Source: Deltaproteobacteria bacterium (lineage in GTDB: Bacteria > Desulfobacterota > Deferrimicrobia > Deferrimicrobiales > Deferrimicrobiaceae). Taken from it: a stretch of DNA of 33,532 nt. The notes below the pieces were generated by a model. The model was not told the origin of the DNA. It worked only from the letters and a program-made list of their open reading frames with translations, and searched no databases. The position numbers and the translations under genes are program-made. This document shows, in pieces, positions 1 through 33,532 of this stretch. The stretch is from assembly GCA_016234845.1 (NCBI GenBank), contig JACRNP010000031.1:1-33532 (forward strand), given 5' to 3'. Within the stretch, counting starts at the first letter, position 1; every line of letters starts with the position of its first letter.

Positions 1-1
1 T

Positions 2-1297
2 CCGGAGGAGCTCGACGAGTCGGAGGGCGGGCGCCTGGCGATGGGGGACCTGGTCGGCAAGTACGGGCTGGAACGGTTGATGGACAACGTCCTGCGCGGG
101 GTGAACGGCGGCAGGAAGGTGGAGGTCGACGCGGCGGGCCGCGACCGGCGGATGGTGGAGGAAGTGGCCTCCCGGACCGGCGGAACGGTGTACACCACGC
201 TCGACGCGGACCTGCAGAAGGCGGCGCAGGAGTCGCTGGGGGACCGCGCCGGCGCCGTGATCGCCCTCGCCCCGAAGACGGGCGAGGTGATGGCGTTCTA
301 CTCGGCGCCGGCGTTCGACCCCAACGCGTTCGCCCGCGGGATCCGGAAGGCCGAGTGGCAGGCGCTTTCCGCGGACACGAGGAAGCCGATGCAGAACAAG
401 GGGCTCCAGGGGACGTACGCGCCGGGGTCCACCGTCAAGCCGTTCCTCGCGATGGCGGCCCTCGAGGAAAAGATGCAGGACAAGGCCAGGACCGTCACCT
501 GTCCCGGCTCCTTCCGGCTCGGGAACCGGGTGTTCCGTTGCTGGAAGGAGAAGGGACACGGCGCGGTCGACATGTACCGCGCCATCGTCCAGTCGTGCGA
601 CGTATACTTCTACACGCTGGGGCTCAAGCTCGGCCCCGACCGGCTGGCGAAGCTGGAGAAGGACGCGGGGCTCGGAACGATCACGGGAATCGACCTGCCC
701 GGGGAGCGGAAGGGGCTGGTGCCGGACTCCGAGTGGAAGCGGACGGTGATGAAGGACCGCTGGTACGAGTACGAGAGCGTGATCCTCGGCATCGGACAGG
801 GGGCGGTCCACCTGACCCCGCTGGAGATGGTCGTCGGCTATTCGGCGCTCGCGACCGGGGGCGAAGTGATGCGCCCCCGGATCGTTTCCCGGGTGGCGCC
901 CATGGACGGGAAACCGGTCGACAGCGCGCCGGCGATGGAGCGGAAGCTCCCCTGGAACGCGGAGAACGTCGAGTTCGTGCGGAAGGCGCTGGCGGGGGTG
1001 GTGAACGACTACGGGACCGGCGGCGGCGCGAAGCTCCCCGGCATCGTCGTCGGGGGGAAGACGGGAACCGCCCAGGTCGCCGCGGTGAAGGGGAAGATGA
1101 TCAAGTCGGAAAACCTGCCGTACCAGATCCGCGACCACGCCTGGTTCGTCGCCTTCGCGCCGGTTTCCGATCCCGAGATCTGCGTGGTGGCGATGGTGGA
1201 GCACGGCGGCCACGGCGGATCTGCGGCCGCTCCCATCGTGAAGGCCGTGATGCAGGAGTTCTTCCGGACCCGGCTCGTGGGGAAGGAGGCGCGATGA
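2..1297 (+). CDS. mrdA: Penicillin-binding protein 2, 3' part (5' end outside window)
   Basis: This is the C-terminal part of a class B peptidoglycan transpeptidase that cross-links lateral-wall peptidoglycan in the elongasome with RodA. The frame is open to the window edge, so the N-terminal membrane anchor and part of the dimerisation domain are missing. The first in-frame ATG (41) is internal, because the residues around it (GLERLMDNVLRG, GRDRR) match the pre-transpeptidase region of PBP2. Counting from that ATG, the nucleophile motif STVK is at 130-133, SCD at 185-187 (S-x-D is usual in PBP2) and KTGTAQ at 340-345, so the active site looks intact. The stop overlaps the rodA start as ATGA, which suggests translational coupling. 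Assignment to PBP2 rather than PBP3 rests on the SCD motif and the adjacent rodA. Confidence 0.95.
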   Translation, partial: PEELDESEGGRLAMGDLVGKYGLERLMDNVLRGVNGGRKVEVDAAGRDRRMVEEVASRTGGTVYTTLDADLQKAAQESLGDRAGAVIALAPKTGEVMAFYSAPAFDPNAFARGIRKAEWQALSADTRKPMQNKGLQGTYAPGSTVKPFLAMAALEEKMQDKARTVTCPGSFRLGNRVFRCWKEKGHGAVDMYRAIVQSCDVYFYTLGLKLGPDRLAKLEKDAGLGTITGIDLPGERKGLVPDSEWKRTVMKDRWYEYESVILGIGQGAVHLTPLEMVVGYSALATGGEVMRPRIVSRVAPMDGKPVDSAPAMERKLPWNAENVEFVRKALAGVVNDYGTGGGAKLPGIVVGGKTGTAQVAAVKGKMIKSENLPYQIRDHAWFVAFAPVSDPEICVVAMVEHGGHGGSAAAPIVKAVMQEFFRTRLVGKEAR

Positions 1298-2427
1298 CCG
1301 GCCCGTCGAAGCTCGCCCGGATGGACTGGCCGCTGCTGGTGAACGCCCCCCTGCTGTGCGGGGTGGGGCTGCTGAACGTCTACAGCGGCACGCGCGTGCA
1401 CGGCGCGCCCGGCATGGCGCTGTTCACCCGGCAGGCGATCTGGATCCTTCTCGGCGTCATCCTGTTCTTCTCCGCCTTCTACCTGAGCGACGGGATGATC
1501 GAGGAGCTCTCCAGCCACTTCACCCTCGTCGTCCTCGGGCTCCTCGTGGCGGTGCTCCTCGCCGGGAAGATCCGCGGGGGCGCCCAGCGATGGATCTCCC
1601 TCGGTGCGTTCAACTTCCAGCCGTCGGAATTCGCGAAGATCGCCGTCGCCCTCTCGCTGGCCCGGTATTTTTCCGGGAAGTACCAGTACGGCGGGATCGG
1701 ATGGAAGGAGACGCTCCCCGCCGTCGGCCTGGTGCTCGCGCCGTTTTTCCTCGTCGCGCTCCAGCCGGACCTGGGGACCGCGGGCATCTTCCTGTTCGTC
1801 CTGGCCGGGATGATGGTGATCGCGTGCGTGAAGGGGTGGATCATCGGGACATTCGCCGGGATCGGGGCGATCGCCGCGCCGGCGCTCTGGTTCTTCATGA
1901 AGGATTACCAGCGGCAGCGCGTGCTCACATTTCTCGACCCGGAGCGGGATCCGCTGGGGGCGGGGTACCACGTCATCCAGTCGAAGATCGCGGTGGGGTC
2001 GGGAGGCGTGCTGGGGAAGGGGTACCTGCAGGGGACGCAGGGGGCGCTCCGGTTTCTTCCCGAACAGCACACCGATTTCGCCTTCGCGGTCTTCTCCGAG
2101 GAGTGGGGGTTCCTCGGTTCGGTCGTGCTGCTCCTCCTGTTCCTCCTGCTGGTCTACCGCCTCATCTTCCTCACGGTCCGCTCCCAGGACCGGTTCGCCT
2201 CGTTCGCCTGCGGGGGGCTGGCGGTCTACTTCCTCGCGCACATCGTGATCAATCTCGCGATGGTGTGCGGTCTCTTCCCTGTCGTCGGGATTCCGCTCCC
2301 GTTCGTAAGCTACGGCGGGTCCTCGATGGTGACGAACATGCTTGCCCTGGGGATCGTGGCGAACCTCTCCCGTTCGCGGTTCACATTCCAGGGGGGAGGG
2401 GAGAAGGGGAGGGAGATCGTTTCCTGA
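1294..2427 (+). CDS. rodA: Rod-shape-determining protein RodA (SEDS glycosyltransferase)
   Basis: RodA is an integral membrane SEDS-family peptidoglycan polymerase partnered with PBP2. The product is 377 residues, the usual family length, with many hydrophobic segments. Family motifs are visible: RWISLG followed by QPSEFAK in the N-terminal half, QPDLGTA in the middle, GYHVIQSKIAVGSGG, the EQHTDF segment, and PFVSYGGSS near the C-terminus. The ATG at 1294 overlaps the mrdA stop by four bases, so both are probably made from one transcript. The last 47 bp overlap the 3' end of a convergent lipoprotein gene on the other strand. No terminator is visible between the two genes. Confidence 0.97.
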   Translation: MTGPSKLARMDWPLLVNAPLLCGVGLLNVYSGTRVHGAPGMALFTRQAIWILLGVILFFSAFYLSDGMIEELSSHFTLVVLGLLVAVLLAGKIRGGAQRWISLGAFNFQPSEFAKIAVALSLARYFSGKYQYGGIGWKETLPAVGLVLAPFFLVALQPDLGTAGIFLFVLAGMMVIACVKGWIIGTFAGIGAIAAPALWFFMKDYQRQRVLTFLDPERDPLGAGYHVIQSKIAVGSGGVLGKGYLQGTQGALRFLPEQHTDFAFAVFSEEWGFLGSVVLLLLFLLLVYRLIFLTVRSQDRFASFACGGLAVYFLAHIVINLAMVCGLFPVVGIPLPFVSYGGSSMVTNMLALGIVANLSRSRFTFQGGGEKGREIVS

Positions 2428-2968
2428 GTTCCGATACGAGCTCCCCGGTAAGCGACGTCGAGAATCCCGTCCATTTCCGGGCGACCGTGCCGTCGGCCGC
2501 CAGGAGCAGCAGGACCGGCCCCTGCGTCAACCGGTACTCCTTGCGGAACGCCCCCGGCAGGGCCGCAAGGGTGGTGACCCGGGAGCTTCCGGTCCCTCCC
2601 GGCCCCTCGAACCCGGGCGGGTGGGAAGTGGAGAGCGGAGGGGATTCCCGGGTTCCGCCCGCGAAGTAGAGCATTTCCCGGTCGAACAGGATCCGGTAGA
2701 TCCGGACCGTCCCCCGCGGGACCGCCAGGGTCCCTTCCCGGATCGACTTCCATACGTCTCCGCACGCGGGGCACCAGGGGAAATCCATCATCACCAGCCG
2801 AACCGGCTCCGCGGCGGCGGGCAGCGCGGCCAGTTCCCTTCCGGAGGAATCGACGAACAGGGCCCGTTCCGCGGGGAACGGGCGGGACCCGACGGTGATG
2901 GCTTTCGGTCCGCACGCCGAAAGGAGCAGGGCGGCGAAGATCGCCGTCAGGAAGGTTGTCCGGTTCAA
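2381..2968 (-). CDS. Thioredoxin-like lipoprotein with WCPAC motif
   Basis: The predicted protein has 195 residues. It begins at a TTG overlapping the trxA stop (TTGA) and opens with a signal peptide ending in the lipobox LSAC (Cys19), so it should be lipid-anchored outside the cytoplasm. A WCPAC motif at 65-69, after a hydrophobic strand, resembles the CxxC active site of thioredoxin-fold proteins. Later the chain has a beta-rich GPVLLLLAADGTVARKWTG segment typical of the C-terminal half of such folds. The role, for example extracytoplasmic thiol-disulfide exchange, is inferred. It is the last gene of a minus-strand run with the CoA-binding protein and thioredoxin genes. Its final 47 bp run antisense into rodA. 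The start was chosen because it gives a clean signal peptide; frames further upstream lie inside trxA. Confidence 0.75.
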   Translation of the reverse strand: MNRTTFLTAIFAALLLSACGPKAITVGSRPFPAERALFVDSSGRELAALPAAAEPVRLVMMDFPWCPACGDVWKSIREGTLAVPRGTVRIYRILFDREMLYFAGGTRESPPLSTSHPPGFEGPGGTGSSRVTTLAALPGAFRKEYRLTQGPVLLLLAADGTVARKWTGFSTSLTGELVSELRKRSPSPSPLPPGM

Positions 2969-3288
2969 ATGCTCTTCTGAAGCAGCGAGACGATGTTCGA
3001 CTTGGGATTGACTCCGACCATCTGTCCCTGGATCTTGCCCTCCTTGAAGAGAATCAGCGTGGGGATCCCCCGCACGCCGAACTGGGACGCGATGTCGGGA
3101 CTTTCGTCGACGTTCACCTTGGCCACCCGCGCCTTCCCGTCGAACTCCTTCGCGACCTCCTCGAGGATCGGCGCGATCACCCGGCACGGGCCGCACCACG
3201 GAGCCCAGAAGTCCACGAGGACGGGAGTCCCCCCGTCCACGGTCGTCTTGAAATTCGCGCTGGTGAGCTCCATCACGTTTCCGGCCAT
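2965..3288 (-). CDS. trxA: Thioredoxin
   Basis: This is a cytoplasmic dithiol-disulfide oxidoreductase of 107 residues, the standard thioredoxin length. It has the canonical WCGPC active site preceded by VLVDFWAP, the buried Asp of the family in VDFW, and the cis-proline loop GIPTLILF followed by the GxxxG-like end of strand 5. The ATG at 3288 is preferred because a GGGAGG ribosome site lies about eight bases upstream. A TTG at 3315 would add nine residues that are not family-like. The stop overlaps the TTG start of the thioredoxin-like lipoprotein, and the CoA-binding protein gene lies 40 bp upstream, so the three probably form one operon. Confidence 0.95.
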   Translation of the reverse strand: MAGNVMELTSANFKTTVDGGTPVLVDFWAPWCGPCRVIAPILEEVAKEFDGKARVAKVNVDESPDIASQFGVRGIPTLILFKEGKIQGQMVGVNPKSNIVSLLQKSI

Positions 3289-3328
3289 CCCGACCCTCCC
3301 CGTGCCTTCCGGCAACGATTCGAATGAT

Positions 3329-3727
3329 CTATCCTCTCCGCCTCGCGAGTTCCTTCTTCACGCATCGGTCCATCACCCACGGGATCCCCGCCTCGTCCAG
3401 GATCGCGCACGCCTCGGGGCTTACGACGCCTTCCTGCATCCAGAAGAACTTCGCTCCGATGCGGACCGCCTCCTCCGCGACCGGTGGGACATCCTCCGAT
3501 TTCCGGAAAACGTCGACCATGTCCACCGGGCCGGGGATCTCGGAGAGCGACCCGTACGCCTTCTCCCCGAGCACCTCCGCAAGCGCCGGATTCACCGGAA
3601 GGATCCGGTACCCGTTCGCCTGCAGGTATTTCGCCACCCCGTGGCTGGGGCGGTCCGGCCTGTCGGAGATCCCGACCACCGCCACCGATTTCGAACCCGC
3701 GAGCGCCTTGTCGATCCGATCGTCCAT
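3329..3727 (-). CDS. CoA-binding domain protein (YccU family)
   Basis: This is a 132-residue single-domain Rossmann-fold protein of the CoA_binding_2 family, related to the CoA-binding domain of succinyl-CoA synthetase alpha. The family pattern is clear: [20 protein letters not shown] near residues 14-33, then [10 protein letters not shown], the [14 protein letters not shown] segment, and [13 protein letters not shown] followed by a C-terminal VMDRCVKKE. The conserved Cys in MDRC is present. The ATG has a GGAGG site seven bases upstream. It is the first gene of the minus-strand run ending in trxA and the lipoprotein. Its physiological role in bacteria is poorly known. Confidence 0.9.
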
Positions 3728-3811
3728 CGATCCTCCGACAAAGCGTTAAGATGCGGAACATGCTACTCCGGTTTTTCCCGAAAGAAAATAGAGGCGCGCG
3801 GGGGCGGTTCC

Positions 3812-3841
3812 TTGACAGTCCGGAAGGAAAAAGTTTATCGT
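3812..3841 (+). promoter_or_regulatory. Sigma70-type promoter for gmhA
   Basis: A perfect TTGACA at 3812-3817 is followed after 18 bp by TATCGT at 3836-3841, which keeps the key T, A and final T of the -10 box. It lies 30 bp before the gmhA GTG, in the divergent intergenic space between the CoA-binding gene and gmhA. The local sequence is AT-richer than its surroundings. Confidence 0.5.
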
Positions 3842-3870
3842 TTCCCTACTTTTTCCAGGGGGAGCTCTCC

Positions 3871-4452
3871 GTGAAAGAAACGGTCGCAAGGTCGCTCAGG
3901 GAAGGGGCGGAGCTCCGCCTGAAGATGGCCGAGGCGATGACGGCCGACATCGCGGCGGCGGCGACGGCGATCGCCGAGGCTTTCAAGGCGGGCCGCAAGC
4001 TCCTCCTGTTCGGGAACGGCGGGAGCGCCGCGGACGCGCAGCACATCGCGGCCGAGTTCATGAACCGGTTCCTGATCGAACGGCCGCCGCTCCCCGCGAT
4101 CGCCCTGACGACCGACACGTCGGTCCTCACCAGCGTCGCGAACGACTACGCGTTCGACGACATCTTCAGCAAGCAGGTGAAGGCCCTCGGCAAGAAGGGG
4201 GACGTCGCCATCGGGATCACCACCAGCGGCACCTCGGCGAACGTCCTGAAGGCACTTCGCGCGGCGAAGAAGCTGGGGATGATCACCATCGCCCTCACCG
4301 GGGACGGCGGGAAGGCCGCCTCGCTCGCCGACATCGCGCTGCAGGTCCCCTCGCGAAGCACTCCCCGGATCCAGGAGGCGCACATCGCCGTGGGACACAT
4401 CCTCTGCGACCTCACCGACACGCTTCTGTTCAAGGACGTGGGCAAGCGTTGA
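3871..4452 (+). CDS. gmhA: Phosphoheptose isomerase GmhA
   Basis: The product has 193 residues, matching the usual 190-195. GmhA is a cytoplasmic SIS-domain enzyme converting sedoheptulose 7-phosphate to D-glycero-D-manno-heptose 7-phosphate, the first step to the LPS inner-core heptose. Signature segments are [20 protein letters not shown], the ALTTDTS loop, [11 protein letters not shown] and the C-terminal [13 protein letters not shown] helix containing the catalytic Glu and His. The GTG start follows a GGGGGAG ribosome site. Longer in-frame extensions upstream cross the promoter and look non-coding. The stop overlaps the next gene's TTG. No other heptose genes are in the window, although a GHMP kinase lies about 2 kb downstream. 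Confidence 0.96.
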
Positions 4453-5432
4453 GCCGCCCGCCCGATCTCTCCCGCCTCCGGCGCACATCCCTCCGCACCC
4501 GGGAGAGCAAGGTGTCGTTCCGAGGGTTCGCCGTTCCCCCGCGGCGGGGGATGTCGCTCGCCCGGTTCCTCGCCGGGCTGCCCGACTACCTCGCGGCGAG
4601 GGATCTCCGCGCGGTGGTCGACCGGATCGTGAAGTCCCGCCGCCGGGGCGCTCCCGTCCTCCTCGGAATCGGTGCGCACTTCATCAAGGTCGGACTCTCC
4701 CCGCTGCTGATCCGGGCGATCCGGGACGGCGTGTTCACCTCCGTCGCGATGAACGGCGCGGGGGTCATCCACGACGTGGAGCTCGCTCTGGCCGGGAGGA
4801 CCTCCGAGGACGTCGAGGCGGGCCTCGCCGACGGCTCGTTCGGGATGGCGAGGGAGACGGCGCAGTTCCTGGGCCGCGCGCTGGCCGACGGCGTCCCGGC
4901 GGGGATGGGTTTCGGGGCCGCAATCGGGAGGGCGCTGCGCCGGTCGAAGGCGCCGTACCGCGGAAAGAGCCTCCTCGCCGAAGCGCACCGCCTCGGCGTC
5001 CCGGTGACGGTCCACGTGGCGGTCGGGGCGGACATCGTCCACATGCATCCCGAGGCGGACGGGGCCCTGATCGGCGAGGGGTCGCTCCGGGACTTCCGGA
5101 CCTTCTGCGGCCTGGTCGCCGGGATGGAGGGGGGAGCCTACCTGAACGTCGGGTCGGCGGTCATCCTTCCAGAGGTGTTCCTGAAGGCGGTGTCGGTCGC
5201 GCGGAACCTCGGCCGTCCGCTGCGGAGGATCACCACCGTAAACATGGACTTCCTGCGTCACTACCGGCCGGATGTAAACGTCGTAGGTCGCCCGACCCGC
5301 CTCGGCGGGAAGGGGTACCACCTGATCGGGCCGCACGAGATCCTCTTCCCGCTCCTGATGGCCGCCGTCGCCGAGCGTGCCGGGGGTAAAAGGCGGACCG
5401 GCGGAGTCGCCGCAGGAGGGGGGGCGCAGTGA
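4449..5432 (+). CDS. Conserved protein of unknown function, GmhA-linked
   Basis: The predicted protein has 327 residues. The TTG start overlaps the gmhA stop (TTGA), so the two are probably co-translated. No signal peptide or membrane segment is visible. It has strong-looking conserved blocks: [18 protein letters not shown] (70-90), [19 protein letters not shown] (100-118), [33 protein letters not shown] near 195-215, and [20 protein letters not shown]. The pattern of glycine-rich loops and buried charged residues suggests an alpha/beta nucleotide- or cofactor-binding enzyme. A distant resemblance to deoxyhypusine-synthase-like folds is possible, but I cannot show it. A role in heptose, nucleotide-sugar or surface metabolism is inferred only from coupling to gmhA. 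The last 15 residues are low-complexity Gly/Ala/Arg. Confidence 0.8.
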
Positions 5433-5515
5433 GGTAAAGCGCAGCCGTGCAGGTTCATCGCACGGCGAGCCACGAACGGAGCCCCGCCCTCCGAGGCGGC
5501 GCAGCCGGACCTCGC
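5433..5515. other. Structured GC-rich intergenic spacer
   Basis: No gene is visible here. The spacer contains a perfect 7-bp stem, GCCGTGC/GCACGGC, at 5444-5450 and 5460-5466 with a 9-base loop. A second, weaker stem, CCGCC/GGCGG, lies a little further on, and similar GAGGT-beginning ends occur on opposite strands at the two borders. No T-tract follows either stem, so this is not a classical intrinsic terminator. It could be a REP-like palindromic repeat, but no second copy was seen in the window. Confidence 0.35.
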
Positions 5516-5719
5516 TCAGACCGGCGTTTCCTCCCCCGGGGCGAGGACGATCGGGCGCGTGTCCGGAGACACCTTCGCGAGCTCCGCGACGAACCGGTCG
5601 GCGGTGGGTTCGAGGATCGGGAACGTCCCGTAGTGCATCGGGATCACCGCCTTCGCCGTGAGGAGCGCGCACGTCTTCGCCGCCTGCCGGTAGTCCATCG
5701 TGAAGGCCCGCCCGGTCAG
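5516..5719 (-). pseudogene. Duplicated 3' fragment of the MBL-fold hydrolase gene
   Basis: This stretch is a direct duplicate, offset by exactly 211 bp, of the last part of the adjacent hydrolase gene (5727-5930). Over the 185 bp from 5516 to 5700 I count only four base differences. From 5701 to about 5719 the copies drift to roughly 70 percent identity, and the match then ends. It encodes about 60 residues, beginning at MDYRQAAK and ending GEETPV, including the MHYGTFPI motif of the family. It lacks the metal-binding N-terminal half. Seven bases separate it from the stop of the intact gene. It is most simply a tandem-duplication remnant without function. Confidence 0.85.
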
Positions 5720-5726
5720 GCATGCG

Positions 5727-6422
5727 TCAGATCGTCGTTTCCTCCCCCGGGGCGAGGACGATCGGGCGCGTGTCCGGAGACACCTTCGCGAGCTCCGCGA
5801 CGAACCGGTCGGCGGTGGGTTCGAGGATCGGGAACGTCCCGTAGTGCATCGGGATCACCGCCTTCGCCTTGAGGAGCGCGCACGCCTTCGCCGCCTGCCG
5901 GTAGTCCATCGTGAAGACCGACCCGATCGGCAGCAGCGCCACGTCGATCCGGTGCAGCTCCCCGATCAGCGACATCCCCGCGAAGATACCGGTGTCTCCC
6001 GAATGGTAGACCGTGACCCCGGACGGCGTCCGGATCACGTAGCCGACCGGGGCGCCGAGGGCGCAGGAGTGGCGCGCCTCCGTCATCGTGATCCCGAATC
6101 CCTGCACGGTCACCGTCCCCCCGACGTTCATCCCGCCGCCTCCGTGCAACAGCTGCCCCTCCGGGACGCCCTTCGCCTTCAGGTCGCCCGAAAGCTCGAA
6201 GATCGCGACCACCTGGGCTCCCGACTTTTTCGCGAGCGCCACCGCGTCCCCGGCGTGGTCGAAATGGTCGTGGGTGAGCAGCAACAGGTCCGCCCGGGGC
6301 GCGGCGCCGGCTCCTCCCGGCGCCTTCGGGTTCCCCTCGAACCAGGGATCGACGAGCACCGTCTTCCCGTCGCGGATCGCGAATCCGGAATGTCCGAACC
6401 AGCGGATGTGGACCGGGGCCAT
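5727..6422 (-). CDS. Metal-dependent hydrolase, MBL fold (UPF0173 type)
   Basis: This is a 231-residue cytoplasmic metallo-beta-lactamase-fold protein, the typical length of the UPF0173 / L-ascorbate-6-phosphate-lactonase-like group. It starts with the family's HIRWFGHSGFAI, then has LVDPWF with a metal-neighbouring Asp, the zinc motif THDHFDH at 50-56, an ARHSC histidine, the YHSGDTG aspartate and the C-terminal MHYGTFPI histidine. All expected metal ligands appear present. The substrate is unknown. The start is set by AAGGAGGAG eight bases upstream of the ATG; the longer reading frame crosses the promoter. A duplicated 3' fragment lies just downstream. Confidence 0.93.
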   Translation of the reverse strand: MAPVHIRWFGHSGFAIRDGKTVLVDPWFEGNPKAPGGAGAAPRADLLLLTHDHFDHAGDAVALAKKSGAQVVAIFELSGDLKAKGVPEGQLLHGGGGMNVGGTVTVQGFGITMTEARHSCALGAPVGYVIRTPSGVTVYHSGDTGIFAGMSLIGELHRIDVALLPIGSVFTMDYRQAAKACALLKAKAVIPMHYGTFPILEPTADRFVAELAKVSPDTRPIVLAPGEETTI

Positions 6423-6463
6423 GGCACTCCTCCTTTTCCCGCGGAGATCCTTCCGGGTTTCCT

Positions 6464-6491
6464 TATATAGGCGAAGGGACGGTTCCGTAAA
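6464..6491 (-). promoter_or_regulatory. Promoter for the MBL-fold hydrolase
   Basis: Read on the minus strand, TTTACG (6491-6486) is followed after 16 bp by TATATA (6469-6464), about 41 bp before the hydrolase ATG. It lies in the divergent space shared with the GHMP kinase gene. Box quality is moderate at -35 and good at -10. Confidence 0.45.
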
Positions 6492-6570
6492 GAGGGGAAT
6501 CGCCCCCCTACCCGGTCCGGAGGCGGCCATGGTATAAGCGACGATGGATGCATGCCGGGGGAGGAGCGGA

Positions 6571-7623
6571 TTGCGCAAACCGATGATCCGGGGAGGGGCG
6601 GGACCTTTCCGCGTGACGACCCCCAACCGGGTGGACCTCGCGGGCGGGACGCTCGACATCTATCCCCTCTATCTGCTGGTCGACGACGCGACGACCGTGA
6701 ACGTGGCGATCTCCGTCCGGAGCGTGGCGGATGTCCGCCCGTTCCGTCCCGGGTTTTTCCGGCTGCACTCCCGCAACTACGGGGTGTCCGCGCTGTCGTC
6801 CGACAGCCACGGAATCCCTCTCGACGGAAAACTGGGGCTCCTGTCCCGCGCCATCCGTCAATACCCCGCCGTCTCGGGAGTCGAAATCGTCGTGGGCAAC
6901 GAGGCTCCGCTCGGATCCGGCATCGGCGCCTCCTCCGCGCTCCTCGTCGCCGTCATGCTGGCGATGGGTCGGCTGACCGCATCCGGCCGGCCGCGGGTCG
7001 ACATGTCCCGGGAGGCGTCCGAGATCGAGGCGGCCCACCTCCGGACCCTCACGGGAAGGCAGGACCACCTGGCCGCCCTGCGAGGGGGGGTCCAGGCGAT
7101 CCGGTTCCTCCCGGGGCGGGCCGAAGCCCGCCGGCTTCCCCCCGGCGGCGCGGCGGGCGCGATGCTGGCCCGCCACGGGTTCCTGGCCCACACCGGCGTG
7201 ACGCACCACTCCGCGGACGTCAACTGGCGGATGATCCGCGGCGCGATCGGCGGGGACACGGCCGTGCTCCGGAAGTTCCGGGGGATCGCATCGGCCGCCC
7301 GCGAGGCGTGGCGCGCGGTTTCCTCGGCGGACCCGGCCGCGCTGGCCGCCGCCGTATCGGCCGAGTGGGCGATCCGCAGGACCCTGGCGCCCGGAGTGAC
7401 GATCCGGAAGGTGGACGCGCTGCTCGACACGCGCCCCTTCCGGCGCCTCGTGTCCGGAGCGAAGCTCTGCGGCGCGGGCGGCGGCGGGATGCTCTTCGGG
7501 CTGCTCCGCGACCCTTCCCGCCGGCGGGAGCTCGAATCGCTCCTGTCCGCCGCGCGGATGGAGCCGGTTCCGTTCCGGCCGTGCGGCGGGGCGCGGTTCC
7601 AGGGGATCCCCGATGCCGGGTGA
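6571..7623 (+). CDS. GHMP-family sugar kinase
   Basis: The predicted protein is a cytoplasmic ATP-dependent kinase of 350 residues. Its N-terminus has VTTPNRVDLAGGTLDIYP, as in heptose/fucose-type GHMP kinases. The phosphate-binding GHMP motif 2, APLGSGIGASSALL, is at about 112-125, TGRQDHLAAL contains the likely catalytic Asp, and the C-terminal motif 3 is GAKLCGAGGGGMLF. This arrangement resembles D-glycero-D-manno-heptose 7-phosphate kinase-like proteins; the actual substrate is not established. The TTG at 6571 is chosen because GGGGAGGAG lies six bases upstream. An ATG at 6544 lacks a good ribosome site and lies close to a TATAAG box. The gene overlaps the next one by 11 bp, implying co-translation with the FAD-dependent dehydrogenase. 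Confidence 0.85.
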   Translation: MRKPMIRGGAGPFRVTTPNRVDLAGGTLDIYPLYLLVDDATTVNVAISVRSVADVRPFRPGFFRLHSRNYGVSALSSDSHGIPLDGKLGLLSRAIRQYPAVSGVEIVVGNEAPLGSGIGASSALLVAVMLAMGRLTASGRPRVDMSREASEIEAAHLRTLTGRQDHLAALRGGVQAIRFLPGRAEARRLPPGGAAGAMLARHGFLAHTGVTHHSADVNWRMIRGAIGGDTAVLRKFRGIASAAREAWRAVSSADPAALAAAVSAEWAIRRTLAPGVTIRKVDALLDTRPFRRLVSGAKLCGAGGGGMLFGLLRDPSRRRELESLLSAARMEPVPFRPCGGARFQGIPDAG

Positions 7624-8992
7624 GGGGAGGATCTGGGACGTGGCGATCGTCGGCGCGGGTCCCGGCGGGCTCTTCGCCGCAAGCGCCCTGGCCGGCAAGC
7701 TGTCGGTGCTGGTCCTGGACGAGAAGGGGAGGACCGGCGGGGCGGGGGCGATGACCGACGGGAAGCTGAATCTTTCTCCGCACATCGGGCTCGACCTCGC
7801 GGAGCTTTCGATCGGCGAGGAGGAGGCCCTGGAGCGGATCGCCCGGATCGACGAGGCGTTCCTGCGGCACGGGGCGGATCCGACGGTCTACGGCGAGGAC
7901 CGCGAACGGATCGGGACGTGGCTGGACCGCGTCTCCTGGGCGAGGCGCAGGACCCCGAAGGGGGAGTGGGACATCACCCTGCTCCCGGCGCGCCAACGTC
8001 ACATGGGGACCGACCTGGCTCACCGGGTCGTCGCCCGGATGACGCAGGCGATCGCCTCGGCCGGCGCGGAGTTTTCCCTGAAGACGCGCGTCGAAACGGT
8101 TCGGCGGCGATCGGGCGGGCCGTTCGTCCTTCGAACGGCGAAGGGGGAGTTCTTCGCCCGGTACGTCCTCGCGGCCCCCGGCCGAGACGGCGCCTACTGG
8201 TTCCGCGAGGAGGCGAGGGGGCTCGGCGTCGCAACCCGGTACGGCGCGATCGACATCGGCTGCCGCGTCGAGGTGGCCTCTCCCGTCTACGAGGAGATCA
8301 CCCGCGTCCTGTACGACCCGAAGTTCCTGTTCGTCACCCCGACCCACGGGGACCGCACCCGGACGTTCTGCACGAACCCCGGAGGGCGGGTGCGGGTCGA
8401 AGTGCGCGACGGCTTCCGGCTGGTGAACGGGGACGCGCTGAAGGCCCGCAAGACGCCCAATACGAACTTCGCGATCCTGAACACCGTGTCCATGACCGAG
8501 CCGGTGCAGGACACCACGGAGATGGGGCGGAAGGTGGCGGAGTTCGCGAACTTCTGGGGAGGGGGGCGAAGCCTCGTCGTGCAGCGGTTCGGAGACCTGA
8601 TGGGAGGGCGGCGCTCCCGCGCGGAGACGTTCCACTCCGCGGAGGCCGGGTACGACAAGATGACGCCGACGCTTCCGCCCGGGGAGGGGGTCACGCCGGG
8701 GGACATCTCCTTCGCCTACCCGGGGCGGATCGTGGACAACCTGCGGGAGAGCCTGATGCTCCTGTCGCGCGTGATCCCGGGCGTGGCGCACCCGTCGACG
8801 GCCATCTACGTCCCGGAGATCAAGTTCTACGACACGAAGTACGCGACCGACCGGAACCTCGAGACGACCGTGCCGAACCTCTTCGTCGCCGGCGACGGCG
8901 TGGGGAAATCCCGCGGAATCGTGGGCGCGGCCCTGAACGGCTGCCTCGCCGCCGAGGGGATCCTCCGCAAGGAAGGGAAAGCGCCGCTCTAG
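7613..8992 (+). CDS. FAD-dependent dehydrogenase (COG2509-like)
   Basis: This is a 459-residue flavoprotein with an N-terminal dinucleotide-binding Rossmann motif (AIVGAGPGGLFAA, residues 11-23) followed by an acidic strand end (LVLDEKGR). The C-terminus has a second FAD-contacting block, NLFVAGDGVGKSRGIVGAALNG. The layout matches uncharacterised FAD-dependent dehydrogenases related to the GlpD/GidA superfamily. No membrane segment or signal peptide is seen. The substrate is unknown. Its start lies inside the end of the GHMP kinase gene, so the two are probably functionally linked. Its TAG stop shares a CTAG palindrome with the stop of the convergent CBS-ACT gene, so the 3' ends overlap by four bases. 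Confidence 0.87.
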   Translation: MPGEGRIWDVAIVGAGPGGLFAASALAGKLSVLVLDEKGRTGGAGAMTDGKLNLSPHIGLDLAELSIGEEEALERIARIDEAFLRHGADPTVYGEDRERIGTWLDRVSWARRRTPKGEWDITLLPARQRHMGTDLAHRVVARMTQAIASAGAEFSLKTRVETVRRRSGGPFVLRTAKGEFFARYVLAAPGRDGAYWFREEARGLGVATRYGAIDIGCRVEVASPVYEEITRVLYDPKFLFVTPTHGDRTRTFCTNPGGRVRVEVRDGFRLVNGDALKARKTPNTNFAILNTVSMTEPVQDTTEMGRKVAEFANFWGGGRSLVVQRFGDLMGGRRSRAETFHSAEAGYDKMTPTLPPGEGVTPGDISFAYPGRIVDNLRESLMLLSRVIPGVAHPSTAIYVPEIKFYDTKYATDRNLETTVPNLFVAGDGVGKSRGIVGAALNGCLAAEGILRKEGKAPL

Positions 8993-9648
8993 AGCGTGTA
9001 CCGCGACGGGTCCAGGATCTCGAACCCCGCCTCCTCGATCGCCTTCTTGATCGGCGCCACGTTGAGCGTGGCGATCCGGAAGAAGTTCGCCCGCTTCCCC
9101 GCCTCCACGTGTCCCGTCGCCAGAACGCTCGTAATGTTCACGTGGAAGGAGCTGATGATCGCCGCCAGCTGCGCGAGGGTCCCCGGCTTGTCCGGAACGA
9201 TCACCTCGATCCGCGAACTGACCTCCCCGATGCCCAGCACGTCGATGAACGCCTCCAGCACGTTCGTCCTCGAGATGATCCCGACCACCTTCCCGTCCCT
9301 GTCCACGACCGGCAGGGCGTTCACCTTGAAATCGTGCATCAGGACGATGGCGTCCTCGAGGGTGTCGGAGAGCGTCGCCGTGATCACCTTCCGCGTCATC
9401 ACCTTCCCGACCGGCGTGTCCTTCAGGAACTTCTCCGCGTCCTCGGCGGAGAATCCGGGAACCAGCCCCCCGGGGAGCACCGCTCCCCGGATGTCCCGGT
9501 CGGAGAGGATCCCCGCCAGCCTGCCGTCCCCTCCGGTCACCGGGATCTGACGGACGTTTCCCTCCCGCATCCGGTCGCGCGCCTCGAACAGGGAGGCGGA
9601 AGGGGCCACGGTGACGATATTCCTCTGCATTCTGCTGGCTACGAACAT
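8989..9648 (-). CDS. acuB: CBS-ACT domain protein (AcuB-like)
   Basis: This is a 219-residue cytoplasmic regulatory protein. It has two CBS motifs, about residues 1-60 (SRMQRNIVTVAPSASL to GILSDRDIR) and 80-140 (VMTRKVITATLSDTL to GIISRTNVLEAF). A C-terminal ACT domain from about 146 has the PDKPGTLAQLAAIISSFHVNI pattern. CBS pairs bind adenine nucleotides and ACT domains bind small ligands such as amino acids. The next minus-strand gene upstream (25 bp) encodes an AcuC-like deacetylase, the same pair known from Bacillus acetoin-utilisation loci, where they modulate acetyl-CoA synthetase. A paralogue lies at 19934-20572. The role here is inferred. Confidence 0.85.
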   Translation of the reverse strand: MFVASRMQRNIVTVAPSASLFEARDRMREGNVRQIPVTGGDGRLAGILSDRDIRGAVLPGGLVPGFSAEDAEKFLKDTPVGKVMTRKVITATLSDTLEDAIVLMHDFKVNALPVVDRDGKVVGIISRTNVLEAFIDVLGIGEVSSRIEVIVPDKPGTLAQLAAIISSFHVNITSVLATGHVEAGKRANFFRIATLNVAPIKKAIEEAGFEILDPSRYTL

Positions 9649-9672
9649 GCGTTCATCCTCCGCGCACCGGGG

Positions 9673-10623
9673 TCACTCTCCAAGGAGCTCCCGGATGTGG
9701 ATTTCGATGCAGGACGTGAGGGACCCGATCTCGTAGCCGCCTTCGAGCACGGCCACCATCCGGCCGCCGCAGTAGGCGTCGGACAGCTCCGCCACGCGCC
9801 GGGTCAGGAACCGGAATCCCTCGTCGGAGAGCTGGATGTCCGCGAGCGGGTCGTCGCGGTGGGCGTCGAACCCGGCCGACACGAGGATGATCTCCGGGCG
9901 GAACCGCTCCACGGCGGGCGTGAGCATCTCCTCGAACGTCAGGCGGTACTCGTCGTCCCCCGCCCCGGGCGCCATCGGGGCGTTCAGCGTGGTTCCCTCC
10001 CCTTTCCCCTTGCCGATCTCCCACCGGCGGCCGGTGCCGGGATAGAGGAACGTGGGGTGCTCGTGAACGCTGAAGAAGAATACCGACGGGTCCTCGAGGA
10101 AGACGCTCTGCGTTCCGTTGCCGTGGTGGACGTCCCAGTCCACGATGAAGACCTTCCCGACCCCGTGCCGCGCCTGCAGGTATTTCGCCGCCACGGCCAC
10201 GTTGTTCATGAGGCAGAATCCCATCCCCGCTTCGCGGCCCGCGTGGTGTCCCGGCGGGCGGATGGCGCAGAAGGCGCGGTCCGCGGCCCCTTCCGCGACC
10301 GCCTTCGACCCGGCGACCGCCCCCCCGGCGGAGAGGAGCGCCACGTTGTAGGAGTGGCGGTTCAGGTAGGTGTCCTCCGCGTCGAGCGTCAGGTCGCCGC
10401 GCCGGCACGCCGACTCCAGTTTTTCCAGATATTCCCGGCCGTGGACGGCCAGGATGTCCTCCTCGGCCGCGTAGTCGGGCGTGACGGGGATCAACCGGTC
10501 CAGGAGGCCCGCGGTCCGGAGCCGCTCGACGATGGCCAGCAGGCGCTCCGGCGACTCCGGATGCTCGAACGGCGGCGCATGCAGCAGGTAGTCGGGGTGG
10601 TAGGCGAACGCCAGGCGCTTCAT
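9673..10623 (-). CDS. acuC: Histone deacetylase-family protein (AcuC-like)
   Basis: This is a 316-residue zinc-dependent deacetylase of the arginase/deacetylase fold. Catalytic elements are intact: RPPGHHA with the His-His pair at 126-127, VDWDVHHGNGT with metal ligands Asp164 and His166, SAGFDAHRDDPLA with the third metal Asp near 254, and LEGGY with the catalytic Tyr near 293. In bacteria such proteins deacetylate acetyl-lysine on enzymes such as acetyl-CoA synthetase, or acetylated polyamines. Placement directly upstream of an acuB-like gene favours the former. The gene is preceded by the nitroreductase gene on the same strand with only eight bases between, suggesting one operon. Confidence 0.92.
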   Translation of the reverse strand: MKRLAFAYHPDYLLHAPPFEHPESPERLLAIVERLRTAGLLDRLIPVTPDYAAEEDILAVHGREYLEKLESACRRGDLTLDAEDTYLNRHSYNVALLSAGGAVAGSKAVAEGAADRAFCAIRPPGHHAGREAGMGFCLMNNVAVAAKYLQARHGVGKVFIVDWDVHHGNGTQSVFLEDPSVFFFSVHEHPTFLYPGTGRRWEIGKGKGEGTTLNAPMAPGAGDDEYRLTFEEMLTPAVERFRPEIILVSAGFDAHRDDPLADIQLSDEGFRFLTRRVAELSDAYCGGRMVAVLEGGYEIGSLTSCIEIHIRELLGE

Positions 10624-10631
10624 CTTCGGCC

Positions 10632-11237
10632 TCAGCGGAACGCCGTGATCTCCTCCGGCGGCTTCCTCGGCGGCTTCTGCGGCGCCGTGTCCGGCTTACC
10701 GACCGCGATGATCGCGACGAGATCCTCGGGGAACCGGACGGAGAGCGCCGACTCCAGCTCCGGCTTCGCGATCAGGGGGCCGGTCATCCAGCAGGTCCCG
10801 TATCCGAGCGCGTACCCCGCCAGGAGGAACTGCGCGATCCCGGCCGAGACCCCCTGCAGTCCCGGGTTCACCTGGAATCGGCGGACCCTGTGCCGGTCGG
10901 GGTCCTTCTCCCGCAGCGCCTTGTCCGTCGCCGATTCGTAGGGGGAACTCACCACGCACACCGCGGCGGGGGCGAAGGCGAACAGGTTGTGGCTGTTCGG
11001 CTTCGCCGCCGGGATCTCTTTTCCCGTGACGCGGGCGACGATCTCGTCGACGATCCCTTTCAGCCGGGCCAGCGTATCCTTCTCCTGCACGACGATGAAC
11101 CGGAAATTCTGCGAGTTCCCGGCCGTGGGCGCCCACGAGGCGGCCTCCACCATCCTCAGGAGGTGCTCCTTCGGCACCGCCTCCTTCCGGAACTTCCGTA
11201 TGGTCTGCCGGCCTTTCATCGCCGAAAAGACGTCCAT
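10632..11237 (-). CDS. Nitroreductase-family protein
   Basis: This is a 201-residue FMN-dependent oxidoreductase. The N-terminal AMKGRQTIRKFRKEAVP is the standard FMN-phosphate-binding opening, followed by SWAPTAGNSQNFRFIVV, where the family has a conserved Ser-Pro/Ala-x-x-x-N-x-Q pattern. The C-terminal ALGYGTCWMTGPLI and IIAVGKPD blocks complete the family signature. Substrates vary widely, so none is proposed. The ATG at 11237 has AGGAGG eight bases upstream; an ATG at 11255 would place that ribosome site inside the coding region. It lies upstream of acuC in the same orientation with an eight-base gap. Confidence 0.92.
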   Translation of the reverse strand: MDVFSAMKGRQTIRKFRKEAVPKEHLLRMVEAASWAPTAGNSQNFRFIVVQEKDTLARLKGIVDEIVARVTGKEIPAAKPNSHNLFAFAPAAVCVVSSPYESATDKALREKDPDRHRVRRFQVNPGLQGVSAGIAQFLLAGYALGYGTCWMTGPLIAKPELESALSVRFPEDLVAIIAVGKPDTAPQKPPRKPPEEITAFR

Positions 11238-11259
11238 TCCGTTCCTCCTATCCATTCCA

Positions 11260-12156
11260 TTAAGGTGCGATCAGCAGGAGCTCCGCCGATCGCTCCCTCT
11301 CCCGCACGCGGGACACCACCCGCCCCTCCGGGATCCTCCCTTCGGACGCCACGGCGGCCCGAAAGGTTTCCGCCGAACTTTTCCCCCCCGCGATGACGAG
11401 CAGCGCCGCGCCGGGCAGATCCGCAACGGTCCCGGAAACCGCGGCGACGATCGCCTGGCCGATGTCCGTCAGCTTCCCGCCGCGCTCCTTCACTGCGATC
11501 TTTTCCGGCACCGCGATCCGGAGAGAGTCCCCTACCCTTGCGATCGCGACCTCGGCGGAGATCTTTTCCAGTTCGGCCGAAAGGCGGGCCAGAAGGGCGT
11601 CACGCTTCGCCGCGGACTCCCGCCGCTCCTCCTGCAGCCGCTCGACGCGCCCCGACAGGATGTCCCGGTCGCGCCTTGCCTCCTCCTCCCGCGGCGCGAG
11701 GGTCGACATCTTCTCCCGGAGCCCGGCGTTCTCCGCACGGAGAGCCGCAAGCTCCTTTTCGTTCCCTTCCGCGCGCGCGGCCAGTTCCTGCAGACGCCTG
11801 CCGGTCGCCTTCTCCTTCTCCAGCAGCTCGTTGATGAACTGTTCCCGCGTGATGCGGGTCCCCTCGTACGTCTTCCGCGCGGCCCCGAGATCCTCCCCCA
11901 GCCGCGCAAGCTGTTCGTCCTTTTCCCGGATGCGGCCGGCGAGGGACGCCTCGGTCTCCTTCCCGGCGGCCACCTGGCGGGAGAGAGCGGCCTTCTCCTC
12001 CGAAAGCTTCGCCTTCTCCCGGTTCAGGGATGCGAGGGCGTCCCGCAGCGAGTCGGATTCCCGGGTCTTTAGGTCGTACGCCGACTTCGTGACCATGCAT
12101 CCCGTCCCGAACAGCAGGAGGAGCGCGACGATCGGCGGGAAAACCTTGGCGGTCAA
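11260..12156 (-). CDS. Coiled-coil lipoprotein of unknown function
   Basis: This 298-residue protein starts at TTG. A signal sequence ends at FGTGC (Cys20), a slightly atypical lipobox, predicting a lipid anchor. Residues 25-210 form a long charged heptad-like region rich in Glu, Arg, Lys, Leu and Ala, almost certainly coiled coil. The final 90 residues are a small globular region: RIAVPEKIAVKERGGKLTD, then LLVIAGGKSSAETFRAAVASEGRIPEGRVVSR. This has the look of an OmpA/MotB-like C-terminal domain, but without the full peptidoglycan-binding NxxLSxxRA signature. It may be an envelope tether or spacer. It is divergent from the PilB-like gene and 22 bp upstream of the nitroreductase gene. Confidence 0.78.
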   Translation of the reverse strand: MTAKVFPPIVALLLLFGTGCMVTKSAYDLKTRESDSLRDALASLNREKAKLSEEKAALSRQVAAGKETEASLAGRIREKDEQLARLGEDLGAARKTYEGTRITREQFINELLEKEKATGRRLQELAARAEGNEKELAALRAENAGLREKMSTLAPREEEARRDRDILSGRVERLQEERRESAAKRDALLARLSAELEKISAEVAIARVGDSLRIAVPEKIAVKERGGKLTDIGQAIVAAVSGTVADLPGAALLVIAGGKSSAETFRAAVASEGRIPEGRVVSRVRERERSAELLLIAP

Positions 12157-12203
12157 GGGCGACGCTCCACGGCCGGCGATGAATTCCGGGAATATTTAAG
12201 GAT

Positions 12204-12230
12204 TTTACTTTCCGGCACCTTTTTTATAAA
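12204..12230 (+). promoter_or_regulatory. Promoter for the PilB-like gene
   Basis: TATAAA at 12225-12230 is preceded after 15 bp by TTTACT at 12204-12209, in an AT-rich island between the divergent lipoprotein and PilB-like genes. Transcription would start near 12237, which favours the TTG at 12262 over the TTG at 12232 as translation start. The short spacer makes the -35 assignment uncertain. Confidence 0.35.
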
Positions 12231-12261
12231 GTTGAAAATAAATTCCGAAGGGTCTTGCCCT

Positions 12262-13932
12262 TTGCCCTCCACCCCCGACGATCTCCTCGAAAAGCTCACC
12301 CGGCTCGGCTACATGGGCCCCGACGGTCTCCGGGACGCGCGGAGGAGGGCCGCCTCCGACGGGATCTCCGTCCTCGAGGCCGCTCTCCTCGACCATCGCC
12401 TCCACCCCGACGCGAGGGGGTGGATTCTCGCCGAAGCGCTGGGGATCCCGTTCTCGGAGATGGAGCCCGAAGCGGTCCCCACCGGCCTCTCCGAACTGCT
12501 CCCGGAAGCGCTGGCGCGCGAGAAACAGATCGTCCCGATCTCCCGGGAGGGGGAGCGCCTGACGGTCGGCGTCGCGGACCCGTTCCAGCACGGGACGTTC
12601 TCCTCCATCGCGGAGATGACCGGGTTGACGCCGCGCATGGTGGTGTGCCCCCGGCGAACGATCGGGGAAATCCTCGCTCGACTGTACCCCGATCCCGGGA
12701 ACCTCTCCCCGGAGGAGCTGTCCGGCGGCGCGATCTCCCGCGAGGAGGCGGAGGAGTGGATCTCACTCGGGGGGGCAAGACGCGTGGTCGAGCAGGTGCT
12801 CCTTCACGGCGCGAGCCGGGGGATGTCCGGCGTCCGGATGTACCCGGTCGGTCGGGAGGTCGTCATCGAGGGCCGCGGCAGGGAGAAGCCGGTTCTCCTC
12901 CTTTCCTGTCCGCTCAAGAGCCGCGATCTCCTGTTCGAAGCGTTCCGGGACCTCGCGCGCGCCTCCGCGGATCCGTCCGGCCTTTCGGAGGAGATGTTCC
13001 ACCTCGAGTCCGCGGCGGGGGTCACCGCCTTCCGCGCGAGCTTCATACGGGGGCTCTCGGGTCCGGAGGTGACGGTCCGGATCCTCCCGGACCTGCGCGG
13101 GGGGATCGCCCTCGACTCCGTGGGCCTCACCCCGTCCCAGTTGGACATCACGCAGAAGGTCCTGGGGAAGGGGAGCGGGCTCTTCCTCGTGTCGTCGCCG
13201 GGGCCCGAGGGAGGCGCCACGACCCTCTACGCGATGCTTCGGGAGACGCACCGGGCGGGCGCCCGTGTGGTCACCGTGGAGGAGCAGCACCGGTTCCGGA
13301 ACGAGGGGTACATCCAGATGGAGCGGCGGCGGGTGGACGGACAGTTCTCGGGGAGCTACACCCGCCTGGCCGAATCGCTCGAGCCGGATTTCCTCATGAT
13401 CGAGCGCATCCAGGAGCCGGCCGAACTCGTCGACCTCCTTCACCTCGCGCAGTCGGGCGTGGTCGTCCTCTGCGGCATCCGCCGGCTGAATTTCGACCGG
13501 ACGCTGCGGACGCTGCTGGCAACCGAGGCGGACCCGTTCATCCTGGCGCACGTGACGCGCCTCGTGATGCACCAGCGCCTCGTGAAGCTGCTGTGCGTCG
13601 ACTGCCGCCGCCCCGTACCGGCCAGGCCGTCCGTGCGCGATGTGGGGGACCGGTATCGCGGAGAGCTGGAGGCGGTCGTGCGGGACGCCTCCTTTTTCCT
13701 CCCGTCGGGGTGCCCGAAGTGCCGCGGCGCCGGCTACGCGGGGAGGATGGCCCTGATCGAGCTCCTCCCCTTCACCCCCGGGGTGCAGAACATCGTGGCG
13801 TCGGACACCCCCATCGACGAGAAGATCGGAAAACTCCTCGGAGAGGAATTCTACTCCGCCGTGCAGTCCGTGAACGACCTCCTGCGGCGGGGAATGGTAA
13901 CATACGAGGAAGTTCTGCCGTTTTTCCGCTGA
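12262..13932 (+). CDS. PilB/GspE-like secretion ATPase homologue with degenerate nucleotide site
   Basis: The 556-residue product has the architecture of type IV pilus/type II secretion ATPases: a MshEN-type N-terminal domain (about 1-140), a middle domain, a RecA-like domain (about 280-440), the zinc-binding CVDC...CPKC with AGYAGRMALIELLPF, and a C-terminal tail. The nucleotide site is not canonical. Where PilB has GPTGSGKTTTLYA, this protein has GPEGGATTLYA (314-324), with no Walker A Lys. The Walker B region reads PDFLMIERIQEP and lacks the usual GEIRD. The His-box TGHLVLSTLHTND equivalent is SGVVVLCGIRRLN, with no His. All three losses argue for a protein that does not hydrolyse ATP in the usual way. 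The start is uncertain: TTG 12262 has GAAGGG nine bases upstream, while TTG 12232 adds ten residues. The next gene is a four-heme cytochrome. Confidence 0.82.
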   Translation: MPSTPDDLLEKLTRLGYMGPDGLRDARRRAASDGISVLEAALLDHRLHPDARGWILAEALGIPFSEMEPEAVPTGLSELLPEALAREKQIVPISREGERLTVGVADPFQHGTFSSIAEMTGLTPRMVVCPRRTIGEILARLYPDPGNLSPEELSGGAISREEAEEWISLGGARRVVEQVLLHGASRGMSGVRMYPVGREVVIEGRGREKPVLLLSCPLKSRDLLFEAFRDLARASADPSGLSEEMFHLESAAGVTAFRASFIRGLSGPEVTVRILPDLRGGIALDSVGLTPSQLDITQKVLGKGSGLFLVSSPGPEGGATTLYAMLRETHRAGARVVTVEEQHRFRNEGYIQMERRRVDGQFSGSYTRLAESLEPDFLMIERIQEPAELVDLLHLAQSGVVVLCGIRRLNFDRTLRTLLATEADPFILAHVTRLVMHQRLVKLLCVDCRRPVPARPSVRDVGDRYRGELEAVVRDASFFLPSGCPKCRGAGYAGRMALIELLPFTPGVQNIVASDTPIDEKIGKLLGEEFYSAVQSVNDLLRRGMVTYEEVLPFFR

Positions 13933-13971
13933 CGGTCGTTCCATAGTCCATCCTCCTGCGGAGGTCTGTCC

Positions 13972-14754
13972 ATGCGAGTCAAGATGCCGGGAGCGCGAAT
14001 GCTCTTGCCGGCGGTCGCCGTTCTCCTGGCGTTGTCGTGGGGAGCCGACGCGGGGGAGAAGAAGCGGCCCGAAAGCCCGCACGAGCGGAAGAACGCCAGG
14101 GCGTGCGTCGTGTGCCACGTGAGCGTCCCGGCCGAGGGGAGCCAGCCCCGCAGGGACGGCAACCTGCGGTTCGGCGGCGACATCGTCGCCCTGTGCTCCT
14201 CGTGCCACGAGGGGTACCGCCACATGCACCCCGTCAAGATCGCCGTCGCACCCGACCTCAAGTCCCCGGAGGAGCTTCCGCTGGACAAGGACGGGAAGAT
14301 CACCTGCATCACGTGCCACGACGTGATGGAGGGTCACGGCGTGACCCGCAAGAAGCGGCTGGCGGGGAGGGCGCTGTGCCTCAACTGCCACTCCGACACC
14401 GACATCCTCGCGGAGGTGGTCTGGTATCCCGCCCGTCTCCGGCGGGGCGAGAAGGGCCGACTCGAGGTGAAGGTCGTCGAGTTCCGCATTCCGCGGAAGA
14501 AGACGACGCTCGGGGATACCGTCCTCCTCTACTATTACGCGAAGAACGTGGACACCGGGGAGATCACGTTCGGCACGAACGTCCTGCACGACGACGGCGC
14601 GAGCGGGGACCGGGTGGCGCGGGACTCCGTGTACACGCTGACCGAAATGGCTTCGGGGATTCCGAAGGAGAAGCGCGTCGTCTACACCGCCTGGGTGCTC
14701 GACCCGGGCGGGCGGCGCAGCAACACGGTCACGCTGGCGGTCCAGTACGATTAA
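13972..14754 (+). CDS. Four-heme c-type cytochrome with C-terminal beta domain
   Basis: This is a 260-residue exported protein. A signal peptide (positively charged start, hydrophobic 10-24, likely cleavage after ADA27) is followed by four CxxCH heme sites at 45-49, 75-79, 112-116 and 136-140. Additional histidines (for example H84, H86, H121) could serve as distal ligands. Residues 150-260 contain no Cys and look beta-rich, with a fibronectin/Ig-like pattern (TVLLYYYAKNVDTGEITFGTNVLHDDG, VYTAWVLDPGGRRSNTVTLAVQYD). A periplasmic or surface electron-transfer role is inferred. The ATG has GGAGGT seven bases upstream. It lies 39 bp after the PilB-like gene in the same direction and may share its transcript. 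Confidence 0.88.
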   Translation: MRVKMPGARMLLPAVAVLLALSWGADAGEKKRPESPHERKNARACVVCHVSVPAEGSQPRRDGNLRFGGDIVALCSSCHEGYRHMHPVKIAVAPDLKSPEELPLDKDGKITCITCHDVMEGHGVTRKKRLAGRALCLNCHSDTDILAEVVWYPARLRRGEKGRLEVKVVEFRIPRKKTTLGDTVLLYYYAKNVDTGEITFGTNVLHDDGASGDRVARDSVYTLTEMASGIPKEKRVVYTAWVLDPGGRRSNTVTLAVQYD

Positions 14755-14782
14755 TCGACGGGAGCGGGGATAAGGAGGGATC

Positions 14783-16576
14783 TTGAAGGAGCGGACACTG
14801 AACAGGATGTTCCTGAACCGGTTCGCCGAAGGAGGCGACGCGGTGCGGTATCTCGTCCCGGGCGCCGGCGGCTACGCCCCGGTGACGTACCGGGAGGCGG
14901 GGGAGGCATCCCGGGAGATCTGCCTGGGGCTGATGGCGCTGGGGCTCTCCCGGGGAGACCGCGTGGCGATCCTGGCCGGGACCCGGCTCGAGTGGTGCCT
15001 GGCGGACATCGGGGGAATCCTTGGAGGGTTCGTGACCGTGCCGGTGTACCCTTCCAATCTCCCCGACCAGGTCGAATACATCCTCGCGCATTCCCGCGCC
15101 CGCGTCGTCTTCGTCGAGGACGAGCCGCAGTACAACAAGATCGCCGGAAGCCGGTCGCGTCTGCCGAACCTTTCCACCATCGTCTTCATGACCGGCGACG
15201 CCGGGGGGAAGGAGGGGGCGGTTCCCCTCGACGCCCTTCGGGCGCGGGGGCGGGAGTTCGGGACGGCGAACCCGGGCGCGATCGAGGCTCGGACGGACGA
15301 GATCCGGCCGGAGGACGACCTGACGATCATCTACACCTCGGGGACCACCGGCCCGCCGAAAGGGGTCGTCACGCGCCACAGCAACTACGCGTTCAACGTG
15401 ACCGCCGCCCTCGAGGCGGTGCACGTCCCCCGCGGCTCGACGTTCCTGCAGTTCCTCCCGCTGGCGCACTCCCTGGGACGGCTCGAGCATTTCCTGACCT
15501 CCGACGCGATGGCGGTGTCGGCCTTCGCGCGGTCCCTCACGACCGTCGCCGAGGACCTCGCGCTCGCCCGGCCCGAGATCATGGTGAGCGTCCCGCGGCT
15601 CTACGAGAAGTTCTACGCGCGGGTCCAGGCCAAGGTCGACGAGGACGGGGGCTTGAAGAAGGCGATCTTCCGGTGGGCGATCGGCGTGGGGCGCGAGGCG
15701 TCCCGCGTCCGGCAGCGGGGGGAGGAGGTCGGGGGGTTCCTCGCGTGGAAGAATTCGATCGCGGACCGGCTGGTCTTCTCCAAGATCCGCGAGCGGATGG
15801 GCGGGCGGCTCCGGTTCTTCATCTCCGGGGGGGCGCCCCTCTCGCGCGAGATCGCCGAGTTTCTCCACGCCCTGGGCGTCCTGATCCTGGAGGGGTACGG
15901 TCTCACGGAGACGTCCACGGTCACGACGGTCAACCGCCTCGAGCGGTACAAGTTCGGAACGGTCGGGAAGGCGCTCCCGGGAACGGAGATCCGCATCGCC
16001 GCCGACGGCGAGATCCTGGTCGGGGGGCCGCACATCTTCCGGGAGTATTTCAACGACCCGGCCGCGACCCGGGAGACGATCGACGCGGACGGCTGGCTCC
16101 ACTCGGGCGACATCGGGACGCTCGACGACGAGGGATTCCTCCGGATCACGGACCGGAAGAAGGACATCATCGTCACTTCCGGCGGGAAGAACATCGCGCC
16201 GCAGAACGTCGAGAACCTCCTGAAGAACGACCCGTTCGTCAGCCAGGCGTTCGTGTACGGCGACCGGAAGAAGTTCCTGACCGCCCTCGTCACGCTGTCC
16301 CCCGACGAGATCGCGGCCTGGGCGGCGCAGCAGGGGATCGCGGAGCGCGACCCGGAGGCGCTCGCCGCGCGCCCGGAGGTGGCGAAGCTGCTCGATTCCC
16401 GGATCGCGGACATAAACCGCGGCCTCGCCTCGTTCGAGCAGGTGAAGAAGTTCGTGATTCTCGGGAAGGATTTTTCGCAGGAGACGGGAGAGCTGACCCC
16501 GACCCTCAAGATCCGCCGGAAAGTCGTGGTGGAGAAGTACGGCCGCCTCCTCGACGCCCTGTACGAGAAGGATTGA
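14783..16576 (+). CDS. Long-chain acyl-CoA synthetase (AMP-forming)
   Basis: This 597-residue member of the adenylate-forming superfamily, of the FAA1/COG1022 type, activates fatty acids to acyl-CoA through an acyl-AMP intermediate at the membrane. The P-loop-like AMP-binding motif IYTSGTTGPPKGV is near residues 182-194, followed by LPLAHSLGRLEH, the ISGGAPLS block, EGYGLTETS, the WLHSGDIG segment, the hinge ITDRKKDIIVTSGGKNIAPQ and a late conserved Lys in TPTLKIRRK. All catalytic motifs look intact. The TTG start follows AAGGAGGG. It is tightly followed (9 bp) by an unknown protein gene and then a LysM protein gene, so a shared transcript is likely. Confidence 0.93.
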   Translation: MKERTLNRMFLNRFAEGGDAVRYLVPGAGGYAPVTYREAGEASREICLGLMALGLSRGDRVAILAGTRLEWCLADIGGILGGFVTVPVYPSNLPDQVEYILAHSRARVVFVEDEPQYNKIAGSRSRLPNLSTIVFMTGDAGGKEGAVPLDALRARGREFGTANPGAIEARTDEIRPEDDLTIIYTSGTTGPPKGVVTRHSNYAFNVTAALEAVHVPRGSTFLQFLPLAHSLGRLEHFLTSDAMAVSAFARSLTTVAEDLALARPEIMVSVPRLYEKFYARVQAKVDEDGGLKKAIFRWAIGVGREASRVRQRGEEVGGFLAWKNSIADRLVFSKIRERMGGRLRFFISGGAPLSREIAEFLHALGVLILEGYGLTETSTVTTVNRLERYKFGTVGKALPGTEIRIAADGEILVGGPHIFREYFNDPAATRETIDADGWLHSGDIGTLDDEGFLRITDRKKDIIVTSGGKNIAPQNVENLLKNDPFVSQAFVYGDRKKFLTALVTLSPDEIAAWAAQQGIAERDPEALAARPEVAKLLDSRIADINRGLASFEQVKKFVILGKDFSQETGELTPTLKIRRKVVVEKYGRLLDALYEKD

Positions 16577-16585
16577 CGGGAACCG

Positions 16586-17371
16586 TTGACCCGGACGATC
16601 TACGAGATCAACCGACTCCCGGAGGAGGAGCGGTCGGCGCTTCTGTCGGCCCTGATCCCGCCGCGGCTGCTCGAGACGTTCCGCATCGATCCCCGGACGT
16701 TCCGGAACCCGTCGGGGGCGGAGTGCGTGAAGATCGCCTGTCCGGAGGAGATGCCGTTCTTCCAGATCGACGTGCGGCGCGATCCGGCCGATCCGGACGC
16801 GTCGTACTTCCTCGACGTGTCCAACTCCCCTTTCGGGCAGATGGAGATCTCCTTCATCATCGTGAACGACCCCGACGGGGAGCGGTTCACCATCGACCGC
16901 GACGAGCACGGACACGAGACGTATTTCGGCACCGCCCGCCGGAACATCCCCGAGGAGATCCGGGCGATGGAGGCGGGGCTGGCGCCGGGCCAGGTGCGGC
17001 GGGGGCTGCGGATGATGCGGGAAATGGTGGCGTGCTGGGACGATTTTTTCGGGCGCACCGGACACAAGTTCTACTTCCTCGAACCGTTGGGGTACAACAG
17101 CGCGATCCTCTACGAACGCAGCGGTTTCCAGTACGTGAAGGGAAAGGAAAAGATGCTCTGGATCGACCGCGGGTTCCACCCGGGCGGCGAACTGTACGAC
17201 CGCCTCGACGCCAGCACCCCGTTCCGCCGGATCGAGCACGCGCGCACCGTGCGGGGACGCGCCTGGGCGATCCACGACGGCATCCTCGGCGAACCGTGGG
17301 AGAGCCCGAAGATGTACAAGACCGTCGGGGTGAACGCGGGGGTGAACACTTTTTCCGGGGAGGGGTATTGA
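16586..17371 (+). CDS. Conserved hypothetical protein
   Basis: I do not recognise this family. The product is 261 residues, with no signal peptide or membrane segment. The chain shows alternating hydrophobic and charged strands (YFLDVSNSPFGQMEISFIIVND), a helix-rich centre (GQVRRGLRMMREMVACWDDFF), then GHKFYFLEPLGYNSAILYERSGFQYVKGKEKM. The last block resembles the final strand/helix region of GNAT acetyltransferases (Y-x-x-x-G-F), but the usual acetyl-CoA loop R/QxxGxG/A is not evident. The TTG start lies ten bases after the acyl-CoA synthetase stop, and the stop overlaps the LysM gene's TTG. A link to lipid or envelope metabolism is inferred from these neighbours only. Confidence 0.72.
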   Translation: MTRTIYEINRLPEEERSALLSALIPPRLLETFRIDPRTFRNPSGAECVKIACPEEMPFFQIDVRRDPADPDASYFLDVSNSPFGQMEISFIIVNDPDGERFTIDRDEHGHETYFGTARRNIPEEIRAMEAGLAPGQVRRGLRMMREMVACWDDFFGRTGHKFYFLEPLGYNSAILYERSGFQYVKGKEKMLWIDRGFHPGGELYDRLDASTPFRRIEHARTVRGRAWAIHDGILGEPWESPKMYKTVGVNAGVNTFSGEGY

Positions 17372-19260
17372 GAAGGACCATCCTACCGGCCGTACTTCTT
17401 CTGGCCGCGCTGCTTCCGGCGATTTCCGCGGCGGAAGAAGGGGAGGAGGAGCGTCCGCGCATCTTCCTCGAGAAGAAGGTGTTCTCGGACACGGCGGGGG
17501 GAAAGCGGAGCTTCTACGAGCCTTACACGGTGGAGAAAGGGGAGACGCTCTGGAAGATCCTCGAGCGGAAATCCCCCCTCTCGCCGGAACGGTACATCGA
17601 AAGCCTGAAGGAGTTCCGCCGGGCCAATCCGACGGTCTCCGATCCGTCCCGCCTCGTCCCGGGCCAGAAGATCCTCGTTCCCACGGGAGGCGGCGGGAAA
17701 CCGGAGGAGGACGGGAGGACCGAGGCGTACGCGGTGAAGAAGGGCGACTCCCTGCTGAAGATCCTCTCTTCGCGCGGCGTTCCGCGGAAGGAGCGGAAGA
17801 GGTACCTCGATGCGATCCGCCGGATCAACCCGTCGGTGCGGGACGTGAACCGGATCCTCGCGGGGAAGACGTTGCGTCTGCCGACGGAGGCGTATTTCGA
17901 GGAGAAGGCGCCGGTGGTGGCCGCTTCCGGTCCGGCGCCGGCGCCGGAGCCGTCCCCGGCGGAGACGGTCGCGCCGGCCGTGGAGCCGTCCCCGTCGTCC
18001 GCTCCCTCCCCGGTGGCCCGACTCACGCGGGACGTTACCCCCGCCCCGGGTCCGGACGACCTTGCCCCGGGGAAACCCGAGGCGGAACTGCTGGTTCCCA
18101 AGGCTCCGGCCCCGGACGCGTCGCTCCTGGAGACGGGAAAGCGGGAGCCCGCGACGGAGGCGGTCACCCCGCCCGCGTCCTCACCGTACCGGGGACTGCT
18201 CTCGGACCTGTTGAACGCCCTCGGGGAGAAGTGGGTCGAGCGGGGGACCATGTACCTGCCCGCTCCTTCGGGCGGCGAGGTCGTTCTGAGGATGGAGGAT
18301 TTCCCCGTGGTCCGGTTTTCCGGCGGCTCGGAGGCGCTGGTCGATTTCCGCGGAGGGCTGCCGCGGAGGGTTCGGGATGCCGTGACCGCGAACTGGCGGC
18401 AGATGCAGGTCGTTTCCCTGGCGGACGCCCGCACCGCGGGAGAGATGATCGACCGGATCCTCCGCGTCTCAGGGTACCACTCGATCCGGGAGGGAGTCAG
18501 CCGGCCGGTGATCATCGGCGAGGCCGTATCCGTCGCCATTCCGGCCCGGTGGGTCGTTCAACGGACGGAGGACAGTGTCCTTTCCGGCGACCTGGTCCTC
18601 GTGAAGGAGGTCCCCGAGAAGCCCGGAGAGGAGATCCTGGCGGTCCTGCGGTACGCCGGGAGGGTGGGCGTCCGCGTCCTTCCGTACGCCGCGGATCCGG
18701 CGACGGCGGAAGGCTTCCTCGTCGGCATCGGAGAGGATGGAAAGGCCGAAAGGATCCCCGTGGCGCTCACGGTTCCCAGGGAGGGAGGTCTGCCGGCGGT
18801 CGATTTCGGCCTGTCCGTTCTCGGCATCCCGTCGAAAGACGGGGAACGGCTCCGGATCGGAGAGAAGGGGGAGTCGTTCCAGCTCGTGGTCCAGCCGGAA
18901 CGGTATTTCGAGGCCGGAACCGGGAAGTACGTCGTCGACACGGGAAAGATATCCCCCGCCATCCGCGCGATCCTCAAGGGGGCCGGGTACACCGTGTTCC
19001 CCGTCGGGAAGGACGACTCCGGCCGGGATCTGTTCCGCCGCCTCCTGAAGGCGGCGGGAGTCGCGGTCGAGGAGCGCAGGGAGCACCTGCTCGCAGGCGG
19101 GGACAAGGCCGGGTACGAGGTCCGGGTCACAGGCGCCTTCCTGACCTTGCCCGGCGCGGCCGGAGGGTCGGCCCGGAAGGCGGTCCTGGTCCGAGGGAGG
19201 ACGCACTCCGCCACCCGGGTTCTCCTGAGGGATCTCGGGGTGGAAATCGTGGAATGGTAG
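17368..19260 (+). CDS. Exported protein with two LysM domains
   Basis: The 630-residue product begins at a TTG overlapping the previous stop (TTGA), with GGGGAGGGG just upstream. A signal peptide covers 1-21 (cleavage near ISA|AE). LysM domain 1 is at about 53-105 (YTVEKGETLWKIL to PGQKILVP) and LysM 2 at 121-172 (YAVKKGDSLLKIL to AGKTLRLP), predicting peptidoglycan binding in the periplasm. A Pro/Ala/Ser-rich linker runs from about 182 to 270. The C-terminal 350 residues form an alpha/beta region I do not recognise (GEKWVERGTMYLPAPSGGE, later DTGKISPAIRAILKGAGYTVFPV). No hydrolase motif is seen, so it may be a scaffold or envelope-organising protein rather than an autolysin. Confidence 0.82.
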   Translation: MRRTILPAVLLLAALLPAISAAEEGEEERPRIFLEKKVFSDTAGGKRSFYEPYTVEKGETLWKILERKSPLSPERYIESLKEFRRANPTVSDPSRLVPGQKILVPTGGGGKPEEDGRTEAYAVKKGDSLLKILSSRGVPRKERKRYLDAIRRINPSVRDVNRILAGKTLRLPTEAYFEEKAPVVAASGPAPAPEPSPAETVAPAVEPSPSSAPSPVARLTRDVTPAPGPDDLAPGKPEAELLVPKAPAPDASLLETGKREPATEAVTPPASSPYRGLLSDLLNALGEKWVERGTMYLPAPSGGEVVLRMEDFPVVRFSGGSEALVDFRGGLPRRVRDAVTANWRQMQVVSLADARTAGEMIDRILRVSGYHSIREGVSRPVIIGEAVSVAIPARWVVQRTEDSVLSGDLVLVKEVPEKPGEEILAVLRYAGRVGVRVLPYAADPATAEGFLVGIGEDGKAERIPVALTVPREGGLPAVDFGLSVLGIPSKDGERLRIGEKGESFQLVVQPERYFEAGTGKYVVDTGKISPAIRAILKGAGYTVFPVGKDDSGRDLFRRLLKAAGVAVEERREHLLAGGDKAGYEVRVTGAFLTLPGAAGGSARKAVLVRGRTHSATRVLLRDLGVEIVEW

Positions 19261-19307
19261 TCGTAGAATAGCCGTCGGAAGCCGCAGCCGGGCATTGGGG
19301 GATCGGA

Positions 19308-19892
19308 ATGGCCATCACGACGAATCGCAACCCGGCCCGCCGCGTGGCCGAGACTTCGTCGCTCCTGGGGCTGGTGGAGTTCCGCCCCCGGATGACGATC
19401 GTCCTCGTCTTCCTCACCATCACGGTGGCTGTCGTCGGATGGCGGTTCTCCCGCGACGCAGGGTCCCGCCGGGTGGACATCGTGGCGCGGGAAGCGGTGG
19501 AACTCTACACGTCGGTCCCGGCGAGCGAGGCGACGGTCGAGCCCGCCGATGCGGAGAAGAAGATCCTCGACCTCTCGGGGGTCGCCCTGGAATTGCCCCG
19601 GGAGGAACCGGGGTTCACGGTCGCGTGGGTGCGTCGGGCGGTCCTTGGGAAGCATCCGGGGGCGGCCGTCCGGTTCCGGTACTCCGGCGACGCGTACCTG
19701 CTGGTCGTATTCCGGCAGGATCGGCTTCTCGGCAACGCCCCCCCGGCCGCGGTTCCGGAGGAATCGTTCCTCTCGGGGGAGCGGGACGGGAAGTCGTTCG
19801 TGTTCTGGGAGCGGGACGGGGCGACCTTCATCGCGGTGTCGGACGCCGACGTGACCCGGACGTTCGAGATGGTTCGCCTTTGTTTTACGTGA
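19308..19892 (+). CDS. Small membrane protein with periplasmic domain
   Basis: This 194-residue protein has a basic N-terminal tail, one transmembrane helix (about 30-47, TIVLVFLTITVAVVGW) and a C-terminal domain outside the membrane. The end of that domain (SFVFWERDGATFIAVSDADVTRTFEMVR) resembles the periplasmic sensing domains of ChrR/RsiW-type anti-sigma factors. The N-terminal HxxxCxxC zinc anti-sigma motif is absent, and no sigma factor lies nearby. The function is therefore open. The ATG has GGGGGAT upstream. It follows the LysM gene by 47 bp and may be the last gene of that run. Confidence 0.7.
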   Translation: MAITTNRNPARRVAETSSLLGLVEFRPRMTIVLVFLTITVAVVGWRFSRDAGSRRVDIVAREAVELYTSVPASEATVEPADAEKKILDLSGVALELPREEPGFTVAWVRRAVLGKHPGAAVRFRYSGDAYLLVVFRQDRLLGNAPPAAVPEESFLSGERDGKSFVFWERDGATFIAVSDADVTRTFEMVRLCFT

Positions 19893-19933
19893 TCTGAGTC
19901 CGATCCGTAGGAGTCCACCAAGGAGGAAACCCC

Positions 19934-20572
19934 ATGATCGTCGCAAGGCGAATGAAGCGCAACCCGGTGTTCGTGGACGAAGCGGATTCGATGCGGCGGG
20001 CGATGGACCTGCTGAAGGAGCACGAGATCCGCCATCTTCCCGTGCTGAAGGACGGCGACCGGCTCGTCGGCATCCTTTCGGAGCGGGACATCAAGCAGGC
20101 CTCCCCCTCCCCGGCGACCGCCCTGGAGATCCGGGAGATCTATTACCTCCTCGACAAGGTCAAGGTGAAGCAGATCATGACCCGGCGCCCGTACACCGTA
20201 TCCTCCTCGACTCCCATCGAGGAGGCGGCGCTGATCATCCGGGAGAAGAAGATCGGCTGCCTCCCGGTGGTGGACAACGGGAAGCTCGTCGGGATCCTGA
20301 CCGAAACCGACGTCGTCGACGCCTTCATCGAGGCGATGGGCGTGAGCGGGCCCGGCTACCGGGTGGAACTGGCGCTCCCGAACCGCCCGGGGATGCTGTT
20401 CGAGGTCCTGAAGCTCATGAAGGACTTCGACGCGAACATCGTGTCGGTCGCCACGGCCGCGCACGACGAGGCGGACAAGAAGATCCTGATCCTCCGGATC
20501 GAGACGCGGAACTACAAGGTGCTGAAGGCCGCCTTCAAGAAGTCGGGTTTCGAGGTGATCTCGGCCGATTGA
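19934..20572 (+). CDS. CBS-ACT domain protein (AcuB-like paralogue)
   Basis: The 212-residue product has two CBS motifs (about 1-60, ARRMKRNPVFVDEADSM to GILSERDIK; 77-135, IMTRRPYTVSSSTPI to GILTETDVVDAF). A C-terminal ACT domain from about 142 has the LPNRPGMLFEVLKLMKDFDANI pattern. It has the same domain order and similar length as the protein at 8989-9648, so the window carries two paralogues. Here the neighbours are Nfu and ferredoxin rather than a deacetylase, suggesting a different partner. AGGAGG lies seven bases before the ATG. The ligand is not identifiable from sequence. Confidence 0.88.
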   Translation: MIVARRMKRNPVFVDEADSMRRAMDLLKEHEIRHLPVLKDGDRLVGILSERDIKQASPSPATALEIREIYYLLDKVKVKQIMTRRPYTVSSSTPIEEAALIIREKKIGCLPVVDNGKLVGILTETDVVDAFIEAMGVSGPGYRVELALPNRPGMLFEVLKLMKDFDANIVSVATAAHDEADKKILILRIETRNYKVLKAAFKKSGFEVISAD

Positions 20573-20648
20573 CCCGCGTCAAGGAACATCGCCGCGCGCG
20601 GGAGCATCCTAAGGAACATGGGGTAACATACAGGAGGAGGTGTTTCCG

Positions 20649-20867
20649 GTGAAACCCGAAGTCGAAAAGGTTCTGGACAGCATTCGCCCCGCCCTGCAGG
20701 CAGACGGGGGAGACGTGGAACTCGTCGAGGTCGACGGGGGCGTGGTGAAGGTGCGCCTCACCGGCGCATGCGGCGGCTGCCCGATGGCGCAGATGACCCT
20801 GAAGGGCGGCATCGAGGCGGCACTCAAGGAGCGGATCCCCGCCGTGGAGCGGGTGGAGTCCGTATAA
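20649..20867 (+). CDS. NifU-like (Nfu) iron-sulfur scaffold domain protein
   Basis: This 72-residue stand-alone Nfu domain carries the invariant CxxC cluster-binding motif in [14 protein letters not shown] (about residues 39-52). The start is [27 protein letters not shown], which is typical. Nfu proteins receive Fe-S clusters and pass them to apo-targets in the cytoplasm. GTG at 20649 is chosen because AGGAGGAGG lies eight bases upstream. A GTG at 20640 would overlap that ribosome site. It is followed by a ferredoxin gene 27 bp later and lies about 1.1 kb before the IscS/IscU cluster, with one convergent gene between. Confidence 0.93.
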
Positions 20868-20894
20868 CAAAACCCACAGCGAAAGGGAGGTATC

Positions 20895-21098
20895 ATGGCG
20901 TACAAGATCACCGAGGAGTGCATCGCCTGCGGCGCATGCGTGCCGGAGTGCCCCGCCCAGTGCATCGCGGAGGGGGACCCGATCTACGGAAACGCGAATA
21001 CGGACCGGAATCGCCGTCCCTGCCGGGGCGGCCGAACGGGGCGGGAGGACACCTTCCCGCCCCGTTTCATTTCCAGGGACCTGGGGACGCTCCCGTAA
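20895..21098 (+). CDS. Truncated 4Fe-4S ferredoxin (second cluster motif lost)
   Basis: The first 31 residues match a bacterial 2[4Fe-4S] ferredoxin: MAYKITEECIACGACVPECP with Cys9, 12, 15 and 19, then the usual AEGDPIY. After that the expected second CxxCxxC...CP is missing. The chain instead becomes GNANTDRNRRPCRGG and then reads straight through an intrinsic terminator hairpin (residues about 47-58) before stopping at 67 residues. Coding through one's own terminator suggests that an internal deletion removed the second half and the original stop. One cluster might still bind. AAGGGAGG precedes the ATG, and the gene is probably co-transcribed with nfu. Confidence 0.75.
   Translation: MAYKITEECIACGACVPECPAQCIAEGDPIYGNANTDRNRRPCRGGRTGREDTFPPRFISRDLGTLP
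21035..21070 (+). terminator. Intrinsic terminator after nfu-ferredoxin
   Basis: A perfect 12-bp stem AACGGGGCGGGA (21035-21046) / TCCCGCCCCGTT (21055-21066) with an 8-base loop is followed by TTTCATTTCC. It faces the plus-strand genes and separates them from the convergent TlpA-like gene. It lies inside the current ferredoxin reading frame, which is part of the evidence that the ferredoxin is damaged. Confidence 0.8.
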
Positions 21099-21101
21099 CC
21101 G

Positions 21102-21680
21102 TCACAGCAGTTTCCGCACTTCCGCATCGAAGGCGTCCTTGTCGATGTAGCCGACATGGATGTTCTTGATCTCCCCGTCCTTCCCGATGAAGAAGGTGGT
21201 GGGGATCGAGGAGACGCCGCCGTACGCCCGCGCGGTGGCCAGATCCCCGTAGAGGATCCTGTACTCGATCCGGTGGGTCATCAGGAACCCGGCAAGGTTT
21301 CCCCGGGTGTCGGTATCGAGCGAGATCCCGATCATCTCGAGTCCTTTCCCCCTGTGCCGGTTGTACACCTCGACGAAGCCCGGGGTCTCGTTCCGGCACG
21401 GTGGGCACCAGGTCGCGAAGAAGTTGATGACGGTGGGCTTCCCCGCGAAGCTTTCGGAGGAGAAGAGATTCCCGTTCACGTCGGGAAGCGAGAACGGAGG
21501 GGCGGTTTTCGGCGCGGACGGCGCGGCGGCCGACGGGAGCGCGGATTCCGTCGCGGTCTTCCCGTCCCGGCCGGATTGCCGGTTGCGGACCAGAAGGAAC
21601 ACTGCCGCCAACACCACGAGGATCACGGCGACCAGCGCCACGGCCCCGATTCCTCGTACCGATCCCGATGCCCGTTTCAT
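21102..21680 (-). CDS. TlpA/ResA-like thiol-disulfide oxidoreductase
   Basis: This 192-residue protein is anchored by an N-terminal membrane helix (about 11-31), with a Pro/Ala/Ser-rich linker to about 60. The extracytoplasmic thioredoxin-fold domain opens PPFSLPDVNGN. The active site is WCPPC (91-95) in INFFATWCPPCRNE, and the cis-Pro loop GGVSSIPTTFFI is intact. Such proteins reduce apocytochrome c thiols or periplasmic disulfides in c-type cytochrome biogenesis. The four-heme cytochrome in the window would be a plausible client (inference). It is convergent with the ferredoxin gene. No ccm gene is adjacent. Confidence 0.92.
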   Translation of the reverse strand: MKRASGSVRGIGAVALVAVILVVLAAVFLLVRNRQSGRDGKTATESALPSAAAPSAPKTAPPFSLPDVNGNLFSSESFAGKPTVINFFATWCPPCRNETPGFVEVYNRHRGKGLEMIGISLDTDTRGNLAGFLMTHRIEYRILYGDLATARAYGGVSSIPTTFFIGKDGEIKNIHVGYIDKDAFDAEVRKLL

Positions 21681-21957
21681 TCATGCCCTCCGGTGACGCG
21701 CTCTTTCCCTGTTCGATGCGCTTCCCCGCGATGATGGTGCCGTTCGGTCCAATCTGCCGGAATCGCTCCGGTTTTTCCCATCTCCGCCATCCCGGGGAAT
21801 ACGTGTTGTACTTCGGTACGTTTTCGGATTATAAACGGAAACGGGATCGCCGGGCGGACGAAACGGAATCCGCCCGGCCGGTATCCAATAAAACACCCAT
21901 CGGGCAAGGCGGCAACGAGTGCGCGCCGGTTCCGGGTGGTCCGGAAGGAGACAGGCG
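21681..21957. other. Divergent intergenic region upstream of mini-ferritin gene
   Basis: These 277 bp lie between the start of the TlpA-like gene (minus) and the first mini-ferritin gene (plus). No credible coding region is seen on either strand. It holds a forward promoter (annotated separately) and a small GTAC-TTCG-GTAC hairpin at 21808-21819. The TlpA-like gene's own promoter is not obvious. Confidence 0.5.
21806..21835 (+). promoter_or_regulatory. Promoter for the mini-ferritin/iscS/iscU run
   Basis: TTGTAC (21806-21811) and TATAAA (21830-21835) are separated by 18 bp. A perfect GTAC-TTCG-GTAC inverted repeat (21808-21819) overlaps the -35 box and could be an operator or a simple hairpin. 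The leader to the ATG at 21958 would be about 115 nt. Confidence 0.5.
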
Positions 21958-22155
21958 ATGGCGAAATGGTCGATGGAAGAGGCGCTCCGGCTCGCGCTGC
22001 GGCTCGAAGAGGAGAATTTCGGGGAGTACGAGAAGAGCGCCTCGGAGGCGGGGAACCCGGGAGTGAAGTCGATGTTCCGGTACCTCGCGGACGAGGAGCG
22101 GAAGCACATAACCCTCATTCGGGACAAGATGGCGCAGTTCAACGTCAAGCCGTGA
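21958..22155 (+). CDS. Mini ferritin/rubrerythrin-like protein A
   Basis: The 65-residue protein makes just one two-helix unit of a ferritin-like domain. Helix 1 is MEEALRLALRLEEENFGEYEKSASEA with Glu at the metal-ligand position (EEENFGEYE). Helix 2 is VKSMFRYLADEERKHITLIRDKM with the ExxH-type DEERKH. A normal rubrerythrin has four helices, so a di-iron site would need dimer formation. GGAAGGAGA lies upstream of the ATG. It opens a same-direction run with iscS-like, iscU, ferritin-like, mini-ferritin B and cysS. It has the same length and plan as mini-ferritin B at 24327-24524. Confidence 0.82.
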   Translation: MAKWSMEEALRLALRLEEENFGEYEKSASEAGNPGVKSMFRYLADEERKHITLIRDKMAQFNVKP

Positions 22156-22177
22156 CGCGGAACGCCCCGTAGACTCC

Positions 22178-23386
22178 ATGGCGAACGTCTTCTTCGACCA
22201 CATCTCCACGACGCCCCTCGACCCCCGCGTGCTCGAGGCGATGATGCCGTACCTCACCGGATGGTACGGCAACCCCTCGTCGCACATCCACGAACAGGGG
22301 CAGGCGGCCCTCCGTGCGGTGGACACGGCGCGGGGACAGGTCGCCGCGATGATCGGGGCGAAGGCGGGGGAGATCGTCTTCACCTCCGGGGCGACCGAGG
22401 CGAACAACCTCGCGGTCCTCGGCGCGGCCGAGGCCGCGGGCGCCGGCAGGCGGCACGTGGTCGTGTCGGAGGTCGAGCACTTCTCCGTGATGAACGCCCT
22501 GGTCCCGCTTCGCAACGCGGGGGACGACGTCACCGTCGTTCCGGTGGACGCGGACGGGCGGGTGGACCCCGCCGCCGTCCGGGAGGCGCTTCGACCCGGC
22601 ACGGCGCTCCTGTCCGTGATGCAGGCGAACTCCGAGATCGGCACGGTCGAGCCGGTGGAGGAGATCGGGCGGATCGCCCGCGAGGCGGGCGTCCCGTTCC
22701 ACGTGGACGCGACCGCTTCGGCCGGACACATCCCGCTGGACGTCCGGGAGCTGCAGGCGGACTTCGTCACCCTGTCCGCGCACAATTTCTACGGCCCCAA
22801 GGGGGTCGGGGCGCTCTACGTCCGGAGCGGCGCGAAGGTCGCCGCGCGGTCGTTCGGCGGTTTCCAGGAGTCCGGGTACAGGGCGGGCACCGAGAACGTC
22901 GCCGGGATCGTCGGGATGGGCGCGGCGGCCCTGCTGGCGGCGGCGGAACGGGAGTCCCGCGCGGTGGAACTCGCCAGGCTCGGGAGGATCCTGCGGGAGG
23001 GGCTGGCGCCGATCCCGCTGCTCCATTTCACCGGCCACCCTACGCTTCGGCTTCCCGGGCACGTATCCTTCTGGGTGGAGCACGCGGAGGGGGAGTCGCT
23101 CCTCCTCTTCCTGAACGTGAAGGGGATCATGGCGGCGTCGGGATCCGCCTGCAGCTCCAACCTGCGCGGGGAGGACGAGGAGGACCTCGTGGCGTCCCCC
23201 GTGCTCCGGGCGATCGGCGTTCCCAGCGACATCTGCACCGGGTCGATCACGTTCAGCCTCGGGAAGGGGAACACCGAGGACGAGGTGCGGCTGGCCCTTT
23301 CGGTCCTCCCGGGAATCGTCGACCGGCTTCGGGGGATGTCTCCGACGTACCTCGACTACCAGAAACGTCAGGCGCAAGGGGGGTAA
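22178..23386 (+). CDS. IscS/NifS-like protein lacking the PLP lysine
   Basis: The 402-residue fold-type I aminotransferase homologue aligns along the whole length of IscS. Conserved are FTSGATEANNLAV (phosphate-binding loop), His101 stacking on the PLP ring, Asp177 of HVDAT, the RAGTEN loop, the active-site Cys325 in SGSACSSN, and the C-terminal TGSITFSLGKGNTEDEV. With a constant offset of 3 from E. coli IscS, the Schiff-base Lys206 position is Asn203 (codon AAT, 22784-22786, in SAHNFYGPKG) and Gln183 is Ala180. Covalent PLP binding and ordinary cysteine desulfuration are therefore unlikely, yet the sulfur-carrying Cys is kept. A PLP-site-deficient IscS is known from Archaeoglobus fulgidus, where it helps hold a cluster with IscU. 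It is immediately followed by iscU. No strong ribosome site precedes the ATG. Confidence 0.88.
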   Translation: MANVFFDHISTTPLDPRVLEAMMPYLTGWYGNPSSHIHEQGQAALRAVDTARGQVAAMIGAKAGEIVFTSGATEANNLAVLGAAEAAGAGRRHVVVSEVEHFSVMNALVPLRNAGDDVTVVPVDADGRVDPAAVREALRPGTALLSVMQANSEIGTVEPVEEIGRIAREAGVPFHVDATASAGHIPLDVRELQADFVTLSAHNFYGPKGVGALYVRSGAKVAARSFGGFQESGYRAGTENVAGIVGMGAAALLAAAERESRAVELARLGRILREGLAPIPLLHFTGHPTLRLPGHVSFWVEHAEGESLLLFLNVKGIMAASGSACSSNLRGEDEEDLVASPVLRAIGVPSDICTGSITFSLGKGNTEDEVRLALSVLPGIVDRLRGMSPTYLDYQKRQAQGG

Positions 23387-23392
23387 CGAGCG

Positions 23393-23776
23393 ATGGCGGC
23401 GGGCCCGTACAGCGAAAAGGTGATGGACCACTTCATGAACCCGCGGAACGTGGGGGAGATCGAGGGTGCCGACGGCGTCGGAGAGGTGGGGAACCCCGCC
23501 TGCGGCGACATGATGCGGCTGTACCTCAAGATCGACGACGGCCGCGTCATCGACGCCAAGTTCCGCACGTTCGGCTGCGGCGCGGCGATCGCCTCCAGCT
23601 CCATGCTCACCGAGATGATCAAGGGGAAGACCGTGGCGGAGGCCCAGGCGATCACGAACGAACAGGTGTCGGCGGCCCTGGACGGCCTCCCGGCGGTGAA
23701 GATCCACTGCTCCGTGATGGCGGAGCAGGCGGTCAAGTCCGCCCTCGACGACTACGCCAGAAAACATGCCGGCTGA
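23393..23776 (+). CDS. iscU: Iron-sulfur cluster scaffold IscU
   Basis: This 127-residue IscU/NifU-N-type scaffold, on which [2Fe-2S] clusters are built, has all ligands intact. Cys37 and Asp39 are in GNPACGDMM, Cys62 in TFGCGAAIASSS, and His105-Cys106 in KIHCSVMAEQA. The chaperone-binding LPPVK motif is LPAVK here, but no hscA/hscB lies in the window. The start is six bases after the IscS-like stop, with AAGGGGGG as ribosome site, so the two are co-translated. An intact scaffold beside a desulfurase with a broken PLP site suggests that sulfur comes from elsewhere or that the pair holds rather than makes clusters. Confidence 0.95.
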   Translation: MAAGPYSEKVMDHFMNPRNVGEIEGADGVGEVGNPACGDMMRLYLKIDDGRVIDAKFRTFGCGAAIASSSMLTEMIKGKTVAEAQAITNEQVSAALDGLPAVKIHCSVMAEQAVKSALDDYARKHAG

Positions 23777-23791
23777 CCGGGGAGGTGACCG

Positions 23792-24268
23792 TTGCTGGAC
23801 CTGAACGAGATCGAGATCCTGCAGGTGGCCCTGTCGCACGAAGGACGCGCCCGTGAATTCTACGACCGGATGGCGGCCCGGCACGGCGATTCGACCGCGG
23901 GAGACCTCTTCCGGTACCTCTCGGCGGAGGAAGAGGGGCACATCCGGAAGCTGACGGCGCGGTACCGGTACCCCGCTTTCGAGGCGGCGCAGCCGGAGAA
24001 GCATCTCCCCTACCTGATCGACCTGGACCGCATGGCGCGGGAGGACGGGGTGGACGCGGACGTCGATACCGGACCGGAAGCGGTCCGGCGGGGGCTGGGA
24101 ATCGCCCGAAAGGCCGAGTTGCACGCCGTAGAGTTCTACTCCCTGGCGGGCGGGGTCGTCGACGACAAGGCGACGAAAACGCTCCTCGCGGAGCTGGAAG
24201 ACGAGGAGCGCCGTCACCTGGCCAGGATCGAGGGCCACCTGGCGAACCTTCCGCCGGGGCCCCGCTGA
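23792..24268 (+). CDS. Ferritin-like (rubrerythrin-type) protein
   Basis: The 158-residue protein has two ferritin-like helical pairs. The first (about 5-55) has SHEGRAREFYDRMA and LFRYLSAEEEGHI. The second (about 98-150) has ARKAELHAVEFYSLA and LLAELEDEERRHLARI. The Glu and ExxH residues expected for a di-iron centre are present in both halves. There is no rubredoxin domain (no CxxC). Such proteins act as peroxide reductases or iron-handling proteins in anaerobes. TTG is the start, with GGGGAGGTG upstream, 15 bp after iscU. It fits with the two mini-ferritins as part of one iron/oxidative-stress module (inference). Confidence 0.86.
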   Translation: MLDLNEIEILQVALSHEGRAREFYDRMAARHGDSTAGDLFRYLSAEEEGHIRKLTARYRYPAFEAAQPEKHLPYLIDLDRMAREDGVDADVDTGPEAVRRGLGIARKAELHAVEFYSLAGGVVDDKATKTLLAELEDEERRHLARIEGHLANLPPGPR

Positions 24269-24326
24269 TTTTTTCGGCGGGGGGGGCGATCCGCAGAAAA
24301 ATAAACGATCCCGGAGGATGACAGAG

Positions 24327-24524
24327 ATGCCGACCAACCCGATGGAAGTGATCCGGATGGCGCTCGACCGCGAGAAGGCGGCGTACCGGAACTACACCGA
24401 GTACGCCCGGATCGCCACGGAGCCGGAGATCCGCGAGTTGTTCCATTACCTGGCGGAGGAGGAGAAGAAGCACGTGAAGATCCTCCAGGACGAAATCGAG
24501 AAGGAGACGCTCCAGGAGATGTAG
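24327..24524 (+). CDS. Mini ferritin/rubrerythrin-like protein B
   Basis: This protein is 65 residues, the same size as mini-ferritin A. The two-helix plan is repeated: MEVIRMALDREKAAYRNYTEYARIA with Glu/Tyr positions as in rubrerythrin helix A or C, then IRELFHYLAEEEKKHVKILQDEI with EEEKKH. An ATG at 24318 abuts the GGAGG ribosome site, whereas ATG 24327 lies nine bases after it and is preferred. It precedes cysS by 35 bp. Dimerisation, or pairing with protein A, would be needed to build a four-helix di-iron site. Confidence 0.8.
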   Translation: MPTNPMEVIRMALDREKAAYRNYTEYARIATEPEIRELFHYLAEEEKKHVKILQDEIEKETLQEM

Positions 24525-24559
24525 CCCTCCTCGAGCGATCGATCCCGCGGGAGGCCGGA

Positions 24560-25999
24560 GTGGGACTTTCCCTGTACGACAGCGCGTCCCGCGGGAAAGT
24601 CCGCTTCGCGCCCCCGGACCCGTCCCGGGTGTCGATCTACACCTGCGGCCCCACCGTCTACCGGTACGCCCACATCGGCAACCTCCGCACGTACCTGCTG
24701 ACGGACATCCTCGTCCGGACCCTGCGATTCCTCGGGTACGGCACGTTCGCCGTGCAGAACATCACGGACATGGGGCACATGCACCAGGAGCGCCTCGACC
24801 TCGGCGAGGACAAGGTGATCGCCGCCGCGCGCGCGGCGGGGAAATCCGCCCGGGAGATCGCCGAATTCTTCACGGAGGCGTACTTCCGGGATTGCCGGCG
24901 GATGGGGTTTTCCCCGGCGGACGAGTACCCGCGCGCTTCCGCCCACGTGCCCGAGATGATCGAGCTCATCCGGAGCCTCGAGGCGAGGGGAGCGGTGTAC
25001 TCCGGGGGAGGGTTCCTGTACTTCGACGTCGCGAAGGCGGACGGGTACGGAAGCCTGTCGGGCGCCGCGCCAGGCCGGGGGGAGACGGCCTCGCGGACGG
25101 ACGCCGCCGCCCACCGGCACAAGAAACGGGCGGAGGACTTCGTCCTCTGGATGCCCGCGGAGCCGGGACGGGAGTACCTCTGGGACAGCCCGTGGGGGAG
25201 CGGCTGGCCGGGGTGGCACATCGAGTGCGCGGCGATGGCCGTCCGCTACCTCGGCCCCGAGCCCGACATCCATGTCGGCGGCTCCGACCTCCGGTTCCCC
25301 CACCACGAGAACTCGCGGGCGCTGGCGATGACGGCGACGGGAAAGCGGTTCGCCGCGATCTGGATGCACGCGGCGCACCTGCTGGTGGACGGAAGGAAGA
25401 TGTCGAAATCGGCGGGGAACGAGTACACGCTGGACGATCTCGCGTCGGGTCCCCGGGGCGGAGGGAGAGGGTTCTCCCCTGCCGATTTCCGGTACCATTG
25501 CCTGACCTTGCATTACGCGACCCCGATGAATTTCACCTGGGAAGGGCTCGTCGGATCCTCGCGGGCCCTCTCGCGGCTGCGGGGATCGTTCCGGAAGGCG
25601 GCCGAGGGGAGGACGGCCGGCGGGGATGCGGCAAACGTCCTCCGGAAGAAGTTCCGGGACGCGGTGGCGGAGGATCTGAACCTCCCCCGCGCCGTGGCGG
25701 TCGCCCACGAGGCGACGCGGTCCGGGATCGGCGGAGAGACGGCGCGGGCGCTGGCGGAGGAGTGGGACCGGGTGCTTTCCCTGGGGATTCTTCCCGGGGT
25801 CCCGGAAGGAGAGACGGCGGAAGTTCCCGCCGCCGTGGAGGCGTTGTCCCGCGAGAGGGACGCCTTGCGGCGGTCGGGCGACTACGCCGGGGCGGACGCG
25901 ATCCGCGAGAGGATCCGTTCCGCCGGGTACGAGGTCGTGGACGGCCTCCCGCCCGGCGCCGGCCCGGCGATCATCGTTCGAAAGAAAGGAGCGTCATGA
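24560..25999 (+). CDS. cysS: Cysteinyl-tRNA synthetase
   Basis: This 479-residue class I aminoacyl-tRNA synthetase charges tRNA-Cys. Visible are YTCGPTVYRYAHIGN (the HIGH box as HIGN near residues 34-40, with the first zinc-ligand Cys just before), GWHIECAAMA and the HHENSRA zinc ligands in the middle, and the KMSKS loop exactly as KMSKS at 280-284. The C-terminal anticodon-binding region is shorter and Arg/Ala-rich but covers the usual length. The GTG start follows GGGAGGCCGGA. Its stop overlaps the next gene's ATG. It follows the Fe-S/ferritin run in the same direction; cysteine supply links both functions, though co-transcription is unproven. Confidence 0.96.
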   Translation: MGLSLYDSASRGKVRFAPPDPSRVSIYTCGPTVYRYAHIGNLRTYLLTDILVRTLRFLGYGTFAVQNITDMGHMHQERLDLGEDKVIAAARAAGKSAREIAEFFTEAYFRDCRRMGFSPADEYPRASAHVPEMIELIRSLEARGAVYSGGGFLYFDVAKADGYGSLSGAAPGRGETASRTDAAAHRHKKRAEDFVLWMPAEPGREYLWDSPWGSGWPGWHIECAAMAVRYLGPEPDIHVGGSDLRFPHHENSRALAMTATGKRFAAIWMHAAHLLVDGRKMSKSAGNEYTLDDLASGPRGGGRGFSPADFRYHCLTLHYATPMNFTWEGLVGSSRALSRLRGSFRKAAEGRTAGGDAANVLRKKFRDAVAEDLNLPRAVAVAHEATRSGIGGETARALAEEWDRVLSLGILPGVPEGETAEVPAAVEALSRERDALRRSGDYAGADAIRERIRSAGYEVVDGLPPGAGPAIIVRKKGAS

Positions 26000-26700
26000 T
26001 CATGGGACGAATCGCGACGATCGTAGCGGCGGCCCTCGCACTTTCCCTGGTTCTTCCCGCGGTTCCCGCCTCGGCGGGTGTCGAGGAAACGGCCCGGGTC
26101 GACTCCGCGGCCGAGGTGTTGACGAAGATCATGGAGATACCCGAGAAGGCGATCCCTCCCGCCCTCCTGTCCGACGCTCGGGGGATCGCCATCATCCCCA
26201 ACGTCATCAAGGTCGGCTTCATCGTCGGGGGGCAGTACGGGAAAGGCGTGCTCGTCGTCCGGGGGAAGGGGGACGCGTGGGGGAACCCGGTGTTCGTCTC
26301 CCTGATGAGCGGCAGCGTCGGGTGGCAGATCGGGGCGGAATCCACCGATTTCATCCTCGTGTTCAAGACCCGGAAGAGCATCGAGGGGATCCTGAAAGGG
26401 AAGTACACCCTGGGCGCGGAGGCGGGAGTGGCCGCGGGGCCGGTGGGCCGCCGGGCGAAGGCGGAGACCGACGTCGAATTGAAGGCCGAGATCTACTCCT
26501 ACTCCCGGAGCCGCGGCCTGTTCGCGGGGGTGTCCCTCGAGGGGTCCTCGATCCAGGTCGACGACAAGAGCAACGCGGCGTTCTACGGCCGGGAGGACGT
26601 CCGGCCCGAGGACATCGCGGAGGGGAGGAACATCAAGCCCCCCGCTTCGGCGGAAAAGCTGGAAAGGGCGCTGGAGGCGCACACCCGCAGGCCGTCGTAG
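25996..26700 (+). CDS. YSC84/SH3YL1-type lipid-binding exported protein
   Basis: The 234-residue product has a signal peptide (hydrophobic 5-25, ASA cleavage near 27), followed by the YSC84 domain. Motifs are IPPALLSDARGIAIIPNVIKVGFIVGGQYGKGVLVVR, then SVGWQIGAESTDFILVFKTRKSIEGIL, then LGAEAGVAAGPVGRRAKAETDVELKAEIYSYSRSRGLFAGVSLEGSSI. The eukaryotic family binds phosphoinositides and actin. In bacteria it occurs as a secreted or periplasmic protein of unknown role. The ATG overlaps the cysS stop (ATGA), with AAAGGAG six bases upstream, so translation is coupled. A bidirectional-looking hairpin follows. Confidence 0.9.
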   Translation: MIMGRIATIVAAALALSLVLPAVPASAGVEETARVDSAAEVLTKIMEIPEKAIPPALLSDARGIAIIPNVIKVGFIVGGQYGKGVLVVRGKGDAWGNPVFVSLMSGSVGWQIGAESTDFILVFKTRKSIEGILKGKYTLGAEAGVAAGPVGRRAKAETDVELKAEIYSYSRSRGLFAGVSLEGSSIQVDDKSNAAFYGREDVRPEDIAEGRNIKPPASAEKLERALEAHTRRPS

Positions 26701-26712
26701 GGGGAAAAGAGG

Positions 26713-26745
26713 AACCGGGGCGTCCCGCGAGGGGGCGCCCCGGTT
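26713..26745 (-). terminator. Hairpin terminator, tRNA-Val side
   Basis: The perfect 10-bp stem AACCGGGGCG (26713-26722) / CGCCCCGGTT (26736-26745) has further pairing inside its loop. Read from the tRNA (minus strand), the stem is followed by CCTCTTTTCC, a T-rich tail, so it should end the tRNA-Val transcript. It probably also stops the plus-strand YSC84 transcript, although no T-tract follows on that side. Confidence 0.65.
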
Positions 26746-26759
26746 CGCCGATCTTCCGA

Positions 26760-26834
26760 TGGTGGGCGCTACAGGATTTGAACCTGTGACTTCCACCGTG
26801 TGAAGGTGGCACTCTACCGCTGAGTTAAGCGCCC
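26760..26834 (-). tRNA. tRNA-Val (CAC)
   Basis: The minus strand folds into a complete cloverleaf: acceptor GGGCGCT/AGCGCCC, D-stem ACTC/GAGT, anticodon stem CCACC/GGTGG with loop TTCACAC (anticodon CAC, reads GUG), T-arm ACAGG TTCAAAT CCTGT, discriminator A and an encoded CCA. Length is 75 nt including CCA. It lies between two genes unrelated to translation, and a terminator follows it. Confidence 0.96.
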
Positions 26835-26886
26835 CAGGGAACCCCTATTGTAGCGCCACCCGCCCGGCGTTCAACCGGTTTTTTCC

Positions 26887-27654
26887 TCAGAACGACAGCT
26901 GCGCGCCGACGTACGGCCCCTGGAGCTTGAAGGACGCCAGCGTGTCGTCCTTGTCGATCTTCAGGTCGAGGTAACGGTACCCCCCCTGCACCCGGACGAA
27001 CGGGAACGGGGCGAACGAGGCGAAGGCGTCCGCGTCGTACAGGTGGTTGCCGGAATAAGCGATGCCGGTCACGCGCGCGTCGACGCGGATCAGATCCGAA
27101 AGGAATCCGGCTCCCGCCGCCACGCCGACCATCGGGACCGGCGCCTGGAAGTCCTTAAGGGTCGTTCCCTGGGCGGCGCTTCGAAGCTCCACCTCCCCGT
27201 CCACGTACCGGACCCTGAGGATCAGCCCGAGGTTCACGCTGGCCGCTCCGACGTCGGGACGAAGGATGTCGAACTGCACGTCCCCGTCGAGCATCTTCAT
27301 GTCGAGCCGCGAGACCACGTTGTCGGACACGGAGTACGTCGTCCCGCTGAAGGTGACGTTGTCGGTCAGCGTCTTCGCTCCGTCGAATTTCAGCGCCGCG
27401 TAGCCGACCCGCAGCGTCACGTTGCCGATCCGCAGGAACGCCTCACCGACGGGGAAGTTCTCGTTTTCCATGCCCAGGGTGTCCTTGACGTCGAACCGGG
27501 TATCGGCCGCCCCGTTCGTCTTCGCGTCCCCGCTCAAGGAAGGGAACCAGTAGCTGCCGCGCACGCCGACGTCGAAACCGGGTCCGGCGAACGCGGCCGC
27601 CGGGGCCAGCGCCGCCACTGCGATGAACACCGCCACCGGGAGAATTCGTCGCAT
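26887..27654 (-). CDS. Outer-membrane beta-barrel protein, function unknown
   Basis: This 255-residue exported protein has a signal peptide at 1-23 (AAAFA cleavage). The rest is made of alternating-residue amphipathic strands (for example VTLRVGYAALKFDG, VNLGLILRVRYVDGEVEL, VRVQGGYRYLDLKI), and the C-terminus ends in Phe (GAQLSF), the outer-membrane assembly signal. No enzymatic motif is seen. The ATG has AAAGGAGGG upstream. It resembles small OmpW/OmpA-type or uncharacterised porin-like barrels, but I cannot assign a family. It is divergent from the selenocysteine tRNA. Confidence 0.8.
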   Translation of the reverse strand: MRRILPVAVFIAVAALAPAAAFAGPGFDVGVRGSYWFPSLSGDAKTNGAADTRFDVKDTLGMENENFPVGEAFLRIGNVTLRVGYAALKFDGAKTLTDNVTFSGTTYSVSDNVVSRLDMKMLDGDVQFDILRPDVGAASVNLGLILRVRYVDGEVELRSAAQGTTLKDFQAPVPMVGVAAGAGFLSDLIRVDARVTGIAYSGNHLYDADAFASFAPFPFVRVQGGYRYLDLKIDKDDTLASFKLQGPYVGAQLSF

Positions 27655-27674
27655 CTCGCCCTCCTTTTCCCGTC

Positions 27675-27683
27675 TGTTATAAT
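27675..27683 (+). promoter_or_regulatory. Extended -10 promoter for selC
   Basis: TGTTATAAT contains a perfect TATAAT (27678-27683) with the TGn extension and no recognisable -35. It lies 62 bp upstream of the selenocysteine tRNA on the same strand. The reverse strand here also contains a TATAAC that could serve the divergent barrel gene. Confidence 0.45.
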
Positions 27684-27745
27684 GCCACTCGGTTTCCTAT
27701 CGGCCGGGAGGGCCGGAAAGCTTAAAGGTTTGAAGGTTCGAAAAC

Positions 27746-27841
27746 GGAAGCGGATGGGGCGCTGGTGGCCCCCCCGGACTTCAAATCCGGTCGGGAGGCG
27801 GAAACGTCTCCGGTGGGTTCGATTCCCTCACGCTTCCGCCA
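27746..27841 (+). tRNA. selC: tRNA-Sec (UCA), selenocysteine
   Basis: This 96-nt RNA has the features of bacterial tRNA-Sec. The acceptor starts GGAAG and ends CTTCCGCCA with encoded CCA. A D-arm of GGGGC/GCCCC is present, the anticodon stem is CCGGA/TCCGG with loop CTTCAAA (anticodon UCA, reads UGA), and the long variable arm is GGAGGCG-GAAA-CGTCTCC. The T-arm loop is TTCGATT, but its stem GTGGG/CCCTC has one U-U mismatch, and the eighth acceptor pair is G-A. selA, selB and selD are not in the window. Its 3' 61 nt are antisense to the end of queH. It implies that this organism decodes UGA as selenocysteine. Confidence 0.92.
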
Positions 27842-28407
27842 TGCTTCATCCCCATCATCGAGTGCCGGCACCCGCAGTAGTTCTGGCGATAGAGGCCGAA
27901 CTCGCGGGAGATGTGGACGCTTTGCAGGTACCCGTTCCCTTTCTTCAGGTTCGCCGGGACGAACGGAACCCCGGCCCGCTCCCCCTCTTCCCGGCCGAGG
28001 CGGTTGACCATCGCGGCGTCCTTCTTCGGGCTGACGGTCAAAACGGTGCCGAACGCCGGCATTCCCAGATCGACCGCCTTCCGGGCGGTCTCCCGCAAGC
28101 GGAACCGGATGCACTCCACGCAACGGCGCCCCCGCTCCGGTTCCCCTTCGAGCCCGGCCGTCGCCTCCTCCCATTCCCTTTCTCCGCCGCTTCCCACCAC
28201 GAGCGGGAACGGATCCTTCTCCTGCAGGTCGAGGGCGGCCAGGGTCCGTTTCCGGAATTCTTCCGCGGGGTGGATATTCGGGTTATAAAAGAAGCCGGTG
28301 ACGGCGAACTTCTCCCGCATGGCGCGGACGCCGTAGGCCGCGTCCGGCGCGCAGCAGATGTGGAGGAGCAGTTCGGTACCCCGGGGGATGTCGTCAAGGA
28401 GTTTCAT
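27781..28407 (-). CDS. queH: Epoxyqueuosine reductase QueH
   Basis: QueH (DUF208 family) reduces epoxyqueuosine to queuosine in tRNA. The 208-residue product has the four-cysteine pattern of the family: Cys18-Cys19 in HICCAPD, RCVECIRFRL with Cys96 and Cys99, and YCGC with Cys178 and Cys180. Between them are FFYNPNIHPAEEFRKR and TVLTVSPKKD, which are typical. After YCGCRHSMMG, where many homologues end within a few residues, the frame continues about 19 residues antisense to the selenocysteine tRNA before stopping. That tail is probably an accident of sharing the locus. The ATG start has GAGGAGG about 13 bases upstream. Confidence 0.92.
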   Translation of the reverse strand: MKLLDDIPRGTELLLHICCAPDAAYGVRAMREKFAVTGFFYNPNIHPAEEFRKRTLAALDLQEKDPFPLVVGSGGEREWEEATAGLEGEPERGRRCVECIRFRLRETARKAVDLGMPAFGTVLTVSPKKDAAMVNRLGREEGERAGVPFVPANLKKGNGYLQSVHISREFGLYRQNYCGCRHSMMGMKHGGSVRESNPPETFPPPDRI

Positions 28408-28492
28408 GGCTGGAACCAGACCTCCTCGCGGCGAGTCTTATCCGGTAAACAGGTAGCAGGAATTCCCCGGAAAGGAAAGAGGGCATTTCGCG

Positions 28493-29302
28493 GTGGCGCC
28501 GGCGCTCATGCTTCTGGCAACATTCGGCTCGACCCTGGTCGCGGGGGCGCTCCTCGCGGGCGGGAATCCCCTCGCGCGCCCGGCGGACCTCGTGATGGGA
28601 CTCATGTTCAACGTCCCTCTCCTGTCGATCCTGGGGGTCCACGAACTCGGGCATTACGCGGCCGCGCGGCACCACCGGGTCGACGTGACGCTCCCGTTCT
28701 TCCTTCCCGCCCCGTCGTTCATCGGGACCTTCGGGGCGTTCATACGGATCCGCTCGCCGATCCCCGACCGGAACGCCCTGTTCGACGTCGGGGTGGCCGG
28801 GCCGCTGGCGGGAGTGCTGGTCGCGCTTCCGGTCCTCGTGATCGGCCTCTCCCTGTCGGACGTCCGCGCCGCCGCGGGAATCGGCGGAATACCCCTCGGT
28901 GAGTCGCTGATCTTCAAGGCGGCCGCCCGGATGGTCCTGGGGGCGGTCCCGAACGGGTACGACGTCGTGCTCCACCCGGTGGCGTTCGCCGGCTGGATCG
29001 GCCTCTTCGTCACGATGCTGAACCTCATCCCCTCGGGCCAGCTCGACGGAGGGCACATCGCCTACGCGATCTTCGGCGAACGGTACGCGGAGGCGGCGCG
29101 ACTCGTCCCGTACGCCCTCCTGTTGATGGGCATCCTCTGGGTCGGGTGGTTCGTCTGGGCGGTCCTCCTCTTCGCGCTCGGGACGCGGCACCAGAGGACC
29201 GTCTACGACGAGGTTCCCCTGACGCGGAGGCGGAAGTACCTGGGCGCGGCCGCGGCGCTCCTGTTCCTCCTGAGCTTCTCCCCCAGCCCGTTCCCGGTGT
29301 AG
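28493..29302 (+). CDS. Site-2 protease-family membrane metallopeptidase
   Basis: This 269-residue polytopic membrane protein belongs to the M50 family. The zinc motif HELGH is at 50-54 in the second membrane segment. The third zinc ligand region NLIPSGQLDGGH (about 182-193) and GVAGPLAG are also present. About six hydrophobic segments are visible, and no PDZ domain is inserted, which matches the short PDZ-less branch. Such enzymes cut membrane-embedded proteins such as anti-sigma factors; the target here is unknown. GTG is the only plausible start after an in-frame stop at 28454. It is followed by the ABC exporter genes in the same direction. Confidence 0.9.
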   Translation: MAPALMLLATFGSTLVAGALLAGGNPLARPADLVMGLMFNVPLLSILGVHELGHYAAARHHRVDVTLPFFLPAPSFIGTFGAFIRIRSPIPDRNALFDVGVAGPLAGVLVALPVLVIGLSLSDVRAAAGIGGIPLGESLIFKAAARMVLGAVPNGYDVVLHPVAFAGWIGLFVTMLNLIPSGQLDGGHIAYAIFGERYAEAARLVPYALLLMGILWVGWFVWAVLLFALGTRHQRTVYDEVPLTRRRKYLGAAAALLFLLSFSPSPFPV

Positions 29303-29314
29303 GAGGGGGCGGCC

Positions 29315-31094
29315 ATCCGCGACCTCCTCGCCCTCCGTCCGTACCTTGCCCGGCGAAAGCGGGCCTACGCCCTCTGCGCCGCGGGCCTCGTCGTATCGAG
29401 CGTCTTCGGTCTCCTGGTCCCGTGGATGACCCGGGAGGCGATCGACGCGGTCTCCGCCCCTGCCGGGGGGGCGATCCCGCCCACGGCCCGGTTGATCCGG
29501 GCCGTCGAGGCGATCGTCCTCTTCTCGCTGCTGCACGCCTCCTTCCGGTACCTGGCCCGGCGCCTGCTCCTCGTCTCCGCGCGCGCGGTCGAGCAGGAGG
29601 TCCGACGGAGCCTCTTCTCCCACGTCATGCGCCTTCCGTATTCCTTCTTCCAGGCCACGCCGACCGGCGACGTGATGTCGCGCCTCACGAACGACCTCTC
29701 CGCCGTCTGGCTGTTCCTCGGCCCCGGCCTCCTGACCCTCATCGGCACCTCCGTCTCGTGGGTGATGGCGGTCGCCTTCATGGCGAGGATCAGCCCGCAG
29801 CTCACGGTGGTGTCGCTCCTGGTCGCCCCCCTGGTCGTTCTCCTTTCCCGGGAGTACGGCAGGGCGTTCCACCGGCAGCACCGCCTCGTCCAGGAGTCGC
29901 TCGCCTCGATGAACGGCACGTTGCAGGAGAACATCTCCGGGATCCGGCTGGTCAAGGCGTTCACCCTGGAGCCGAGGGAGGAGGCCCGGTTCGCGGAGGA
30001 GTGCGAGTCGTACTACCGGAACAACATCGCCGTCGCGCGCACCTCGGCCGCCTTCCACGGCGCGATCGGGTTCCTCGCGGGGGTCGGCGTCGCCGTCGTC
30101 CTCTACCTCGGGGGGAGGGCGGTCGCCTCCGGAGAACTGACGCTCGGCGGATTCGTCGCCTTCAACGCCTACCTCGCGATGCTCGCGTTCCCCACGATGG
30201 CGATGGGTTGGGTGATCAACCTCTTCCAGCGCGGGAACGCCGCGATGGGGCGGATCAACGAATTCTTCCGGAGGGACGTGGAGACGTCGGGAGATGTTCG
30301 GGGTGCCGCCGCGGTAGGCGCCCGCGCGCCGGCCGACGCGCCGCTGCTCGAGGTCCGCGGGCTGTCGTTTACGTACGAGGGGGGCGGGCGCGGGGAAGCG
30401 TTGCGCGACGTGTCCTTCGCGCTTCGCGCGGGGGAGGTCGTCGGGCTCGTGGGTCCCACGGGGGGGGGGGAAGAGCACGCTGTTCCACCTCCTCCTCGGG
30501 ATGTACCCGATCCCGGCCGGGACGATTTTCCGCGAAGGGAGGGACGCGTCGGGAATCCCGCTTCCGGAGCTGCGCCGGGGGTTGGCCGTGGTGCCCCAGG
30601 ACCCGTTCCTGTTCTCCGACTCGGTCCTCGAAAACGTCTGCTTCGGGCGGGAAGCCGCGGATCCGGCGGCGGCGCGGGAAGCGGCATCGCTGGCCCGGTT
30701 CCTGGACGAGGTCGAGGAACTCCCGGCGGGGATCGAAACGGTGGTCGGCGAACGGGGGGTTTCCCTGTCGGGAGGCCAGCGGCAGCGGGCCACCATCGCG
30801 AGAGCGCTGTGCGCCGGGGCGCCGGTCCTCCTGCTCGACGACGCCCTCTCCTCCGTGGACGCGGAAACGGAGCGGGAGATCTTCGAGGGGATTCTCGCCG
30901 TCCGCGGGGAGCGGACGATCCTGTTCAGCACCCACCGGATGGCGTCGCTCTCCCGGTGCGACCGGATCCTCGTCATGGCGGGCGGGCGGATCGTGGAGGA
31001 GGGGACGCACGACGCCCTCCTCTCCCGGCGGGGAGTCTACTTCGACCTGTACTCCCGCCAGATGCTCGCCCGGGAGCTGGAGGAGTCGCCGTGA
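29315..31094 (+). CDS. ABC exporter subunit with degenerate Walker B, frameshifted at a G-tract (MdlA/TM287-like)
   Basis: This is a fused membrane-ATPase half-exporter of about 590 residues. The transmembrane part runs to about 330, with the TPTGDVMSRLTNDL coupling region. The nucleotide domain has the signature LSGGQRQ and Walker B VLLLDDALSSVD, with Asp where the catalytic Glu should be. Walker A should read GPTGGGKST, but an 11-base G run at 30460-30470 puts the frame out by +1; one G fewer restores it exactly. Family-like residues begin IRDLLALRPYLARRK after AGGAGG, so the start codon would be ATC at 29315. The next ATG (29426) would cut off the first membrane helix. Its stop overlaps the partner's GTG. 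Together they look like a heterodimeric exporter in which this subunit supplies the degenerate ATP site. Confidence 0.82.
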
Positions 31095-32930
31095 ACCACG
31101 GGTCGGAGGCGTTCTTCCTCGAGGACCGGGCGGAGACGGCAGGCGTCGACTGGCGGCTCCTGCGGCGCCTCCTCCGGTACGTGGCTCCCCACGGGAGGAT
31201 CCTCGCCGGCGCGATCGCTTCGCTCGCGTGCGGGACCGCGTGCCAGCTCGCGGGGCCGTACATCGTGAAGATCGTGATCGACCGGCATGTGACGACCGGA
31301 CATCTCGATGGGATGGGGGCGTGGGTCCTGCTGTACCTCGGAGCCCTCGCGGGCGCCATGGGATTCCTGTTCGATGTACGCGGTGTCGATCCTCGGGCAG
31401 CGGGTGATCCTCGCCCTGCGCCGGGAGATGTTCTCCCGGATGGAGCGGCTGCCGGTGGCGTTCTTCGACCGCACGCCGACGGGGCGGCTCATGACACGGC
31501 TTACGTCCGACGTCGAGGCCCTCCAGGAGCTCATCTCCTCGGGGCTCGTCTCGACGGTGGGCGACGCGGCGGTGCTCGCGGGCACGGCGGCCGTCATGCT
31601 GTGGATGGATCCCCGCCTGGCGCTCGTCGTCTTCTGCGTTCTCCCGGCGCTCGTCCTGTTCGTCGAGCTGCTGAAGAAGCACATCCGGGAGGCGAACCGG
31701 GAAATGCGCCGGAAGCTGGCGCGGCTGTCCGCCTTCCTGCAGGAGCACGTCACCGGGGTGGCCGTGGTAAAGGCGTACGCCCGCGAGGAGAAGTCGCTGC
31801 GGCGGTTCGACGCGTTGAACGGCGAATACGCCGATGAAAGCGTCCGGCTGACGAACCTCTATTCGCTCTACTTCCCCGGGGTGGAGATGTTCGCCTCCAT
31901 CGCCGTGGCCCTGCTCCTCTGGCGGGGAGGGTCGCAGCTCCTCTCCGGCGCGGTCACCTTCGGGACGCTCGTGGCGTTCCTCGAGTACGCCCAGAAATTC
32001 TACAATCCCATCCGGGACATGAGCGACAAGTACAACATCCTGCAGTCCGCCCTGGCCTCGTCCGAACGGATCTTCCGGCTGATGGACGCCGAGCCGTCCC
32101 CGGAGTACGCCGGGGGCGACGAGGCGGTTTTCGCCCCCGGGACGCCGGACCGGGGCGCTCCCGGGGATCCGGTCCCGGCGATCGAGTTCCGCGACGTCTG
32201 GTTCTCGTATCCCGTGCCGGCGCCCGACGGGGCCGCGGGCGGGGCGGAGGGGCCGCCGGTCCTTCGGGGGGTCTCCTTCCGCCTCGAGGCGGGGCAGGCG
32301 GGCGCGATCGTGGGGGCCACGGGTGCGGGGAAGACGACGGTGCTGTCGCTGCTCTTCCGCTTCTACGAGATCCGCCGGGGGAAGATCCTCCTGTTCGGGC
32401 GCGATATCCGGGATATCCCCCGCGAGGAGCTCCGGGGGATGCTCTCGCTGGTCCCGCAGGAGCCGTTCCTCTTCTCCGGCACGGTGCTCGGGAACGTGGC
32501 GGCGGGGGGTCCGTCCGTGGACGCGGCGCTGTCCGCCGTGGGCGTGGACCGGTTCTCGGCCGATTGGGAACGGGGGCTCTCCACCGAGGTCGGGGAGCGG
32601 GGGGGGAGGCTTTCGACCGGGCAGCGTCAGATGGTGTCCCTTGCCCGCGCGCTGGCGCGCGAGCCGAAGGTCCTCCTTCTGGACGAGGCCACTTCCAGCG
32701 TGGACCCCGTCACGGAACACCGGATCCAGGGGGCCCTGGCGGATATCCTCCCCGGGCGGACCGCCCTGGTGGTGGCCCACCGGCTGTCGACCGTCCTGTC
32801 CGCGGACCGGATCATCGTGATGCACAAGGGGAAGGTTCGGGAATCGGGCACCCACGAGGAGCTTCTGGCGCTGGGGGGGATCTACCGGCGGCTGCACGCG
32901 CTGCAGTTCGAGGGGGCCGGGGACGGCTAA
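31091..32930 (+). CDS. ABC exporter subunit with consensus Walker B, frameshifted near 31373 (MdlB/TM288-like)
   Basis: This is the partner half-exporter of about 612 residues, starting at a GTG overlapping the previous stop (GTGA). Family-like sequence runs in one frame to GAMGFLF and continues in the next frame as MYAVSILGQRVILALRREMF, so one extra base lies near 31373. From there to the stop it is clean: Walker A GATGAGKTT, Q-loop VPQEPFLFSGTV, signature LSTGQRQ (non-canonical), Walker B VLLLDEATSSVD with catalytic Glu, and the H-loop VVAHRLS. The odd signature here and the Asp in the partner's Walker B would meet in the same interface, which is the classic layout of a heterodimeric exporter with one degenerate site. 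The substrate is unknown (drug or lipid). It overlaps the convergent receiver gene by four bases. Confidence 0.83.
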
Positions 32931-33298
32931 CGGTCCGGCGGCGCGTCGAGGACCTCCCGCAATTTGGCCGAAAGCGCGTGGGGCGTGAACGGTTTCTGCA
33001 GGATGGGCGCTCCGATCGAGGACATTTCCTCCTCGGCGTATCCCGACATGAAGAGGATCTTCGTTCCGGGCCTCATCGCGCGCACCCGTCCGGCGAGTTC
33101 CACCCCGCCCATGTTCGGCATGATCATGTCGGTCAGGACGACTCCGATCCGGCCGTCGAACTCCCGGCAGATCCGCACCGCCTCCTCCCCGCTTCCGGCG
33201 GAGAGGACGTCGTACCCCTCGTTTTGCAGGAAGGCGCGGACCAGGGCGAGGACCGTGGCCGAATCCTCCACCAGCAGGACGGTCTCTGCCTTTTTCAC
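32927..33298 (-). CDS. CheY-like single-domain response regulator
   Basis: This 123-residue stand-alone receiver domain has no output domain. The acidic pair Glu11-Asp12 (LLVEDSA), phosphoacceptor Asp57 (VVLTDMIMPNMGG), Ser85 (ILFMSGYAEE) and Lys102 (LQKPF) are all in place. It resembles the receiver domains at the end of hybrid histidine kinases. No kinase is in the window, so its partner is unknown. GTG is the start, with GGAGGAAGGA upstream. Its TAG stop overlaps the ABC exporter stop by four bases. Confidence 0.92.
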   Translation of the reverse strand: MKKAETVLLVEDSATVLALVRAFLQNEGYDVLSAGSGEEAVRICREFDGRIGVVLTDMIMPNMGGVELAGRVRAMRPGTKILFMSGYAEEEMSSIGAPILQKPFTPHALSAKLREVLDAPPDR

Positions 33299-33396
33299 GG
33301 TTCCTTCCTCCGTCCGGAGCGCCCTTCGTGCCGCATTCCACCATCTTATCGCGTGCCGGGAGGCGGTTCTTCAGCCGCATCCGCCCCTTTTTCTTC

Positions 33397-33405
33397 TGAT
33401 ATAGT
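33397..33405 (+). promoter_or_regulatory. Extended -10 promoter for purC
   Basis: TGATATAGT (33397-33405) matches the extended -10 consensus TGnTATAAT at all but one position (G for A). It lies 36 bp before the purC GTG in a locally AT-rich stretch. No good -35 is visible, as is common for extended -10 promoters. Confidence 0.5.
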
Positions 33406-33441
33406 AGAAAACTTCAACCACCCCATCCGGAGGTCGGAATC

Positions 33442-33532
33442 GTGACGAACGCCACGGTGGTCGAGACGAAGCTCCCCGGGTTGACGCTTCTGGGACGCGG
33501 CAAGGTCCGGGACATCTACGAGGTGGACGGCA
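33442..33532 (+). CDS. purC: SAICAR synthetase PurC, 5' end (runs off window)
   Basis: Only the first 30 codons are present. The N-terminus TKLPGLTLLGRGKVRDIYEVDG contains the family's RGKVRDIYE motif, which forms the ATP-binding strands of phosphoribosylaminoimidazole-succinocarboxamide synthase in purine biosynthesis. The GTG start has CCGGAGG nine bases upstream. The assignment is confident from the motif, but length and the catalytic core cannot be judged. Confidence 0.88.
   Translation, partial: MTNATVVETKLPGLTLLGRGKVRDIYEVDG

Follow-up and report, generated by a model that had tools for sequence, protein, structure and literature searches.

IscS is regarded as the sulfur supplier of IscU, and it is annotated as a cysteine desulfurase wherever its gene adjoins iscU. 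IscS proteins without the lysine that forms the Schiff base with PLP are already known from Archaeoglobus fulgidus and have been noted for IscS1 of Methanosarcina (PMC7585200). The nearest known system to the locus described here is the IscS of A. fulgidus (AfIscS; Probable cysteine desulfurase 2; PDB 4eb5, 4eb7, 4hvk and 4r5f, the last being its D199K mutant). AfIscS has Asp199 at the position of the PLP lysine, Ala at the position of the conserved glutamine (4eb5) and Leu at the position corresponding to Arg354 of E. coli IscS. It is described as missing the lysine, lacking desulfurase activity and sharing a cluster with IscU (PMC7585200), with its cysteine serving as a ligand of the IscU cluster (PMC7585200, PMC5176006). 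The A. fulgidus IscU in the cited structure bears an Asp-to-Ala change, so ligation by the IscS cysteine in the wild type may differ.

The window considered in the current analysis is a stretch of 33,532 nt (contig JACRNP010000031.1 of GCA_016234845.1), and this Deltaproteobacteria assembly is referred to as the window genome. Its IscS homologue resembles AfIscS in that the active-site His, Asp and Cys are kept and the partner is IscU; the two share a sequence identity of 42-44% and a TM (target) of 0.96-0.98. AfIscS differs in being archaeal, in having no seven-residue insertion after the cysteine and in branching apart from the large bacterial clade when the tree is left unconstrained, although one common clade is not rejected. 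The IscS1-IscU1 pair of Methanosarcina acetivorans (PMC7585200) also comprises a lysine-less IscS adjoining iscU, with lysine-containing paralogues in the genome, as here. Of the three iscSU pairs in M. acetivorans, one includes an active desulfurase (IscS2), whereas the window genome has a single IscU with a lysine-less partner only. The MIS system (MisS-MisU, Garcia et al., via PMC12442378) is similar to the window genome in its bare IscS and IscU without HscAB, IscA or SUF; MisS, however, is treated in PMC12442378 as a type I cysteine desulfurase. The bacterial clade, the loss of Arg354, Gln183 and Lys206 as a block and the pairing with a sole IscU are undescribed in the searchable literature, which excluded subscription papers, the key A. 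fulgidus ones among them.

The window protein and its diagnostic positions are the following.

22178..23386, + strand: lysine-less IscS homologue of 402 aa (ORF, alignment; AF2 pLDDT 91, IscS/NFS1 fold)
22715..22717, + strand: Ala180 codon at the Gln183 position (alignment; coordinates computed from the residue number)
22784..22786, + strand: AAT codon, Asn203, at the position of the PLP Schiff-base lysine (ORF sequence)
23150..23152, + strand: Cys325 codon, active-site and candidate cluster-ligand cysteine (alignment; invariant in 48/48 lysine-less proteins)
23153..23200, + strand: mobile low-confidence loop after Cys325, residues 326-341, with the seven-residue insertion (alignment, AF2)
23249..23251, + strand: Thr358 codon at the Arg354 position conserved in lysine-containing desulfurases (coordinates from the residue number)

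Codons 202-204 read CAC AAT TTC (His-Asn-Phe), AAT being codon 203. On alignment with E. coli IscS, Lys206 is replaced by Asn203, Gln183 by Ala180, Arg354 by Thr358 and Asn155 by Ser152, and His104, Asp180 and Cys328 are retained as His101, Asp177 and Cys325. Arg354 is the residue that we take to be the substrate-carboxylate-binding arginine of class V desulfurase structures. An earlier note, made from the sequence alone, had claimed the Asn203 and Ala180 replacements, the three retained residues, an intact iscU directly after iscS and a precedent in A. fulgidus IscS. All of these held, on the codon reading and the E. coli alignment, on the gene order and IscU ligands given below, and on the residues of 4eb5 together with PMC7585200. 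It had missed the change of Arg354 to Thr358, and the loss of desulfurase chemistry is better supported because this residue, unchecked there, is lost too.

The window protein matches PF00266 (E 4.7e-79), the class V aminotransferase fold of the IscS/NifS group, and scores 408 bits against the NCBIfam cut-off of 530.75, which places it under the cut-off. Its AF2 model has a mean pLDDT of 91.2, with values below 50 in the cysteine loop (residues 324-330 and 334-337). Foldseek searches with this model retrieve NFS1/IscS structures (E about 1e-45 to 1e-38), the nearest solved ones being human NFS1 complexes and the A. fulgidus IscS-IscU; the model matches the IscS of that A. fulgidus complex with a TMt of 0.96-0.97. 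The common fold, dimer-type sequence, catalytic cysteine loop and gene adjoining iscU are shared with the IscS/NifS desulfurases (E. coli IscS, human NFS1, TIGR03402 NifS), from which the window protein differs in the loss of the active-site Lys, Gln and Arg altogether. The seven-residue insertion comes directly after the active-site cysteine (SSNLRGEDEEDLVAS). One family member (L031) has a lysine-less N-terminal part and, unlike the other orthologues, no insertion in the loop after the cysteine; it is a possible recombinant.

A scan of named genomes has identified 80 relatives, and the lysine is absent in 80/80. The scan patterns were drawn from a lysine-less alignment, so this is not an unbiased frequency. 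The relatives are encoded in 'Deltaproteobacteria' of the CSP1-8 kind, Zixibacteria, Nitrospinae, Deferribacterales, Schekmanbacteria, Scalindua, Syntrophales/Syntrophorhabdaceae and Endomicrobium, and carry Asn, Gln, Val, Thr, Ser, His, Arg or Ala at the lysine position; Pro, Leu, Met and Asp turn up there in the phylum sample described below. A comparison set of 97 representatives less than 72% identical permitted 48 bacterial lysine-less proteins to be set against 41 lysine-containing ones. Arg354, Lys206 and Gln183 are the three most discriminating positions in the whole protein: all are kept in 41/41 of the lysine-containing proteins, against 0/48, 0/48 and 1/48, respectively, of the lysine-less ones. 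Asn155 is retained in only 12 and His205 in 19 of the 48. His104, Asp180 and Cys328 are each present in 48/48, Thr76 in 45/48, and Thr243 is kept as Thr or Ser in 47/48. A substitute lysine at another site has been considered and is rejected, as no invariant new lysine occurs among the 48 rows of the clade. This pattern of losses indicates that the machinery for binding and activating the substrate is gone, that the cysteine nucleophile or ligand is kept and that the PLP pocket is kept in part. The retained pocket residues could reflect either PLP bound without a Schiff base or a structural role; both are no more than possibilities.

A less biased picture is given by a census of the phylum to which the window belongs, with its own family left out, comprising 73 iscU genes with an IscS neighbour, although some of the loci were first picked as best matches to the window protein. 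The neighbour is lysine-less in 28 cases and lysine-containing in 45, which answers for one phylum the question raised in the earlier note of how often iscU-adjacent homologues lack the lysine. None of the 28 has the Gln or the Arg, and all 28 have Cys328. The Gln is present in all 45 lysine-containing neighbours and the Arg in all 32 that are readable at that position, and no mixed combination of the three residues is seen wherever they can be read.

Two further groups of sequences have been observed. In a second lysine-less subtype (L201, L202, L213, L214, L183, L187) iscU lies upstream and the cysteine motif is of the TRSAC/VRSAC type (Gly to Arg); it occurs in addition to a lysine-less iscS->iscU pair in Syntrophus (G067), Syntrophorhabdaceae (G070) and three other genomes (G031, G049, G057). 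A further class V protein of the same Syntrophorhabdaceae genome (L141) is SufS-like and carries Ser in place of the lysine, a separate loss.

In the phylogenetic tree the 48 bacterial lysine-less rows form one group (96/95), with one lysine-containing protein (PDB 9wep) basal in it, and a tree constrained to keep the 48 as a single clade cannot be rejected (AU p 0.515). AfIscS, the sole archaeal MisS-type sequence in the tree, from which M. acetivorans IscS1 was left out, branches in the free tree with lysine-containing proteins (100/97) together with one bacterial Asp protein (L197), outside the lysine-less clade. The A. fulgidus precedent may hence be convergent and not homologous. A single lysine-less clade that includes AfIscS and L197 is likewise not rejected (AU p 0.396). 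A single loss in bacteria is likely; whether the archaeal loss was independent or common with it is neither shown nor excluded.

The genes surrounding the lysine-less iscS are the following.

20649..20867, + strand: Nfu (NifU C-terminal-like) cluster carrier in the neighbouring block (PF01106, E 6e-32)
21958..22155, + strand: ferrA, half-rubrerythrin or ferritin-like protein of 65 aa, upstream of iscS (PF02915, E 9.6e-8)
23393..23776, + strand: iscU scaffold, 127 aa, the sole NifU_N protein detected in the genome (profile match, ligands intact)
23792..24268, + strand: ferrB, ferritin-like protein of 158 aa (profile match)
24318..24524, + strand: ferrC, half-rubrerythrin of 68 aa (PF02915, E 1.2e-9)
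24560..25999, + strand: cysS, cysteinyl-tRNA synthetase, last gene in the block (ORF, profile match)

The iscU gene starts 6 bp past the iscS stop, and its product has Cys37, Asp39, Cys62, His105 and Cys106 intact. Each of these residues is kept in all 86 unique IscU proteins paired with a lysine-less IscS, of which 80 are encoded downstream (iscS->iscU) and 6 upstream (iscU->iscS). The window genome is 95.8% complete and encodes one NifU_N protein, this IscU; no SufB/D, HscB (HscB_C) or A-type carrier (Fe-S_biosyn) has been detected in it. The IscU with its lysine-less IscS is therefore the only recognised assembly scaffold, and another scaffold in this genome (SUF or a second IscU) is rejected, none having been found. 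Among 17 other genomes of the family and class, 15 have one NifU_N protein. The exceptions are G013, without a NifU_N match, and G002, with an extra SufU-like protein and a complete SufB/D pair; a weak SufB-like match is present in 2 of the 17, distinct from G002. The Endomicrobium, Deferribacterales, Calditerrivibrio and Nitrospinae genomes also have one IscU, adjoining a lysine-less IscS, and no SUF.

The earlier note had proposed a search for a second, lysine-containing IscS in the genome. It is present, in the order cysE-iscR-iscS-mnmA, in the window genome as well as in the closed genome of a relative, and a lysine-containing IscS is found in the Endomicrobium, Deferribacterales and Nitrospinae genomes too. 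Every single-IscU genome examined in detail has a lysine-containing IscS or SufS-like paralogue, save the incomplete Calditerrivibrio MAG. The lysine-containing and lysine-less IscS share an identity of 40-47%.

The order ferrA-iscS-iscU-(ferrB)-ferrC-cysS is largely conserved in the family and class, ferrA and ferrC being present in most of these relatives and ferrB in part of them. In other phyla no ferr genes have been found beside the lysine-less pair except for one weak match (L056). That the ferritin-like proteins are local iron donors is possible and remains a guess. A KIIK motif has been reported for the persulfide synthase activity of E. coli CysRS (PMC5660078); KIIK is not visible in the expected region of the CysRS ORF at 24560-25999, in which KMSKS is present, and the operon CysRS as a local source of persulfide is only a weak idea. 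A small ferredoxin beside nfu (20895-21095) has the first 4Fe-4S motif only; as its second half is missing, either the deletion is real or the assembly has collapsed there. In the relatives L039, L041, L045 and L046 the ferredoxin goes on into a second CxxCxxC half and stops at about 56 aa.

In the model proposed here the window protein would be a non-desulfurating IscS and a dedicated partner of IscU. It would still have the dimer fold of IscS and the mobile loop that bears the cysteine, having lost the Lys of the PLP aldimine, the Gln that would position PLP O3' and the Arg and, usually, the Asn that would hold the cysteine substrate. Cys325 is predicted to reach into the IscU site, where it would complete the ligation of a nascent [2Fe-2S] cluster and/or take up sulfur made elsewhere, arriving either in the form of sulfide or, from the separate lysine-containing IscS, as persulfide. 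The residue losses, the conservation of the cysteine and of the IscU ligands, the operon, the single IscU and the presence of a lysine-containing paralogue are shown. The loss of desulfurase activity, which the earlier note had also suggested, is supported by the residues and very likely; in the absence of an assay it is an inference. The role as cluster ligand or sulfur acceptor, in which IscU binding, cluster ligation and the sulfur source are all inferred without biochemistry, is favoured by a modest margin, and the suggestion of the earlier note that the protein holds or transfers clusters or accepts sulfide or persulfide is likewise still an inference. In its favour the cysteine is kept in 48/48 and the IscU ligands in 86/86, residue conservation being the only evidence here for cluster ligation, and in an E. 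coli iscS mutant IscU can draw on H2S (PMC13015791). Against it stands the lysine-less IscS of Scalindua that has no adjoining iscU. The pocket may also still bind PLP, given the conservation of His104, Asp180 and Thr76, and PLP would be needless for a pure cluster ligand. The Scalindua (anammox) loci have been observed to lack a neighbouring iscU as a group; in one of them (L065) the lysine-less IscS follows thioredoxin and CcdA/DsbD-like genes, and IscU is encoded elsewhere in the genome.

Of the rival explanations, sequencing error, a pseudogene or drift of a redundant copy has only the loss of the catalytic residue to support it. All orthologues readable in the same family and class are without the lysine, with Asn in nearly all and His in two, and one relative, of 73% identity and with His at this position, lies on a closed chromosome (CP070783). 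Sequencing error is rejected on these grounds. The reading frames are open, NG86 dN/dS of the window gene against four relatives is about 0.17-0.30, indicating purifying selection, and the protein is the partner of the only IscU, on which grounds pseudogene and redundant-copy drift are rejected. This rival is all but excluded, and the claim of the earlier note that the replacement is not a read error held. A relay of persulfide is better placed, though still unlikely: the lysine-containing IscS would load the lysine-less one by transpersulfidation, and Cys325 would pass the sulfur to IscU without being a lasting cluster ligand. The lysine-containing IscS or SufS-like paralogue of the single-IscU genomes examined in detail (apart from the incomplete Calditerrivibrio MAG), the invariant Cys328 and the long, flexible cysteine loop favour it; however, the linkage of the lysine-containing gene is with tRNA thiolation, through mnmA, and not with the iscU operon, and no transfer protein is evident.

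There is little to recommend a heterodimer, in which the lysine-less subunit would contribute the phosphate-binding Thr243' and an IscU-docking surface to a lysine-containing active site. Thr or Ser occupies position 243 in 47/48 and both genes are in the genome, but they lie in separate operons with separate partners, and the subunits are only 40-47% identical. To our knowledge there is no structural precedent for such a mixed dimer. Equally improbable is that PLP (or PMP) is bound non-covalently and that the enzyme, lacking the lysine, still carries out a PLP reaction, be it slow or of another kind. The retention of His104, Asp180, Thr76 and Thr243 could be cited for it, as could the title of a 2013 A. 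fulgidus paper, 'unusual L-cysteine desulfurase'. Arg354, Gln183 and, mostly, Asn155 and His205 are nevertheless lost along with the lysine, no new invariant lysine has appeared, and the title of a later A. fulgidus paper states that there is no desulfurase activity.

The non-desulfurating partner of IscU thus remains the preferred reading. The combination of IscU with a lysine-less IscS that keeps its cysteine recurs across many phyla, so these bacteria probably build clusters on a partner that does not desulfurate cysteine. A bolder reading, to which we would give clearly less than an equal chance as a whole, is that an ancient, large and multi-phylum bacterial family assigns the two functions of IscS to separate proteins, the lysine-containing desulfurase being linked to the synthesis of cysteine and the thiolation of tRNA and the catalytically dead IscS serving as the structural and ligand partner of the sole IscU. 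If this is true, free sulfide or relayed sulfur would be the main source for Fe-S clusters, and the flanking mini-ferritins would donate the iron in the lineage of the window.

The only recognised scaffold of this lineage, and 28 of the 73 iscU genes with an iscS neighbour sampled in one phylum, are paired with a protein without the residues for desulfuration, and what had been a curiosity of A. fulgidus becomes a widespread bacterial theme. A separate source of sulfur, either sulfide or a second desulfurase, is predicted for these organisms. The Lys206/Gln183/Arg354 triple can serve as a flag for correcting annotations, and whether the cysteine of IscS truly ligates the cluster, a long-standing question, is now testable in many bacterial proteins.
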